From positions 62,001 through 126,000 of the forward strand of contig NZ_AYKF01000077.1 of assembly GCF_003732545.1 (NCBI RefSeq): a DNA stretch of 64,000 nucleotides, written 5' to 3'. The translations under genes were made by a program, and so were the position numbers. Each line of letters begins with the position of its first letter. The stretch's first letter is position 1. Positions 1-64,000 of the stretch are shown here, piece after piece. The notes under the pieces are model-generated. The model saw only the letters and a list, made by a program, of their open reading frames with translations. It made no database searches and was not told the origin of the DNA. The stretch comes from Salinisphaera orenii subsp. halophila YIM 95161 (lineage in GTDB: Bacteria; Pseudomonadota; Gammaproteobacteria; Nevskiales; Salinisphaeraceae).

Positions 1-1065
1 GTGGTCACCATTCTGAACATGCGCGCGCCGGACATGCCGCTGCTCAAGATGCCGCTGTTCGTCTGGACGTGGTTGATCACCGCCTATTTGCTGATCGCGG
101 TCATGCCGGTACTCGCCGGTGCGGTCACCATGATCCTGACCGACCACTTCTTCGGTACCACGTTCTTCGACGCGGCCGGTGGCGGTGACCCGGTGCTGTT
201 CCAGCATATCTTCTGGTTCTTCGGGCATCCCGAGGTATACATCATGATTCTGCCGGCCTTCGGCATCGTCTCCACGATCATTCCGGCGTTCGCGCGTAAG
301 CCCCTGTTCGGGCATGACTCGATGGTCTATGCCGTGGCCTCGATCGCGTTCCTGTCGTTCATCGTGTGGGCGCACCACATGTTCACGGTGGGCATGCCGG
401 TGTCGGCGGAACTGTTCTTCATGTTCGCGACCATGCTGATCGCGGTGCCCACGGGCGTGAAGGTGTTCAACTGGGTCGCGACCATGTGGCGCGGGTCCAT
501 GACGTTCGAAACGCCCATGCTGTTCGCGCTGGGCTTCGTGGTGCTGTTCACGATCGGCGGCTTCTCCGGGCTGATGCTGGCGCTCACGCCGGTGGACTTC
601 CAGTATCACGACTCCTACTTCGTGGTCGCGCACTTCCACTACGTGCTGGTGCCGGGCGCGATCTTTTCGATCATCGCCGCCATCTACTACTGGATCCCCA
701 AGTGGACCGGCGTGATGTACAACGAGAAGCTCGGCCAGTTCCATTTCTGGTGGAGCGCGGTGTGGATCAACGTGCTGTTTTTCCCGCAGCATTTCTTGGG
801 GCTGGCGGGCATGCCGCGCCGCATCCCGGACTACGCGGTGCAGTTCACCGACTTCAACATGGTCTCCTCGGTCGGGGCGTTCATGTTCTTCATCGGGCAG
901 TTCGTGTTCATCTACAACATGATCATGTGCATGCGCGGTTCGGGCACGAAGGCCACGGGCCGGGTCTGGGAAGGCGCGCGGGGTCTCGAGTGGACGGTCG
1001 CCTCGCCGGCGCCGTATCACACCTTCGAGACGCCGCCGAAGATCGATCCGCGCGAGATGGCGTGA
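1..1065 (+). CDS. ctaD: cytochrome c oxidase subunit I, C-terminal part (5' truncated by window)
   Basis: Subunit I of an aa3-type heme-copper oxidase, an inner-membrane proton pump that reduces oxygen with electrons from cytochrome c. The reading frame is open from base 1, so the first GTG is an internal codon and the N-terminal part lies outside the window. Visible catalytic landmarks are the HPEVY motif (fragment His76 and Tyr80, the CuB ligand and cross-linked tyrosine), the HH pair at 125-126 (CuB ligands), and HFH at 211-213 (heme a3 and heme a ligands). About six membrane segments remain. It is followed by a tiny ORF and subunit III on the same strand. Identification is secure. Confidence 0.97.
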   Translation: MVTILNMRAPDMPLLKMPLFVWTWLITAYLLIAVMPVLAGAVTMILTDHFFGTTFFDAAGGGDPVLFQHIFWFFGHPEVYIMILPAFGIVSTIIPAFARKPLFGHDSMVYAVASIAFLSFIVWAHHMFTVGMPVSAELFFMFATMLIAVPTGVKVFNWVATMWRGSMTFETPMLFALGFVVLFTIGGFSGLMLALTPVDFQYHDSYFVVAHFHYVLVPGAIFSIIAAIYYWIPKWTGVMYNEKLGQFHFWWSAVWINVLFFPQHFLGLAGMPRRIPDYAVQFTDFNMVSSVGAFMFFIGQFVFIYNMIMCMRGSGTKATGRVWEGARGLEWTVASPAPYHTFETPPKIDPREMA

Positions 1066-1083
1066 CCGGCGCATCGGGGTTGT

Positions 1084-1182
1084 ATGTCGCCTAGACGGAA
1101 GAACGTGTGGCTGGCCATCGTGCTCGGTGGCATCGCAGTGGGCGTCTATGTCGCCTTCTTCTTCGAGATGGCGGCGCGATAG
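1084..1182 (+). CDS. 32-aa single-span protein, cytochrome oxidase small assembly protein-like
   Basis: An ATG at 1084 opens a 32-codon frame ending TAG at 1180-1182. The peptide has a basic N-terminus (SPRRKN), one hydrophobic segment of about 18 residues (residues 8-27) and a short tail. Very small single-TM proteins with this basic-start layout occur between ctaD and ctaG in many beta- and gammaproteobacteria and are annotated as cytochrome oxidase small assembly proteins. Position and architecture match, but the peptide is too short for a firm homology call. Only 18 bases separate it from the ctaD stop, which suggests cotranscription. No strong Shine-Dalgarno sequence is visible. Confidence 0.6.
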   Translation: MSPRRKNVWLAIVLGGIAVGVYVAFFFEMAAR

Positions 1183-1304
1183 ACAGCGGCGGGGGCGCTC
1201 GTCGGGCATGATGGTCCGACAGGGCGCCGAACGGCCGACAGGGATCGAATGGAACCGCCCGCGCGGCGGCTTCGAGGCAGCAGGACAAGCAAGGACAATG
1301 TGCT

Positions 1305-2183
1305 ATGGCGACTGAGACCAGCGAACATCACAAGTACTACGTGCCGGAGCCGTCGCCGTGGCCGTTCATGCTCACGGTCTCGCTGTTCTTCATGCTCGGC
1401 TCGGGCGCGTTCTGGCTGAACGGCAGCACCACGGTGGCGCCATACCTGGCCGCGCTCGGGCTCGCGATGACGCTGGTCATGGTCTTCATCTGGTTCCGCG
1501 ATGTCGTCAACGAGAACCTCGGCGGCGTCTACGGCCATCAGGAGGACATGACGTATCGCTGGGCCATGGGCTGGTTCATCTTCTCCGAGGTGATGTTCTT
1601 CGGCGCCTTCTTCGGCGCGCTGTTCTACACCCGCATGATCGCGCTGCCGTGGCTCAACGGCGAGGGCGAAAAGTTCTTCACCAATCTCTATCTCTGGCCG
1701 GAGTTCGAAGGGGCCTGGCCGTCGAACGGCCCGGGTAACGTGGGCGGTGATTTCGAGACGGTCAACGCCTGGCATCTGCCCCTGCTGAACACCGTTCTGC
1801 TGCTGACCTCCTCGGTGACCGTGACCTGGGCGCACTGGGGTCTCAAGGAGGACAGCCGCTGGAAGTTGTGCACGGGGCTTGCGGCGACGGTGCTTCTGGG
1901 CGCGGTATTCCTGTATTACCAGGGTCTGGAGTACGTCGAGGCCTATCAGCATCTGGGGCTGACGCTGGGCTCGGGGATCTACGGCTCGACCTTCTTCCTG
2001 CTCACCGGTTTCCACGGCATGCACGTCACGCTCGGCACGCTGATGCTGTTCATCATCCTGCTGCGCTGTCTGAAGGGGCACTTCAGTTCCCACGACCACT
2101 TCGGATTCGAAGCGGTCGCGTGGTACTGGCACTTCGTGGACGTGGTCTGGCTCGGACTGTTCATCTTCGTCTACATACTCTGA
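1305..2183 (+). CDS. ctaE: cytochrome c oxidase subunit III
   Basis: Subunit III of the aa3 oxidase, a seven-helix membrane subunit that stabilises the oxygen-reducing core; 292 aa is a normal length. The N-terminus (HHKYYVPEPSPWPF) and the run FFLLTGFHGMHVTLGTLML are typical of the family, as is the C-terminal WHFVDVVWLGLFIFVYIL. The ATG at 1305 is preceded by AAGGAC about eight bases upstream. It follows the small TM ORF by 122 bases; in most relatives ctaG (Cox11) would sit in this gap but it is not here. It converges with the DUF2909 gene, with a GC hairpin between them. Confidence 0.97.
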   Translation: MATETSEHHKYYVPEPSPWPFMLTVSLFFMLGSGAFWLNGSTTVAPYLAALGLAMTLVMVFIWFRDVVNENLGGVYGHQEDMTYRWAMGWFIFSEVMFFGAFFGALFYTRMIALPWLNGEGEKFFTNLYLWPEFEGAWPSNGPGNVGGDFETVNAWHLPLLNTVLLLTSSVTVTWAHWGLKEDSRWKLCTGLAATVLLGAVFLYYQGLEYVEAYQHLGLTLGSGIYGSTFFLLTGFHGMHVTLGTLMLFIILLRCLKGHFSSHDHFGFEAVAWYWHFVDVVWLGLFIFVYIL

Positions 2184-2216
2184 CGCGGACCGAGCGTCGG
2201 CGATCGGTCGTCGATC

Positions 2217-2244
2217 GGCCCGCCCGCCCTCCCGGTGGCGGGCC
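2217..2244. terminator. GC-rich hairpin between convergent ctaE and DUF2909 genes
   Basis: A perfect 8-bp stem (GGCCCGCC at 2217-2224 pairing with GGCGGGCC at 2237-2244) with a 12-base loop lies in the 70-base gap between two converging genes. There is no clear T-run on either side, so it may be a weak bidirectional terminator or only an mRNA 3'-end stabiliser. Confidence 0.45.
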
Positions 2245-2253
2245 GGGCACTGA

Positions 2254-2460
2254 TCACTGCCCGAGATTGTGCGGCTGGACGATGCCAGCGTAGTAGCCGA
2301 GCACGAGGAGTCCGATCAGCACGAACGACAGGATGATCCGCCAAGTCAGTGCCTTGACCACGCGTCGCTCGTCGCCCGTGTCGCGTACAAGGAACACGAG
2401 CCCGGAGCCCAGGGCGATAACGATGGCGAGCATGAAGGCGACGACGATGATCTTGATCAT
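2254..2460 (-). CDS. twin transmembrane protein, DUF2909 family
   Basis: A 68-aa protein with two hydrophobic helices (about residues 2-24 and 42-63) joined by a charged loop (RDTGDERRVVKALTWR). Size and layout match the DUF2909 twin-transmembrane family found between oxidase subunit III and SURF1 in pseudomonads and relatives, usually on the opposite strand as here. Function is unknown; the conserved location suggests a role in oxidase biogenesis. Its ATG (2458-2460) directly abuts the SURF1 ATG (2461-2463), so neither gene has room for its own untranslated leader between them. No strong ribosome-binding site is visible. Confidence 0.75.
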   Translation of the reverse strand: MIKIIVVAFMLAIVIALGSGLVFLVRDTGDERRVVKALTWRIILSFVLIGLLVLGYYAGIVQPHNLGQ

Positions 2461-3201
2461 ATGCGAGTAGGGCGGTATCGGTTCGCACCCCCGTGGTGGG
2501 GTGTGCTGGTGCTGATCCTCGTCGCGGGTGCCCTGTGCGGTCTAGGTGTCTGGCAGATCGATCGCGGCGAGACGAAGCAGGCGATGCTAGCGCAACGCGC
2601 TGCAGCGAGCCAATCGGCGCCGACGCCGCTGGCCCGCGAACTGGGTGACGACGCCTCGGCGCGCGCCGCCCATGGCCAACACTATACGTTGACGGGCCGC
2701 GTGGATGCGTCGCATCAGTTGCTGTTCGACAATCAGGTCTTCGAGGGGCGTGTGGGCTATCGTGTCTGGACGCCGGTGGTGTTGGAGGACGGGCGGCGGG
2801 TGCTCGTCGATCGCGGCTGGGTGCCGCTCGGACCGGGCGGCCGGAGTCAGCCGCCGGACCCGGAGGCGCCCACCGGGACGGTCGCCTTCCGCGGGCGCTG
2901 GCGCGGCCTGCCCGAAGCGGGCATGCGGCTGGGCGACGGCGGCGCCTGTGAACAGCGCGGCTGGCCGCGCGTGCTCAATTACCCAACGATCGCGCAGTTG
3001 CGTTGTCAATATGACGGGCCGGTGGCCGCGGGTCTGCTGCTGCTGGCCGAGGATGCGCCCGGCGGCTTCGCGCGCGACTGGGACAGTCAGCTTTCCCGCA
3101 TGCCGCCGGTGCGTCACTACGGCTATGCGATCCAGTGGTTCGCCATGGCCCTGGCCGTTCTCGCGATCTTCGTGATCGTCAACCTCAAGCGAGTCCGATG
3201 A
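2461..3201 (+). CDS. SURF1 family cytochrome oxidase biogenesis protein
   Basis: SURF1 proteins are inner-membrane factors that help insert heme a into oxidase subunit I. This 246-aa protein has the family plan: an N-terminal membrane helix (about residues 13-30), a periplasmic domain with the WQIDRGETKQ, QLLFDNQVFEGRVGYRVWTPV and VLVDRGWVPLG motifs, and a C-terminal helix after HYGYAIQWFAMALAV. The frame is open further upstream, but the ATG at 2461 gives the canonical N-terminus. The stop overlaps the next start as ATGA (3198-3201), implying translational coupling with the SCO-like gene. Confidence 0.93.
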   Translation: MRVGRYRFAPPWWGVLVLILVAGALCGLGVWQIDRGETKQAMLAQRAAASQSAPTPLARELGDDASARAAHGQHYTLTGRVDASHQLLFDNQVFEGRVGYRVWTPVVLEDGRRVLVDRGWVPLGPGGRSQPPDPEAPTGTVAFRGRWRGLPEAGMRLGDGGACEQRGWPRVLNYPTIAQLRCQYDGPVAAGLLLLAEDAPGGFARDWDSQLSRMPPVRHYGYAIQWFAMALAVLAIFVIVNLKRVR

Positions 3202-3773
3202 AGTCACAAAACATCGCACGCCTGAAACTCATCGGCGTGTTCATGATCTTCCTGCTGCCGCTGGCGACTGCCTATCTGCTCTACTACGGGCTGTCCTACG
3301 GCGGCCCCGGTACCAACGACGGCAACCTCATCGACCCGGCCGAGCCGTTGCCGGAGCTGACGCTGCACACTGCAGAAGGCGAGTCGATGCCGAGCCTGCG
3401 GCTGCTGGAGCAGGACTGGACGATCCTTCAGGTGGCACCGAGCGGCTGCGGGGACGCCTGTCGCCGGAGCCTCGAAGAGACGCGTCAGATCCGGGCGCTC
3501 CTGCATCGCCGCTCGACGCGCGTACAGCGTGTGCTGCTGGTCGGCGACGCGACGATGCCCGACTTCGAGGGCCAGCCCGACCTGCAGGTCTACCGCAGTG
3601 AGGATGCCGGGGCCTGGATGCGGCTGTTCGAGGCCGACGGCGCGCACGCGCCGGGGACCGTGTACCTGGTCGATCCGCTCGGCAACTGGATGCTCTATTA
3701 CCCGCCGGACGGTGACGGCGCGGCGTTGTTCGACGACATCAAGCACCTGCTCAAGCTCTCCCATATCGGTTAG
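3198..3773 (+). CDS. membrane-anchored SCO/thioredoxin-like protein of the oxidase cluster
   Basis: A 191-aa protein with one N-terminal membrane anchor (residues 10-30) and a periplasmic domain resembling a thioredoxin/SCO fold. The segment QDWTILQVAPSGCGDACRR carries Cys84 and Cys88 in a CxxxC arrangement, as in SCO1 copper chaperones. A homologous gene follows SURF1 in Pseudomonas and is usually annotated hypothetical. A role in copper delivery or thiol reduction for CuA assembly is inference; a family-wide SCO histidine ligand could not be placed with certainty. It overlaps the SURF1 stop by four bases and ends eight bases before ctaA, so it is part of the assembly operon. Confidence 0.75.
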   Translation: MKSQNIARLKLIGVFMIFLLPLATAYLLYYGLSYGGPGTNDGNLIDPAEPLPELTLHTAEGESMPSLRLLEQDWTILQVAPSGCGDACRRSLEETRQIRALLHRRSTRVQRVLLVGDATMPDFEGQPDLQVYRSEDAGAWMRLFEADGAHAPGTVYLVDPLGNWMLYYPPDGDGAALFDDIKHLLKLSHIG

Positions 3774-3781
3774 GTGGCTCG

Positions 3782-4786
3782 ATGTCGCGTTTCCAGCTGA
3801 ATCTGCTCACCCTGTGTGTCGCCTTCGTGGTGATCACGCTGGGCGCCTTCGTGCGGCTCTCGGACGCGGGCCTGGGCTGCCCGGACTGGCCCGGCTGCTA
3901 CGGGCATCTGGACGTGCCCACCGAGGCCGCTGATGTCGCCGCCGCCAATGCGCGCTTTTCCGACCGGCCGGTGGAGGCACCCAAGGCGTGGAAGGAGATG
4001 ATCCATCGCTATGCCGCCGGGGCGCTGGGCCTTCTCATCCTGTTCATGGCGCTGGCCGCACTCCGGCGCAGCGATGATCCGCACCAGCAGCGTGTGCTGC
4101 CCTGGGTGCTGCTCGCGCTGGTGATCTTTCAGGCCCTGCTCGGCATGTGGACGGTCACGCTTCTGCTCAAGCCGTTGATCGTGACCGCACATCTGCTCGG
4201 CGGCATGGCCACGTTCGCGCTGCTGGGCTGGTGTCTGTTTCGCGCCGGCCCGCTGTTCGCCGGCTGGGCGACGACGGCGAGACGCGGGCTGCGTGTGGCG
4301 GCCGCGGCGGCGCTGGTGCTGCTCGTTGGCCAGATATTCCTCGGCGCCTGGACGTCGACCAACTACGCCGCACTCGCCTGCCCGGATTTTCCGACCTGCC
4401 AGACCCACTGGTGGCCGCCGACGGATTTCTCCACGGCGTTCACGCTCTGGCACGGGTTGGGTATCAACTACGAATACGGCATTCTGGAGAGCACGCCGCG
4501 CGCGACGATCCACTGGACGCATCGCCTCGGCGCGGTCGTGATCGCGATCGTGATGCTCGCGCTCGCCGCCGCGCTCTGGCGGGCAGGCCGCGTGGACGGC
4601 CGCTGGCGCGGGCTCGCCGGCACGCTGGTGACCGCGCTCGCGCTCCAGATCGCCCTCGGCATCTCGGTGGTCGAGTTCCACCTGCCGCTGTCGGTGGCGG
4701 TCGCCCACAACGGCGGGGCGGCCCTGTTACTATTGACGCTCGTGGCCATCAATCACGCCGTGTGGAGTGCGCGTCGTCATGTCTAG
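3782..4786 (+). CDS. ctaA: heme A synthase (COX15/CtaA)
   Basis: Oxidises the C8 methyl of heme O to a formyl group, giving heme A for the aa3 oxidase. The 334-aa protein has about eight predicted membrane helices and two related halves. Loop cysteine motifs typical of the proteobacterial form are present (GLGCPDWPGCYG near the N-terminus and ALACPDFPTCQT in the second half), as are heme-ligand histidines in the EMIHRYAAG, VTAHLLGG, IHWTHRLGA and AVAHNGGAA segments. It lies between the SCO-like gene and ctaB and overlaps the ctaB start by eight bases. Confidence 0.95.
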   Translation: MSRFQLNLLTLCVAFVVITLGAFVRLSDAGLGCPDWPGCYGHLDVPTEAADVAAANARFSDRPVEAPKAWKEMIHRYAAGALGLLILFMALAALRRSDDPHQQRVLPWVLLALVIFQALLGMWTVTLLLKPLIVTAHLLGGMATFALLGWCLFRAGPLFAGWATTARRGLRVAAAAALVLLVGQIFLGAWTSTNYAALACPDFPTCQTHWWPPTDFSTAFTLWHGLGINYEYGILESTPRATIHWTHRLGAVVIAIVMLALAAALWRAGRVDGRWRGLAGTLVTALALQIALGISVVEFHLPLSVAVAHNGGAALLLLTLVAINHAVWSARRHV

Positions 4787-5696
4787 CTCGTGGAGCGCCG
4801 TCGCCGATCGCCAGACGCTGTCGCAGCGGCTGACGGATTACTACGAGCTGTGCAAACCGCGAGTGGTGCTGCTGATCGTGTTCACCGCGATGGTGGGCAT
4901 GTTCCTCGCCACGCCGGGCATGGTGCCGCTGGACGCCTTCCTGTTCGGCACGCTCGGAATCGGCCTGATGGCGGCCTCCGCCGCAGCGGTCAATCAGATG
5001 CTGGACCGCAAGGCCGACGGCCGCATGGCCCGGACCCGTGGCCGGCCCCTGGTCACCGGCAACCTCGATATGGCGCAGTCGGCACGCTTTGCCGCGGCCA
5101 TCGGTGCCTTGGGCATGGCCACGCTGCTGTTTCTGGTCAACCCGTTGACGGCATGGCTGACGCTGGTGACGCTGATCGGTTACGCCGGTATCTACACCGT
5201 CTATCTCAAGCGCGCCACCCCGCAGAACATCGTCATCGGCGGGGCCGCTGGGGCCGCGCCGCCGGTGCTGGGCTGGGCGGCGGTAACCGGCAGCGTCCAT
5301 CCGCATGCGCTCATCCTGTTCCTAATCATCTTCATCTGGACGCCGCCGCATTTCTGGGCGCTGGCGATCGAGCGGCACCGGGAATACGCCGAGGTGGATA
5401 TCCCGATGCTGCCGGTCACGCACGGGCTGGAATACACGCGAACGCAGGTGCTGTTGTATACCGTACTGCTGTTCCTGGTGTCACTGCTTCCGTTCGCCAC
5501 CGGCATGAGCGGCCCGCTGTATCTGCTCAGTGCCGTGCTGCTGTCCGGCTGGTTCCTGGTGTATGCCGTTCGGTTGAAATACGCGCCCAAGCCGGGGTTG
5601 GCGATGCGCACCTTCGGCTACTCGATCCTCTACCTGATGGCGATCTTCACCGCGCTGCTGGTCGATCATTACGTGCCGGCGGTGTTCGGCATCTGA
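4779..5696 (+). CDS. ctaB: protoheme IX farnesyltransferase (heme O synthase)
   Basis: UbiA-superfamily membrane prenyltransferase that adds a farnesyl group to heme b to make heme O, the substrate of CtaA. The Asp-rich prenyl-diphosphate site is clear (NQMLDRKADGRMARTRGRPL). The rest follows the family, including YLKRATPQNIVIGGAAGAAPPVLGW and IFIWTPPHFWALAIERHREY. The ATG at 4779, with GGAG about eleven bases upstream, was chosen over an in-frame GTG at 4767; it gives 305 aa. It overlaps ctaA by eight bases, and its 3' end overlaps the minus-strand yqcC-like gene by 28 bases. Confidence 0.96.
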   Translation: MSSSWSAVADRQTLSQRLTDYYELCKPRVVLLIVFTAMVGMFLATPGMVPLDAFLFGTLGIGLMAASAAAVNQMLDRKADGRMARTRGRPLVTGNLDMAQSARFAAAIGALGMATLLFLVNPLTAWLTLVTLIGYAGIYTVYLKRATPQNIVIGGAAGAAPPVLGWAAVTGSVHPHALILFLIIFIWTPPHFWALAIERHREYAEVDIPMLPVTHGLEYTRTQVLLYTVLLFLVSLLPFATGMSGPLYLLSAVLLSGWFLVYAVRLKYAPKPGLAMRTFGYSILYLMAIFTALLVDHYVPAVFGI

Positions 5697-6034
5697 GGTG
5701 GCCGACCGGCCTCGATCAGGCGATCGAAGGCCTGCAGCTGCGCCACGATCGTCGGGCCGCCCGAGACCTCCGCCAAGGCCTCACGGCCCATGACCGCGAT
5801 ACCGCTCGCGGCGGGCAGGGGGCGATCGTTCTCGATGATCAGCCGCATTCGCGGCAGGAATACGAACTGGAGCCATTCGCTGAACATCAGCGTGTCGGCA
5901 CAGAAGGGGGTTCGGCTGGCCATGGCGGCCGGTGTCGGTGCCCGCTCGTGCCATAGGTCCGCCGCGCGCAGGGCATGTTCCAGTGCGAGGAGGATGTCGG
6001 CTGCCGCATGCAGCGGCCCGCGGTCGGCGTTCAT
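5669..6034 (-). CDS. yqcC: YqcC family protein (DUF446)
   Basis: A 121-aa soluble protein. The core PFCADTLMFSEWLQFVFLPRMRLIIENDRPLP followed by a conserved C-terminal helix matches the small YqcC family of enterobacteria and pseudomonads, whose biochemical function is unknown. The frame runs far upstream without a stop, but homology begins near the Met at 6034, which is taken as the start. The last 28 bases are antisense to the end of ctaB. It lies immediately downstream of, and in the same direction as, the lysozyme-like lipoprotein gene, so the two may share a transcript. Confidence 0.8.
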   Translation of the reverse strand: MNADRGPLHAAADILLALEHALRAADLWHERAPTPAAMASRTPFCADTLMFSEWLQFVFLPRMRLIIENDRPLPAASGIAVMGREALAEVSGGPTIVAQLQAFDRLIEAGRPPQMPNTAGT

Positions 6035-6050
6035 TGCGTTCGTCCTGTAA

Positions 6051-6668
6051 TCAGAACGGCCACCACCAGTGGCCGGGATGTTCGAGTGCCGCGCGGCAGC
6101 CGTCGAGCTGGTTCGCGTAGCGGCCGGCGCGGGCGTCCACGCGGCCGGCCGTGCGCTGGAGCCAGGGTTTGGCCCTGTAACTGCCGCGCCGGTAGCCGGC
6201 CTGGCCCTCGTGATAGGCGAGGTACTGATCATAGGCGTCCCATTTCGAGATGCCGGCGCGGGCATGGCTTTGATCGATGTACCAGCCGACGAAATCGGTC
6301 GCGTCCGCGAAGTCGTCGCGGTCCGCCCAGCTGTTGCCGGTATCGCGCTTGTACCAGTCCCAGGTGCTGTCGAGCGCCTGGGTGTAGCCGTAGGCCGAGG
6401 AAATATGTGTCCATGGGATGAACCAGAACAGACGTTTACGCGGCGGCCGGGCATCGCCGACAAAGCGCGATTCCTGATGGATGATCGCCATCTGTATGTG
6501 GATCGGCGCGCCCCAGCGGTCGAAGGCGTCGCGCGCGTCGTCGTACCAGCCGCTTTTTTCGTGGAATATGTCGCAGACGTTCGCGGTGGCGCGCGGCGGA
6601 GCGGTCACGCAGCCGGCCATCGTCAGGACCAGCAGCAGGAGGACGAGGGAGACGGACAGACGCTGCAT
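6051..6668 (-). CDS. lysozyme-like (SLT-fold) lipoprotein, probable peptidoglycan hydrolase
   Basis: A 205-aa predicted lipoprotein: hydrophobic signal MQRLSVSLVLLLLVLTMAGC with a lipobox-like MAGC (Cys20; Met at -3 is slightly unusual). The mature part resembles transglycosylase SLT-domain proteins: MAIIHQESRFVGDARPP contains the candidate catalytic Glu66, followed by SSAYGYTQALDSTWDWYKRDTG and the YLAYHEGQAGY segment. It would cleave glycan strands from the outer-membrane periplasmic face. The Met at 6668 was chosen because it places the signal peptide at the N-terminus. Whether it is an active lytic transglycosylase is inferred from the motif only. Confidence 0.82.
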   Translation of the reverse strand: MQRLSVSLVLLLLVLTMAGCVTAPPRATANVCDIFHEKSGWYDDARDAFDRWGAPIHIQMAIIHQESRFVGDARPPRKRLFWFIPWTHISSAYGYTQALDSTWDWYKRDTGNSWADRDDFADATDFVGWYIDQSHARAGISKWDAYDQYLAYHEGQAGYRRGSYRAKPWLQRTAGRVDARAGRYANQLDGCRAALEHPGHWWWPF

Positions 6669-6707
6669 GAGTTTAGGGTAGCAGAGTGCGAATCTCGCGT
6701 ATGCGGT

Positions 6708-6713
6708 TATAAT
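6708..6713 (+). promoter_or_regulatory. TATAAT -10 candidate upstream of cysJ
   Basis: A perfect TATAAT hexamer about 160 bases before the cysJ start; the matching -35 region is poor. The sequence around it is nearly symmetrical and also offers a -10-like hexamer to the divergent lipoprotein gene. The leader between it and cysJ contains an A-rich purine tract (about 6776-6792) but no recognisable riboswitch. Confidence 0.3.
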
Positions 6714-6873
6714 GTCGCCCGCTCGCCGCCGCGCCGTGCCGATCATGTCTCGGCCATATATCGCGTGACGTTATAAGAAAAGAAAGAAATAGACGTTTTC
6801 ACGCTGGGTGGCGGCCGATACCCTGCGCCTCTACCGTTCCTGGCGCCCGACCAGACCCGAGCCCGGATTGTCG

Positions 6874-8721
6874 ATGAAATCTGCTCCCATACAAGAACAT
6901 ACGAGTCCGCTGAACGCGCAGCAGGCGCAGCAGCTCACGGAACTGATCGGCACGCTCACGCCGATGCAGGTGACGTGGATCAGCGGTTACCTCGCCGGCA
7001 TCAACGCGCACAGCGCCACCGGCGAGGTTGCGCCGCCGGCGCAGAGTGCGGCCGCCCCCGCCGCGCAGGCCGAGGCCAGCGAGCCGCTCACGATCCTGTA
7101 CGGCTCGCAGACCGGCAACGCCGAGGATGTGGCGGAGCAGCTGCGCGAGCGCGCCGAGGCGGCGGGGCTGAACGCCACCGTCCACGACATGCTCGACTAC
7201 AAGCCCAAGGATCTGAAAAAGGAGCAGAACCTGATCGTGTGCGTGTCCACGCACGGCGAGGGCGATCCGCCGGACAACGCCGAGGAACTGCACGAGTTCC
7301 TGTTCGGCAAGAAGGCGCCGAAACTCGACGGGCTGCGGTTTTCCGTGCTCGCCTTCGGCGATACCAGCTACGACAATTTCTGCCAGACGGGCAAGGACTT
7401 CGACGCGCAGCTGGAAAAGCTCGGCGGCAAGCGCATGGCCGAGCGTGTGGATCTGGACGTTGATTTCGACGACGCCGCCGAAGCCTGGATCGACGATATC
7501 GTCAAGACCTTCGGTGACGCGCTTGGCGGCACCGGCGGCGGCGAGCAGCCGCATCCGACCGTGACCGCCATGCCCGGCGCCGAGGCCGCGCCGAGTGCCG
7601 CGAACTATTCGCGCAAGAACCCGTATCCGGCGGAGGTACTGGAGAACATCGTTCTCAACGGCCGCGGTTCGGACAAGGAAGTCCACCACATCGAGCTGGA
7701 TACCGAGGATTCCGGGCTGGTCTGGGAGCCGGGCGATTCGCTGGGCATCATTCCGGAGAACGATCCGGCCGTGGTCGAGGAGCTCATTGCCGCCCTGAAT
7801 CTGTCACCGGAAGAGACGGTGACCGGTGTCGACGGCGAGGTCAGTCTCGAACATGCGCTCACGCATCAGTACGAGATCACGACGCTGACCCGTCCGTTCA
7901 TCGAGAAATACGCCGAGCAGGCGCGCAGCGAAGCGCTGGACGCCCTGCTGGCCGAGGATAAGCGCGACGCGCTCGCCGAATACATGGACGGCCGATTCAT
8001 CGTCGATCTGGTCGAGGACTATCCGATCGAGGGCCTGGCCGGCGCCGATTTCGTGCGTCTGCTGCGCAAGCTGCCGCCGCGGCTGTACTCGATCGCCTCC
8101 AGCCACGCCGCCAATCCGGACGAGCTGCATCTGACGGTGGCCGCGGTGCGCTACGAGGCACACGGCCGCCCGCGCAGCGGCGTGGCCTCAATTCAGCTCG
8201 CCGATCGGAGCGAGGACGTCAAGCTGCCGGTCTATATCGACAGCAACAAGAACTTCAAGCTGCCCGCCGACGACGCCGCCCCCATCATCATGATCGGACC
8301 CGGGACCGGCGTGGCGCCGTTCCGTGCGTTTCTCGAGGAGCGTGAGGAGCGCGGGGCGAGCGGCGACAACTGGCTGTTCTTCGGTTCCCAGCACTTTCTC
8401 GCCGATTTCTACTACCAGATCGACTGGTTGCGCTGGCGCAAGGACGGCCTGCTCACGCGCATGGACGTGGCCTTCTCGCGCGACCAGGAAGAGAAGATCT
8501 ATGTCCAGGACAAGATTCGTGCCGCCGGCAAGGACGTGTTCGACTGGATCGAGCGCGGCGCGACGATTTATGTCTGCGGCGATGCCAATGCCATGGCCCA
8601 CGACGTGCACGAGGCGCTGCTCGATCTGATCGGCGAACACGCCAAACTCGACGCCGAGGGCGCCGCCGGCTTTCTCAAGAATCTGCAGAAGGAAAAGCGC
8701 TATCAGCGCGACGTCTATTGA
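6874..8721 (+). CDS. cysJ: sulfite reductase [NADPH] flavoprotein, alpha component
   Basis: Transfers electrons from NADPH through FAD and FMN to CysI for the six-electron reduction of sulfite to sulfide in assimilatory sulfur metabolism. The 615-aa protein has an N-terminal helical segment (LTPMQVTWISGYLAG), a flavodoxin domain beginning ILYGSQTGNAEDVAEQL, an FAD-binding domain with PRLYSIASS, and an NADPH-binding domain (IMIGPGTGVAPFRAFL, WLFFGSQHF, YVCGDANAMAHDV), ending YQRDVY as in E. coli CysJ. The ATG at 6874 matches the E. coli N-terminus; the frame is open 66 bases further upstream. cysI follows after 65 bases. Confidence 0.97.
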   Translation: MKSAPIQEHTSPLNAQQAQQLTELIGTLTPMQVTWISGYLAGINAHSATGEVAPPAQSAAAPAAQAEASEPLTILYGSQTGNAEDVAEQLRERAEAAGLNATVHDMLDYKPKDLKKEQNLIVCVSTHGEGDPPDNAEELHEFLFGKKAPKLDGLRFSVLAFGDTSYDNFCQTGKDFDAQLEKLGGKRMAERVDLDVDFDDAAEAWIDDIVKTFGDALGGTGGGEQPHPTVTAMPGAEAAPSAANYSRKNPYPAEVLENIVLNGRGSDKEVHHIELDTEDSGLVWEPGDSLGIIPENDPAVVEELIAALNLSPEETVTGVDGEVSLEHALTHQYEITTLTRPFIEKYAEQARSEALDALLAEDKRDALAEYMDGRFIVDLVEDYPIEGLAGADFVRLLRKLPPRLYSIASSHAANPDELHLTVAAVRYEAHGRPRSGVASIQLADRSEDVKLPVYIDSNKNFKLPADDAAPIIMIGPGTGVAPFRAFLEEREERGASGDNWLFFGSQHFLADFYYQIDWLRWRKDGLLTRMDVAFSRDQEEKIYVQDKIRAAGKDVFDWIERGATIYVCGDANAMAHDVHEALLDLIGEHAKLDAEGAAGFLKNLQKEKRYQRDVY

Positions 8722-8786
8722 TCCGCGGCCCGACGGCGCCAGTGTCATAGAAGTGTTCGCGTAAAGCACCAAGTCGAGTGATTGCC

Positions 8787-10544
8787 ATGAGTGACGACAA
8801 GCAACTTTCCCCGGTCGAGCACATCAAGCTCGAAAGCAACTATCTGCGCGGCAGCATCGCCGAAAGCCTGGCCGACGATCTCACCGGCGCGATCGCCGAT
8901 GACGATACCCAGCTGACCAAGTTCCACGGCTTCTACCAGCAGGACGACCGCGATCTGCGTTCCGAGCGCAAGACCGCCAAGCTGGAGTCGCACTATCAAT
9001 TCATGGTGCGCATGCGTCTGCCCGCCGGCGTGCTCACGCCCGAGCAGTGGTTGGCCGTGGACGACATTGCCCGTCGCTACGCCAACAACACGCTACGCGT
9101 GACGACCCGGCAGACGTTCCAGTTTCACGGCATATTCAAGCAACGCCTCAAACCCCTTATCCAGGCGCTTGATGCCGTCGATCTGGATACGCGCGGCGGC
9201 TGCGGCGACGACAACCGCAACGTCGTCGCCAATACCAACCCCCAGCGCTCGGCGCTGCACGCGGCGGTTCACGACTGGTCGGACAGAATCAGCCGCCATC
9301 TGTTGTGGAAGTCCCGGGCCTACGACGAGCTGTGGCTGGACGCACCGGTGTCGAGCGAGCCCGACCACGAACCCCTCTATGGCAAGTCCTATCTGCCGCG
9401 CAAGTTCAAGGTCGCGATCGCGATTCCGCCGGAAAACGATGTCGATCTATTCGCCAACGACATCGGCCTGATCGCGATTACCGGCGACGACGGCGAACTG
9501 GCCGGTTTCAATGTGGCGATCGGTGGCGGCATGGGCATGACCCATGGCGAGCTGGATACCTATCCCCGGCTGGCGACCGTAATCGGATTTGCGCCTTTAG
9601 ACCAGACGCTGGCCGTCGTCGAGACCCTGGTGGCCATCCAGCGCGACCATGGCGATCGCGAGAATCGCAAGCACGCCCGCTTCAAGTACACCATCGACGA
9701 CCACGGCGTCGACTGGATCCACGACCAGCTCGACGAGCGTGCCGATCTGCGGCTCGATAAAGCCCGCGACTACCACTTCGATCGCAATGGCGATCCGCTC
9801 GGCTGGGTCGAGGGCGACAATGGCAAATGGCATCTGACACTGTTCATCGAGAACGGTCGTATCGCCGATTTCGATGACAACGGCACGGCCCACTACGGTC
9901 AGTATCAAGGGCCGGCCGGCTACAAGCTGATGACCGGCCTGCGCGAGCTGGCCAAGATCCACACCGGCCAGATGCGCCTGACGTGCAATCACAACGTGAT
10001 CATTGCCGACGTCGCCGAGGCCGACAAATCCGCGATCGAGGAGCTCGTCGCGCACTACGGGCTTGACGACGGCAGCAAGAACTCGACGCTGCGCTATTCG
10101 GCCATGGCCTGCGTGGCTTTTCCGACTTGCGGTCTGGCGATGGCCGAATCCGAGCGCTATCTGCCGAGCCTGATCAGCAAGCTCGACGACGTCATGAGCG
10201 ACGCGGGACTGAGCGGCGATGCCATCGTGGTGCGCATGACCGGCTGCCCCAACGGCTGCGCGCGGCCCTTCCTCGGCGAGATCGGCTTCGTCGGCAAGGC
10301 GCCGGGCAAGTACAACCTGTATCTGGGCGCGGCCCACGACGGGTCCCGCCTGAACAAGCTCTATCGCGAGAACATCGGCGAGGACGAGATCCTGGCGGAA
10401 CTGACGCCGATCATCGAGCGCTACGCGGAAGAGCGCGACGACGGTGAGTCCTTCGGCGATTTCGTCGTTCGTACGGGTATCATTGCCGAAACCACCGAAG
10501 GGCGCTTCTTCCATGACAACGTCGGCTCTCCCGAACCGGCCTAG
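8787..10544 (+). CDS. cysI: sulfite reductase [NADPH] hemoprotein, beta component
   Basis: Siroheme and 4Fe-4S subunit that reduces sulfite to sulfide. The 585-aa protein contains the four cluster/siroheme-bridging cysteines: CVAFPTC (Cys442 and Cys448) and GCPNGC (Cys487 and Cys491), close to the E. coli positions. Siroheme/sulfite contacts TRQTFQFHGI and GCGDDNRNVVANTNP are present. ATG 8787 (MSDDKQ) is preferred to GTG 8778. Unlike the enterobacterial cysJIH order, no cysH follows; a DUF2059 gene overlaps its last 32 bases. Confidence 0.97.
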   Translation: MSDDKQLSPVEHIKLESNYLRGSIAESLADDLTGAIADDDTQLTKFHGFYQQDDRDLRSERKTAKLESHYQFMVRMRLPAGVLTPEQWLAVDDIARRYANNTLRVTTRQTFQFHGIFKQRLKPLIQALDAVDLDTRGGCGDDNRNVVANTNPQRSALHAAVHDWSDRISRHLLWKSRAYDELWLDAPVSSEPDHEPLYGKSYLPRKFKVAIAIPPENDVDLFANDIGLIAITGDDGELAGFNVAIGGGMGMTHGELDTYPRLATVIGFAPLDQTLAVVETLVAIQRDHGDRENRKHARFKYTIDDHGVDWIHDQLDERADLRLDKARDYHFDRNGDPLGWVEGDNGKWHLTLFIENGRIADFDDNGTAHYGQYQGPAGYKLMTGLRELAKIHTGQMRLTCNHNVIIADVAEADKSAIEELVAHYGLDDGSKNSTLRYSAMACVAFPTCGLAMAESERYLPSLISKLDDVMSDAGLSGDAIVVRMTGCPNGCARPFLGEIGFVGKAPGKYNLYLGAAHDGSRLNKLYRENIGEDEILAELTPIIERYAEERDDGESFGDFVVRTGIIAETTEGRFFHDNVGSPEPA

Positions 10545-11079
10545 CCGCCGGCCGCTGTTCGCCGTCGCGCGGCCGCTGCTGGTCGCGCTGGCGCTGTGCG
10601 TTGGCGGGTTCGCGACGGCACAGGAGCGGCCCGCCTCGGGGGCCGCTTCGCCGGACGCGTCCCGCGAGGCGCTCATCCGTGAGCTGATCGAGCTCACCGA
10701 CGCCGAGCAGCTGGAAGGCGTGTTCTCGCGCCAGTTCATCGATCGCGTCGCCAACGCCGTCGCGCTGGTGCAGCCGCAGCTGGACCCGCGGACCATGCGG
10801 GTGATCCGGGAGGAGTCGGCCGCGGTCGTGCGCGATCGCATCGAATCCGGCGACGCCCTGTATTCCGTGCTTTACCCGGTCTATTCCAGGCACTTCAACA
10901 TCGTCGAACTGTCGCGGCTGGTGGAGTTCTACCAGTCGCCGCTCGGCCAGAAGCTGGTACGGGTGTCGCCGCAGCTGCTGACCGAGTCGCTCTCGCTGGG
11001 GCGCGAATGGGGCCTGTCGCTCGTGCCCGAGATCATCGATCGGGTGCAGTCGCGCCTGGACGAGACCGGAAGCGACTGA
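10513..11079 (+). CDS. exported DUF2059 family protein
   Basis: A 188-aa protein with a basic N-region (NRPSRRP) and a hydrophobic signal segment ending near GGFATAQE, so probably periplasmic. The mature part matches DUF2059 proteins: LIRELIELTDAEQLEGVFSRQFI, then VLYPVYSRHFNIVELSRLVEFYQSPLGQKLV. Family members have no settled biochemical function. The ATG at 10513 lies inside cysI and the reading frames overlap by 32 bases, so expression is likely coupled to cysI. Whether it has any role in sulfur assimilation is unknown. Confidence 0.85.
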   Translation: MTTSALPNRPSRRPLFAVARPLLVALALCVGGFATAQERPASGAASPDASREALIRELIELTDAEQLEGVFSRQFIDRVANAVALVQPQLDPRTMRVIREESAAVVRDRIESGDALYSVLYPVYSRHFNIVELSRLVEFYQSPLGQKLVRVSPQLLTESLSLGREWGLSLVPEIIDRVQSRLDETGSD

Positions 11080-11196
11080 TACCTCGCGTTAACGGGTGGC
11101 CCGGCAGCCCGCGGCGCCGGCCCCGGTGGCCGACGAGCGTGGGCGGTCGCTGCCTGCGCCGCTGGGTCGCGGGACCGGGCGTTGTCGATACGATGG

Positions 11197-11224
11197 CAGC
11201 CGTCAGCCGTCAGCCGTCAGCCGG
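11197..11224. repeat. four tandem heptamers (CAGCCGT) at the 3' end of the DesT-like gene
   Basis: Three identical copies of CAGCCGT followed by a fourth ending in G. On the minus strand the unit contains an in-frame TGA that supplies the DesT-like stop codon (11210-11212). Because the stop is in the first copies read, changes in copy number would leave the protein almost unchanged. Confidence 0.7.
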
Positions 11225-11905
11225 GGACCGATCGGTCTCATCGCGGTCCTCGGGCCGGCTCTCCCATTGCCCCACGCCCATGAAGATCAGCCGCAGCTGT
11301 TTCTCGGCGCGGAGCATGAGTGCGGTGTCCTCCGGGTGGTTCGCTGCTACCTCTAGGATGCGTTCGGACAGCGCGATCACGGTATTGACCACCAGATCCG
11401 AAAGCATGCGCAGATCGGTCTCGGCGATGTGCGAGAACTCGTCGAAACGCGCGAAGATCGCCGCGAGCGCATGGGTGAGCACCCGGATCTCGTCGTGGAT
11501 CGCCGCCCGCATCGGCGCGGTGCCGGAGAAGCGTTCCTTGACCACGAACTGGAACAGCAGGCGATTGTCGCGCACGTGATGGGCGAAGAGTTCGACCGAA
11601 TGGCGGGTCAGTCCCTTGAGCGGCAGCGCGCTGAGGTCCGCGTCCTGGAGTAGCCGCCGAAGCTCGCGGAACGTCTCTTCGACCAGGGTCAAGCCGAGCG
11701 CGTCCAGATCCTCGAAATGGCGATAGAAGGCGGTCGGCACGACGCCGGCCTGCCGCGCGATCCGGCGCAGCGATATCGCCGAGAAGTTGGCCTCGGTCGA
11801 GACCAGCTCGAGTGCGGCCTGCATCAGCGCCTTGCGCGCCTCACCGCGGCGGGGGGCGGTGCGACGCGCCGTGCCGGCTGACGGATTGTCGGCGGATCGG
11901 GTCAT
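11210..11905 (-). CDS. desT: TetR-family repressor, DesT/FabR-like (unsaturated fatty acid sensor)
   Basis: A 231-aa regulator. The DNA-binding domain (RGEARKALMQAALELVSTEANFSAISLRRIARQAGVVPTAFYRHFEDLDALGLTLVEE) closely resembles FabR/DesT, which sense the ratio of unsaturated to saturated acyl-CoA and control desaturase or fabAB genes. The remaining helices form the ligand domain. It is divergent from a ferredoxin reductase/desaturase pair, the same arrangement as desT-desC-desB of Pseudomonas aeruginosa. The start at 11905 (MTRSADNP) gives a compact N-terminus; a Met at 11926 is possible. The intergenic region has two operator-like palindromes. The stop lies in a heptamer repeat. Confidence 0.85.
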   Translation of the reverse strand: MTRSADNPSAGTARRTAPRRGEARKALMQAALELVSTEANFSAISLRRIARQAGVVPTAFYRHFEDLDALGLTLVEETFRELRRLLQDADLSALPLKGLTRHSVELFAHHVRDNRLLFQFVVKERFSGTAPMRAAIHDEIRVLTHALAAIFARFDEFSHIAETDLRMLSDLVVNTVIALSERILEVAANHPEDTALMLRAEKQLRLIFMGVGQWESRPEDRDETDRSPADG

Positions 11906-12023
11906 CGTGTCCGGTCGTGCGGCCATCGGTTCAACGCGGGACCAGCCGGCGACCATAGCCGTTGCGGGCGCTGTTGCAAACAGGCGCCGGCAGCGCGGGG
12001 CCGGCAACGGGGGCATGATTCTT

Positions 12024-12041
12024 TGTGAACAAGTGTTGACT
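12024..12041. promoter_or_regulatory. DesT/FabR-like operator, site 1
   Basis: The 18-base sequence TGTGAACAAGTGTTGACT has half-sites GTGAAC and GTTGACT separated by AAGT. From memory the P. aeruginosa DesT site has the same half-sites with a different 4-base centre. It overlaps the -35 hexamer of the desC-like promoter, which fits repression. Confidence 0.7.
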
Positions 12042-12064
12042 TAATGGTGCGCCGCACCTAAAGT
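12036..12064 (+). promoter_or_regulatory. promoter of the desC-desB operon
   Basis: TTGACT at 12036-12041 and TAAAGT at 12059-12064 are separated by exactly 17 bases, a good sigma-70 promoter 33 bases before the gene start. Operator site 1 covers the -35 and site 2 covers the end of the -10 and the start-point region. Confidence 0.65.
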
Positions 12065-12079
12065 GTACACCTGTTCACG
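12062..12079. promoter_or_regulatory. DesT/FabR-like operator, site 2
   Basis: AGTGTACACCTGTTCACG resembles the E. coli FabR palindrome (GTACA...TGTTC type) and shares half-site sequence with site 1, 38 bases upstream. It sits between the -10 hexamer and the ribosome-binding site. Confidence 0.65.
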
Positions 12080-12096
12080 TGCAGGAGGAAGCCGTC

Positions 12097-13158
12097 ATGA
12101 AACCCGTGGTGAAGAAACTGCTCGGCAGCCCCCTGGTCGGCGCGCTCACCAGCCCGCTCTCGGTGGACGACTATCTGGCCCTGATCGATCGTCGACTGTC
12201 GCTGCGCGAGCCGCGCGGCCGGGTCAGCGCCGTCGCACGCCAGACGCCCGACAGCGTCACCCTGACCATCGAGCCCAACGACAACTGGACGGGTCACCGG
12301 CCCGGCCAGCACTTGCTGCTGGGCGTGGATCTGGACGGCGTTCGCCACAGCCGTTGCTTTTCCATCGTAAGCGCCCCGGGCGATCCGCTGATCGAGGTCA
12401 CGGTCAAGCGTAACGGCGACGGTCGCGTGAGCAACTTTCTGGTCGATCATGCCGAGCGCGGCCAGCTGATCTATCTGAGCCCGGCCGAGGGCGATTTCTG
12501 TCCCGGCCCGTCGGTGCCCGAAAGCGCACTGCTGATCAGCGCCGGCAGCGGCATTACGCCGGTGATGGGGGTGTTGCGCGACTGGCTCGCGCGGGATCTC
12601 GTGCAGGATGTCGTATTTGTCCACTACGCGCGTTCGGCGACGGACATGATCTACGCCGCCGAACTGGCGGCGCTGGATGCGCGTCATCCGGGGCTGCGCG
12701 TGGAAACGGTCTACACCGCCGAGGGCGGTGGCCGCATCGACGCTGCCGCCCTGGACGCTCGGGTGCCCGACCTCGCCGAGCGCGAGACCTGGCTGTGCGG
12801 GCCGGCGGGCTTCATGGACGCGGCCGAGCCGCTCGTCCGGGCGCGCTCGAACCGGCCGCTGCACCGCGAGCAGTTCGCCGCCACCCGGCGCGAGGCCGCC
12901 CACGGCGAGGGCGCCGTACAGTTCGTCAAATCCGATATCGCCGCCTCCGGCGAGAACGGCTCGCTGCTCGAGGTCGCCGAGGGCGCGGGGCTGAAGCCCG
13001 CCTACGGCTGCCGCATGGGCATCTGCCACGCCTGCAAGTGCCGGGTGAGCGAGGGCACGGTGCGCGATCTGCGCACCAACCGTGTACGCGACGTGCGCGA
13101 TACCGACCTACAGCTTTGTATCCACGCCGCCGCCGGCGACGTGGCCGTTGAACTCTAG
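12097..13158 (+). CDS. desC: ferredoxin reductase with C-terminal 2Fe-2S domain (acyl desaturase electron donor, DesC-like)
   Basis: A 353-aa flavoprotein that probably passes electrons from NAD(P)H to the adjacent desaturase. An FAD-binding domain (HRPGQHLLLGV, SRCFSIVSAP) and NAD(P)-binding domain (LLISAGSGITPVMGVLRDWL, WLCGPAGFMDAAEPLVR) are followed by a plant-type ferredoxin domain with Cys305, Cys310 and Cys313 (GCRMGICHACKC) and the fourth cysteine in LQLCIHAA. The start at 12097 has an AGGAGGA ribosome-binding site (12083-12089). It is the first gene after the DesT-type operators and is followed by desB. Confidence 0.92.
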   Translation: MKPVVKKLLGSPLVGALTSPLSVDDYLALIDRRLSLREPRGRVSAVARQTPDSVTLTIEPNDNWTGHRPGQHLLLGVDLDGVRHSRCFSIVSAPGDPLIEVTVKRNGDGRVSNFLVDHAERGQLIYLSPAEGDFCPGPSVPESALLISAGSGITPVMGVLRDWLARDLVQDVVFVHYARSATDMIYAAELAALDARHPGLRVETVYTAEGGGRIDAAALDARVPDLAERETWLCGPAGFMDAAEPLVRARSNRPLHREQFAATRREAAHGEGAVQFVKSDIAASGENGSLLEVAEGAGLKPAYGCRMGICHACKCRVSEGTVRDLRTNRVRDVRDTDLQLCIHAAAGDVAVEL

Positions 13159-13225
13159 AACGCGCCTCACGCGCGCTCGAACCGCCATTCACGACAGGGC
13201 GCCAGCGCGTCCGGGAGTCAGAACC

Positions 13226-14344
13226 ATGGGTAAGCCGACACATCTGAGCGAAGCCGACATCGCCGAATTCGGGCGCGAGCTCGATGCCGTGCGCGACGAG
13301 GTCATGAACGATGTCGGTGAGCGCGATGCTCGCTATATTCACAACATTCTCGCCACCCAGCGCTATAGCGAAGTGGTCGGGCGGGCGATGCTGATGGCCG
13401 GGTTCCTGCCGCCGGCGTGGCTCAGCGGCGTGGGCCTGCTGTCGTTGTCCAAGATCCTCGAGAACATGGAGATCGGGCACAACGTCATGCACGGCCAGTG
13501 GGACTGGATGAACGATCCGGCCCTGGATTCGGGCACCTACGAGTGGGACAACACCTGCCCGTCGGACCAGTGGAAGCATTCGCACAACTACGTGCACCAC
13601 ACCTTCACCAATATCGTCGATCTCGACCGCGATCTGGGCTATTCGGTGCTGCGCATGAGCGAGGATCAGGCCTGGGAGCCGCGCTTTCTCGTGCAGCCGG
13701 GCATCGCCCTGACGCTGGCGGCCTTCTTCCAGTGGGGCGTGGCCCTGCACGATCTGGAATGGGAGCGCATCGGCAAGGACAAGAGCTGGAGCGAGGTCGG
13801 CACCCAGGCGCGTGGCATCTGGGGCAAGGTGCGCAATCAGCTGTTCAAGGATTACGTGGCCTTCCCGCTGCTCGCCGGACCGATGGCGCCCTTCGTGATC
13901 TCGGGCAACTTCGCGGCCAACTTCAACCGCAATATCTGGTCGTTTATGATCATCTTCTGCGGCCATTTCACCGACGAAGTGGAGATGTTCGACGTCGAGG
14001 AGACGCGCGACGAGGCCCGCGGCCAGTGGTATCTGCGCCAGCTGCTGGGCTCGTCCAACCTCGACGGCTCGGTGCCGTTTCATATTCTCAGCGGCCATCT
14101 GAGCTATCAGATCGAGCACCACCTGTTCCCCGACATGCCCTCGCATCGCTATCGCGAGATCGCACCGAGGGTGCAGGCGATCTGCGAGCGCTACGGGCTG
14201 AACTACAACACCGGCCCGCTCAGCAAGCAGTTCGGCGGCGTGGTTAAGCGCATCCTGCGCATGTCGTTGCCGCATCGGCGCAAAGGCAATACGCTTGCCG
14301 ATGAGTCATCCGTGGATGCGCCCGTCTATGCTGAAGCTGCTTGA
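13226..14344 (+). CDS. desB: acyl-CoA/fatty acid desaturase, DesB-like
   Basis: A 372-aa membrane di-iron desaturase that would introduce a double bond into saturated acyl chains, adjusting membrane fluidity. The three histidine boxes are complete: HNVMH (85-89), HSHNYVHH (His118-His125) and QIEHH (295-299). Hydrophobic stretches between the boxes fit the membrane-embedded fold. It lies 67 bases after its ferredoxin reductase and should share the DesT-controlled promoter. The start MGKPTHLSEAD at 13226 begins the family-like region; the frame is open further upstream inside desC and that extension is rejected. Confidence 0.93.
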   Translation: MGKPTHLSEADIAEFGRELDAVRDEVMNDVGERDARYIHNILATQRYSEVVGRAMLMAGFLPPAWLSGVGLLSLSKILENMEIGHNVMHGQWDWMNDPALDSGTYEWDNTCPSDQWKHSHNYVHHTFTNIVDLDRDLGYSVLRMSEDQAWEPRFLVQPGIALTLAAFFQWGVALHDLEWERIGKDKSWSEVGTQARGIWGKVRNQLFKDYVAFPLLAGPMAPFVISGNFAANFNRNIWSFMIIFCGHFTDEVEMFDVEETRDEARGQWYLRQLLGSSNLDGSVPFHILSGHLSYQIEHHLFPDMPSHRYREIAPRVQAICERYGLNYNTGPLSKQFGGVVKRILRMSLPHRRKGNTLADESSVDAPVYAEAA

Positions 14345-14639
14345 AACCGTCAAGGATTCGGCCGAGTCGACCTTCGATTCGGCCGCGTCGCGGGTCGAGA
14401 ACGTCCATCGCCTGATCGGCGATTATGTCGGCGGCCAGGCCGGCCGCCTGCGGGGCCGCTCCGCCGGTGGCGCCGCGGACCGCGCCGCGTCGGCGGATCC
14501 GGCGCGACCGACGATCTATGACGTCGTGCGGGGTGTGAACCGCGAACTCGGCGAGTTCGGTACCGATCTCTTCGAGATCATCGACGATGCCCGCGCGCGC
14601 CGGCGAGCCGAAAAGCGCGGCGATGACGAGAGCCGCTGA
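14328..14639 (+). CDS. small helical protein of unknown function downstream of the desaturase
   Basis: A 103-aa soluble-looking protein starting at ATG 14328, overlapping the last 17 bases of the desaturase gene. The N-terminal half (ETVKDSAESTFDSAASRVENVHRLIGDYV) is amphipathic helix, the middle is Gly/Ala/Arg-rich and low in complexity, and the C-terminal half (YDVVRGVNRELGEFGTDLFEIIDDARARRRAEKR) is again helical and ends strongly basic. It looks somewhat phasin-like but no family is recognised. The overlap implies coexpression with the desaturase. Coding status rests on frame and overlap only. Confidence 0.55.
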   Translation: MLKLLETVKDSAESTFDSAASRVENVHRLIGDYVGGQAGRLRGRSAGGAADRAASADPARPTIYDVVRGVNRELGEFGTDLFEIIDDARARRRAEKRGDDESR

Positions 14640-14710
14640 CTCGCCGTGCGCCCCCCGTGCGGGGTAGAATGCGGTCGCTGTCGGGCAGCGCAACCAGGGC
14701 GACGGGCGAC

Positions 14711-17700
14711 ATGCGGTTGATGAGGCATCAGGGGCCGGCAGCGCCGCGCCGCGCAGGCGTCGGGCGTACGGTCGTGTTCGTGCTGTGCTGGCTGCTCTGC
14801 ATGGTCGCGGCCCAGGCCCAGCAGCCGACGGATGCCGATACCGACCTCGATCAACGGCTCGCCCAGGTCCGGGATCGCATCAGCGCGTTGAAGGCGCGCG
14901 ACGACGTCGACTCGGCGCTGCGCGACGACGCGCTGGAGACCTATCAGCAGGCCGTATCCGCGCTCGAGGCGGCCCAGAACGATCGCCGTCAGACCGAAGC
15001 GCTGCGCGAGAAGGCGGCCGAGGCACCGGCCGAGATCCGGCGCATCAACGAACAGATGCGAGCGATCGAGGCCGCGCCCAGCCGGGATTCACTGGAAGAG
15101 ACCGCCACCTCGGCTCTGTCGACACGGGCCGACGAGCTCGACACGCGACTCGGTGAGACACAGGCCCGTCTGTCGGATCTGCGCGACCAGCTGACCCGCC
15201 TCGCCCAGCGGCCCGACGCCGCCCGCCGGGAGCTGGCCGAGGCACGCAATGCCCTGCAGTCGCTGGATACGTCGGCGGCCTCATCGTCGAGCGATGAGCC
15301 CGGTGCCAGCGCGCTCAACGAGGCCGAGCGCAGCCAGCTGTCCGCCCGGCGCGAAGCCCTGACCGCCGAGATCGAGCGACTCCAGCAGGAGCTGTCCGGT
15401 CTGGATGCCCGCGAACGCCTGGTCGAGGCACAGCGCACACTGGCCGAAGCGCGGCTGTCCCGCGACACGCAGGCGCTCGCCGCGCTCCAGCTGGCGCTGG
15501 CGCAGCGTCAGAACGACACCGCCCGAACGCTGCGCGAACAGAGCCAGGACACGCTCACCGAACTTCGCGGTGCCGCCCGGCCGCTCGCCGACGCGGCCCA
15601 GCGCAATCTGGAACTGTCACGGGAGCTGGCCAAAGTCACCGCCGACAGCGAGCGTCTGGCCTCCCGCCAAGTGGAACGCCGCAGCGATGTCGAGGATCTC
15701 GAGCGGCGTCTGAATCTGGTCCAGCGTCAGCTCGAGATCGGCGGCACGTCGGTGGCCCTTGGCGACGTCCTGCGCTCGCAGAAGCGGGACCTGACCTCGC
15801 CCGAATTCGCGGCGGTGCCCGTTACGGGAAGCCGGGCGCCGGATATCGCCTCGGCCGAACTCCAGCGTTTTCAACTCCAGCAGGCGCGGGTGGAGCTCGA
15901 TGATCTCGCCTCGCGCGTGGATGCGCTGGTCGACGGGCCGGATGCGCTGAACGACAGCCAGCGCCGGTCGCTGATCAACCTCCTGGAACAGCGCCGCGAC
16001 GTACTCGACCTCCTGGTCGACGCGGAGGGCCGCTACATCGACATCGGCCGGGATCTGCGTTCGCTCGGGGGGCAGTACGAGGAAACGCTGGGCGCCTTCG
16101 AACGATTGCTCGACGAGCGTCTGTTCTGGCTGCCGTCGTTCGACCGCGTGGGTCTCGACTGGCCGGGCGCGGTGGCCCGCGATCTGCCCTGGGTGTTCGA
16201 TCCCGACGGTTGGAACAGCGCCGTGGCGGCCTTCGTCTCGGGCGTGAGCAACGAGCCGCTCGCGGCCCTGCTCGCCGCGCTCGTCGTTGCCGCCATGCTC
16301 AGCGTGCAGCGGACGCTGCGCGCACGGCTCAAACGGCTTGCCGAGCCGGTCGGCAACGTGCGGCGTGATACCTTCTGGGTCACGCTGCGCACCACGCTGA
16401 TCACGCTGCTGCTGTCGCTGCCGGCCGCGTTGCTGCTGGTCGCCACGGGCCTGTTCATCCGTCAGGGCAGCGATCCGGCACCCTATGCGCTGGCGGTGGC
16501 GTACAGCGCGATCCAGCTCGGCGTGCTGGTGCTGTTCATCGAGCCCTTCGCCCAGGTGTGCCGGGCCAACGGCCTCGCCGAGCGGCACTTTCTCTGGGAC
16601 GAGGCGGCCCGCCGCGGCCTGCATCGGAATCTGCGCTGGCTGCTGGCCGTCCTGGTGTTGCCGACCCTGGTGCTGGCGCTCACCGAGTCGATCAACGAGG
16701 ACGGCAGGCGCGAGACGCTCGGGCTGGCCGCGTTCGTGTTCAGCTCGCTGATGATCGCGGCGTTCTCCTGGCGGCTGCTGCATCCCACCCGCGGGGCGAT
16801 CTCCAACCTGGCCGACAGCAGCGACGACCACTGGCGGCTGGGCTATCTGTGGCTGCCGCTGGCGGTGGGGGTGCCGCTGCTGCTGTCGGGGATGGCGCTC
16901 TGGGGCTATTACTACACGGCGCTGCAGTTGCAGACCCGTTTCTTCTATTCGGCGGCGCTGCTGTCGGGCTGTCTCATCCTCTACAGCCTGATCGTGCGCT
17001 GGCTGACCGTGGCCGAGCGCCGGCTGGCGCTCACCCGAGCCCTGCGCAAGCGCGAGGAGGCGCGCGAGGCCCGCGCCGCGCGCGAAGCCGCGGCCGCGGC
17101 CGGCGAGGGCGCGCCGGAGAATCTGGACACGCTCGAGATCGATCTGCTCCAGATCAGCGAACAGACGCGCGGACTCATCAAGGTGGTGATCACGCTTATC
17201 ATCGGTGGCGGCCTTTGGCTGATCTGGTCGGATACGCTGCCGGCGCTGCAGCTGCTGGACAACGTCACGCTCTGGCAATACAGCACCGAGATCGAAGGCC
17301 AGAACCAGCTCATGAACGTCACCCTAGGCGCGCTGATGCTGGCGCTCACGGTGGGGGTGATCACCGCGCTCGCGGGGCGCAACCTGCCGGGGTTCCTCGA
17401 GATCACGATCCTGCGCCGGTTCTCGATGGACGCCGGCAGCCGCTATGCGATGGCCACGCTGTTCCAGTACGCCATCGTCATCGTCGGCCTGCTGGTGGCG
17501 GTCAGCCTGATCGGGCTGCGCTGGTCGTCGATCCAGTGGCTCGTCGCCGCCGTCGGCGTCGGTCTGGGTTTCGGGCTGCAGGAGATCTTCGCCAACTTCG
17601 TCTCCGGCATCGTGATCCTGTTCGAGCGTCCGGTGCGGGTCGGTGACACGGTCACGGTCGGCACGCTCACCGGCACGGTTTCGCGCATCCGCATCCGTGC

Positions 17701-18187
17701 GACCACGGTCACCGACTGGGACAACAAGGAAGTGGTCATCCCCAACAAGACCTTCATCACCGAGACCGTGATCAACTGGACGCTCACCGACGACATCACG
17801 CGGCTGATCCTGCGCGTGCAGCTGCCGCTGGATACGGACACCGAACTCGTCGAACGTCTGATCTCCGAGGCCATCGAGGCCGAGCCGGTGGCGCTGGAGG
17901 AGCCGGCACCCTCGGTCTTTCTCGTGGGTTATGACGACGGCACGATGACCTACGAGGCGCGGGTGTTCTATCACGACCTCTACAATCTGCTGCCGCTCCA
18001 GCATGCGCTCTACAAGCGGATTCACGCGGCCTTCGCCGACAACCGCGTGACCGTGTCCTTCCCGCAGCGGGATCTGCACCTGCGTTCGATGGATTCGTCC
18101 TTCGAGCGCTTCGGCCGCGAGGCCGGGCCCGGCGGGGCGCACGCGGGCGGGGACGACGACGCTCCGGTACCCGCCGACGGGCGTTAG
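14711..18187 (+). CDS. large MscS-family mechanosensitive channel (MscK/MscM type)
   Basis: An 1158-aa protein, close to E. coli KefA/MscK and MscM in length and plan. An N-terminal signal sequence (about residues 18-36, ending MVAAQAQQ) is followed by a long periplasmic coiled-coil region (about residues 40-400) rich in Arg, Gln and Leu heptads. Several membrane helices come next. The C-terminal MscS core shows the pore helix VGVGLGFGLQEIFANFVSGIVILFERPVRVGDTV and the beta domain with VTDWDNKEVVIPNKTFI. It would open on membrane tension to release solutes. The start at 14711 was chosen to place the signal peptide at the N-terminus. It converges with opgD; the 215-base gap holds GC-rich hairpins such as 18237-18253. 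Confidence 0.92.
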   Translation: MRLMRHQGPAAPRRAGVGRTVVFVLCWLLCMVAAQAQQPTDADTDLDQRLAQVRDRISALKARDDVDSALRDDALETYQQAVSALEAAQNDRRQTEALREKAAEAPAEIRRINEQMRAIEAAPSRDSLEETATSALSTRADELDTRLGETQARLSDLRDQLTRLAQRPDAARRELAEARNALQSLDTSAASSSSDEPGASALNEAERSQLSARREALTAEIERLQQELSGLDARERLVEAQRTLAEARLSRDTQALAALQLALAQRQNDTARTLREQSQDTLTELRGAARPLADAAQRNLELSRELAKVTADSERLASRQVERRSDVEDLERRLNLVQRQLEIGGTSVALGDVLRSQKRDLTSPEFAAVPVTGSRAPDIASAELQRFQLQQARVELDDLASRVDALVDGPDALNDSQRRSLINLLEQRRDVLDLLVDAEGRYIDIGRDLRSLGGQYEETLGAFERLLDERLFWLPSFDRVGLDWPGAVARDLPWVFDPDGWNSAVAAFVSGVSNEPLAALLAALVVAAMLSVQRTLRARLKRLAEPVGNVRRDTFWVTLRTTLITLLLSLPAALLLVATGLFIRQGSDPAPYALAVAYSAIQLGVLVLFIEPFAQVCRANGLAERHFLWDEAARRGLHRNLRWLLAVLVLPTLVLALTESINEDGRRETLGLAAFVFSSLMIAAFSWRLLHPTRGAISNLADSSDDHWRLGYLWLPLAVGVPLLLSGMALWGYYYTALQLQTRFFYSAALLSGCLILYSLIVRWLTVAERRLALTRALRKREEAREARAAREAAAAAGEGAPENLDTLEIDLLQISEQTRGLIKVVITLIIGGGLWLIWSDTLPALQLLDNVTLWQYSTEIEGQNQLMNVTLGALMLALTVGVITALAGRNLPGFLEITILRRFSMDAGSRYAMATLFQYAIVIVGLLVAVSLIGLRWSSIQWLVAAVGVGLGFGLQEIFANFVSGIVILFERPVRVGDTVTVGTLTGTVSRIRIRATTVTDWDNKEVVIPNKTFITETVINWTLTDDITRLILRVQLPLDTDTELVERLISEAIEAEPVALEEPAPSVFLVGYDDGTMTYEARVFYHDLYNLLPLQHALYKRIHAAFADNRVTVSFPQRDLHLRSMDSSFERFGREAGPGGAHAGGDDDAPVPADGR

Positions 18188-18402
18188 AGCACGCGGTTCG
18201 GCGTCCGATCCCCCCGTTTCCCGAACGGGCGGCGGGCGCGGGCAGGGCCCGCGGCACGAGATGGCGTGAGCCGGCGCGCGGGTTCCACGCGCCGGACGCG
18301 CGCCCGGCAGGCAGGCGCCTTCCGGGCCCGGCGCGACGGGTTGGGCCGTGGCGCGGGCCGATAGGCAGCGGCCGTCGCCGCGGAGACGTCGCACGTGCCG
18401 GC

Positions 18403-20010
18403 CTAGGCGTTCTCCTCCGGGTGAAAGATCTGGGTCGGCAGCGCCTGAGGGAAATAGGCGAACAGCCAGGTTTCGGTCAGCAGCCGGTCGCCGCGGGCGA
18501 GCACGCAGCGCAGCTCGACCGGTTCGTCCGCCGGCGGCAGCGCGCCGCTCCAGTCGAAGAACGCGCGCCAGCGCGGCGTGCCGGCGACACGGCGGGCGTA
18601 GGGATTGACGATATCGCCGTGGCTGGCGCTGGCCCGGACATCGAGGGTGGTATCGTCGGCGAGTCGAGGCAGCGCGCCGCCTTCGAAATCGATCACGAAC
18701 TTGCGTGCCAGCACCGACTGGTCGTCGTAGCTGCCCGGGTCGCCGGCCCGGCCGGTCCGGGTCGCCACCACCTGCGCGCGTCCGGACGCGGGCGCTGCGC
18801 GGTCCCGCCAGTCGAGGCGATAATCGAAGCGCCAGCGGTGGTCCGCGCGGTCGCTGCCCTCGGGCACCCAGAAGGCGTTGATGTTGTCGTACACCTCCTC
18901 GGCGGTGGGTAGCTCGAGCAGCCCGACATGGCCCGGGCCCCAGTCGCCGCGTGGGGTCACCCACAGGCTCGGGCGGCGTTCGTAATGGACCGCCGCGTCC
19001 TGATAGTGGTCGAAGTCCCGGTCGCGCTGGAGCAGGCCGAAGGCGCGCGGATCGGTGTCGCCGAAGGCGCTGTAGTGGGTCCGCGGCGGATTGCCCAGTG
19101 CCCGCCAGAGGTGCTCGCCGCGGCCGGTGATCATGGCGAGACCGTCGCTGTCGTGCAGTTCCGGGCGCCAGTCGGTGCCGCGTCGGGCGTTGGTCTCGCT
19201 GAACCAGAACATGCTCGTCAGCGGGGCGATGCCCAGCCGCCGGATGCCGTGGCGCTGAAACAGATGCGATTCGACGTCCATCACTGCGCCGCGCTCGCCG
19301 ATCTCGAAGCGATAGGCGCCGGTCAGATCCTCTCCCTCGAGCAGGGCGCACACGGTGAGCGTCGTATCCCCCGGCGCCGGGCGCAGGAGCCAGTAGGCGG
19401 TGAAGTGCGGAAAGGATTCCTCGGCGCCGTAGCCGGTGTCGACCGCGACCCCGCGGGCGGACAGGCCGTACTGGTCGCGCGCGCCGGGGCTGCGGAAATA
19501 GCTCGCGCCCTTGAAGGCGCACCATTCGCGGCGGTCGCCGGCGGCATCGCGCACGCGAAAACCGGCGAAGCCGAGATCGGCCGGCAGCCGCTGTTCCAGC
19601 TCGGGATCGTCGTAGCGGAACAGCGACGGCCGGTAGTCGAGCCGGCGTGCGCGGCCGTCGGCGTCGACGACGTGCAGCGCCACCGGCACCCGCGCGTTCT
19701 GGTCGAGCTGGAAGAACTCCACCGTGACCGGCAGGTCCGCGCCGTGCCACAGCGAGTGCTCGCGGTCGGCATGGATCCCCATGAAGGTGTCGTAGCCGAG
19801 CTCATCGAGCAGTGCGGCGTGCCGCGACTCGGGTGAATCGTAGGGTGGATCCGCGAGTCCACGCGCGTGTGCGATCAGATGCTCGAAGGCAAAGCGCCGA
19901 TCATCGGGCGGGGCCGCATGCAGCGGCCAGCGCCAGCCGCCCAGCGCCGAGGCGCCGGCCAGTGTCGCGGTCGACACCAACAGACGCCGCCGCGTCGCGT
20001 CGGGAGGCAT
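18403..20010 (-). CDS. opgD: glucan biosynthesis protein D (periplasmic OpgD/MdoD)
   Basis: A 535-aa exported protein of the OpgG/OpgD family, which shape osmoregulated periplasmic glucans. The N-terminus carries a twin-arginine signal (TRRRLLVSTATLAGASALGG), typical of OpgD rather than OpgG. Family segments include DELGYDTFMGIHADREHSLW, FQRHGIRRLGIAPLTSMFWF, NARRGTDWRPELHDSDGLAM, LWVTPRGDWGPGHVGLLELPT and the C-terminal LTETWLFAYFPQALPTQIFHP. No opgH glycosyltransferase or opgG partner is adjacent. It is downstream of rpoH on the same strand with a 29-base gap. Next to a mechanosensitive channel gene, both link to osmotic adaptation, though they are convergent. Confidence 0.93.
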   Translation of the reverse strand: MPPDATRRRLLVSTATLAGASALGGWRWPLHAAPPDDRRFAFEHLIAHARGLADPPYDSPESRHAALLDELGYDTFMGIHADREHSLWHGADLPVTVEFFQLDQNARVPVALHVVDADGRARRLDYRPSLFRYDDPELEQRLPADLGFAGFRVRDAAGDRREWCAFKGASYFRSPGARDQYGLSARGVAVDTGYGAEESFPHFTAYWLLRPAPGDTTLTVCALLEGEDLTGAYRFEIGERGAVMDVESHLFQRHGIRRLGIAPLTSMFWFSETNARRGTDWRPELHDSDGLAMITGRGEHLWRALGNPPRTHYSAFGDTDPRAFGLLQRDRDFDHYQDAAVHYERRPSLWVTPRGDWGPGHVGLLELPTAEEVYDNINAFWVPEGSDRADHRWRFDYRLDWRDRAAPASGRAQVVATRTGRAGDPGSYDDQSVLARKFVIDFEGGALPRLADDTTLDVRASASHGDIVNPYARRVAGTPRWRAFFDWSGALPPADEPVELRCVLARGDRLLTETWLFAYFPQALPTQIFHPEENA

Positions 20011-20039
20011 GGCCGCCGTCGAGCGGGGCGTCGATCGCG

Positions 20040-20915
<876 letters not shown>

Positions 20916-21031
20916 GTGCAAAGCCTCCTTCGGACTTTTGCCTATGGCGTCATTCTATCAAATAACGCCGGAGTGGGGCTGCAGTCCAATAGTAATACCC
21001 CAAAGACAGGCGGCGCGACGTTTGGTTCCCG

Positions 21032-22018
21032 CTATCGTGGTTCGATGTCCGCGAGTCGCCGGTTCACCGTCAGCGCGCAGCCGCACCAGCCCAGCGCGAT
21101 GCCGGTCGCAAGCAGGGCGAACCCGCCGCTCCAGTCGAGGCCGACCAGATCGAGCGCGCTGTCGTAGGAGCGCGTCAGCGTGCCGAGGGGCCCGGCCAGC
21201 GCCGCGAAACATCCGCCGAGCAGGATCAGCGCCACCACCGCGCCGGACAGGCCGTACCAGACGCCGCTGTAGAGGAACGGCCTGCGGATGAAGGCGTCGG
21301 AGGCGCCCAGCAGTTTCATGACCTCGATCTCCTCGCGCCGGTTCTCGATGTCCAGCCGGATGGTGTTGCCGACGATGAACACCACCGCTGCCGACAGCAG
21401 CAGCCCGATCACCCAGGCCGCGCGCTCGATCAGCGAGAGGATGGCGAACAGACGCTCGAGCCAGGCCTGGTCCAGCTCGGCCCGGGCCACCCCGGTCTCG
21501 CCGCGCAGCGTGTCGACGAGCTCGCCTACCGCGGCCCGGGTCATGTCCGCGTCGGGCGTGACCACGACCACCGCGGGCAGGGGGTTGGACGGCAGCGCGT
21601 CGAGCGCGTCGCCGAAGCCCGAGGCCTCGCGAAACGTCTCGAGGCCCTCTTCGGCGGAGACGTATTCGGCACCGTCGATCGTATCGCGGGCATCGAGCCG
21701 GCGCGCGAGCGTGCGCCCGCGCTCCACGCTCACGTCGTCGTCGAGATACAGCGAGGCCTGGACCGTGCCCTGCCAGCTGGTCGAGAGCGTGTCGAGATTC
21801 TTGACCAGCACGTACAGCCCGGTCGGCAGGGCGAGCGTGATGCCGATCACGAACACGGTGAGCAGGCTCGCGACCCAGCGCCGGTGCATGCGCCCCAGCG
21901 CCTCGATGAGACAGCGGGCGTGCGCGCCCAGCCAGCCCTGGGCCGGCGCGGCCAGGGTGGGTATGCGCTGGCGCTGGGACGGCCGGCGTCCGTCGCGGCC
22001 GCGGTGCTGTTCGGCCAT
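21032..22018 (-). CDS. ftsX: cell division protein FtsX
   Basis: Membrane partner of FtsE. The FtsEX complex acts at the septum to activate peptidoglycan hydrolases and does not transport a substrate in the usual sense. The 328-aa protein has a cytoplasmic N-terminal tail, a first helix (LLTVFVIGITLALPTGLYVLVKNL), a periplasmic loop of about 110 residues, and three C-terminal helices. The conserved GNTIRLDIENRREEIEVMKLLGASDAFIRRPFLY segment is present. The start is two bases after the ftsE stop, so they are cotranscribed. The N-terminal region before TLAAPAQGWLGAHA is low-complexity and its exact start is less sure. Confidence 0.95.
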   Translation of the reverse strand: MAEQHRGRDGRRPSQRQRIPTLAAPAQGWLGAHARCLIEALGRMHRRWVASLLTVFVIGITLALPTGLYVLVKNLDTLSTSWQGTVQASLYLDDDVSVERGRTLARRLDARDTIDGAEYVSAEEGLETFREASGFGDALDALPSNPLPAVVVVTPDADMTRAAVGELVDTLRGETGVARAELDQAWLERLFAILSLIERAAWVIGLLLSAAVVFIVGNTIRLDIENRREEIEVMKLLGASDAFIRRPFLYSGVWYGLSGAVVALILLGGCFAALAGPLGTLTRSYDSALDLVGLDWSGGFALLATGIALGWCGCALTVNRRLADIEPR

Positions 22019-22020
22019 GC

Positions 22021-22686
22021 CTAGCCGGCCTCCAGATGGCCGTGATCGAGCGCGATCCGGCGATGGCCCATGCGCTGGACCAGATCGATGGCGTGCGTGG
22101 CGATCATGATGCTGGTGCCGGTCTCGTTGAGGCGGGTGAACAGCCGCATGATGTCGGCCGACAGCGCCGGGTCGAGATTGCCCGTGGGCTCGTCGGCCAG
22201 CAGCAGATAGGGGCGATCGACCACCGCGCGGGCGATGCCCACCCGCTGCTGCTCGCCGCCGGACAGGGTCACCGGGAACTTGCGTTCGTGTGACAGCAGA
22301 CCGACGGTGTCGAGAGCGGCGCGCACGCGGCGGGCGATGTCGGCGTGGCCCAGGCCGCGGATCACCAGCGGCAGGGCGACGTTGTCGAACACGGTGCGGT
22401 CGAACAGCAGATTGTAGCTCTGGAAGATCAGCCCCAGCCGCTGGCGGTAGCGCGGAATCTGGCGCCGCCGGACCGTGGCCAGATCGGTGCCGTTGATGAC
22501 CACCTGGCCCCGGGTCGGCCGTTCGATCAGGCCGATGAGCTTCATCAGCGTCGACTTGCCAGCGCCGGAATGGCCGGTGAGAAACGCCATCTCGCCGCGC
22601 GCGAGGCGCAGCGACACGCCGTCGAGCGCCATCTTGCCGCCGGGATAGCGCTTGACGACGTGATTGAAGGCGACGATATCGGTCAT
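22021..22686 (-). CDS. ftsE: cell division ATP-binding protein FtsE
   Basis: ABC-type ATPase that couples ATP hydrolysis to FtsX and septal hydrolase activation. The 221-aa protein has Walker A GHSGAGKST, signature LSGGEQQRVGIARA and Walker B LLLADEPTGNLDP with the following H-loop in ATHAIDL. The start MTDIVAF at 22686 gives the family N-terminus and normal length. It lies 19 bases after ftsY and two bases before ftsX. Confidence 0.96.
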   Translation of the reverse strand: MTDIVAFNHVVKRYPGGKMALDGVSLRLARGEMAFLTGHSGAGKSTLMKLIGLIERPTRGQVVINGTDLATVRRRQIPRYRQRLGLIFQSYNLLFDRTVFDNVALPLVIRGLGHADIARRVRAALDTVGLLSHERKFPVTLSGGEQQRVGIARAVVDRPYLLLADEPTGNLDPALSADIMRLFTRLNETGTSIMIATHAIDLVQRMGHRRIALDHGHLEAG

Positions 22687-22705
22687 GCGCGGGCCGGTGT
22701 GCGCG

Positions 22706-23668
<963 letters not shown>

Positions 23669-23738
23669 AGGCGTAACGGCGCGTCCGCGCGAACGATGAA
23701 CGATCTGGAGGGGCCGGCGCCGCGCAGCGGCCGGCCGG

Positions 23739-25778
23739 CTAGTCCGGCGCTACTTTAGCATCGACGCCGGGCACCGGGGACCAGAGCAGCAGCTGTGTGG
23801 TGCCGCCGGTGCCCGCGACCCGGCGATGTCCGATGCCGGCCGCCGCGAGCGTGCGCTCGAGATCGACCAGTGCCCGCGCATGGCTGCGCTGATCCGCCGC
23901 CGTGGCGATCAGACTCAGGCGGCGATCCACGCGCTGGTGATCGACCATGCCGACCCAGATCGGTCGGTGCCGGTTGGCGGTGAAGGCGCCGCTGCGCCAG
24001 AGCCGCAGCACGCTGCGCCGACTCGTCTCGTCTGCGGGCATGGCGTGCACGAGGGTGATGCCGGCGCGGCGCCCGTCGTGGATGCGCGGGAGTACCGCCA
24101 GCGTTTCGATGTCGACGTCCGGTGCGAGCCAGCGCAGCGGCTGGCCGGCGTCCAGACCCGGCGGCGGATGCCAGCCGGCCCGCGCGAGCGTCGCGATCAG
24201 CGCGTGGGCGTCGCCGGCGGCCTGGACGTTGAGCGGCGCGCTCGGTCGCCCGGCGATGTCGCGGATGCGCGCATCCAGCACACGGTGGCCGTCATCGGCC
24301 CAGTCGGCGAGCGGTCTAGCCGGCTGCGCGCCGGCGGCCTCCGGCAGAGGCCGCTGAGGCAGCAGCGTCAGCAGCGCGGCGATCACCAGACAGCCCGCCA
24401 GAACCATGAATACCGGCCGGCCGCGCACCGGTCGCGGCCGCTGGCGCCGATAGCAGAGCATGAGCAGGTTCAGCCAGACGAAGGCGACCGGCAGGCCGAT
24501 GAGCAGATCGCTCGCCCAGTCCAGACCGAGATAAAGCCGCGCGAGCGCGATCAGCACGACCCCGGCGATCGTGACCGCGTGATAGTAGGGCCGGGCGCCG
24601 GCCGCCTGGCGCGAGGCCAGCACCATGCCGGCCAGCCCGTACACGGTGGCGCACAGGATCAGATCCTGGCCGCCGCCGGCCAGAAACAGCGGATCGGGGG
24701 CGCGGCCGTGCAGCAGCGCGCCGGGGCCCGGTATCGCCAGCCACCAGCGCAGCAGCACCGTCGCCAGGGCCGAGAAGCCGATCGCCGCTGCCCAGTGCCC
24801 GGCCGCGCGCCAGTTGCCCATCAGCGCCAGCAGGGCGCCGATGACCGCCGCGAACGGCAGATAGATCAGCGGTGAGCCGATCTCGGCGAGCACGCGCGCG
24901 ATCCCGTCGGAGATCGGCGTGTGCAGGCTCTGGGTGACATAGAAGGCCACCGCGTCGAAGCGGCCGGGATAGACCGGCTGCGGCCAGCCCCAGACCGCGC
25001 AGTAGAGCAACGCGGTTGCGGCCATGACCAGGGCCGCGAGAATCGCCAGCGCCGGCAGTTCGGGCTGACGCGGGTCCGCGAGCGCGCGGCCGAGGATGCC
25101 CAGCCGTCGATGGCGACCGCTCCAGGCGAGCAGGCGTTCGGCATAACGTCGCGTCAGCACCCGGCCGGCTGCGAGCGTGAAGCGGGCGGCGGCCACCGCC
25201 AGCCATACGATGCTCGCAACCACCACCAGCAGCACCGCCAGTCGGGTCGCGACCTGGGCGGCCAGTTCCAGCGAGGCGCCGAAGACCACGCCGGGCAGGA
25301 TGTAGCAGGGCGCCCAGACCAGCGTGGCGATCACGTCCATGATCGCGAATCGTGTGACCGACAGCCCGGCTGCACCCGCCACGGTGGGCACGATCGGGCG
25401 CAGCGCACCGATGAGCCGGCCCAGCACGATCGCCTTGCCGCCGTGCGTGGCCAGAAACGACTGGCCCCGGGCCACCAGTGTCGGCGCCCGGGCGAAGCCG
25501 GGCAGCGCCTGCAGGCGGCCGCGGTAGCGGCGGCCGAGCGCGTAGCTCGCACCGTCGCCGACCAGCGTGCCCAGCATCGCGGCGGCGAAGGTGGCCGCCA
25601 GTGGCAGGGCGTCGGCGCCGATGAGCGCGCCGAAGGCGAACATGAACAGCGCGCCGGGGATCAGCAGCCCGAACAGGAACAGCGATTCCCCGAGCGCGAC
25701 CGCGAACACGAGCGCGAGCGCCGCCAGCGGGTGGGCCTGGACCCACCCCAGCAGTGCCTCGAGCAGGCCGTGACCCAC
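23739..25778 (-). CDS. DedA / PAP2-like / LssY-C-like three-domain membrane protein
   Basis: A 679-aa protein. The N-terminal third is a DedA/VTT domain (GESLFLFGLLIPGALFMFAFGALIG and GRLIGALRPIVPTVAGAAGLS), a family of lipid scramblases/flippases. The middle third has the helix pattern of a PAP2 phosphatase, but the catalytic motifs are lost. PSGH is replaced by GGGQ (AGGGQDLIL), the SR-YLG-H-D motif reads ARLYLGLDWASD with Asp for His, and the RPRP motif reads IPGPG. The C-terminal 200 residues are soluble and resemble the LssY C-terminal domain. The start is GTG 25778, 15 bases after hemL. A role in lipid handling is likely; phosphatase activity is not. Confidence 0.8.
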   Translation of the reverse strand: MGHGLLEALLGWVQAHPLAALALVFAVALGESLFLFGLLIPGALFMFAFGALIGADALPLAATFAAAMLGTLVGDGASYALGRRYRGRLQALPGFARAPTLVARGQSFLATHGGKAIVLGRLIGALRPIVPTVAGAAGLSVTRFAIMDVIATLVWAPCYILPGVVFGASLELAAQVATRLAVLLVVVASIVWLAVAAARFTLAAGRVLTRRYAERLLAWSGRHRRLGILGRALADPRQPELPALAILAALVMAATALLYCAVWGWPQPVYPGRFDAVAFYVTQSLHTPISDGIARVLAEIGSPLIYLPFAAVIGALLALMGNWRAAGHWAAAIGFSALATVLLRWWLAIPGPGALLHGRAPDPLFLAGGGQDLILCATVYGLAGMVLASRQAAGARPYYHAVTIAGVVLIALARLYLGLDWASDLLIGLPVAFVWLNLLMLCYRRQRPRPVRGRPVFMVLAGCLVIAALLTLLPQRPLPEAAGAQPARPLADWADDGHRVLDARIRDIAGRPSAPLNVQAAGDAHALIATLARAGWHPPPGLDAGQPLRWLAPDVDIETLAVLPRIHDGRRAGITLVHAMPADETSRRSVLRLWRSGAFTANRHRPIWVGMVDHQRVDRRLSLIATAADQRSHARALVDLERTLAAAGIGHRRVAGTGGTTQLLLWSPVPGVDAKVAPD

Positions 25779-25793
25779 GCGCGCGGTGGGCGA

Positions 25794-27110
25794 TCAGCCG
25801 CGGGCGACGGCGGCGAACGCGGCGTCCGCCGCGTTCAGCGTCTCCTCGATGGCCTCCTCGTCGTGGGCGCGGGAGATGAAGGCGGCCTCGAACGGCGACG
25901 GCGCGAGATAGACCCCGTGGTCGAGCATGGCGTGGAAGAATCGCCGAAAGGCCGCGCCGTCGCAGGCCGCGACCTCGTCGAAGCGGGTCACCCGCGACGC
26001 GTCGGTGAAGAACAGCCCGAACATCGCGCCGGCCCGCTGTACGGTCAGCGGCACGCCGTGGCGGCGGGCACGCGCCTCGAGGCCCGAGACGAGCGCGTCC
26101 AGTCGGGGTTCGATCGCGGCATGCACCGCGCCGCCGCGGATCTGGCTCAGCGTGGCGATGCCGGCGGCCATGCCCAGCGGATGGCCGGACAGCGTGCCGG
26201 CCTGGTAGACCGGCCCGGTCGGCGCCAGCGTCTCCATCACCCGGCGCGAGGCGCCGACCGCGCCGACCGGCATGCCGCCGCCCACGATCTTGCCCAGCGC
26301 GGTCACGTCGGGGGTCACGCCGAAGTGCGCCTGGGCACAGGCCGGATGCACGCGAAAGCCCGTCATCACCTCGTCGAAGACCAGCAGCGCGCCGTGGTCG
26401 TCGCAGAGCGCGCGCAGGCCCTCGAGAAAACCCTCGACCGGCGGCACGCAGTTCATGTTGCCCGCCACCGGTTCGACCATGACGGCCGCGATCTCGTCGC
26501 CGTGGGCGGCGAAGGCCTCGGCCACCGAGTCCAGGTCGTTGTAGGTCGCCACCAGTGTGTCGTCGACCACCGATTGCGGCACGCCCGGCGAGCCCGGAAT
26601 GCCGAGGGTGAGGGCGCCCGAGCCGGCGTTGACCAGCAGGGCGTCGACGTGGCCGTGGTAGTTGCCCGCGAACTTGAGGATCTTGTTGCGGCCGGTATGG
26701 CCCCGCGCCAGCCGGATGGCGGTCATCGCCGCCTCGGTGCCGGAGTTGACCATGCGCACCGACTCGATCGAGTCGACCATGTCGCAGATCAGCTCGGCGA
26801 GTTCGACCTCCAGCCCGGTGGGCGCGCCGAAGGACAGGCCCTTGGCCGCTTGCTTCTGGACCGCCTCGATCACCGCCGGGTCGGCGTGGCCGAGGATCAT
26901 GGGCCCGAACGAACCGACGTAGTCGACATAGGCGTTGCCGTCGACGTCGTGTATGCGCGCGCCGCTGGCGCGATCGATGAAGGCCGGGGCGCCGCCGCCG
27001 ACCCCGTCGAAGGTGCGCGCCGGCGAGTTGACGCCGCCGGGGGTGAAGCGCCGTGCGCGCTCGAACAGGGCCGCCGAGCGCGGGCCGGGGCGGGCAGCGG
27101 GTTCGCTCAT
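25794..27110 (-). CDS. hemL: glutamate-1-semialdehyde 2,1-aminomutase
   Basis: PLP-dependent enzyme that converts glutamate-1-semialdehyde to 5-aminolevulinate, the committed heme precursor of the C5 pathway. The 438-aa protein matches the family throughout: [63 protein letters not shown], and the PLP lysine in [15 protein letters not shown]. The ATG at 27108-27110 overlaps the thiE stop (ATGA). The thiD-thiE-hemL order is found in pseudomonads. It ends 15 bases before the DedA-fusion gene. Confidence 0.97.
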
Positions 27111-27766
27111 GATCGAGACTCCTGAAGCAGATGAATATCCGAAGATCGTCGGGCCGCGGCCACGGCGGCGGCCAGCTCGCGCGTGGCCGCGGCGCTGTCG
27201 GCGGCCGCGAAGAGGGCGCCGGCGACGGCGACGAGATCCGCGCCGGCCGCGATCAGACGTGGCGCATTGTGGGCGTCGATGCCGCCGATGGCGACCACCG
27301 GCACGCCGAGCGCGCGCGCGGCGCCGAGCACGGCCGGATCGGCCGGCGGCGCGTCGGGCTTGGTCCGCGATGCGAAGAAACGGCCGAAGCTGACATAGCT
27401 CGCGCCTTCGGCGACGCCCCGCCGCGCGCGCTCGAGCTCGCCCGAGCAGCTCACGCCGATGATCGCGTCCGGGCCGAGGCCCGCGCGGGCGGCGGCGATG
27501 CTGCCGTCGCTCTGGCCGAGATGGACGCCGTCGGCACCGCAGGCGGCGGCCAGCCGCCAGTCGTCGTTGATGATCAGGCGCGCGCCGTGCGCGCGCGTGC
27601 GCGAGGCCAGCGCGGCGACCAGCGCCTTGTCCGGCGCCTGCGGCCGCTTGTCGCGATACTGCAGCCACCGGGCGCCGTGGGCGAGCACGGCGTCGACGCG
27701 ATCGAGCGCGTCATCGGCCAGGGTGGTGCGGTCGTAGATCGCATAGACACCTTGGGACACGCTCAT
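27107..27766 (-). CDS. thiE: thiamine-phosphate synthase
   Basis: Joins the thiazole and hydroxymethylpyrimidine moieties to thiamine monophosphate. The 219-aa TIM-barrel protein shows the family motifs: [40 protein letters not shown] and [10 protein letters not shown]. Start and stop overlap those of thiD and hemL by four bases each, so the three genes form a translationally coupled operon. No TPP riboswitch was found upstream of thiD. Confidence 0.95.
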
Positions 27767-28536
27767 GGCAGGGGCCGGCGATCCGGTATCCGCTGGCCGC
27801 GGCCGGCGGCGAAGCCGTGTTCGATCGCACGCCAGGTGTAGTCCTGGGCCTGGGCGAGCGCGCGCTCGGTGGCGTCACCGCAGGCCAGGCGCGCCGCGAT
27901 CGCGCTGGCGAGCGTGCAGCCCGAGCCGTGAAAGACGCCCGGCACGCGCGGCCACTCGTAGGTGTGGGCCAGGCGCCCGGCGACGAATCCGCGGTTGACC
28001 ACAGCCGCGCCGTCTTCGTCGCCGCCGGTGATCAGCGCATGGCCGCCGGTGCGCGACAGGCGCTCGCCGCAGCGCGCCAGCTCGGATTCGCCGTCGCAGA
28101 GCAGCCGTGCCTCGGCGGCGTTGGGGGTGATCACCGTGGCATGGGCGAACAGCTGATCGCGCAACGCCTGGCCGACCGCATCGCCGGCGAGTGTGCCGCC
28201 GCCGGCCGCGCGCAGCACCGGATCGACCACCAGCGGAATGTCGGGACGCGCCTGCACGAGTTCGGCGATGGCCGCGACCTGCGCGACGTCCGCAACCACC
28301 CCGATCTTGATCGCGCCGAACGACATGTCGGCGATCGCGGTATCCAGACAGCGGCGGAAGAAACCGATCTCGACCGGCGACACGCCGTACACGTTGGTGG
28401 TGTCCTGACAGGTCAGGAGCGTGACCACGGTGGCGGCGTGGGCACCATTGGCGGCCGCGGATTCGATGTCGGCCTGGATGCCGGCACCGCCGCTCGGGTC
28501 GTGACCTGCGATGACCAGGATATTGGGGCGCGTCAT
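27763..28536 (-). CDS. thiD: hydroxymethylpyrimidine/phosphomethylpyrimidine kinase
   Basis: Phosphorylates HMP and HMP-phosphate for thiamine synthesis. The 257-aa ribokinase-fold protein has VIAGHDPSGGAGIQADI near the N-terminus, the IKIGVVAD segment, VDPVLRAAGGG, ITPNAAEARLL and the anion-hole HGSGCTLASAIAA motif. The start MTRPNILV at 28536 is chosen over an in-frame upstream extension that lacks similarity. It is the first gene of the thiD-thiE-hemL operon; its upstream region is the DnaA-box-containing gap. Confidence 0.95.
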   Translation of the reverse strand: MTRPNILVIAGHDPSGGAGIQADIESAAANGAHAATVVTLLTCQDTTNVYGVSPVEIGFFRRCLDTAIADMSFGAIKIGVVADVAQVAAIAELVQARPDIPLVVDPVLRAAGGGTLAGDAVGQALRDQLFAHATVITPNAAEARLLCDGESELARCGERLSRTGGHALITGGDEDGAAVVNRGFVAGRLAHTYEWPRVPGVFHGSGCTLASAIAARLACGDATERALAQAQDYTWRAIEHGFAAGRGQRIPDRRPLP

Positions 28537-29043
28537 GGCCGCGAGTCTAACACCGGGCGGCCGTTTTCCGGACGTTATGCACAATGCACGTCCGGGCGAT
28601 GGCGATCGGTCGCGGATTTTTTCCGGTTCTCGATATCGCACCCTCGATTATTGGATAAACTTCTGATTTTAAATCGGTGTGTCGGACTGGTTACAAAATC
28701 GCCGGTTTGCGCAAATCCCTGATCACATGCCCGATGACGCGCTTCGTTCGACGCGTTTCCACAGAGTTATCCACAGGTTTTGTGAATTCTCCTCGTTTAG
28801 CGTTTGCGCTCAATCGGTTAGCGGTTATAGCTCAACGAGTGTCTTTAGCGGCCCAGCGGTTATGCACAATGTCAACGGGGTTGTCGCTGAACAGAGGCTT
28901 TGTTAAGCACACGACTGCCTTTTTTTGTCATCTCGTAGGATTCTGAAAATAAACAATTAATGGTTGGAAGGCGGGACGTCCCGAGATATTTAGGCCGAAC
29001 TGACGCTGGGCGTCACGAGCGGACGCACAAACTATCCCCGGAT
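28537..29043. other. gene-free, AT-enriched stretch with perfect DnaA boxes: candidate oriC or DnaA-binding locus
   Basis: This gap of about 500 bases contains no credible gene and is visibly richer in A+T than its neighbours. It holds DnaA boxes, all in the + orientation: TTATGCACA at 28575-28583, TTATCCACA at 28767-28775 and TTATGCACA at 28860-28868. A fourth, TTATCCACA, spans 29044-29052 at the stop codon of the adjacent gene. A one-mismatch box TTAAGCACA lies at 28903-28911. AT-rich tracts that could unwind are at about 28646-28676 and 28918-28962. The context CCACAGAGTTATCCACAG (28759-28776) resembles box clusters near gammaproteobacterial origins. dnaA, dnaN and gidA are not in the window, so origin function is inference. 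Confidence 0.6.
28568..28595. repeat. inverted repeat enclosing the first DnaA box
   Basis: CCGGACGT (28568-28575) and ACGTCCGG (28588-28595) form a perfect 8-bp palindrome with a 12-base centre. The DnaA box TTATGCACA overlaps the left arm by one base and lies in the centre. It is 32 bases upstream of thiD, so it could be a thiD operator, an origin element, or both. Confidence 0.6.
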
Positions 29044-29811
29044 TTATCCACAGGCGTCCGCGACCGCGACCCGGTGCACGCGGGTGCACCAGCGGCCGTG
29101 GTCGTCCAGCTCGATACAGCGATAGCCGGGGCCGCGCTTTGGATCGAGACCGAAATCCGTCGCTCCCGGCAGGAACTGGCGCATGGTCGAGGGTGTGACG
29201 AGGCAATCGAAACCGCCGCAATCGATACGCGCGTCCTGATGGGCGTGCCCACAGACCACGGCCCGAACCTGCGGCTGCGCGGCCAGGCAAGTCCGCAGGG
29301 CCGCGCCGTCGTCCAGGCCGATGGCGTCGACCCAGGCACTGCCGACCGCAGCCGGCGGGTGATGAACGAACACGAGCGTCGGGCGGTGGGGGCAGGCGCC
29401 GAGCGTCTGCGCCAGTGCTTCGATCCGTCGTTCGCCGAGGTGCCCGGACGCGGTGCCCGGCTGGTGACTGTCCAGGGCGACCAACCGCCAGTCGCCGATA
29501 TCCAGCACGCCGTGCACGGTGGCCGCGGCGAGATGTCGCTGCATGCGCGCCGGGTCGTCATGGTTGCCGGCCATCGCCAGCACCGGTCGGCCGAGTGCGC
29601 GCAGGCGTGCGTCGAGACGCTGATAGCCGGCCACGCTCTCGTCGTCGACCAGATCGCCGCCCAGGACAAGGGCGGCGCAGTTCGGGTAACGGCGGAGGGC
29701 GTCGGCCAGCACCGCGCCGAAGCTCGTCTCGACCTGCCAGCCGTGCAGCCGCGCGTGCGCTGCCGCCAGCAGATGGGGATCGGTCAGGTGCAGAATCTCG
29801 AGCGCGGCCAT
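29044..29811 (-). CDS. cpdA: calcineurin-type metallophosphoesterase, CpdA-like
   Basis: A 255-aa protein with the complete two-metal phosphodiesterase signature: DPH near residue 11, GGDLVDD, GNHDD, VHHPP and GHAHQ. Overall sequence (LHLTDPHLLA at the start, RQFLPGATDFGLDPKRGPGYR near the end) matches the CpdA/Icc 3',5'-cAMP phosphodiesterase group, which lowers cellular cAMP. Substrate specificity is inferred from family only. Its stop codon TAA is part of a perfect DnaA box (29044-29052). It is divergent from the O-methyltransferase gene. Confidence 0.88.
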   Translation of the reverse strand: MAALEILHLTDPHLLAAAHARLHGWQVETSFGAVLADALRRYPNCAALVLGGDLVDDESVAGYQRLDARLRALGRPVLAMAGNHDDPARMQRHLAAATVHGVLDIGDWRLVALDSHQPGTASGHLGERRIEALAQTLGACPHRPTLVFVHHPPAAVGSAWVDAIGLDDGAALRTCLAAQPQVRAVVCGHAHQDARIDCGGFDCLVTPSTMRQFLPGATDFGLDPKRGPGYRCIELDDHGRWCTRVHRVAVADACG

Positions 29812-29900
29812 GGCGATTTCGTGCCGACGGAGGACGGCGGTATGCTGCCACGGTTCGGCCGACGCAGCCCTGGTTTCGGCCCCCGAGAGCGAGGTGTGTC

Positions 29901-30545
29901 ATGTACGACGCGGAGCTGGTCACCTATCTTCGCCATATCAGCAGTCGCGAGACCGCGGTCATGGCCGACAACCGGCGTCTGACCGCCAGCCGTGACGATG
30001 CCGGCCTGCAGATCGACCCCGAGCAGGGGCAGCTGATCGCGCTGCTGCTGCGGCTGATGGGTGCGCGCCGCGGCATCGAGATCGGTGTGTTCGCGGGCTA
30101 CTCGAGCCTCTGGATCGCCGAGGCGCTGCCGCCCGACGGCTGTCTGATCGCTTGTGACAGCGACGCCGAGATCACCCAGCGCGCCCGCGCGGACTGGGCA
30201 CGGGCCGGCGTGGCCGATCGTATCGACCTGCGTATCGGCCCGGCGATGGCCACGCTCGACGCCGAGATCGCCGCGGGCATGGCCGGCCGCCACGACTTCG
30301 TGTTCATCGATGCCGACAAGACCGGCTATCTGGACTATTACGAGCGCGCGCTGGCGCTGCTCGCCCCGGGCGGGCTGGCGATCGCAGACAACACGCTCTG
30401 GCACGGCCGGGTGATCGATCCCGACGACGCGAGCGCGGACACCGAGGCCATTCGCGCGTTCAACCGGCGGCTGCGCGACGACGAGCGCGTGGACCTCAGC
30501 CTCGTGCCGATCGGTGACGGCCTGACCCTGGCGCGCAAGCGATGA
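29901..30545 (+). CDS. class I SAM-dependent O-methyltransferase (caffeoyl-CoA O-methyltransferase-like)
   Basis: A 214-aa protein of the Methyltransf_3 (CCoAMT/COMT) family. Motifs include GIEIGVFAGYSSLWIAEALP (SAM site), the acidic CDSDAEITQRARA segment, DFVFIDADKTGYLDYYERAL (metal and catalytic Asp) and IADNTLWHGRV. Such enzymes methylate catechol-like hydroxyls; the bacterial substrate is generally unknown. The ATG at 29901 has a weak GAGG upstream. The stop overlaps the start of the DUF938 gene (ATGA at 30542-30545), so the two methyltransferases are cotranslated. Confidence 0.9.
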   Translation: MYDAELVTYLRHISSRETAVMADNRRLTASRDDAGLQIDPEQGQLIALLLRLMGARRGIEIGVFAGYSSLWIAEALPPDGCLIACDSDAEITQRARADWARAGVADRIDLRIGPAMATLDAEIAAGMAGRHDFVFIDADKTGYLDYYERALALLAPGGLAIADNTLWHGRVIDPDDASADTEAIRAFNRRLRDDERVDLSLVPIGDGLTLARKR

Positions 30546-31144
30546 GCACGCGCATCGGCGACGACAGCGCGGCCGAGCGCAACAAGCAGCCGATCTTCGA
30601 GGCGCTGGCGCCGTGGCTGGTCGATGCCCGCCGGGTGCTCGAAGTGGGCGCGGGCGACGGCACCCACGCCTTCGAGGCGGTCCACCGCCTGCCGCAGGTC
30701 ATCTGGCAGACGAGCGAGGCGCCGGCGCATCATCGGCGGCTGGTCGCGGCGCTGGTCGAAGCCGACATGACGCGGCTGCCGGCGCCGCTGGCGCTCGATG
30801 TCCGGGGGCCGTGGCCGGCCGCACGCTTCGACGCGGTGTTCGGCGCCAACGTCGCCCACATCATGGACTGGGACGCCGTCGGCGCGCTGTTCGCCGGCGC
30901 CGGGGCGTGTCTGAACGTGGCCGGGCTGCTGTGTCTCTATGGGCCGTTCATCGAGCCCGAGGCGTCCCTGACCGAGAGCAATGCCCGTTTCGACGCCGCT
31001 CTGCGCGCCCGCGATCCCGCCATGGGGCTGCGGCGCCTGGACGATCTGGACGCGCTGGCGGGGCGGCACGGGCTCGACCCGGCCGACGTCCGGCCGATGC
31101 CGGCGAACAACCGGCTGGTGATCTGGCGTCGTCGTTCGCGCTAG
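30542..31144 (+). CDS. DUF938 family SAM-dependent methyltransferase
   Basis: A 200-aa protein of the DUF938 family. The N-terminal AAERNKQPIFEALAPWL and the SAM-binding VLEVGAGDGTHAFEAVHRLP are characteristic, as is FGANVAHIMDWDAVGALFAGAGACL and LLCLYGPFIEPEA. The substrate is unknown. It is coupled to the upstream O-methyltransferase by a four-base overlap. Its stop overlaps that of the converging dehydrogenase gene by three bases, so no terminator separates them. Confidence 0.9.
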   Translation: MSTRIGDDSAAERNKQPIFEALAPWLVDARRVLEVGAGDGTHAFEAVHRLPQVIWQTSEAPAHHRRLVAALVEADMTRLPAPLALDVRGPWPAARFDAVFGANVAHIMDWDAVGALFAGAGACLNVAGLLCLYGPFIEPEASLTESNARFDAALRARDPAMGLRRLDDLDALAGRHGLDPADVRPMPANNRLVIWRRRSR

Positions 31145-32097
31145 TTCACACGGTGGCCGGTGTCGCCCGCCCGGAATGCCCGCACGTTGGCCGCGATCTG
31201 GTTCAGCAGGCGCTGGCGCGCGCCGCGGCTGGCCCAGGCGCTGTGCGGCGTGACCACCAGGTTGGGGATGCTCGGATCGAGCAGGGGATGATCCGCCGGC
31301 GGCGGTTCTTGGTCGAGGACATCCAGCGCCGCGCCGGCGATCCGGCCTTCGCGCAGGGCCGCGATCAGTGCGTTGGCGTCCACGATTCCGCCGCGGGCGG
31401 TGTTGATCAGGAACGCGTTCGATTTCATCCGCGCCAGCGCCGCCGTGTCGATCAGACGCTCGGTCTCGGGGGTCAGCGGGCAGTGCAGGCTGATGAAATC
31501 GGCGCGCGCGAGCACGTCGTCGAAGGCGACGCGGCCGGGGCGGACGTCGCCGGCGCCCGGCCGTTCGGATACGAGCACGGTCATGCCGAAGGCTTCGGCC
31601 AGACGGGCCACGGCGCCGCCGAGTTCGCCGTGGCCGACGATGCCGAGCGACTGGCCGTCGAGTTCCTCGATGGGATAGTCGAGGAAGCAGAAGAATTCGC
31701 TCTGGGCCCAGGCGCCGCGCTTCACTGCGGCATCGTAGGCGGCCCAGCGGGTGGCGTGGCCGAGCATCAGGGCGAGCACGTGCTGGGAAACCGCGGGGGT
31801 GCCGTAGCCCGAGACGTTGAGTACCGGGATCCCGTGATCGGCGGCGGCCTGCAGATCGACGTTGTTGACGCCCGTCGCGGCCACGCAGATGAGCTTGAGG
31901 GCGTCCGCAGCGGCGATGGTTCCGGCATCCAGCACCACCTTGTTGGTGACGGCGACGTCCACGCCGCGCAGGCGCTCGCCGACCTCCGCGGGCTCGGTGT
32001 TGTGATGCCAGGTCCAGTCGTCGAGCGTATCGGTCAGAGCCGTCCAGTCCAGGGCGTCGCCCATGGAGCCGGCATCGAGAAAGCAGCCGCGCATCAT
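31141..32097 (-). CDS. D-2-hydroxyacid dehydrogenase (glycerate/hydroxypyruvate reductase-like)
   Basis: A 318-aa NAD(P)-dependent dehydrogenase that would interconvert D-2-hydroxyacids and 2-oxoacids, with hydroxypyruvate/glycerate the likeliest substrate by resemblance to HprA. The Rossmann motif is GIVGHGELGGAVA. Catalytic residues of the family are visible: Arg in NTARGG, Glu in DVLDQEPPPADHPLL and His in VTPHSAWAS. A GGGAG element lies just before the paired ATG codons at 32092-32097, so the exact start could be either Met. It converges with the DUF938 gene. Confidence 0.9.
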   Translation of the reverse strand: MMRGCFLDAGSMGDALDWTALTDTLDDWTWHHNTEPAEVGERLRGVDVAVTNKVVLDAGTIAAADALKLICVAATGVNNVDLQAAADHGIPVLNVSGYGTPAVSQHVLALMLGHATRWAAYDAAVKRGAWAQSEFFCFLDYPIEELDGQSLGIVGHGELGGAVARLAEAFGMTVLVSERPGAGDVRPGRVAFDDVLARADFISLHCPLTPETERLIDTAALARMKSNAFLINTARGGIVDANALIAALREGRIAGAALDVLDQEPPPADHPLLDPSIPNLVVTPHSAWASRGARQRLLNQIAANVRAFRAGDTGHRVN

Positions 32098-32295
32098 TTC
32101 TCCCGCAATGGCGATATAATGCGCAAGGTTAACCGAGCGCCCGCAGTGCCGATACCGTGGGTGAACCTTTCGGCTGCTGCGGCGTCCGAATGACGAGGGG
32201 GACGCGAAGGGGTTACATCGCCAGTCATTCGTGTATCCTGCAGATATCTGTGGAACAACGGGATCCGTTTTCGAAACTCAACCGAACCCGAGTGG

Positions 32296-32793
32296 ATGAC
32301 ACCCATGACTCGCAGCACGCCGGCGCAGGACAAACCGCAAAGCCATCACCTGCCGACCACCTGTCCCTCCGTTCAGGCGCTCGAATTCGAGCTCGCCTTC
32401 CTGGTGCGTCGGCTCGAGGCCGCACGTCGCCGCTTCGATTTCGGCCTCGAGCGGGCCCATTATCTTCTGTTGATCCTGCTCGAGCGGGAGGACCGCCAGT
32501 CGGTGGGCACGCTCGCCGCCCAGGTCAATCTCGACGCCTCGACGGTCACGCGTCAGGTCGCGGCCATGAAGCAGGCCGGTTTCGTCGACAAGCTGGACAA
32601 TCCGGACGACCGCCGCGGTGGTTTCGTCACCATCACCGAGGCGGGCCGAGAGGCCGCGAACCGCACCCGCCAGCGTCGGCTCGATCGCGTGGAGAGCGCG
32701 TTTCGTGACTGGAGCGAGGCCGATCGCCGCGAGCTCGCGCGGCTCACGGCGAAGTACAACGACGCCATGCGGGACATGTTCAACGAGCTCTGA
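32296..32793 (+). CDS. MarR family transcriptional regulator
   Basis: A 165-aa winged-helix regulator. The recognition region (QSVGTLAAQVNLDASTVTRQVAAMKQAGFVDKLDNPDDRRGGFVTITEAGRE) is typical of MarR, with the wing DDRRGGFV. The first 25 residues are a poorly conserved polar tail, and Met at 32305 is an alternative start. Its target is not evident: neighbours are a 2-hydroxyacid dehydrogenase (divergent, 198-base gap) and metF (convergent). Regulation of the dehydrogenase or of itself is plausible inference. Confidence 0.9.
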   Translation: MTPMTRSTPAQDKPQSHHLPTTCPSVQALEFELAFLVRRLEAARRRFDFGLERAHYLLLILLEREDRQSVGTLAAQVNLDASTVTRQVAAMKQAGFVDKLDNPDDRRGGFVTITEAGREAANRTRQRRLDRVESAFRDWSEADRRELARLTAKYNDAMRDMFNEL

Positions 32794-32810
32794 AGCGGCT
32801 GTCCCCACGA

Positions 32811-32837
32811 AAAAGGCCGACGATGAATCGTCGGCCT
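32811..32837 (-). terminator. rho-independent terminator of metF
   Basis: A perfect 11-bp stem (AGGCCGACGAT at 32814-32824 with ATCGTCGGCCT at 32827-32837) and a two-base centre is followed, on the minus strand, by a run of T (the AAAAA on the plus strand at 32810-32814). It lies 41 bases after the metF stop and can also slow plus-strand transcripts leaving the MarR gene. Confidence 0.85.
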
Positions 32838-32877
32838 GACGGGTACTCCACCCGATGCGCGCTGTGTCCGGCGGTTG

Positions 32878-33756
32878 TCAGCCGTTGGCCGCGCTCGCGG
32901 TGTCCTGGGTGGGCAGCCCCAGTTCGCGCCAGAGCCAGCAGGTCGGGTCGGCCTTGTTGAGGCTGTAGAAATGCAGACCGGGCGCGCCGCCGGCGAGTAG
33001 ACGTTCGCACAGGCGCGCGACCAGATCCTGGCCGAAGGCCTGCACCGATTCCAGATCGTCGCCGTAGGATTCCATCTTCTGACGGATCCAGCGCGGAATG
33101 TCGGCGCCGCACATGGCCGAGAAGCGCGAGACCTGCTCGAAGTTGGTGATCGGCATGATGCCCGGCACGATCGGGATGTCGACGCCCTTGGCCGCGGCTT
33201 CGTCGCAGAAGTTGAAGTAGGCGTCGGCGTTGTAGAAATACTGGGTCATCGCCGAATCGGCCCCGGCCTTGACCTTGCGCACGAAGTTGTCGACGTCGGC
33301 GGCCGGCGAGGGCGCCTGCGGATGATATTCCGGGTAGCAGCCGACTTCGATGTGAAAGTCGTCGCCGTGGCGCTCGCGGATGAACTCGACCAGTTCGTTG
33401 GCGTAGGCGAATTCGCCGGCGGGCCGGTCCATGCCCTCGGGCAGGTCACCGCGCAGGGCGACGATGCGATCCACCCCCGCCGCCTTGTAGTTGTCGAGGA
33501 ACTCGCCGATGCTCTCGCGCGTGCCCTCGACGCAGGACAGATGGGGGGCCGCCGGGATACCGGTGGTCTCCATGCAGCGCTTGACCGTCTTGAGGGTGCC
33601 CGAGCGCGTGGTGCCGCCGGCGCCGAAGGTCACCGAGAAGAAGGCCGGGCCGAGTTCGGCGAGCCGGGCCCGGGCCTCGTCGAGCCGGGCCTCGCCCTTC
33701 GGGCCCTTGGGCGGAAAGAATTCGATGCTGTAGGAACTCTGGGATGCGTTCGTCAT
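32878..33756 (-). CDS. metF: 5,10-methylenetetrahydrofolate reductase
   Basis: Flavoenzyme that makes 5-methyltetrahydrofolate for methionine synthesis. The 292-aa TIM barrel starts SIEFFPPKGPKGEARL and contains FFSVTFGAGGTTRSGTL, PHLSCVEGTRESI, IVALRGDLPEGM, ADSAMTQYFYNADAY and the C-terminal GAPGLHFYSLNKADPT, all typical. The start MTNASQSS at 33756 is preferred to an upstream extension. It is separated from ahcY by a strong terminator and has its own downstream terminator, so it is probably a single-gene unit within the methyl-cycle cluster. Confidence 0.96.
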   Translation of the reverse strand: MTNASQSSYSIEFFPPKGPKGEARLDEARARLAELGPAFFSVTFGAGGTTRSGTLKTVKRCMETTGIPAAPHLSCVEGTRESIGEFLDNYKAAGVDRIVALRGDLPEGMDRPAGEFAYANELVEFIRERHGDDFHIEVGCYPEYHPQAPSPAADVDNFVRKVKAGADSAMTQYFYNADAYFNFCDEAAAKGVDIPIVPGIMPITNFEQVSRFSAMCGADIPRWIRQKMESYGDDLESVQAFGQDLVARLCERLLAGGAPGLHFYSLNKADPTCWLWRELGLPTQDTASAANG

Positions 33757-33804
33757 AAGCGTGTACCGAAGCGTTGAACCGAGTGAACGCGAAGACAGTG
33801 CATA

Positions 33805-33831
33805 AAAGCCGGCCCGCACGTGGCGGGCCGG
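33805..33831 (-). terminator. rho-independent terminator of ahcY
   Basis: A 9-bp GC stem (CCGGCCCGC at 33809-33817 with GCGGGCCGG at 33823-33831) with a five-base loop. On the minus strand it is followed by CTTTTA. It lies 44 bases after the ahcY stop and before metF. Confidence 0.85.
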
Positions 33832-33874
33832 TTTCGCGTGCCGAATGTCGGCCGAAAGCGGCCGGCTGCCCGCC

Positions 33875-35296
<1,422 letters not shown>

Positions 35297-35340
35297 GTTG
35301 GTCTGTCTCCTGGTGAAATCGGAAAGCGGCCGCGGTGCGC

Positions 35341-35360
35341 GACGGGCCGAAAGGCCCGTC
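35341..35360 (-). other. hairpin in the metK-ahcY intergenic leader
   Basis: GACGGGCC and GGCCCGTC pair perfectly over 8 bp around a 4-base loop (35349-35352). There is no T-run on the minus strand, so it is more likely an RNA-processing or stabilising element than a terminator. It does not match the SAH riboswitch fold as remembered. Confidence 0.4.
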
Positions 35361-35390
35361 CGCTACCGGCGGCCGGAATAGGGCGGCGGT

Positions 35391-36566
35391 TCAGGCCGCC
35401 TGCAGGCCGGCGTCCTTGGCCAGCGCCTCGGCCTTGTCGGTGCGCTCCCAGGGCAGGTCGACGTCCTCGCGACCGAAGTGCCCGTAGGCGGCGGTCGGGT
35501 AGTAGATCGCACGCTGCAGCTCGAGCATCGTCAGGATGCCGTAGGGGCGCAGATCGAAGTGATCGCGGATGAGCTTGGTGAGCTTCTCGTCGTCGACCTT
35601 GCCGGTACCGAAGGTCTCGACCCAGATCGAGGTCGGCTCGGCCACGCCGATGGCGTACGACAGCGCGACTTCGCACTTCGAGGCCAGGCCCGCGGCGACC
35701 ACGTTCTTGGCGACGTAGCGCGCGGCGTAGGCCGCGGAACGGTCGACCTTGGACGGGTCCTTGCCGGAGAAGGCACCGCCGCCGTGACGGGCCATGCCGC
35801 CATAGGTGTCGACGATGATCTTGCGGCCGGTCAGACCGGCATCGCCCAGCGGGCCGCCGACTTCGAACTTGCCGGTCGGGTTGATGTGGACCGTCGGGTT
35901 ATCGGTCAGCCAGTCGCCGATCACCGGCTTGATGATCTCTTCCTGAACGGCGTCCTTGAGGTCCGCCTGGCTGATCTCGGGATCGTGCTGGGTCGACAGC
36001 ACGACGGCGTTGATCGCGGCCGGCTTGCCGTTCTCGTACTCGAAGGTCACCTGGGATTTGGCGTCCGGACGCAGCCAGTCCAGCTTGCCGGACTTCATCA
36101 GCTCGGCCTGCTTGCGCACCAGCCGGTGGGCATAGGTGATCGGGGCGGGCATGAGCACGTCCGTCTCGTCACAGGCGTAGCCGAACATCAGGCCCTGGTC
36201 GCCGGCGCCCTGTTCCTTGGGGTCGCCGCGGTCGACGCCCTGGTTGATGTCCGCCGACTGCTCGCCGAGGACATTCATGACCGCACAGGTGTCGGCGTCA
36301 AACCCCATGTCCGAGTCCGTGTAGCCGATGTCGCGCACGGTATCGCGCACGATCTTCTCGACCGGCACATTGACCTTCTTGCTCTCGTCGGTCTTGATCT
36401 CGCCGAAGACCATGACGAAGCCGGTCTTGCAGGCCGTCTCGCAGGCGACCTTGGCGGTCGGGTCCTGCTCGAGGTAGGCGTCGAGAATCGCATCCGACAC
36501 CTGGTCGGACAGTTTGTCGGGATGACCGCCGGTGACGGATTCCGACGTGAACAAGTAGCGACTCAT
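35391..36566 (-). CDS. metK: S-adenosylmethionine synthetase
   Basis: Makes S-adenosylmethionine from methionine and ATP. The 391-aa protein has the N-terminal [22 protein letters not shown], the signature [12 protein letters not shown], the [25 protein letters not shown] hexapeptide region and the C-terminal [11 protein letters not shown]. The start [11 protein letters not shown] at 36566 follows GGGAG by about ten bases. It is the first gene of a metK-ahcY-metF block, all on the minus strand, covering SAM synthesis, SAH removal and methyl-folate supply. Nothing like a SAM-I or SAM-II riboswitch was seen in the leader. Confidence 0.98.
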
Positions 36567-36600
36567 TGGCAATATCTCCCTATCCGGATGAACGGATGGC

Positions 36601-36635
36601 AGTATACGTAAGACGCGCCGGACTTGCATGTCCGG
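36601..36635 (-). promoter_or_regulatory. metK promoter candidate with overlapping palindrome
   Basis: On the minus strand TATACT (plus-strand positions 36601-36606) is a good -10 hexamer. The -35 zone falls in the centre of a perfect palindrome, CCGGAC (36618-36623) and GTCCGG (36630-36635) with a 6-base centre. That placement suggests a repressor or activator site; the factor is not identified. Confidence 0.45.
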
Positions 36636-37034
36636 GGTCGAACCCGGTCGCGTTCTGCCGTCGCCGATGACGGCGGCAGGCCCGATGGCTACTGCGATTG
36701 CGCGGTCTCGGCGGTCGGGCGATCGCGCGCCAGAGCATCCCGAAAAGCACGTTCGTCTGCGCGGTCAGCGGGGATTGTCCGGGGTGCAGCGGGTGCTTCT
36801 GTATGAGTCGGGCGAGTACGCCGCAGATGCTAGCGGCCCACCGCCACGCCCGTCCCGTTCGTCGAGGGTGCTTGGCTGATGCCTTCTTTCTGCCGCATTG
36901 GCGGGCCGCATCCGCCGAGGCAAGAGCGCTGCTGGCCGAGACGGATGTTGTACGACATTCGTGCTCACACCGGCGTCGAGCGCAGGCCGGGGCCCGAATC
37001 GCCGTGTGCGATTTGCTTGATCAGCCCAGCGCTT

Positions 37035-37058
37035 GGCTATCCGCTGTCTTGGATAGCC
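37035..37058. repeat. inverted repeat upstream of the thioredoxin-like gene
   Basis: GGCTATCC (37035-37042) and GGATAGCC (37051-37058) are perfect complements with an 8-base centre, 20 bases upstream of the -35 hexamer below. It could be an activator site or a hairpin. Confidence 0.5.
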
Positions 37059-37078
37059 GCAAATCATCTACGGCGGGG

Positions 37079-37107
37079 TTGGGCCGGTATCGGCGAGCGG
37101 CTAGACT
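37079..37107 (+). promoter_or_regulatory. promoter of the thioredoxin-like gene
   Basis: TTGGGC (37079-37084) and TAGACT (37102-37107) are spaced by exactly 17 bases, ending 31 bases before the start codon. Confidence 0.5.
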
Positions 37108-37138
37108 GCATGCGATCCAACCAGACAAGGAACCGACC

Positions 37139-37702
37139 ATGTCGCTGACCGACTCAACCATGATGCCGCTGGGCACGCCGGCGCCCGATTTCGCCCTGCC
37201 GGACACGGTTTCCGGCCAGACCACGACGTTTGCCGATGTCGCCGGTGAGAACGGCACCGTGGTGCTGTTCATCTGCAACCACTGTCCCTACGTGATCCAC
37301 ATCATCGACGAGCTCGTGAAGGTGGCCGAGCGCTACCAGCCGCAGGGCATCGGTTTCGTCGCGATCTCCTCGAACGACGTCAGTGAGCGTCCCGAGGACG
37401 GGCCCGAGCACATGGCCACCTTCGCCGAAGAGAAGGGCTTCATCTTTCCCTATCTCTACGACGAGAGCCAGTCCGTGGCCAAGGCCTACGACGCGGTGTG
37501 CACGCCGGACCTGTTCGTCTTCGACGCCGACGGCAAGTGCGCCTACCGCGGGCAGTTCGACGAATCCCGCCCCAGGAGCAGCATCCCGGTCACCGGGGCC
37601 GATCTGCGTGCCTCGCTCGATGCGCTGCTCGACGGCGACATGATTCCGGCCGACGTGCAGGTGCCCAGTCAGGGCTGCAGCATCAAATGGAAAGCCGCCT
37701 GA
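37139..37702 (+). CDS. thioredoxin family / AhpC-TSA-like protein
   Basis: A 187-aa cytoplasmic thioredoxin-fold protein. The start MSLTDSTMMPLGTPAPDFALPD is peroxiredoxin-like. The redox site is FICNHCPYV, with Cys46 and Cys49 in a CxxC (CNHC) arrangement. Later segments GIGFVAISSNDVSERPEDGPEHM, GFIFPYLYDESQSVAKAY and VCTPDLFVFDADGKCAYRGQFDESRP match a bacterial group of thioredoxin-like proteins of undefined substrate. The ATG at 37139 follows AAGGA. It stands alone on the plus strand, convergent with the SDR gene after a 25-base gap. Confidence 0.9.
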   Translation: MSLTDSTMMPLGTPAPDFALPDTVSGQTTTFADVAGENGTVVLFICNHCPYVIHIIDELVKVAERYQPQGIGFVAISSNDVSERPEDGPEHMATFAEEKGFIFPYLYDESQSVAKAYDAVCTPDLFVFDADGKCAYRGQFDESRPRSSIPVTGADLRASLDALLDGDMIPADVQVPSQGCSIKWKAA

Positions 37703-37727
37703 CGGAAAGGCTCGCGGGTGGCCTGAC

Positions 37728-38549
37728 TCAGGCGGCCCGCGATTTCGGCATCAGTCGGGACAGGATCGACCAGTAGCGTTCCGGTGCGGTGCGGGCGACG
37801 GCCGCGAGTGCCACGGCGTCGGCGCCGATCAGGCAGCGGCCGCGCCGGCGGGCGAGATCCTTGAGAATCTTGGCCGCCGCCTGGTCGGGCGTGGTGCGGG
37901 CGATGCGATCGAAAAAACCCGTCGCCCGCTCGTGGTCGGTGCCGCCGTCCGGGCCCACATAGAAGCGTGCGGTGCGGGCGATGTTGGTCCGGATGCCGCC
38001 CGGATGCACGCACATCACATGGATATTGCTGCCGGCCATTTCGTGGCGCAGCGCCTCGGTGAAGCCGCGCACCGCGAACTTGCTGGCATTGTAGGTGCCC
38101 TGGGTGGGCACGCTGATGATGCCGAACACGCTGGAGACGTTGATGAGGGCGGCGCTGTCGCGCTCGCGCAGCAGTGGCAGGAAGGCCTTGGTACCGTGGA
38201 CCACGCCCCAGAAGTTGATGCCCATGATCCACTCGAAGTCGTCGTAGCGACTGTCCTCGATGGTCTGGGCATGGGCGACGCCGGCGTTGTTGATCACGAC
38301 ATCGACGCCGCCGAAGCGCGTGGCCACCTGGTCGCGAAACGCTTCGACGGCGCCGCGATCGGCCACGTCCACGTGGGCGGTGAGCACCTCGGCTCCGTCA
38401 CAGGCGGCGGCCGTCTCGGCCAGACCGGTGTCGTTGACGTCGCACAGCGCCAGCCGCGCCCCGCGCCGCGCGCTCTCGAGCGCGAGGCTGCGCCCGATGC
38501 CGGAACCGGCGCCGGTGATGACGACGATGCGTGACTTGAGTGTCTTCAT
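37728..38549 (-). CDS. short-chain dehydrogenase/reductase (SDR)
   Basis: A 273-aa classical SDR. The cofactor site is TGAGSGIGRSLA, with DVND after beta-2 pointing to NAD(H) preference, and NNAGVAHA follows. The active-site set is complete: Asn in INFWGVVHG, Ser in INVSSVFG, and YNASK (Tyr and Lys). Substrate unknown. It is divergent from a TetR regulator with a palindromic operator over its promoter, so it is probably that regulator's target. Similar SDRs occur near PF10118-type proteins and alpha/beta hydrolases, as here. Confidence 0.92.
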   Translation of the reverse strand: MKTLKSRIVVITGAGSGIGRSLALESARRGARLALCDVNDTGLAETAAACDGAEVLTAHVDVADRGAVEAFRDQVATRFGGVDVVINNAGVAHAQTIEDSRYDDFEWIMGINFWGVVHGTKAFLPLLRERDSAALINVSSVFGIISVPTQGTYNASKFAVRGFTEALRHEMAGSNIHVMCVHPGGIRTNIARTARFYVGPDGGTDHERATGFFDRIARTTPDQAAAKILKDLARRRGRCLIGADAVALAAVARTAPERYWSILSRLMPKSRAA

Positions 38550-38624
38550 GGGTCCGTCCTCGAATGCCGGTGTGGCCGCGGTAGAGGGGCGTGCTCGACG
38601 CGTGAAGTGACAACGTATAGTTTC

Positions 38625-38653
38625 AAATTACTTTTGACAATATTTCATGTCAA
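38625..38653 (-). promoter_or_regulatory. SDR promoter with overlapping palindromic operator
   Basis: TTGACA (38634-38639) and TGTCAA (38648-38653) are perfect inverted copies with an 8-base centre. Read on the minus strand the right arm is a consensus -35 TTGACA, and 17 bases further lies TAATTT as a -10. The palindrome therefore sits on the promoter, as expected for TetR repression. Confidence 0.65.
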
Positions 38654-38662
38654 CATGAAGCC

Positions 38663-39319
38663 ATGAGCAATACTCGCGATTCGAGCAACGCTGGGCGCGC
38701 CTACGCCGGGCGCACGCTGGACGAGCGTCGACGCCGGCGTCGCGCGCAGTTCGTGGACGCCGGCATCGCCGTGTTCGGGCGCGAGGGCTATCGCGCGGCG
38801 ACCGTCAAGGCGCTGTGCCGCGAGGCCGGCCTGACCGAGCGCTATTTCTACGAATCCTTCGGCAGTAGCGAAGTCCTGTTCGCCGAGGTCTACAAGACGC
38901 TCGTCGGCCGGCTGCAGGACGACGTCGTCGCCGCCATCGATGCGGCCCCGCGCGAGCCGGAGGCCGCCGCCCGCGCGGGCCTCCGGGTGTTCTTCGAGAC
39001 GATGCAGGTCGAGCCGGGCACGGCCCGGATCCTGCTGATCGAGATCTTCGGCATCAGCGGCGAGATCGACCGGCTCTACCGGGCGACCACGCACAACTTC
39101 ACCCGCATGCTGCAGGAGCTGGTCAGCACCATCTTTCCGCTGCAGCACGGCCGCGACACCGATACCGGCATCATCTACACCGGGCTGGTGGGCTCGACCA
39201 TCCATATCGCCATGTACTGGACGCTCAACGATTATCACGATCCGCTCGAGGTGGTCGTGGAGTCGAGCCTGGCCCTGTACGTGGCGGTGGCGCGCCAGTT
39301 CGCCGGCGAGACGCCCTGA
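38663..39319 (+). CDS. TetR family transcriptional regulator
   Basis: A 218-aa regulator. The N-terminal helix-turn-helix region (RRRAQFVDAGIAVFGREGYRAATVKALCREAGLTERYFYESFGSSEVLFAEVY) is typical of TetR, and the rest is helical ligand-binding domain. It starts nine bases after the palindrome that overlaps the SDR promoter, so it likely represses both itself and the SDR. The inducer is unknown; the nearby lipid/ester-type enzymes suggest an acyl compound, which is inference. Confidence 0.92.
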   Translation: MSNTRDSSNAGRAYAGRTLDERRRRRRAQFVDAGIAVFGREGYRAATVKALCREAGLTERYFYESFGSSEVLFAEVYKTLVGRLQDDVVAAIDAAPREPEAAARAGLRVFFETMQVEPGTARILLIEIFGISGEIDRLYRATTHNFTRMLQELVSTIFPLQHGRDTDTGIIYTGLVGSTIHIAMYWTLNDYHDPLEVVVESSLALYVAVARQFAGETP

Positions 39320-39371
39320 CGGCCGCTCCGGGCGGCGGTCGACCGCGACCGCCGCCGCGGAGACGCGCGCG

Positions 39372-40217
39372 TCAGTGATGGGTGGCGTAGGCGGCCTCGG
39401 CGTCGTCGACCAGTTCGTCCAGTTCGGCCAGCAGATGAGCGTTGTTCTGCTGCCACGGATGGAAGCTGTACTGGAAATAGGACAGCCACTCCGGAATCAT
39501 GCGCCGGATGAAGCCGGGTTTGCCCAGCATGAAGTTGGCGAGCTTGAGATGGCCGCGCCAGCCCTGTTTGCGGCAGTTCTCGTCGGCCCGGCTCATCTGC
39601 CAGTAGAAGCTCATCAACACCGGCCAGAATATGGCCGTGGCCAGCGTCATCGCCAGGGTGCGTTCGGCCCAGTTGCGCGGCCCGCGGCCGATGCATTTCT
39701 CGTAGACGTTGTAGGCGACGGCCTTGTGCTCGACTTCCTCGAGTGCATGCCAGCGCCACATGCGCTCGAAGTCCTCCTGCGAGCCGTGCATCATCTCCGG
39801 GTAGCGCAGCAGCATGTCGCCCATGAGAGCCGTGTAGTGCTCGAGTGCAATCGTGGCGGCCAGCGGCATGGACTTCGGCGTGTTCTGCTTGATCCAGTCG
39901 AGCAGGCGCCAGGTGAAGGCGTCGAGCTTGTGGGCCGGCAGGCCGGCGTTTTCCATCAGCTCGTTGTACTCGATGTGCTCGCGCGAATGCATCGCCTCCT
40001 GGCCGATGAAGGCGGTCGCGGCCTTCTTGAGATCCGGGTCGGGAATCTCGTCGCGATAGCTTCGGATCGCGTCGATGAACATGCGCTCGCCGGCGGGGAA
40101 CAGCAGCGACAGGGCGTTCATGAACTGGGTGACGTTCGGGCCTTCCTTGTGCCAGTCGCAGATACGCTCGCCCGGCGGCACGAAGTGCAGATCGCGCCGC
40201 TCGGGCATCACGTTCAC
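39372..40217 (-). CDS. PF10118-type predicted metal-dependent hydrolase, copy 1 (5' end probably frameshifted)
   Basis: A 281-aa protein of the family annotated as predicted metal-dependent hydrolase. Two ExxH motifs (EAMHSREH and EEVEHK) plus an EHYTAL helix look like a ferritin-type di-iron or di-metal helical bundle. The start shown is a GTG with poor context. The better initiation site is ATG 40288 with AGGAGG five bases upstream, but that frame stops after 24 codons. Adding one C to the six-C run at 40250-40255 would join it to this frame, giving an N-terminus (PPHAEREIPHSDSVNVMPERRD) like that of copy 2. The two copies are close paralogues in tandem. Confidence 0.85.
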   Translation of the reverse strand: MNVMPERRDLHFVPPGERICDWHKEGPNVTQFMNALSLLFPAGERMFIDAIRSYRDEIPDPDLKKAATAFIGQEAMHSREHIEYNELMENAGLPAHKLDAFTWRLLDWIKQNTPKSMPLAATIALEHYTALMGDMLLRYPEMMHGSQEDFERMWRWHALEEVEHKAVAYNVYEKCIGRGPRNWAERTLAMTLATAIFWPVLMSFYWQMSRADENCRKQGWRGHLKLANFMLGKPGFIRRMIPEWLSYFQYSFHPWQQNNAHLLAELDELVDDAEAAYATHH

Positions 40218-40249
40218 GCTGTCGCTGTGCGGAATCTCGCGTTCGGCGT

Positions 40250-40255
40250 GGGGGG
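40250..40255 (-). other. six-base homopolymer at the apparent frameshift of copy 1
   Basis: A run of six G on the plus strand (six C in the gene). Upstream of it, the frame from ATG 40288 has an ideal ribosome-binding site and encodes MSKNASDVAKKPP; downstream the conserved protein is in another frame. Seven C would restore a continuous gene 39372-40288. It may be a sequencing error, a true mutation or a slippage switch. Confidence 0.65.
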
Positions 40256-40348
40256 CTTCTTGGCGACATCGGATGCGTTCTTGCTCATGTCATCCTCCTG
40301 GGGTGGATTCGGGGTCGCGGGGATCTCGTGGATAGACCGTCCTTCGGC

Positions 40349-41248
40349 TCAGGCGGCCTTGTGTTCGGCGTAGGCGGCTTCGGCGTCGTCGACGAGTTCG
40401 TCGATCTCGGCGAGTAGATCGGCGTTGTTCTGCTGCCACGGATGGAAGCTGTATCTGAAGTAGGCGAGATACTCGGGCAGCAGCCTGCGCAGATAGCCGG
40501 GTTTGCCGAGCATGAAATTCGCGAGATGCAGGTGCCCGCGCCAGCCGGCCTCGCGACAGGCCGGGTCGGCGGCGGCCAGGCGGCGATAGAACATCATCAC
40601 GTGCGGCCAGAACGTGGCCGTGGTCGTGAGCATGATCGCGCTGCGCATGGCGTAGGCTTTGGGCCCGCGGCCGACGCATTTTTCGTAGACATCAAACGCC
40701 ACGGCCTTGTGTTCGACTTCCTCGAGCGCGTGCCAGCGCCACATGCGCTCGTAGTCTTCCTGTGAGCCGGCCATCTGTTCGGGATGGCGCAACAGGGTGT
40801 CGCCCATGAGCGCGGTGAAATGCTCGAGCGCGATGGTCATCAGCAGCGGCGTGACCTTGCTGCTGTGTTTCTTCACGTATTCGGTATGCGCCCAGACCTG
40901 GGCATCCAGCTCGCTGGCCGGCAGGCCGGCCGCATCCATGAGCTGGTTGTACTCGATGTGCTCGCGCGAATGCATGGCTTCCTGGCCGATGAACGCGGTG
41001 GCCGCCTTGCGCAGGTCGGGGTCCGGAATCTCGTCGCGATAGGCGCGTACGGCGTCGATGAACATGCGCTCGCCGGCCGGAAAGAACAGCGAGAGCGCGT
41101 TCATGAACTGGGTCACGTTCGGCCCGGCCTGGTGCCAGTCGCAGATGCGATCGCCCGGCGGCAGGAAATGCAGGTCGCGCCGCTCGGGCATGACCGGGCC
41201 GCTGCAGCCTTCGGCATGCGGGGCGAGTTCGATGGTCGCCTCATCCAT
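40349..41248 (-). CDS. PF10118-type predicted metal-dependent hydrolase, copy 2
   Basis: A 299-aa paralogue of the downstream gene, with long identical stretches (CDWH, GPNVTQFMNALSL, PAGERMFIDA, FIGQEAMHSREHIEYN, RMWRWHALEEVEHKAVA). The double ExxH motif is intact. The ATG at 41248 has GGAGG six bases upstream, and the N-terminus MDEATIELAPHAEGCSGPVMPERRD shows what the intact copy 1 should look like. The start overlaps the alpha/beta hydrolase stop by eight bases, so hydrolase, copy 2 and copy 1 probably form one operon. The hydrolase label is a database name; no reaction is established here. Confidence 0.88.
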   Translation of the reverse strand: MDEATIELAPHAEGCSGPVMPERRDLHFLPPGDRICDWHQAGPNVTQFMNALSLFFPAGERMFIDAVRAYRDEIPDPDLRKAATAFIGQEAMHSREHIEYNQLMDAAGLPASELDAQVWAHTEYVKKHSSKVTPLLMTIALEHFTALMGDTLLRHPEQMAGSQEDYERMWRWHALEEVEHKAVAFDVYEKCVGRGPKAYAMRSAIMLTTTATFWPHVMMFYRRLAAADPACREAGWRGHLHLANFMLGKPGYLRRLLPEYLAYFRYSFHPWQQNNADLLAEIDELVDDAEAAYAEHKAA

Positions 41249-42224
41249 GGGATGCCTCCGGGGGTCGATGGGCGGGAGATTCCGGCTTATGACCCGTTTG
41301 CGGGACCGGGGCCGGGTCCGGGTGCGCGGCGACGTGGCCTCGAGCGAACGCACGGCAATGATCGGCGACGGTGTCCGGGTGGGTCTGGATCGCCCAGTGC
41401 GCGGCGTCGATGCGCACGACCTCGAGGTCGGCCACCCAGCGCCCCAGATCGTCTACAAAACCTGGTCCGACAAAGGCGTCGCGTTGCGGTACGACGATCT
41501 GCACCGGGCAGCGCGCGCGGCGATCGCGCGGGCACATGAGTCGGGGCAGCATGTTGGCGCGATAGAGCTTTGCGCCGTGGGCGCCGTCGCGTGCCAGGGT
41601 GGCGCTCGTGGGCAGGCGCTCGCCCTCTAGCGCGGCGAGCGTGTGCGGCCAGCGCGCGCCGAGCGGCCCGTGCCACGCCAACTGCGGCAGCAGCGGGACG
41701 TGCAGGGCCGCGATGTACCACGACTTGCGGAGTTGGCGCCGCAGCCCCGACGGATCCGACCGCCGCTGCGCGCGCAGCCAGTGGCCGGCGTGATCGAGGC
41801 AGGGACCGGAAATCGAGGTGAAGCCGGCGAGCCGACCTGCGAACGCCGGGTCGGTGACGACCTCCCAGCTCTGGATCGAGCCCCAGTCGTGGCCGACGAG
41901 GTGCACCGGCGCGTCGGGGCTGGCCCAGTCGATCACGGCGATCAGGTCGGCGGCCAGGCGTGACAGTCGATAGGCGCGGGTGGGGCGCGGCCGCGCCGAG
42001 GCCCCGGCGCCGCGCACGTCGAAGCTGACGCAGTGGAAGTCGTCGGCGAGGCGGTCGATCACGCGGTCCCAGACCGCGTGGGTGTCCGGGTAGCCGTGCA
42101 CGAACACCAGCGTGGGGCGGTCGGGCTCGCCGCGCGCGAACACGGCGAGATCGACGCCGTCGCTCCGGATGGTGGCGCGATGCGTGTTCCGTTCGCTGTT
42201 CGAGCGGCTGAGCGTATTCGGCAT
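41241..42224 (-). CDS. alpha/beta fold hydrolase
   Basis: A 327-aa alpha/beta hydrolase. The oxyanion-hole HG motif is VFVHGYPD, followed by FDVRGAGASARP. The expected nucleophile elbow GxSxG reads GHDWGS (LVGHDWGSIQSWE), i.e. an Asp nucleophile as in epoxide hydrolases and haloalkane dehalogenases. The late His is in IDAAHWAIQTHPD. Start Met 42224 is chosen because a 29-base palindromic operator lies at 42229-42257, inside the longer frame. The C-terminal 30 residues are Pro/His-rich and unlike the fold. It heads the PF10118 operon. Confidence 0.85.
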   Translation of the reverse strand: MPNTLSRSNSERNTHRATIRSDGVDLAVFARGEPDRPTLVFVHGYPDTHAVWDRVIDRLADDFHCVSFDVRGAGASARPRPTRAYRLSRLAADLIAVIDWASPDAPVHLVGHDWGSIQSWEVVTDPAFAGRLAGFTSISGPCLDHAGHWLRAQRRSDPSGLRRQLRKSWYIAALHVPLLPQLAWHGPLGARWPHTLAALEGERLPTSATLARDGAHGAKLYRANMLPRLMCPRDRRARCPVQIVVPQRDAFVGPGFVDDLGRWVADLEVVRIDAAHWAIQTHPDTVADHCRAFARGHVAAHPDPAPVPQTGHKPESPAHRPPEASHG

Positions 42225-42228
42225 TTCT

Positions 42229-42257
42229 TCGTTTGATGTAATCGTTACATCAAACGA
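42229..42257. promoter_or_regulatory. 13-bp-arm palindromic operator upstream of the alpha/beta hydrolase
   Basis: TCGTTTGATGTAA (42229-42241) and TTACATCAAACGA (42245-42257) are perfect inverted copies around TCG. It lies just upstream of the chosen hydrolase start and is AT-rich in a GC-rich region. The adjacent MerR-type gene or the nearby TetR could bind it. The TTGATG and TGTAAC segments on the minus strand would fit a promoter at the same spot. Confidence 0.75.
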
Positions 42258-42616
42258 TGTCACAAATGACGCGGTGCCGCAACTTACCCAGCGCTATTCT
42301 TCCAAGTCGCTGAAATCAGGACATTACGATCCGACGACGTCCAGGGCGTGCAGCCATCTCGCACGCGTCCGTGCCAAGCGCTGGCCTGCCGCAAGGCGAG
42401 GTGTCGTGCGGTCACGCTGTGCAACCCTGCCGTAACGCTGGACTGCACCTTGTCGCTCTCATCGACGCCGGTCCCGAAAGCTCGGGGCGGCCCTGCAATA
42501 ACCGTGGGCGACCGGCGGCGTTGCAAGCCTGGGTCGTGGCATGCCCAGAGCCGGCGGCTCGGGCCCTGGCAGATACGATTGGCGGCCTTGAACGCGGCGC
42601 GCGAGTGAAACGGGGC
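42258..42616. other. gap between MerR-type gene and hydrolase operon
   Basis: About 360 bases with no convincing gene. The hydrolase promoter should lie at its left edge near 42258-42300. The rest shows only short shadow frames and no strong terminator. Confidence 0.5.
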
Positions 42617-43408
42617 CTAGCGCGGGTCGTGTCGGTGTTCCATCAGCAGCGCCAGACGATCCCCGAGGTGCTGATCGGCGGCCTTGGCCATGGCGCGGGC
42701 GACCTCGGGCAGCACGGCCATCTCCACGAGCGGACGGAAACGCCAGATCAGATCGGCCAGGGCGGGCATGTCGTCGGCCGGCGGTAGCTGGCCCTCGCCG
42801 TAGCGGTCGAACACGTGCTTGGCCACCAGTCTGACCATCTCGTCGGCCGCCTGCTCGACGTTGCTGCGCAGATAGGCGACCACTTCCAGCATGTCCTCCA
42901 GCGGTATGCCCGCGGCGACGAGTTCCGCGCCGGCATGCAGCATGCGCGGGCTCGGCACGCGGTAACGCATGCCTTCGGGACGGATGATGTCGAGTTCGAC
43001 CGCCCGTCTCAGCGCGCTGCGCGAGAAGTTGCCGCTGAATTTGCGCAGCAGCTCGGCCATGGTGACGTAGTCCGGGACCTCGTCCGACCAGGGGCTGGCC
43101 ACGGCCGTCTCCAGGCCCAGCAGATGGCCGATGTCGTTGCCGCGCTCCCAGCTCTCGATCAGCTCCCCGATATTGGCCAGGGTGTAGCCGCGTTCGAGCA
43201 GCCGGTTGATGATGCGCAGGCGCGAGAAATGGGCGTCGTTGTAGATGCCCTTGCGGCCCCGGCGCTCCGGTGGCGGCAGCAGGCCGCGATCCTGGTAGGC
43301 GCGGATATTGCGCACGGTGGTGCCGGTCTCGCGGGCGAGCGCGTCGATGGAGAATTCCTGGGGCGCCGGCGTGTCGGCGGTCTCGGACGGCGTGGGGGCA
43401 GAACTCAT
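42617..43408 (-). CDS. MerR family transcriptional regulator
   Basis: A 263-aa regulator. The winged-helix region (FSIDALARETGTTVRNIRAYQDRGLLPPPERRGRKGIYNDAHFSRLRIINRLLERGYTLANIGELIESWERG) is classic MerR. The C-terminal 150 residues are helical with no metal-binding cysteines, so it is not a heavy-metal sensor. An organic ligand or a partner protein is more likely. It lies upstream of the hydrolase/PF10118 operon on the same strand and may control the palindrome at 42229-42257. MerR proteins typically act on promoters with long spacers. Confidence 0.9.
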   Translation of the reverse strand: MSSAPTPSETADTPAPQEFSIDALARETGTTVRNIRAYQDRGLLPPPERRGRKGIYNDAHFSRLRIINRLLERGYTLANIGELIESWERGNDIGHLLGLETAVASPWSDEVPDYVTMAELLRKFSGNFSRSALRRAVELDIIRPEGMRYRVPSPRMLHAGAELVAAGIPLEDMLEVVAYLRSNVEQAADEMVRLVAKHVFDRYGEGQLPPADDMPALADLIWRFRPLVEMAVLPEVARAMAKAADQHLGDRLALLMEHRHDPR

Positions 43409-43456
43409 GGCGAAAGAATAGCCCGCCGGGTCAACGACGTCATCCGTGGCGGGCCC

Positions 43457-44098
43457 TCACGCGCAGCATGCCGCGTGGGCCGACCGCCATGCGGCGATGT
43501 CCTCGATGGTGAGGACAGGCATGCCGCTTGCGCGGGCGTATCGGTCGATGTCGGCGTTGCCGGCCATCGTGCCGTCGTCGTTCATCAGTTCGCAGAGCAC
43601 GGCGGCGGGTTTCAGCCCGGCAAGCACGGCGAGGTCGACCGACCCTTCGGTATGGCCGCGGCGTTCGAGCACGCCGCCGTCGCGGGCACGCAGCGGGAAC
43701 ACATGCCCGGGGCTGACGATGCGGCGGCGACCCTCGAGCGAGTCCAGTGCGGCGCCGATGGTGGTCACGCGATCCGCGGCGGATACGCCGGTGGTCACGC
43801 CGTCGGCGGCCTCGATCGAGACGGTGAAGCCGGTGCGATGGCGGGCGCGGTTGTCACGCACCATCGGCGCCAGGTCGAGCTCGTCCACGTAGGCGCCGGC
43901 CAGGCAGAGACACACGATGCCGCTGCCGTTGCGGATCATGCGCACCATGCTGTCGTGCTGCAGGGTTTCCGCGGGCGCGACGATGTCGGCCTCGTTCTCG
44001 CGGTCGGCGTCGTCTAGCAACAGCACGGGCCGGCCGTCGCGGAACGCGGCCACGGCAGCGGCGAGTCGGGGATGATCCTGGGGGTCGATCGATGGCAT
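43457..44098 (-). CDS. ribB: 3,4-dihydroxy-2-butanone-4-phosphate synthase
   Basis: Converts ribulose 5-phosphate to the four-carbon precursor of riboflavin. The 213-aa protein has the [12 protein letters not shown] metal/substrate motif, [12 protein letters not shown], and [29 protein letters not shown] with the catalytic residues. It is a stand-alone RibB without the GTP cyclohydrolase II domain found in RibBA fusions. The leader carries an FMN riboswitch, so expression should fall when FMN is plentiful. A cysteine-containing tail (AHAACCA) extends the C-terminus. Confidence 0.96.
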
Positions 44099-44170
44099 GA
44101 AACGTCCTCGGGCGAAAGAGTCAACGTTTCAGGGCAGGCCGTGCCGCGTGTGCGTCGCGCAGGCGCGCAG

Positions 44171-44309
44171 GTCTTCTTTCATCCGGACTGTGACCGTCGG
44201 CTCTGGCATCGCACCAGATCTGCTGACCTTCGAGGGAATCTCGAAGCGCTCGCGGGCTCGTCGAACATCGACATACCGCCGGTGGGGAATCGCACCCCGC
44301 CCTGAAGAC
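44171..44309 (-). ncRNA. FMN riboswitch (RFN element) in the ribB leader
   Basis: Read on the minus strand, the element begins at 44309 with TTCAGGGCGGGGTG, continues with ATTCCCCACCGGCGGT, and ends GACGGTCACAGTCCGGATG followed by AAAGAAGAC near 44171. These are the conserved P1-P6 strands of the FMN aptamer. It precedes ribB by about 70 bases, which leaves room for an expression platform controlling transcription or translation. Identification is from conserved primary sequence. Confidence 0.95.
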
Positions 44310-44387
44310 GAGCGCGATTATAGCCGATGGCCGGGTCGAGCGACAGGCGGCTGCTAGCATGCCGCCTGGACATGCAGGGGGAATGTG

Positions 44388-45545
44388 ATGCCGATCGAGA
44401 GCAAGCTGCCGGGTGTGGGCACCACTATATTCAGCGTCATGACCGAGCTGGCGCGAACCCACGAGGCCGTGAATCTCGGGCAGGGGTTTCCCGACTTCCC
44501 GCCGCCGGCCCGGCTGACCGAAGCACTGGCGCGGGCGGTCGCCGACGGCCATAACCAGTACCCGCCCGGCATCGGCGTGGCGGCGCTGCGCGAACAGATC
44601 GCGGCCCAGACCGCGGCACGCGACGGGCGCGCGGCCGACCCGGCGACCGAGATCACCGTGACCTCCGGCGCGACCGAGGCAATCTTCGCAGCCATCGCCG
44701 CCGTGGTTCGCGCCGGCGATGAGGTGATCGTGCTCGATCCGGCCTACGACTGCTACGGCCCGGCGATCGCGCTCCAGAACGCGCGGGCGGTGCACGTGCC
44801 GCTGTTACCGCCGTCGTTCGCGATCGACTGGCAGCGATTGGCCGACGCGATCACGCCGCGCACCCGGATGCTGATCGTCAATACGCCGCACAACCCGACC
44901 GGCGCGGTATTGTCCGCGGCGGACCTCGAGGCGCTCGCCGGGGTGCTGCGCGATACCGAGATCGTGCTGCTGTCGGACGAGGTCTATGAGCACATGGTCT
45001 TCGACGGCACGATCCACCAGAGCGTGTCGCGGCACGCGGAACTGGCCGAGCGCAGCTTCGTGATCGGCTCCTTCGGCAAGACCTATCACTGCACCGGCTG
45101 GAAGATCGGCTACTGCGTGGCGCCGCCCGCGCTCACCGCGGAACTGCGTCGAATCCACCAGTACCTGACTTTCGCGAGTTTCGCCCCCGCCCAGCACGCC
45201 CTCGCCGAGATGCTGGCGTTCGAGCCCGAGCATCACCGCGGGCTGGCCGCGTTCTATCAGGCCCGGCGCGATCGCTTCCGCGAGCTGCTGGCCGCCACGC
45301 CGCTGCGGCTGCTGGACGTGCCCGGCGGCTATTTCCAGCTCGTGGACTATCGGGACGTGCGCGATGTCGATGATGCCTGCTTCTGTCAGTGGCTCGTGCG
45401 TGAGGCGGGCGTCGTCGGCGTGCCGCTGTCGCCGTTCTATGAATCGCCGCCGGACAATCGGCTGCTGCGGCTGTGTTTCGCCAAGCGAGACGCGACGCTC
45501 GAGGCCGCTGCGGCCCGGCTGGCGCGGCTGCAGGCCAACGGTTGA
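44388..45545 (+). CDS. ybdL: pyridoxal phosphate-dependent aminotransferase, YbdL-like (methionine aminotransferase)
   Basis: A 385-aa class I aminotransferase. The N-terminal SKLPGVGTTIFSVMTELARTHEAVNLGQGFPDF and NQYPPGIGVAALREQIA are very close to E. coli YbdL, which prefers methionine and aromatic amino acids. PLP contacts include SGATEAIFAAI, TPHNPTGAV, LLSDEVYEHM and the Schiff-base Lys in SFGKTYHCTGWKIGY; the C-terminal RLCFAKRDATLEAAAARL is conserved. ATG 44388 is preferred to the adjacent GTG. A role in methionine salvage or 2-oxoacid metabolism is likely. It is divergent from the ribB leader. Confidence 0.92.
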   Translation: MPIESKLPGVGTTIFSVMTELARTHEAVNLGQGFPDFPPPARLTEALARAVADGHNQYPPGIGVAALREQIAAQTAARDGRAADPATEITVTSGATEAIFAAIAAVVRAGDEVIVLDPAYDCYGPAIALQNARAVHVPLLPPSFAIDWQRLADAITPRTRMLIVNTPHNPTGAVLSAADLEALAGVLRDTEIVLLSDEVYEHMVFDGTIHQSVSRHAELAERSFVIGSFGKTYHCTGWKIGYCVAPPALTAELRRIHQYLTFASFAPAQHALAEMLAFEPEHHRGLAAFYQARRDRFRELLAATPLRLLDVPGGYFQLVDYRDVRDVDDACFCQWLVREAGVVGVPLSPFYESPPDNRLLRLCFAKRDATLEAAAARLARLQANG

Positions 45546-45867
45546 CGTGTCCGGCCGGCGGTCGTGCCGAAACGGTCGCCTGATGCGACGCGCCGGCGCT
45601 TTCGGTCGTTCTGGCGGCCCGCGAATGACGAACGGACGGGCCGGGAGGCGGGGGTGGTGCCGACCCGGCAAGACCGCCGCGGATCGCGCCGACCTTGCTT
45701 TGCCGCCCCGGATGCCGCGCGCCGGACGTCTCGGCAACACCGGTTCGCGGAACTCGGATGACGGGTTCCCGAGCGGTGACGCTGCGGCCGGCCGTCCGGG
45801 AGCCGTCGGTTAGCCGTGTCGCAGCTCGGCCCGGCCCGCGAAGGGCCGGGGCCGAACCGCGCGGATG
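45546..45867. other. GC-rich gap between aminotransferase and ferritin-like gene
   Basis: About 320 bases between converging genes with no credible coding frame. It contains a strong hairpin near its right end (next entry). Confidence 0.55.
45826..45855 (-). terminator. GC hairpin downstream of the ferritin-like gene
   Basis: A 12-bp stem with one bulged G (arms 45826-45837 and 45843-45855, loop GCGAA) lies 12 bases after the ferritin-like gene stop. There is no T-run, so terminator strength is uncertain. Confidence 0.5.
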
Positions 45868-46908
45868 CTAGTCGTCGGAGGAGTCCCCGTCGCCGAGCTG
45901 GTCGCCGCTGCGCGTGAGGGTGCCGTTCGTGCCGTTGGGGAAGAAGCCGCCCATGCCGGCTTCCTCAGGCGTGAGGTAGACGATGTTGTGGACCTGCTGC
46001 GGTGTGCGACTGAAGGCCAGACCGTTGCCGTCGGTGGGCACGATGTTCGTTGCGTCGTAATCGTTGCCGTTGAGCGAGACGGTGGTGGTCGAGATGCCCT
46101 GGTCGATGTCGTCATCGCCGTCGAGGCTGTCGCGGGCACCGGAGATCATGTTGATCACGTCCTCGACGGTGACGTCGCCGGCCACGGTCTCGTCCATGCG
46201 AGCGGTGAGCACGGTGCGTACCAGTCCGGCGTGATAGGCCTCGACGCCGAGCAGACCCGCGGCGGCGGTGAGAAAATCGCGGTTGCGGATGAACTGGGCG
46301 CCGCCCTTGTAGGCGCTGACGCCGACGTCCTCGAAAATGAACGCGCCGATGAGGAAATTCAGCGGATTCGCGAACGGGTCGAATTCGATTCCGAGCGCGG
46401 CCATGCCCGCGGCGTTGAAGGCGTCGGTGAAGTTGATGCGGGGTCGTGCGACCGCGCCGCCGCCGAGCGCACCGCGCAGGAACTGCACGTGATCGCGTTC
46501 GTCGGCCGCGATCTCGGCGGCATAGCGGCCGATCAGCGGTTCGCCGCTGAAATCGACCTGGCGGCCGCCCACGACATCGCCCGGCGAGCCGTTGCCGTCG
46601 ATGCTGTCGTCGCCCAGCCCCATGCCGGTGACCGCCCTTAGATAGAACTCCGCTTCGAGGTACTCGAGGTTCAGCGCGAAGTTCAGCACCGCCTGATCGC
46701 CGGGCCCGTCGATCACGACCGCGTCGTCGTCCTGGCCGATGGCGACGCCGTCGTGATCGTCGCTGCAGGCGGCCAGCAGTGAACTGCCGACCAGCCCGGC
46801 CGAGAACATGCCCGTGTTGGCCAGGAATCGGCGGCGCGACGAACTGATCGGCCGCCCGGTCCGGGCGCTGATGATGTGTTTCGTGGCGTGGTCTGTCTCG
46901 TCGGTCAT
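45868..46908 (-). CDS. Tat-exported ferritin-like domain protein, probable lipoprotein
   Basis: A 346-aa protein. The N-terminus has a twin-arginine signal (SSRRRFLANTGMFSAGLVGSSLLAAC) ending in a lipobox-like LAAC, suggesting a folded, possibly cofactor-loaded, lipid-anchored exported protein. The mature part is a ferritin_2-type four-helix bundle: LEYLEAEFYLRA, AADERDHVQFLRGAL, FIFEDVGVSAYKGG and GVEAYHAGLVRTVL supply Glu/His residues in the expected helices. This family includes plant desiccation-related and bacterial stress proteins of unclear activity. The tail is acidic and Gly-rich (GDQLGDGDSSDD). It stands alone. Confidence 0.85.
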   Translation of the reverse strand: MTDETDHATKHIISARTGRPISSSRRRFLANTGMFSAGLVGSSLLAACSDDHDGVAIGQDDDAVVIDGPGDQAVLNFALNLEYLEAEFYLRAVTGMGLGDDSIDGNGSPGDVVGGRQVDFSGEPLIGRYAAEIAADERDHVQFLRGALGGGAVARPRINFTDAFNAAGMAALGIEFDPFANPLNFLIGAFIFEDVGVSAYKGGAQFIRNRDFLTAAAGLLGVEAYHAGLVRTVLTARMDETVAGDVTVEDVINMISGARDSLDGDDDIDQGISTTTVSLNGNDYDATNIVPTDGNGLAFSRTPQQVHNIVYLTPEEAGMGGFFPNGTNGTLTRSGDQLGDGDSSDD

Positions 46909-47449
46909 GACGACCCCCTCCGGATCTCGTGAGTGACGAGCCGCCGCCTGCCGCAGCGTTATCGAGTCGTGTCAGGCGTCGTGCGCGTCGGGATATGCCA
47001 GTTGTCTTTCGGTGCTCTTGGTGTCCGCCGCTGCCCGGCTACCGCAGTCTGTGTTGTCAGGGGTGGGTAATCCGGATATCGGCTCGATTCGACGCTAGCA
47101 CGAGCGCAAGGCGGCCCATACGCGTTCGAACGCAGGCTTTTCAAGGCATCGATAACCCCGGTTATTCATGCCTCGGTTCATATAATGGGAAAAATATCCC
47201 AAATATTTGATAACGATTACTTTTATTTTTCGTTTGGCATTCGTTTGTCTTATCGTTTCGAGCGCATCGAAAACAAATTTAAATGCATGATTCCGCAGGG
47301 TGCGGCGCGAGCGATGGCCGATCCGCGCCGGCGGCGATGCGCTCGAAACCCAATGGCCGCTCGGGTCGCGGACCGATCATTCATATTGCCGGGGGGCGCC
47401 CTTTGGTAGACAATGGCCGGCCTTTGTCAAGCTGCGCCGGAGGATAGCG
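46909..47449. other. upstream region of tkt with an AT-rich island
   Basis: A 541-base gap without a credible gene. From about 47150 to 47290 the composition drops to roughly one-third G+C by eye, in sharp contrast to the neighbouring genes. It includes a perfect TATAAT (47181-47186) with a weak -35. The right end carries the tkt ribosome-binding site. It may hold the tkt operon promoter(s) plus an upstream activating element; no riboswitch was recognised. Confidence 0.5.
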
Positions 47450-49453
47450 ATGCCTGCCCGTCGTGATCTCGCCAACGCCATCCGAATCCTGGCCATGGAC
47501 GCCGTCCAGCAGGCCAACTCCGGTCATCCGGGCATGCCCATGGGCATGGCCGATATCGCCGAAGTGTTGTTCAACGACCATCTGCGGATGAATCCGGGCA
47601 ACCCGGACTGGGTCGACCGCGATCGCTTCCTGCTGTCCAACGGCCACGGGTCGATGCTGCAGTACGCGGCGCTCCATCTGACCGGCTACGAGCTTTCGCT
47701 GGACGACATCAAGCGCTTCCGCCAGCTCCATTCGAAGACGCCGGGGCATCCCGAGAATTTCATGACGCCCGGGGTCGAGACGACCACGGGGCCGCTCGGC
47801 CAGGGGCTGGCCAACGCCGTCGGCATGGCGCTGGCCGAGGCCGCGCTGGCGAGTCGTTTCAACAAGGACGATGCGACGCTGGTCGATCACCACACCTGGT
47901 GTTTCGCGGGTGACGGCTGCCTGATGGAGGGCATCTCGCATGAGGCCTGCTCGCTCGCCGGTACGCTGGGCCTGGGCAAGCTGATCGTGTTCTACGACGA
48001 TAACGGCATCTCCATCGACGGCGAGACGCGCGGCTGGTTCACCGAGGATGTGCCGGCCCGCTTCGAGGCCTATGGCTGGCAGGTGGTGCGCAAGGTCGAC
48101 GGCCACGATCCGGAAGAGATCAACACCGCGATCGAGACGGCCAAGAAGGAGACGACGCGGCCGACGCTGATCTGCTGCCGCACGGTCATCGGCTGGGGCG
48201 CGCCCAGCATGCAGGGCACGGCCGGCGTGCACGGCGCGGCGCTGGGCGACGACGAGATCGCCGCCGCGCGCGCCGAGCTGGGCTGGTCCGACGAGACCCG
48301 CTTCGCGATCCCGGACGAGATCTACGCCGCCTGGGACAAGCGTCAGGCCGGCGCCGATGCCGAGCGGGACTGGCTGGCCACACACAAGACCTATGCCGAG
48401 AAATACCCCGAGGACGCGGCCGAGTTCTCGCGTCGGATGGCCGGTCAGATGCCGCGCAACTGGTCGGCGCTGTGCCGCGAGTTCATCGAACACACCCAGT
48501 CCAGCGGCAAGCGCACCGCCACCCGCAAGTCGTCGAAGGCCACCATCGGCGCCTATGCGGCGGGGCTGCCCGAACTGTTCGGCGGCTCGGCCGATCTGTC
48601 CGGCTCCAACGGCACCGATTTCGACGGCCACAAGCCGATCGCGGCGGGGGATTTCAGCGGCAACTATCTGTACTACGGCGTGCGCGAGTTCGCCATGACC
48701 GCCATCACCAACGGCATGAGCCTGCACGGCGGTTTCACGCCCTTCGGCGGTACGTTCCTGACCTTTTCCGACTACGCCCGCAACGCCGTGCGCATGGCCG
48801 CGCTCATGCGCTCGCGCAACATCCTGGTCTATACGCACGATTCCATCGGCCTCGGCGAGGACGGGCCCACCCACCAGGCGGTCGAACATGTGGCGAGCCT
48901 GCGCCTGATCCCGAATCTGCACGTCTGGCGCCCGGGTGACGACGTGGAGGTGGCCGTGGCCTGGCAGGCCGCGATCGAGCGCGCCAACGGCCCCACCGCG
49001 CTCGCGCTGTCGCGCCAGGATGTCGATCACCAGGACCGCGATGCCGACCAGCTGGCCGCGATCGCACGCGGCGGCTATGTGCTGCGCGAGCCGGCCGACG
49101 CGGCCCGGGCACTGGTCATCGCCACCGGCTCGGAGCTCGAACTCGCGGTCGCGGCGGCCCGGACGCTCGAGGGCGAGGGCATCGCCGTTCGCGTGGTGTC
49201 CATGCCGTGCCTGGAACTGTTCAACGCCCAGAGCGCGGCGTATCGCGCCTCGGTGCTGCCGGCGGAGATCACCGCGCGGGTGGCCGTCGAGGCCGGCGTG
49301 TCCGATCCCTGGTATCGGCTCGTGGGCGCCAACGGGCGCGTGATCGGCGTGGACGATTTCGGTGCCTCGGCCCCCGGGGACGAGGTCTACAGACACTTCG
49401 GCCTGACCGCGGATGCGGTGGCCGAAGCGCTTCGCGAGCAGGTCCGGGGCTAG
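47450..49453 (+). CDS. tkt: transketolase
   Basis: Thiamine-diphosphate enzyme moving two-carbon units between sugar phosphates in the pentose phosphate pathway. The 667-aa protein begins [32 protein letters not shown]. It shows the TPP/metal motif [38 protein letters not shown] and the pyrimidine-domain segment [42 protein letters not shown], plus [22 protein letters not shown] 47450 has GGAGG seven bases upstream and was preferred to a frame opening 150 bases earlier. It heads a tkt-gap-pgk cluster with short gaps (43 and 36 bases). Confidence 0.98.
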
Positions 49454-49496
49454 CGCCCGGGCCATTCTTTAATCCTGTTCCAGTCCAGAGGTGAAT

Positions 49497-50504
49497 ATGG
49501 CAGTCAAAGTAGGGATCAACGGTTACGGTCGCATCGGGCGCAACGTGCTGCGTGCGCTCTATGAAGGCGCGCACCAGAACGACATGGAGATCGTGGCGAT
49601 CAACGATCTCGGGGATGCGAGCACCAACGCCCATCTGACCCAGTACGACACCGCGCACGGCCGCTTTCCGGGCGAAGTCTCGGTCGAGGGCGACGACCTC
49701 GTGATCGACGGCCACCGGATCAAGGTGCTGGCCGAGCGCAATCCGGCCGATCTGCCCTGGGGCGATCTCGGCGTGGACATCGTGCTCGAGTGCACCGGCC
49801 TGTTCGCCAGCGAGGAGAAGGCCAGCGCCCATCTGAAGGGCGGCGCGAAGAAGGTGCTGATCTCGGCGCCGGCCGGCGACATCAAGACCATTGTCTACGG
49901 CGTCAACCACGAGTCGATCGACGCGAATGACAAGGTCATTTCCAACGCCTCCTGCACGACCAACTGCCTGGCGCCGCTGGTCAAGCCGCTGCACGACGCC
50001 TTCGGGCTCGAGTACGGGCTGATGAACACGATCCACTCGTACACCAACGACCAGGTGCTGTCGGACGTCTATCACAAGGATCTGCGTCGCGCCCGCAGCG
50101 CCACCCAGAACATGATCCCGACCCAGACCGGTGCGGCCAAGGCCGTGGGCCTGGTGCTGCCCGAGCTCAACGGCAAGCTCGACGGCTTCGCCGTGCGCGT
50201 GCCCACGATCAACGTCTCGTTCGTGGACCTGACCGCCCAGGTGTCGAAGGAGACCTCGGTCGACGAGGTCAACGCCGTGCTGAAGCAGGCCGCCGAAGGC
50301 CCGCTCAAGGGCGTGCTGGCCTACAGCGAGGCGGAGCTCGTCTCCCAGGACTTCAACCACACCACGGTGTCCTCGACGGTGGATGCGCCGCTGACCAAGG
50401 TCGCCGGCGGCAAGCTGATCAAGGTCTGCTCCTGGTACGACAACGAATGGGGCTTCTCCAATCGCATGCTCGACACCGCGCTGGCGCTGGCCAAGGCCGG
50501 CTAG
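49497..50504 (+). CDS. gap: glyceraldehyde-3-phosphate dehydrogenase
   Basis: Oxidative phosphorylation of glyceraldehyde-3-phosphate in glycolysis/gluconeogenesis. The 335-aa protein has NAD-binding [16 protein letters not shown] with AINDLGD, the active-site Cys in [13 protein letters not shown], the partner His in [11 protein letters not shown], and the phosphate-binding [21 protein letters not shown] and [12 protein letters not shown] motifs. ATG 49497 follows AGAGGTG; an in-frame GTG lies six bases upstream. Asp after beta-2 is consistent with NAD preference. Confidence 0.97.
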
Positions 50505-50540
50505 AGCGGACGTACAACAACAATGACCGAGGAAAGCGAC

Positions 50541-51731
50541 ATGGCTGCGATGCTCAGAATGGAAGACGTGGATCTTCGCGGCAAGCGGGTGCTGATCCGG
50601 CAGGATCTCAACGTGCCGTTCGTGGGCGGCGAGGTCAGTTCCGCCGGCCGTCTCAAGGCGTCCGTACCCACGCTCAAGGCCGCGCTGGCCGCGGGCGCGC
50701 GGGTCATGGTCATGTCGCACCTCGGGCGTCCGAAGGAGGGCGAGCCGGACAGCGAGCACAGCCTCGCACCGGTGGCGGAGTATCTCTCCGAGCTGCTGCG
50801 CCAGGAGGTGCGTCTGGTCGGTGACTGGCTCGACGGCGTGGACGTCGGCGAGGGCGAGATCGTCATGTGCGAGAACGTCCGCTTCAACGTCGGCGAGAAG
50901 GCCAACGACGAGACCCTGTCGCGACGGATGGCGGCACTCTGCGATGTCTTCGTGATGGACGCGTTCGGTACGGCGCACCGGGCCCAGGCCTCGACCGAGG
51001 GCGTGGCCCGCTACGCCCCGGTGGCCTGTGCCGGGCCGCTGCTCGCGGCCGAAGTGGAGTCGCTGCGGGCCGCGATGCTCGATCCGAAGCGGCCGCTGGT
51101 GGTGATCGTCGGCGGCTCCAAGGTATCGAGCAAGCTCGAGCTGCTGGAGAGCCTGGCCAATGTCGCCGATCAGCTGATCGTGGGCGGCGGCATCGCCAAC
51201 ACCTTCCTGGCCGCCGAGGGCTACGACGTCGGTGCGTCGCTGCACGAACCCGATCTCGTGGGCGCGGCGCGTCTGATCAATCGCGAGATCCAGTCGCGGG
51301 GTGGCAACATCCCGCTGCCGGTGGACGTGGTGGCGGCGACGGAGCTCTCCCCCGAGGCGCATCCGGAGGTGCGCCCGGTCGGCGAACTCGAGTCCGACGA
51401 GATGATTCTCGATGTCGGGCCGAAGACCCGGGATGCCTTCGCCGATATCCTGGTCAACGCCGCGACCATCGTCTGGAACGGGCCGGTCGGGGTGTTCGAG
51501 ATCGATCAGTTCGGTGGCGGCACCCACGTGCTGGCCCGGGCGATCGCCCGCAGTTCGGCCTTTTCGATCGCCGGCGGCGGCGATACGCTGGCCGCGATCG
51601 AGAAATACCGGATCGAGGATCAGGTATCCTATATCTCGACCGGCGGCGGGGCGTTCCTCGAGTTTCTCGAGGGCAAGACGCTGCCGGCCATCGCCGTTCT
51701 CGAGGAGCGGGCCCGCGAGTTCACCGGCTGA
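50541..51731 (+). CDS. pgk: phosphoglycerate kinase
   Basis: Transfers phosphate from 1,3-bisphosphoglycerate to ADP. The 396-aa two-domain protein has [48 protein letters not shown], the hinge and nucleotide segments [17 protein letters not shown] and [22 protein letters not shown] and the C-terminal [12 protein letters not shown] and [14 protein letters not shown]. The start at 50541 (MAAMLRM) is supported by GAGGA just upstream; ATG 50523 is possible but has no ribosome-binding site. Pyruvate kinase or aldolase genes do not follow; a MoxR gene does. Confidence 0.97.
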
Positions 51732-51803
51732 GACGACGTCTTCGGCGCGTCGGTGCCGGTGGGTCCGGTCGGGCCCGCATGTTTTTCGACAATCGTCAGG
51801 CCT

Positions 51804-52649
51804 ATGACTACGCAATTCACCGGTACCGAGCGCTACGTCGCCACGGACGATCTCAAGCTCGCCGTCAACGCGGTGGCCACGCTGGCCCGCCCGCTGCTGA
51901 TCAAGGGGGAGCCGGGTACCGGCAAGACCTTGCTCGCCGAGGAAGTGGCGGCCGCGCTCGACAAGCCCTTCTACCAGTGGCATATCAAGTCCACGACCAA
52001 GGCACAGCAGGGCCTGTACGAGTATGACGCGGTCTCGCGCCTGCGCGATTCGCAGCTCGGCGACGAGAAGGTCCACGACATCGCCAACTACATCGTGCCC
52101 GGGCCGCTGTGGGAATGCTTCACCTGCGACACCCAGCCGGTGCTGCTGATCGACGAGATCGACAAGGCCGATATCGAGTTCCCCAACGATCTGCTGCGCG
52201 AGATCGACCGCATGGCCTTCGACGTCTACGAGACGCACCAGACGATCGAAGCCACCCATCGGCCGATCATCATCATCACCTCCAACAACGAGAAGGAACT
52301 GCCGGACGCCTTCCTGCGCCGCTGTTTCTTCCACTTCATCGCGTTTCCGGACAAGGACACGATGCGCGAGATCGTCGACGTGCACTTTCCGGACATCAAG
52401 AAGAATCTGCTCGCCGACGCGCTGGACCTGTTCTTCGACGTGCGCGAGGTGCCGGGCATCAAGAAGAAGCCCTCGACCTCCGAGCTGCTGGACTGGCTCA
52501 AGCTGCTGCTGGCCGAGGACATCCCGGCCGAGGCGCTGCACAGCCGGAATGCCAAGGACGCACTGCCGCCGCTGCACGGCGCGCTGCTCAAGAACGAGCA
52601 GGACGTGCATCTGTTCGAGCGTCTCGCGTTCATGACCCGGCGCGGCTAG
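51804..52649 (+). CDS. MoxR-family AAA+ ATPase
   Basis: A 281-aa AAA+ ATPase of the MoxR group, chaperone-like ATPases that mature or load partners together with VWA proteins. Walker A is GEPGTGKT (residues 35-42), Walker B is VLLIDEIDKAD, and sensor/arginine-finger regions are IIITSNNEKELPDAFLRRCFFHF. It starts 72 bases after pgk and is followed 43 bases later by a CoxE-type VWA gene, the usual two-gene MoxR module. The substrate complex is not known; none of the classical targets (methanol or CO dehydrogenase) is in the window. Confidence 0.92.
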   Translation: MTTQFTGTERYVATDDLKLAVNAVATLARPLLIKGEPGTGKTLLAEEVAAALDKPFYQWHIKSTTKAQQGLYEYDAVSRLRDSQLGDEKVHDIANYIVPGPLWECFTCDTQPVLLIDEIDKADIEFPNDLLREIDRMAFDVYETHQTIEATHRPIIIITSNNEKELPDAFLRRCFFHFIAFPDKDTMREIVDVHFPDIKKNLLADALDLFFDVREVPGIKKKPSTSELLDWLKLLLAEDIPAEALHSRNAKDALPPLHGALLKNEQDVHLFERLAFMTRRG

Positions 52650-52692
52650 TCGGCCGCGTCATCGCTCCTCCGTCTGCCGCACGGCGTCCGCC

Positions 52693-53871
52693 ATGCTGAT
52701 CGAATTCTTCTACGAACTGCGCGAGGCCGGCCTCAAGCCGTCGGTCACCGAATACATGACCCTGCTCGAGGCGCTGGAGCAGCACGTCGGCGGCATGAGC
52801 GTGGAGAACTTCTACTATCTCTCGCGCGCGACGCTGATCAAGGACGAGGCCAAGTTCGACCGTTTCGACCAGGTCTTCGGCCACTACTTCGACGGTATCC
52901 AGGCTGCCACCGAGGACCTGACCACCGATATCCCGGACGAATGGCTCGAGAAGATGAAGCAGCTCGAGCTCTCCGACGAGCAGAAGGCCCAGATCGAAGC
53001 CATGGGCGGCTGGGACAAGCTCATGGAAACGCTCAAGAAGCGCCTCGAAGAGCAGGGCGAGCGTCACGAAGGCGGCAGCAAATGGATCGGCACGGCGGGT
53101 ACGTCGCCGTTCGGTGCCTATGGCTTCAATCCCGAAGGCATCCGCATCGGTCAGGACGGCTCGCGCCATCGGCGTGCGGTCAAGGTCTGGGACAAGCGCG
53201 AATTCGCGAACCTGGACGGCAGCCAGGAGATCGGCACCCGCAACATCAAGATGGCGCTGCGCAAGCTGCGTCGCTTCGCCCGCGAAGGGGCGGACGAAGA
53301 GCTCGACATGGACCGCACGATCCGGGCGACGGCCAAGAACGCGGGCCATCTCGACCTGCACATGCGACCGGAGCGCCACAACGCCGTCAAGCTGCTGATC
53401 TTCTTCGACGTCGGCGGATCGATGGACGATCACGTGGCGACCTGCGAGAGCCTGTTCTCGGCCGCGCGCGCCGAGTTCAAGCATCTGGAATACTTCTATT
53501 TCCACAACTTCCCCTACGAGGGCATGTGGCGCGACAACCGGCGTCGCCGCAGCGAGGTCTTTCCGACCTGGGACATCTGTCACACCTATCCCGACGACTA
53601 CAAGGCGATCTTCGTCGGTGACGCGACCATGAGCCCCTACGAGATCGCCTACCCCGGCGGCTCGGTGGAGCACTGGAACGCCGAGGCCGGCGCCGTCTGG
53701 CTCGATCGACTGCTGCAGAGTTTTCCGGACGCGGTGTGGCTGAACCCGGAGCCCGAGCAGCGCTGGGACTACACCCCCTCGATCCAGATGACGCGCGAGC
53801 TCATGGCCGATCGCATGTATCCGATGACGCTCGACGGCCTCGACGCGGCGATCGCGCAGTTGGCCGACTGA
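52693..53871 (+). CDS. VWA-domain protein, CoxE-like partner of MoxR
   Basis: A 392-aa protein. The N-terminal 150 residues (FFYELREAGLKPSVTEYMTLLEALEQHV...) are helical, followed by a linker rich in charged and Gly residues. The C-terminal von Willebrand A domain has a MIDAS start DVGGSM (Asp239, Gly241, Ser243) with GDATMSPYEI later. The layout matches CoxE-type proteins paired with MoxR ATPases, which act together as metal-dependent assembly factors. The target is unknown. Cotranscription with the upstream ATPase is likely from the 43-base gap. Confidence 0.9.
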   Translation: MLIEFFYELREAGLKPSVTEYMTLLEALEQHVGGMSVENFYYLSRATLIKDEAKFDRFDQVFGHYFDGIQAATEDLTTDIPDEWLEKMKQLELSDEQKAQIEAMGGWDKLMETLKKRLEEQGERHEGGSKWIGTAGTSPFGAYGFNPEGIRIGQDGSRHRRAVKVWDKREFANLDGSQEIGTRNIKMALRKLRRFAREGADEELDMDRTIRATAKNAGHLDLHMRPERHNAVKLLIFFDVGGSMDDHVATCESLFSAARAEFKHLEYFYFHNFPYEGMWRDNRRRRSEVFPTWDICHTYPDDYKAIFVGDATMSPYEIAYPGGSVEHWNAEAGAVWLDRLLQSFPDAVWLNPEPEQRWDYTPSIQMTRELMADRMYPMTLDGLDAAIAQLAD

Positions 53872-53945
53872 ATCGCGCAGGGGCTTTTTCGCGACCGGGC
53901 TGGTAGGATTTCGTCCGCGCTGGCTTCACGCCGATTTCGAGGTCC

Positions 53946-54758
53946 ATGGCTGACAATTCCGCTATGTCCGCGGGCGCGGGGAGGCCGCCGCGGGCCGGGC
54001 GCGCGCATGCCGCGCGGCTCGTTCGCGGGGCGCTGACCGCGCTCGGCTGCATCCTGCTGGCGATGCTGGCGATCAACGGCTGGGTGGTCGGCGCGACGCG
54101 TGATCGTCTGATCGACGACATCGACCGGCTGGCCGCGCACGATGTGGGCGTGGTGCTGGGCACCAGCCCCTACACCCGCTCCGGCAACCGCAACCTGCTT
54201 TTCCGGCACCGCATGCTGGCGGCCGCGGAGCTCTACGCGACCGGCCGGGTGCGGCATCTGCTGGTCTCCGGCGCCAACCCCGACCGGACCTACAACGAGC
54301 CGCGCAAGATGTACCAGGCGCTGCGGCGCCTGGGCGTGCCGGACGCGGCGATCACGCTCGACTTCGCCGGATTTCGTACACTGGATTCGATGCTGCGCGC
54401 GAACCGCATCTTCGGGCTCGAGCGATTCGTGGTGATCTCACAGCGCTTCCATGCCTACCGGGCGCTGTTCATAGCCCGTCACCAGGGCCTCGATGCCGTG
54501 GCCTACATCCGGTCGGAGGAGGACCGGCGTCAGCCGCTGCGCACCGAGGCGCGCGAATACCTCGCGCGGGTCAAGGCGGTCGCCGACCTGTTCGTGCTGT
54601 TCACGCGGCCCCGTTTCTACGGTGTGCCGAGACCGATTCATCTCGACCGCCTCGAACAGGCGCCCGCGAAGCCGTGGCTTCCGCCCTGGCTCGCGGCACA
54701 GCAGCGCCCCGTGGTGCGGGTGCCGCTTCGTGCCACGGCAGCCGACGCCTACGAGTGA
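53946..54758 (+). CDS. sanA: SanA/YdcF-like membrane protein (DUF218)
   Basis: A 270-aa protein with a basic N-terminus, one membrane helix (about residues 27-46) and a periplasmic DUF218 domain. Motifs typical of SanA are VVLGTSPYTRSGNRNLLFRHRMLAAAELY, HLLVSGANPDRTYNEPRKMYQAL, DFAGFRTLDSMLRA and VVISQRFHAYRALFIARHQG. SanA is linked to envelope barrier function at high temperature in E. coli, with no defined reaction. The C-terminal 50 residues (RPRFYGVPRPIHLDRLEQ...) end in a proline-rich tail. It follows the VWA gene by 74 bases. Confidence 0.88.
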   Translation: MADNSAMSAGAGRPPRAGRAHAARLVRGALTALGCILLAMLAINGWVVGATRDRLIDDIDRLAAHDVGVVLGTSPYTRSGNRNLLFRHRMLAAAELYATGRVRHLLVSGANPDRTYNEPRKMYQALRRLGVPDAAITLDFAGFRTLDSMLRANRIFGLERFVVISQRFHAYRALFIARHQGLDAVAYIRSEEDRRQPLRTEAREYLARVKAVADLFVLFTRPRFYGVPRPIHLDRLEQAPAKPWLPPWLAAQQRPVVRVPLRATAADAYE

Positions 54759-55018
54759 TTGTGAGCCGGGGCGACAGCCGACCGGTCCCTGATCGCCGCA
54801 TCGGCTATTGCATCGGCGGCATCGCCTTCATTGTGGCCATGCATCGCATCGCGTTAGCGCCGCGCCGCGCACGTGCATCACTATTGGACCGGAGTCGCGG
54901 GCGCGCATTGCGTACGGGGCGGATCGTTTTCCGGAATCCTTCGCGGCGCCGCGCCGCGCCCGCACCCTGCTGATCGCTTGGGGCGAATGCGCCCCGAATC
55001 TGCAGGGGGCGATGCGGT

Positions 55019-55675
55019 TCAACCCGCAGCGAGGTCCGAACGCGGTGCGATCACGGTCGTGTCGAACAGGCCGAAGAGTACGCTGTCCACGATCGCATCC
55101 CAGTCGCGGTCGACCTCGTAGAGTCCCGGATGACGCAGCGTGCATTCGTAGTTGCCGGACATGAACGCCATCAGCACGTCGGTGGCGGCGTCCACGGTCA
55201 GGCCGGGGCGCAGCTGGCCGAGGCGCTCGATCTCGCGGCACAGCGACAGGAGCACCTCGCGCGATTCCTCGAACATCGCCGAGAGGAGAGCCTCGGCCGG
55301 ATGCCCTTGGGCGGTGATCTCGCAGCGGTGCAGAATGATGTGGCAGACGCGCCGATGCTTCTGGTCGCCGGCGAGCCGATGGAGGCCGTGCAGCAGCATC
55401 TCCCGCAGCAGCCGCAGCGGCTCGTCGCCGGGGATGTGCTGGCTCAGACACTGGCGAAGGTCCCGCAGCGGCAGCGCCGTGCGCGAGATCATGGCCTGCA
55501 GCAGGGCGCTCTTGTCCGCGAAATGCCAGTAGATGGCTCCGCGGGTGACCGCGGCGCGCTTGGCGATGCGCTCGAGCGAGGTCTGCGATACGCCGCGCGC
55601 CTCCATCTCGACTTCGGCAGCGTCGAGAATGCGTTCGCGCGTCTGCGCCGATTCGCTCTTGGTCTTGCGTGCCAT
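55019..55675 (-). CDS. acrR: TetR family repressor of the RND pump, AcrR-like
   Basis: A 218-aa TetR repressor. The DNA-binding part (ARKTKSESAQTRERILDAAEVEMEARGVSQTSLERIAKRAAVTRGAIYWHFADKSALLQAMISR) is close to E. coli AcrR (GAIYWHFxDKS), and the C-terminal helices form a drug/ligand pocket. The start MARKTKSE at 55675 gives the AcrR-like N-terminus; a longer frame would run across the operator. It is divergent from acrA, and the AcrR-type palindrome lies between them, so autoregulation and pump repression are expected. Confidence 0.92.
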   Translation of the reverse strand: MARKTKSESAQTRERILDAAEVEMEARGVSQTSLERIAKRAAVTRGAIYWHFADKSALLQAMISRTALPLRDLRQCLSQHIPGDEPLRLLREMLLHGLHRLAGDQKHRRVCHIILHRCEITAQGHPAEALLSAMFEESREVLLSLCREIERLGQLRPGLTVDAATDVLMAFMSGNYECTLRHPGLYEVDRDWDAIVDSVLFGLFDTTVIAPRSDLAAG

Positions 55676-55726
55676 GGCTCCGTCATCCGCGGCTGTTAGT
55701 GCACATAGGATAGCGCAGAACCCTCT

Positions 55727-55750
55727 TACATACATACGCGAATGTATGTA
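55727..55750. promoter_or_regulatory. AcrR operator upstream of acrA
   Basis: TACATACAT (55727-55735) and ATGTATGTA (55742-55750) are perfect inverted copies with a 6-base centre, ACGCGA. Both arms match the E. coli AcrR site between acrR and acrA as remembered; only the centre differs. A CTTACA / TATCAT promoter pair (55725-55730 and 55749-55754, 18-base spacer) overlaps it, consistent with repression of acrA. Confidence 0.85.
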
Positions 55751-55799
55751 TCATGCCGTGCTATCGTCACCAGCTCCTGCGGATCGGGGTCTCTTCATC

Positions 55800-57143
55800 A
55801 TGCACGATTTTCTGTCGATGCCTGCGGGGCGGGCACGGTTCCTGCGCCTCGCCGGGGCCGCCATGGTCGCTCTGGGTCTTGTGGCCTGCGGTGGTGAGGA
55901 ATCGCAGGCCCAGCAGGGCGGCGGCCAGCAACAGCAGCCGCCGATACCGGTGGACGTGATGAAGGTCGAGCCGCACCGGGTCGACGTGTTCTCGGAATAT
56001 CCCGGCCGCGTGGAGGGTCAGCGCACGGTTCAGGTGCTGGCCCGCGTCGAGGGCGTTCTGCTGGAACGGCATTACACGGAAGGGCAGATCGTCGAGAAGG
56101 GCGACCTGCTCTATAACATCGATCCGAAACCCTTCCAGGCCACCGTGAATCAGCGCAAGGCCGAGCTGGGCAGCGCGCGGGCGAGTCTGAACCAGGCCCA
56201 GCGCCAGTGGTCGCGCACGCGACAGTTGTACGAGGCGGATGCGATCAGCGAGGCGGAGCGTGATCAGGCGCTCTCCGAAATCGAGACCGCGAGAGCGGCG
56301 GTCGACCAGGCCCAGGCCAATCTGGACAGCGCCGAGATCGATCTCGGCTACACCACGGTCGACGCGCCGCTGACCGGGGTGACGAGCCTGCGCGAGATCG
56401 ACGAGGGCGCGCTGGTCTCCAACGGCACGCGCCTGACCACGATCACCCAGCTCGACCCCGTCCAGGTGCTGTTTGCGCTGCCGGAGAACGACGCGATCGC
56501 GCGCGGCAAGGCCCTGTCGGCGATGGGTGGTGAAACGACTGACGACAAGACCCGGGAGGCCACGATCATCCTGCCCGACGGGTCGGAGTTCCCGGTCAAG
56601 GGCGTCGTCGACTTCACTCAGAGCACCATCAATCCGGATACGGGCACGGTGCAGCTGCGCGCCACGGTGGACAACCCCGACAACGGTCTGATGCCCGGCC
56701 GCTATGTGCGCGCCCGCATTCGGCTGGAAACGCGCGAGGACGGTATCGTCGTGCCCGAACAGGCCGTGTCCGACGGCAATCAGGGCACCCAGGTCTACGT
56801 CGTCGCCGACGGCAAGGCGAAAGCCGTGGAAGTCGACCTCGGGCCCACGGTCGAGGATGGCCGGCTGATCGACGACGGGCTTTCCGCGGGGGACCGGGTC
56901 ATCACGTCCGGGCTCGGTCAGGTCTCGCCGGATGCGCCGGTCAAGGTCAAGTCCGGCGGCTCCGGCGGCACGCGCGACGGCGACGGCGGCGGCGATGCCG
57001 GGATGGGCCGAGCCGGCTCGGACGACGATGACGACGGGCTGGCGGCGGCCGACCTGCCCGCACTGCGTCTGACCCCGCGTGAGCCGCTGACCGCGGTCGT
57101 GCACGACGAGGCCTATGCCGTGAACGGCCAGCGGAACCGCTAA
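55800..57143 (+). CDS. acrA: RND efflux periplasmic adaptor (membrane fusion) lipoprotein, AcrA-like
   Basis: A 447-aa adaptor linking the RND pump to the outer-membrane channel. A signal peptide ends in the lipobox LVAC (FLRLAGAAMVALGLVAC), so it is lipid-anchored in the inner membrane. Domain order is typical: beta-barrel start, lipoyl half-motif VLARVEGVLLERHYTEGQIVEKGDLLYNIDPKPF, long helical hairpin (AELGSARASLNQAQRQWSRTRQLYEADAISEAERDQAL), second lipoyl half TTVDAPLTGVTSLREIDEGALV, and the barrel and membrane-proximal domains. The C-terminal 70 residues are Gly/Asp-rich and look disordered, an addition relative to E. coli AcrA. acrB starts two bases later. Confidence 0.95.
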   Translation: MHDFLSMPAGRARFLRLAGAAMVALGLVACGGEESQAQQGGGQQQQPPIPVDVMKVEPHRVDVFSEYPGRVEGQRTVQVLARVEGVLLERHYTEGQIVEKGDLLYNIDPKPFQATVNQRKAELGSARASLNQAQRQWSRTRQLYEADAISEAERDQALSEIETARAAVDQAQANLDSAEIDLGYTTVDAPLTGVTSLREIDEGALVSNGTRLTTITQLDPVQVLFALPENDAIARGKALSAMGGETTDDKTREATIILPDGSEFPVKGVVDFTQSTINPDTGTVQLRATVDNPDNGLMPGRYVRARIRLETREDGIVVPEQAVSDGNQGTQVYVVADGKAKAVEVDLGPTVEDGRLIDDGLSAGDRVITSGLGQVSPDAPVKVKSGGSGGTRDGDGGGDAGMGRAGSDDDDDGLAAADLPALRLTPREPLTAVVHDEAYAVNGQRNR

Positions 57144-57145
57144 CC

Positions 57146-60100
57146 ATGATCTCGCGTTTCTTCATTCACCGGCCGGTCTTCTCGACCGTCCTGTCGATCA
57201 TCATCACACTGGCGGGCCTGCTGGCCATGCAGGGGCTGCCGATCTCGCAGTATCCGGATGTCGTGCCACCCGAAGTAGTGGTGCAGGCGAACTATCCCGG
57301 CGCCAGCGCCGAGGACATCGCCGAGACCGTGGCGGCGCCGCTCGAACAGGAGATCAACGGCGTCCAGGACATGCTCTACATGACCTCGACGTCCTCGGAC
57401 GCGGGCACGCTTCAGATTTCGGTGACGTTCGCTATCGGCACCGATCCCGATCAGAACACCATCAACGTCAACAATCGCGTCCAGGCGGCCACCTCGCAGC
57501 TGCCGCAGACGGTGCGCGATACCGGTGTGCAGGTGAACAAGCGTTCGAGCAACATCCTGACCGTGCTCACGCTGTTTTCGCCGAATCAGAGCTACGACAC
57601 CACTTACATCAGCAACTACGCGCTGATCAACGTCATTGACCAGCTCAAGCGCGTCGAGGGTGTAGGTGATGCGCGTCTGTTCGGCAGCCAGGACTACTCG
57701 ATGCGGATCTGGCTGGATCCGAACAAGATGGCCCGCTATGAGCTCACACCGACCGACGTGCAGTCGGCGCTGCGTGAGCAGAACTCGCAGTTCGCGGCCG
57801 GCAGCTTCGGCAGCATGCCCAATCCGAACGAGATCGAGTTCACCTACACCGCGAGCACGGAAGGTCGTTTCTCCACGCCGGAGCAGTTCGAGCAGATCAT
57901 CCTGCGCAGCCAGGAAAACGGCCAGATTCTGCGTCTCGAGGACGTCGCGCGCGTCGAGCTCGGCGCGCAGAGCTACGGCACGAGCGGCTCGTTCTCGGGG
58001 AACCCGGCGGTACCGTTCGCCGTCTATCTCTCACCCGGAGCGAACTCACTGGCCACCGTCGAGCGTATCCGTACGCGGATGGAAGAGCTCGGGGCCAATC
58101 TGCCCGACGGACTCGAGTACGAGATCCCGTTCGACACCACGAAGTTTGTCGACGCCTCGATCAAGGACGTGGAGCACACCTTCATCGAGGCGATCATCCT
58201 CGTCGTGCTGGTGGTGTTCCTGTTCCTGCAGAACTGGCGGGCCACGCTGATACCGCTGCTGGCGATACCGGTGTCGGTGATCGGCACCTTCGCGGGTATG
58301 TTCGCCCTCGGTTTCTCGATCAACCTGCTGACGCTGTTCGGACTCATTCTCGCCATCGGCATCGTGGTCGACGACGCGATCATCGTGATTGAGAACGTCG
58401 AACGCATCATGACCGAGGAGGGCAAGCCGCCCAAGGAGGCCGCCCTCAAGGCCATGGAGGAGGTCAGCGGCCCCGTCATCGCCGTGGTGCTGGTGCTGTC
58501 CGCGGTGTTCGTGCCGGTGGGCTTTCTCGGCGGCCTGTCCGGTCAGATGTATCGGCAGTTCGCGATCACCATCGCCGTGTCCGTGGGCATCTCCGGTCTG
58601 GTCGCCTTGACGCTGACGCCGGCGTTGTGTGCGGTCTTCCTCAAGCCGCGCGAGAAGCAGCCGAACTGGTTCTTCCGCAAGTTCAACGCCATGTTCGACA
58701 AGGCGACCGGCGCCTATCTCTGGGGCGTGGATCTGCTCCTGCGCCGGGTGGTGCTGGGCCTGATACTGTTCGTCGGCGTGCTCGCCGCGACCTGGTTCGT
58801 CTCCCAGCAGGTTCCGGGTGGCTTGGTGCCTCAAGAAGATCAGGGCTATATCTTCACCACCTACAAGCTGCCGCCGGCGGCCTCGCTGCAGCGCACCGAG
58901 GAAGTCCGGGCCGACGTCATCGAAAAGAGCATGGAAGCCATGCCCGCAGTGGCGGACGTGGTCGGCGTGGCCGGTTACGATTTCCTGGCCAGCGCACGGC
59001 GGACCTACGCCGGCATCGCCTTTCTGACCCTCAAGGACTGGGGGAAACGCACCGGCGAGAACCAGGATTCCTTCTCGCTGGTCCAGCGGGAAATGGCGCT
59101 CGGCGCACAGATCCCCGAGGCGCAGATCATCGCCTTCAATCCGCCGCCCATCATCGGCCTGTCGACGACGGGCGGCTTCGAGGGCTATCTGCAAAGTCTG
59201 ACGGGGGCCGACTTCGACGAGATCCGCGAGGCGGCCGGCAAGGTCGTGGCCGAGGCCAACCAGCGGCCGGAGCTGTCTCAGGTGCGTACGACCCTGACCA
59301 CCGACGTGCCGCGCTATCGTCTCGACGTGGACCGCGAGAAGGCCAAGTCGCTGGGCGTACCGATCGATCAGCTGTTCGCCACGTTGCAGGCGACGTTCGG
59401 CTCGCTGTATGTCAATCAGTTCACGTATCTGGGTCGCAACTGGCAGGTCAACATCCAGTCGGATGCCGACTATCGCGAGAAGCCGGAGGATCTGGCCGAC
59501 GTGTTCGTGCGTTCGGAGAGCACCGGCGAGATGATTCCGGTCAGTTCGCTGGTGAGCACCGAGCGCACGCTGGCGGCCGACGTGGTCCAGCGGTTCAATA
59601 TCTTCCCGGCGGCCAAGATCATGGGCTCGCCCGCGCCCGGCTTCAGTTCGGGGCAGGCGAATCAGGCGATTCAACAGGTCGTGGCCGATGTGCTTGACAG
59701 CAGCGACTACCAGTTGAGTTTCACCGGCACGGCCTATCAGGAAGAGACGGCCGCGGGCTCGGGCGGCATTGCGGTGCTGTTCGGCATGCTCATGGTCTTC
59801 CTGATTCTGGCGGCGCAGTATGAGAAATGGACGCTGCCGCTCGCGGTCATCACGGCGGTGCCGTTCGCCGCGCTCGGCGCGTTCGTGGCCGTTTGGCTGC
59901 GCGGCGTCGAGAACAACCTCTATTTCTCGGTGGGTCTGCTCGTGCTGATTGGCCTGTCGGCGAAGAATGCGATTCTGATCGTGGAGTTTGCGGTCATCGG
60001 CCGCGAACAGGGCAAGACCCCCGCGGCCGCGGCGTATGAAGCGGCGAAGCTGCGTTTCCGGCCGATCGTGATGACGTCGCTGGCGTTCATTCTGGGCTGT

Positions 60101-60301
60101 GTGCCGCTGGCGCTGGCTTCGGGTGCGTCGGCCAACAGCCGCGTCGCCATCGGCACCGCGGTGATCGGCGGTATGCTGGCGGCGACGTTCTTCGCCATCC
60201 TCTTCGTGCCGTTGTTCTACGATCTCGTCGAGCGCGGTTCCAGTAAAGTCAGTCGCTTGCTGGGCGGCAAGAAAAGCCATGAGCACCAAAACGATGCGTA
60301 A
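57146..60301 (+). CDS. acrB: RND multidrug efflux transporter, HAE1 family, AcrB-like
   Basis: A 1051-aa inner-membrane drug/proton antiporter. It begins ISRFFIHRPVFSTVLSIIITLAGLLAMQGLPISQYPDVVPPEVVV, diagnostic of HAE1 pumps. The proton-relay pair is Asp409-Asp410 in GIVVDDAIIVIENVER, and the lysine partner is in GLSAKNAILIVEFA. Two large periplasmic loops and twelve membrane helices fit the fold. It overlaps the oprM-like gene by 23 bases. With adaptor and channel it forms a complete tripartite pump, likely exporting drugs, detergents or solvents. Confidence 0.97.
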   Translation: MISRFFIHRPVFSTVLSIIITLAGLLAMQGLPISQYPDVVPPEVVVQANYPGASAEDIAETVAAPLEQEINGVQDMLYMTSTSSDAGTLQISVTFAIGTDPDQNTINVNNRVQAATSQLPQTVRDTGVQVNKRSSNILTVLTLFSPNQSYDTTYISNYALINVIDQLKRVEGVGDARLFGSQDYSMRIWLDPNKMARYELTPTDVQSALREQNSQFAAGSFGSMPNPNEIEFTYTASTEGRFSTPEQFEQIILRSQENGQILRLEDVARVELGAQSYGTSGSFSGNPAVPFAVYLSPGANSLATVERIRTRMEELGANLPDGLEYEIPFDTTKFVDASIKDVEHTFIEAIILVVLVVFLFLQNWRATLIPLLAIPVSVIGTFAGMFALGFSINLLTLFGLILAIGIVVDDAIIVIENVERIMTEEGKPPKEAALKAMEEVSGPVIAVVLVLSAVFVPVGFLGGLSGQMYRQFAITIAVSVGISGLVALTLTPALCAVFLKPREKQPNWFFRKFNAMFDKATGAYLWGVDLLLRRVVLGLILFVGVLAATWFVSQQVPGGLVPQEDQGYIFTTYKLPPAASLQRTEEVRADVIEKSMEAMPAVADVVGVAGYDFLASARRTYAGIAFLTLKDWGKRTGENQDSFSLVQREMALGAQIPEAQIIAFNPPPIIGLSTTGGFEGYLQSLTGADFDEIREAAGKVVAEANQRPELSQVRTTLTTDVPRYRLDVDREKAKSLGVPIDQLFATLQATFGSLYVNQFTYLGRNWQVNIQSDADYREKPEDLADVFVRSESTGEMIPVSSLVSTERTLAADVVQRFNIFPAAKIMGSPAPGFSSGQANQAIQQVVADVLDSSDYQLSFTGTAYQEETAAGSGGIAVLFGMLMVFLILAAQYEKWTLPLAVITAVPFAALGAFVAVWLRGVENNLYFSVGLLVLIGLSAKNAILIVEFAVIGREQGKTPAAAAYEAAKLRFRPIVMTSLAFILGCVPLALASGASANSRVAIGTAVIGGMLAATFFAILFVPLFYDLVERGSSKVSRLLGGKKSHEHQNDA

Positions 60302-61847
60302 GTTCGCGCTGTTGATCGCGGTGGCGGGCCTGTCGGCCTGCACCGTCGGACCGGACTATGAGCGTCCGGATCTCGAACTGCCGGAGTCGGCGCTCGACGC
60401 CACCCTGCTCGGCGACGCCCAGGAGGACGCGATGGCGTACTGGTGGACGCGCTACCGCGACCCGGTGCTCAACGAGCTCATCGACAAGGCGCTGGACGAC
60501 AATCTCGACATCGCACTGCAGGCGTCGCGGCTGCGTGAGGCGCGGGCCCAGCTCGGGCTGGCCGAGGCCGACCTGTTCCCGACTATCGAGGGCCAGGCCC
60601 AGGCCGCCCGCGAAAAGGCCAGTCTGGCCACGTCGGGTGGGGGTGGCTCGTCGGCGAGCGGGTCGAGTGGCGGTTCAGGATCCGCCTCGGCCGGCGGCCG
60701 GCGCTACGACTACTACTCAGTGGCCGCCACGCTCAGCTACGAGCTCGACGTCTTCGGCGGGCTGCGCCGTGCCAGCGAATCGGCCCGCGCACAGCTGCTG
60801 TCTTCGGCCTACACCAAGGACTCGATCCGTCTCGGCGTGGTCAGCGACGTTGCGACGAACTATATGTCGCTGCGCGCGCTGGAGCGCCAGATCCGCGTGA
60901 CCCGCGAGACCATCCAGACGCGTGAGCGCGGTCTGGAGCTCGATCAGCAGCGCTACGATCTGGGCGCCATCGACAAGCTGACCCTGCTGCAGACACGCTC
61001 GCTTCTGGAAAGCGCGCGCGCTCAGCTGGCGCCGCTGCAGCGACAGGCCAGCGAACTGCGTTCGTCGCTGGCCATCCTCACCGGCCAGTCGCCACGCGAG
61101 ATCATGCAGGATGCCGATATCGAACCGGGCAGCTTCGAGGATGTTCACCTGCCGGACGAGCTGCCGGTGGTCATGCCGTCGCTGCTGGTCGAGCGCCGGC
61201 CGGACGTGCGCGCGGCCGAAGCCTCGCTGATCGCGGCCAACGCCAACGTGGGCGTGGCCAAGGCCCGCTTCTTCCCGACCTTCAACCTGTCGGCAATGAT
61301 CGGTACCGAAGCGCTGGATATCGACAATCTCTTCGAGCCGATCGCCGAGACCCAGAGTGTGTCCGGCGCCATCACCGCGCCGATCCTCGACTTCGGCCGG
61401 CGCCAGGCCAACTACGATACTGCGCTGGCCCAGCGCCAACAGGCCGAGATCCAGTACCGCCAGACGCTGCGCCAGGCATTCGCCGAGACCCGCGATGCCC
61501 TGGTCGCGATCAATCTGACCAACGAGAGGCTCGAGGCGGTTCAGCGTCAGGTCGCGGCCTATCGCGAGACGCTGGAGCTGGCCCAGATCCGCTATGACGT
61601 CGGGCGCACGGCCTATTTCGACGTGCTCGACGCCCAGCGTCAGCTGTTCTCCAGCCAGCTCGACCTGGCCGAGGCGATCCGCGATCGCTTCACCGCCACC
61701 GCCAATCTTTTCAAGGCGCTCGGCGGCGGCTGGACCGAGAACAGCGACTCGCTGACTGCCGGCATGGAAGCGACGCGGGATGTCTACGCACCGGACCCCG
61801 AATCGGAGTACGGGGATCAGACGACGTCCGAAGCCGTGTCAGAATAA
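60279..61847 (+). CDS. oprM: outer-membrane efflux channel lipoprotein, OprM/NodT family
   Basis: A 522-aa TolC-type channel. The signal ends with the lipobox LSAC (Cys21), followed by TVGPDYERPDLELP, the standard NodT-family N-terminus. Two repeats of the outer-membrane efflux protein domain are visible: helix region VLNELIDKALDDNLDIALQASRLREARAQLGLAEADLFPTIEG and second half VGVAKARFFPTFNLSAMIG, ending ELAQIRYDVGRTAYFDVLDAQRQLFSSQ. A Ser/Gly-rich loop (residues 115-140) lies between. ATG 60279 overlaps acrB; Met 60294 is an alternative. Confidence 0.95.
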   Translation: MSTKTMRKFALLIAVAGLSACTVGPDYERPDLELPESALDATLLGDAQEDAMAYWWTRYRDPVLNELIDKALDDNLDIALQASRLREARAQLGLAEADLFPTIEGQAQAAREKASLATSGGGGSSASGSSGGSGSASAGGRRYDYYSVAATLSYELDVFGGLRRASESARAQLLSSAYTKDSIRLGVVSDVATNYMSLRALERQIRVTRETIQTRERGLELDQQRYDLGAIDKLTLLQTRSLLESARAQLAPLQRQASELRSSLAILTGQSPREIMQDADIEPGSFEDVHLPDELPVVMPSLLVERRPDVRAAEASLIAANANVGVAKARFFPTFNLSAMIGTEALDIDNLFEPIAETQSVSGAITAPILDFGRRQANYDTALAQRQQAEIQYRQTLRQAFAETRDALVAINLTNERLEAVQRQVAAYRETLELAQIRYDVGRTAYFDVLDAQRQLFSSQLDLAEAIRDRFTATANLFKALGGGWTENSDSLTAGMEATRDVYAPDPESEYGDQTTSEAVSE

Positions 61848-61877
61848 CGGCGACCTCTCGAGACTTCGTGGGAACGC

Positions 61878-63011
61878 GTGCCGCTAGCCGCTGCTGACGA
61901 CAGCGCGCTCTATCGTATCGAGCGCGAATCCGATACGTCGGTGCTCCGCCTGTCCGGCGACTGGGGCCGGGCGCATCGGCTGCCGACATCCGAGGCGCTG
62001 GCGGCGGCGCTGACTCGGGACGGCGCCGTGCGCGTGGTCATCGACGGCGGCGAGCTGACCCGCGCCCATCCGCGGGTCGCGGCGGTGGTCCATGCGCTCC
62101 AGCAGCGCCTGGACCGGCGCGACGTCGACAGCCGGACCCGGGCGTTGCCCGAGAGCATCCGCTCCCTGATGACGCTCGCACGCCCGGCACCGCAGACGGC
62201 TTCGGTGGGGCGTGGGCCACGCTGGATCACGCGTCTGGGCGCGCGCGGGCGCGGCCAGTTCGACGCCGTGCTGCTGGTCGCCCGGCTGGTGGGCAACGCC
62301 GCGGCCGCAACCCCGCGACTCGCGCTCGGTCGGGCCCAGGCGCGCTGGCCGGATTTCGTCGCGCTCGTGCGCGAGACCGGGGCGGCATCGCTGCCCGTGG
62401 TCACGGTCGTCAATCTGCTCATCGGCGCGGTGCTGGGCTTCGTCGGCGCCGTGCAGCTCAACGCCTTCGGCGCCGGGCTGTACCTCGCCGATCTCGTGGG
62501 CATCGCGGTCGCGCGCGAGATGGCCGCGATCATGACGGCCTTCATCATGGCCGGGCGGGTCGGGGCGACCTTCGCCGCGCATCTGGCGACGATGGAGGCC
62601 AACGAGGAGATCGATGCCCTGCGCATGATCGGCGTCGCCCCGTTCGAGTATCTGGTGCTGCCGCGGCTGGCCGCGCTCACGCTGATGATGCCGCTGCTGT
62701 TTTTGTATGCGGCGACGCTGGGCATCGTCGGCGGTATGATCGTCGGCGATCTCGTGCTCAACACCTCGCCGATGAGTTTTCTGGGGCGTCTGGAGGACGC
62801 GGTCGCCGCGCGCCATTTCGTGATCGGCTTCGTCAAGGCGGTTTGTTTCGGCGTGCTCATCGCGCTGGCCAGCTGCCACATGGGCATGCGCGCGGGCCGC
62901 AACGCGGCCGAGGTCGGGCGCGCGGCGACCCGTACGGTGGTGGTGTCGATCATCGGCATCATCGTGATCGACGCGATCTTCGCGTTGTGCACGAATGCGC
63001 TGGGCGTCTGA
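61878..63011 (+). CDS. MlaE-type ABC permease with N-terminal STAS-like domain
   Basis: A 377-aa lipid-transport permease. The first 90 residues (YRIERESDTSVLRLSGDWGRAHRLPTSEALAAALTRDGAVRVVIDGGELT) resemble a STAS domain fused to the permease, which occurs in a subset of bacterial MlaE proteins. The C-terminal 260 residues are MlaE-like: GAASLPVVTVVNLLIGAVLGFVGAVQLNAFGAGLYLADLVGIAVAREMAAIMTAFIMAGRVGATFAAHLATMEANEEIDALRMIGV. The start is GTG 61878, 30 bases after oprM. It heads an MCE cassette that may move phospholipids between the membranes. Confidence 0.88.
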   Translation: MPLAAADDSALYRIERESDTSVLRLSGDWGRAHRLPTSEALAAALTRDGAVRVVIDGGELTRAHPRVAAVVHALQQRLDRRDVDSRTRALPESIRSLMTLARPAPQTASVGRGPRWITRLGARGRGQFDAVLLVARLVGNAAAATPRLALGRAQARWPDFVALVRETGAASLPVVTVVNLLIGAVLGFVGAVQLNAFGAGLYLADLVGIAVAREMAAIMTAFIMAGRVGATFAAHLATMEANEEIDALRMIGVAPFEYLVLPRLAALTLMMPLLFLYAATLGIVGGMIVGDLVLNTSPMSFLGRLEDAVAARHFVIGFVKAVCFGVLIALASCHMGMRAGRNAAEVGRAATRTVVVSIIGIIVIDAIFALCTNALGV

Positions 63012-63013
63012 GC

Positions 63014-63823
63014 ATGGCCCGCCTGAGCGATACCAACGCCCCCGATCGTGGCATCGTCGTGCGCGATCTGCGCATGCACTTCGGCGAGACCCTGGTGCAG
63101 CGGGACCTGTCCTTTCACGTCGCGCGGGCCAGCATCTTCGTCATCATGGGCGTGTCCGGCTGCGGCAAGAGCACGCTGCTGCGGCACATGATCGATCTGC
63201 AGCAGTCGGCACAGGGCGACATCAGCTTCGACGGCCAGCGTCTGTGGACGCGCGATGCTGCTGAACGCGCCGCACTGCAGCGCCGGATCGGCGTGCTGTT
63301 TCAGAGCACCGCGCTCTGGAGTTCGATGACCGTGGGCGACAACGTGGCCCTGCCGATGCAGCTGCATACGCGCCTCGGGGCGGCGGAGATCCGCGACCAG
63401 GTGGCCTTCAAGCTGGCGCTCGTGGGCCTCGCCGGCCAGGAGTCGCGCATGCCGAGCGAATTGTCCGGCGGCATGAAGAAGCGGGCGGGCATCGCCCGTG
63501 CGATCGCGCTCGACCCGGATTATCTGTTCCTGGACGAGCCGAGCGCGGGGCTGGACCCGATGACCTCGCAGCGGCTCGATACGTTGATCATGCGGCTGCG
63601 CGACGCGCTGTCGCTGTCCGTGGTGGCCGTGACCCACGAGCTGCCGAGTATCTTCACCATCGCCGACGACAGCATCTACCTGGACGACGAGCAGCGCACC
63701 GCCATCGCCCACGGCGACCCGCGTGAGCTCGTCGAACGGGCCGAGCATGCGCGCGTGCGTGCGTTTCTCAATCGCGAGCCGCTCGCCGAGCGCGACGACG
63801 AGGAGCCGATTCATGGCAACTAA
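63014..63823 (+). CDS. mlaF: MlaF-type ABC transporter ATP-binding protein
   Basis: A 269-aa ATPase for the MCE lipid transporter. Walker A is GVSGCGKST, Walker B is FLDEPSAGLDP, and the signature reads LSGGMKKRAGIARAI, where GGM in place of GGQ is typical of MlaF-like proteins. The H-loop is in VTHELPSIF. It begins two bases after the permease stop and overlaps mlaD by 11 bases, so the cassette is tightly coupled. Confidence 0.94.
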   Translation: MARLSDTNAPDRGIVVRDLRMHFGETLVQRDLSFHVARASIFVIMGVSGCGKSTLLRHMIDLQQSAQGDISFDGQRLWTRDAAERAALQRRIGVLFQSTALWSSMTVGDNVALPMQLHTRLGAAEIRDQVAFKLALVGLAGQESRMPSELSGGMKKRAGIARAIALDPDYLFLDEPSAGLDPMTSQRLDTLIMRLRDALSLSVVAVTHELPSIFTIADDSIYLDDEQRTAIAHGDPRELVERAEHARVRAFLNREPLAERDDEEPIHGN

Positions 63824-64000
63824 CCGCAGCTACACCATCATCGGCTTGTTCCTGCTGGGGGCGGTCGTGCTCGCCGTGGTAGCCGTTCTGGTCTTCGGCG
63901 GTACCCGCATCCTGTCGAACAACCGCCAGGCGATCATCTTCTTCGACCAGTCCGTCCTCGGCCTCAGCCAGGGCTCGAAGGTGCTGTTCCGCGGCGTTCA
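63813..64000 (+). CDS. MlaD-type MCE domain protein, N-terminal part (truncated by window end)
   Basis: Only 62 complete codons are visible: a short N-terminal tail (MATNRSYT), one membrane helix (IIGLFLLGAVVLAVVAVLVFGG) and the start of an MCE domain (RQAIIFFDQSVLGLSQGSKVLFRGV). The last segment is the classic MCE beta strand that contacts lipid. It is the periplasmic lipid-binding partner of the MlaEF-type genes. The start ATG at 63813 lies inside the ATPase gene. Confidence 0.9.
   Translation, partial: MATNRSYTIIGLFLLGAVVLAVVAVLVFGGTRILSNNRQAIIFFDQSVLGLSQGSKVLFRGV

Follow-up and report, generated by a model that had tools for sequence, protein, structure and literature searches.

A cluster of DnaA boxes between thiD and a cpdA-like gene

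The window, a stretch of 64,000 nucleotides of Salinisphaera orenii subsp. halophila YIM 95161 (C77:62001-126000 of a draft genome in 153 contigs), holds a 507-bp gap between two minus-strand genes, bounded by the 5′ end of thiD and the 3′ end of a cpdA-like gene (Table 1). Both genes score under the curated cut-offs of their families: thiD reaches 178.6 bits against TIGR00097 (cut-off 204.95, E 1.3e-52) and the cpdA-like gene 178.9 bits against NF008359 (cut-off 225, E 1.4e-52). A protein of Salinisphaera orenii MK-B5 matches the cpdA-like protein with 100% identity, in keeping with the genus of the window. At 51.5% GC, against 67.3% for the window, the gap is AT-enriched, as a first-pass annotation had described it; of the boxes which that annotation placed in gene-free DNA, the one at 29044 lies outside the gap, its TTA being the stop codon of the cpdA-like gene.

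Four exact copies of the DnaA box TTATNCACA, all in + orientation, span 478 bp at 28575, 28767, 28860 and 29044, and the near-match TTAAGCACA lies at 28903, just as annotated. There is no further exact box across the 64 kb, and 100 dinucleotide shuffles of the window contain 0.18 exact boxes on average and 3 at most, versus the 4 observed. The whole 3.79 Mb draft genome has 19, of which four are in the cluster; contigs other than the cluster's carry at most two each. Because this total is ordinary (19 versus 17 for the reversed control, hence no genome-wide enrichment), it is the clustering that is unusual. Boxes in pairs with shared flanking bases had been taken for selected or duplicated elements. 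These flanks are not kept in relatives; their differences there rule out a tandem duplication of box pairs.

Table 1. Features of the thiD/cpdA-like intergenic region (window coordinates).
Feature	Position	Strand	Sequence	Remarks
thiD, hydroxymethylpyrimidine/phosphomethylpyrimidine kinase	27763..28536	-		TIGR00097; 5′ end faces the site
Outer DnaA box ("box IV", our label)	28575..28583	+	TTATGCACA	192 bp before box II; 38 bp before the thiD start codon
IHF-type site	28656..28668	+	TAAACTTCTGATT	1 mismatch to consensus TAANNNNTTGATW; 111 bp before box II
Conserved block	28687..28703	+	CTGGTTACAAAATCGCC	Between IHF-type site and core
Core box III	28755..28763	+	GTTTCCACA	Degenerate, 2 mismatches
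Core box II	28767..28775	+	TTATCCACA	Exact
Core box I, inverted	28781..28789	-	TGTGAATTC (read on +)	Degenerate, 2 mismatches; 5 bp after box II
Additional exact DnaA box	28860..28868	+	TTATGCACA	93 bp after box II; part of the genus only
Near-match box	28903..28911	+	TTAAGCACA	1 mismatch
Additional exact DnaA box	29044..29052	+	TTATCCACA	Overlaps the cpdA-like stop codon; part of the genus only
cpdA-like gene, 3′,5′-cyclic-AMP phosphodiesterase family	29044..29811	-		NF008359; 3′ end faces the site

Geometry of the core and its flank

DARS and datA are known to control DnaA in E. coli, where Hda produces ADP-DnaA; DARS were reportedly first described by Fujimitsu in 2009. Hda is encoded in this genome (TIGR03420, 228 bits, above the cut-off of 194.8).

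Two degenerate boxes absent from the first-pass annotation, at 28755-28763 and, inverted, at 28781-28789, turn the exact box at 28767 into a DARS-type core. Read on the plus strand, positions 28755-28789 consist of GTTTCCACA, GAG, TTATCCACA, GGTTT and TGTGAATTC. DARS1 (bioD-uvrB) and DARS2 (rppH-mutH) of E. coli MG1655 are built from box III, 3 bp, TTATCCACA, 5 bp and an inverted box I: the order and orientation of the boxes and the lengths of both spacers are identical to ours. Passages of PMC5742627 describe this spacing as common to DARS1 and DARS2, with box I opposite in direction to boxes II and III; our assignment of the E. coli boxes combines that description with our own reading of the sequence. 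The window therefore has the three boxes, the fixed spacing and the opposed box I of a DARS, its boxes I and III being degenerate with 2 mismatches in 8 each. The core pattern that we used, CACANNNTTATCCACANNNNNTGTG, includes a CACA placed 3 bp before box II, and all of its 17 specified bases are matched in the window.

Upstream of the core, on the box-III side, lie the IHF-type site and the outer box. The consensus TAANNNNTTGATW is the one given in the consulted sections of PMC4245941, according to which IHF takes part in E. coli DARS2 and the sites IBS1-2 are two 13-mers 3 bp apart. The E. coli DARS2 region (our locus L096) has a sole pair of 13-mers 3 bp apart with one mismatch each, starting at 729 and 745. 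This pair is on the box-I side, with starts 217 and 233 bp away from box II, and spans 217-245 bp as a whole; we assign it to IBS1-2, so that E. coli would apparently bend the DNA on the other flank than Salinisphaera. Here, the IHF-type site is found on the box-III flank at -111 from box II, together with a DnaA box at about -191; our scan of the order covered the box-III side, and the side in E. coli follows from our own assignment. The site is not classed as a DARS2 orthologue. On the box-III flank, E. coli DARS1 and DARS2 do have IHF matches with 2 mismatches at -111 and -109, possibly relics.

Between the IHF-type site and the core, the block CTGGTTACAAAATCGCC is kept in alignments of relatives, with the strongest conservation in the family.

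Position relative to the replication origin

A relocated or chromosome-specific origin was among the readings proposed in the first-pass annotation, and the DnaA boxes, the IHF-type site and the AT-enriched DNA would all agree with it. E. coli oriC likewise has DnaA boxes and an IHF site; box orientation and spacing differ here. Moreover, the genome's own dnaA locus is itself poor in exact boxes, with two (51641 and 53039), and the skew of its contig is near zero and has no sharp switch. By its genes, that locus is nevertheless the canonical one: on contig C110, one side is occupied by gyrB, recF, dnaN and dnaA, the other by rnpA, yidC and mnmE. The annotation rightly stated that neither dnaA nor gidA is beside the cluster, whose neighbours are thiD and the cpdA-like gene.

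The GC skew points to an origin elsewhere. We sampled 40 stretches of about 20 kb from a congener assembled as one contig of 4.14 Mb (G008). Its skew stays below zero as far as 1.449 Mb, is close to zero at 1.449-1.489 Mb, then positive up to 3.42 Mb and negative again from 3.45 Mb, with a single negative stretch at 1.589 Mb inside the positive arm. The switch from negative to positive skew, at roughly 1.45-1.49 Mb, coincides with dnaA (1.454 Mb), while the site, at 0.433 Mb, is 1.02 Mb away in a region where the sign does not change. Across the 260 kb searched around this dnaA, boxes are most densely clustered at 1454756-1454921, immediately after the match to the DnaA domain, where one exact box is joined by three with one mismatch. 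Around the site in its own genome the sign is equally constant: in 5 kb steps, contig C77 is positive throughout save one value of -0.001, and up to 12 kb from the site every 2 kb window is positive, some farther off being negative.

Two further observations oppose an origin. No match to DnaA, DnaN, MnmE, YidC or GyrB occurs in the flanks, up to about 1.5 kb, of 89 fetched loci, and two or more cores are present in 123 of 232 genomes of the class. Skew, gene context and copy number together speak against oriC, and an origin at this site, relocated or additional, is practically untenable. A plasmid origin was discarded too: the plasmid search gave two records, both matching at thiD-type genes.

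A position away from oriC is shared with E. coli DARS1 (bioD-uvrB) and DARS2 (rppH/ygdT-mutH region); in G008 the site is mid-replichore. Expressed in half chromosomes, E. coli DARS2 is 0.41, DARS1 0.66 and datA 0.20 from oriC, and the G008 site is 0.49 from dnaA, which serves as a proxy for oriC in our values (genome sizes except that of G008 are rounded to 0.1 Mb). In four single-contig genomes of the order (G008, G042, G045 and G080) the exact core, or in G045 its sole core, which has one mismatch, is found at 0.30-0.58; additional cores with one mismatch are located at 0.34 and 0.63 in G008 and at 0.43 and 0.48 in G080. Core positions in nine other single-contig genomes of the class scatter from 0.06 to 0.83.

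Conservation

Within the order, the core is present within one mismatch in 76 of 85 genomes, compared to 2 for the reversed control, and is missing at this threshold in 9. The annotation had named a skew minimum elsewhere and unconserved boxes as joint grounds for giving up its proposal; the minimum is indeed elsewhere, and the boxes are strongly conserved. The spacing is conserved as well. With both spacers left free (0-12 each), the core occurs in 53 of 85 genomes (control, 1 of 85). Counting by hand, with shifted readings of one site counted once, we found 67 distinct exact cores at the 3/5 spacing in 52 of the 85 genomes (recounted) and 6 distinct sites at other spacings, of which 2 can also be read as 3/5 with one mismatch.

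The outer box recurs as well. Exact boxes 180-193 bp apart, measured from the outer box to box II, are found across the genus, in a second genus of the family and in two further families. Of the 46 order rows, among which L007 and L015 represent one genome, 40 have an outer box of no more than one mismatch 189-193 bp ahead of box II; of the remaining six, L016, L104 and L130 have it at 177-180 bp, and none was found in L017, L126 and L128. In 23 of the 46 rows (hand count), the best forward IHF match is at -109 to -112 and has no more than 1 mismatch. In other rows the sequence at that place departs from the consensus by two or three mismatches, and the best match is elsewhere in L008, L017, L023, L026, L105, L106, L111, L118, L120, L121 and L127.

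The loci fetched through the cpdA-like protein, matched in 21 of 61 genomes, a few weakly, include exceptions: L017 has no exact box, L019 has one and L026 a different set, and there are no exact boxes in L027-L030, which are weak matches to other proteins. Within the Salinisphaera loci, the boxes at 28860 and 29044 have counterparts, at +93 and about +276, in L003-L006 and L018 alone; an exact box at the 28860 position is absent in L007, L008, L011, L019 and L021-L023. One of these records, L005, is titled Endozoicomonas sp. G2_2 and has the Salinisphaera arrangement; it may be misnamed.

In the class, we sampled 232 genomes, with at least 90% completeness asked for. The core within one mismatch is found in 191 (control, 1) and missing in 41, and there are two copies in 87 of the 232, some copies having one mismatch. 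An outer box followed after 160-190 bp by the exact core is present in 105 of the 232 (control, 0). Over the 150 places listed, out of a larger total, the distance from outer box to box II is 186-193 bp in 129, with a peak at 189-191.

The IHF consensus was not part of the search pattern. Of the first 30 class loci fetched, the flank filter kept 27; in 14 of these the consensus occurs at -108 to -112 with one mismatch at most, and 14 have an exact box at -186 to -194 (hand count). In a second set of 30 loci, 28 after filtering, 14 carry the consensus at -114 to -106 with no more than 1 mismatch and 22 with no more than 2; the other 6, all with an outer box, lack an IHF match of this quality at that place. 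Forward matches within one mismatch in these 28 loci concentrate at -108 to -111 (14), with three elsewhere in the 158 positions scanned. The two sets overlap (59 loci, 45 distinct) and are therefore not independent.

In a sample of the phylum, the pattern occurs in 90 of 150 genomes (control, 2). It is not confined to the class, since many genomes of one outside family (f171) have it; in this sample, some other families outside the class (f170, f180 and f183) are without the pattern.

Gene context

The boxes could belong to a DnaA-controlled thiD promoter and regulate thiamine synthesis, as the outer box is close to the thiD start codon and thiD adjoins the site in most of the loci examined in the order. 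ThiD is present in 24 of 24 loci with strong cpdA-like matches (L003-L026, several genomes being represented twice) and in none of the four weak ones (L027-L030). By blastp, it is also found in 26 of 30 pattern-fetched order loci, which cover families f2, f3 and f6 only, extra cores of f4 and f5 being outside the sample; among the four others, L104 adjoins PriA, and L108, L109 and L126 have no convincing ThiD match. The core, however, lies some 220-250 bp away from the thiD start, and in the class the same architecture is found away from thiD: no ThiD match was found in 30 class loci, while PriA is encoded in 17 of 45 distinct ones, including L132, L133, L150 and L187, and about 1.2 kb away in L135. 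Four of these proteins were confirmed as PriA against NCBIfam. Such contexts speak against a thiD-specific regulator, and we consider control of thiD very improbable as the role of the site. The neighbours also differ from those of E. coli DARS1 and DARS2, being thiD and the cpdA-like gene here and often priA in the class.

The genome's own contig C96 carries a weaker relative of the module directly before priA (L042:11809-12010; PriA was checked). Its exact boxes are 175 bp apart, an IHF match within one mismatch is at -99, and boxes III and I are degenerate.

Comparison with datA

The first-pass annotation had also considered a datA/DARS-like locus. Its DARS half is supported by the exact core geometry and the conservation. 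At a datA-like site, ATP-DnaA on boxes flanking an IHF-bound bend would hydrolyse its ATP and switch initiation off. The box-IHF-box part of E. coli datA does resemble our locus: it has a + box, an exact + IHF consensus and, 97 bp on from the start of that consensus, a second + box, and here an IHF-type sequence in the same orientation starts 99 bp before box III, between DnaA boxes, with a + box further out. Likewise, in six of the nine other single-contig class genomes a core is 0.06-0.33 of a half chromosome from dnaA, which brackets the 0.20 of datA, whereas the 0.49 of the G008 site does not suit it. The remaining details diverge. The outer box is 65 bp from the IHF site in datA and 81 bp here, the slot after the second box is held by an inverted box in datA and by the + box II here, and a strict 3/5 core with an inverted box I is the arrangement of DARS. 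We regard a datA-like function as unlikely.

Proposed function

Taken together, we interpret the site as a DARS-type DnaA-reactivating sequence and not a replication origin, with a probability of roughly 0.8. The boxes, their geometry, the IHF-type sequence, their conservation and their distance from the skew switch are direct observations; the element is real and selected, and by its anatomy it is a DARS whose layout is unlike that of the studied E. coli sites, from which we infer its function.

By analogy with E. coli work, from which the ADP-release mechanism is carried over, the spent form, ADP-DnaA, would bind box III, box II and the inverted box I. The DnaA molecules on boxes I and II would meet head to head, and their ADP would be loosened. 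Apo-DnaA would then depart and take up ATP, so that initiation could fire at oriC, located elsewhere near dnaA. IHF, if it binds at -111 from box II, would bend the DNA and bring the DnaA of the outer box (28575) to the core; such a bend would couple the activity to the cell cycle.

A bolder form of the datA-like reading unites hydrolysis and reactivation in one composite switch. Within about 215 bp, this switch would combine a datA-like outer box and IHF site with a DARS core, and it would recharge DnaA or hydrolyse its ATP depending on IHF. It would be a common, perhaps ancestral, gammaproteobacterial form, with one conserved home directly before priA, the gene of the replication-restart helicase; in E. 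coli and its relatives the two tasks would have become divided between datA and DARS1/2. We put this forward as a tentative possibility.

The precisely spaced layout of a three-box core, an IHF site and a fourth box recurs in many other Gammaproteobacteria and is apparently undescribed in the literature covered. The consulted parts of PMC4245941 and PMC8682772 report the conservation of DARS2 only among gammaproteobacteria related to E. coli, the latter naming seven species, with Vibrio cholerae and Shewanella denitrificans among them. In the portions covered of the literature on DARS outside E. coli relatives, including PMC5742627, PMC4585315, PMC8407004, PMC13220808, PMC3937223 and PMC12371093, we found no account of the box-IHF-core layout; subscription literature is mostly outside this coverage, and the term datA also matches "data". 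With a rigid DARS-type module in 45% (core and outer box) to 82% (core within one mismatch) of the 232 class genomes, DnaA recharging would be a general feature. It would also provide a second architecture for dissection, with natural variants for the question of how IHF times the reaction.

Additional cores

One-mismatch cores of the form CACGG..TTATCCACA..TGTG occur on the genome's own contig C122 (L045:3378-3402), in a region with tandem repeats, and in several Salinisphaera, with up to four within 5 kb. Cores of this type are also found at G006:C41:22412-27385 and at G008:C1:2748922 and 2751960. Two cores lie within 0.4 kb of each other at G288:C209:4942-5527 and at G020:C1:9804-10181.
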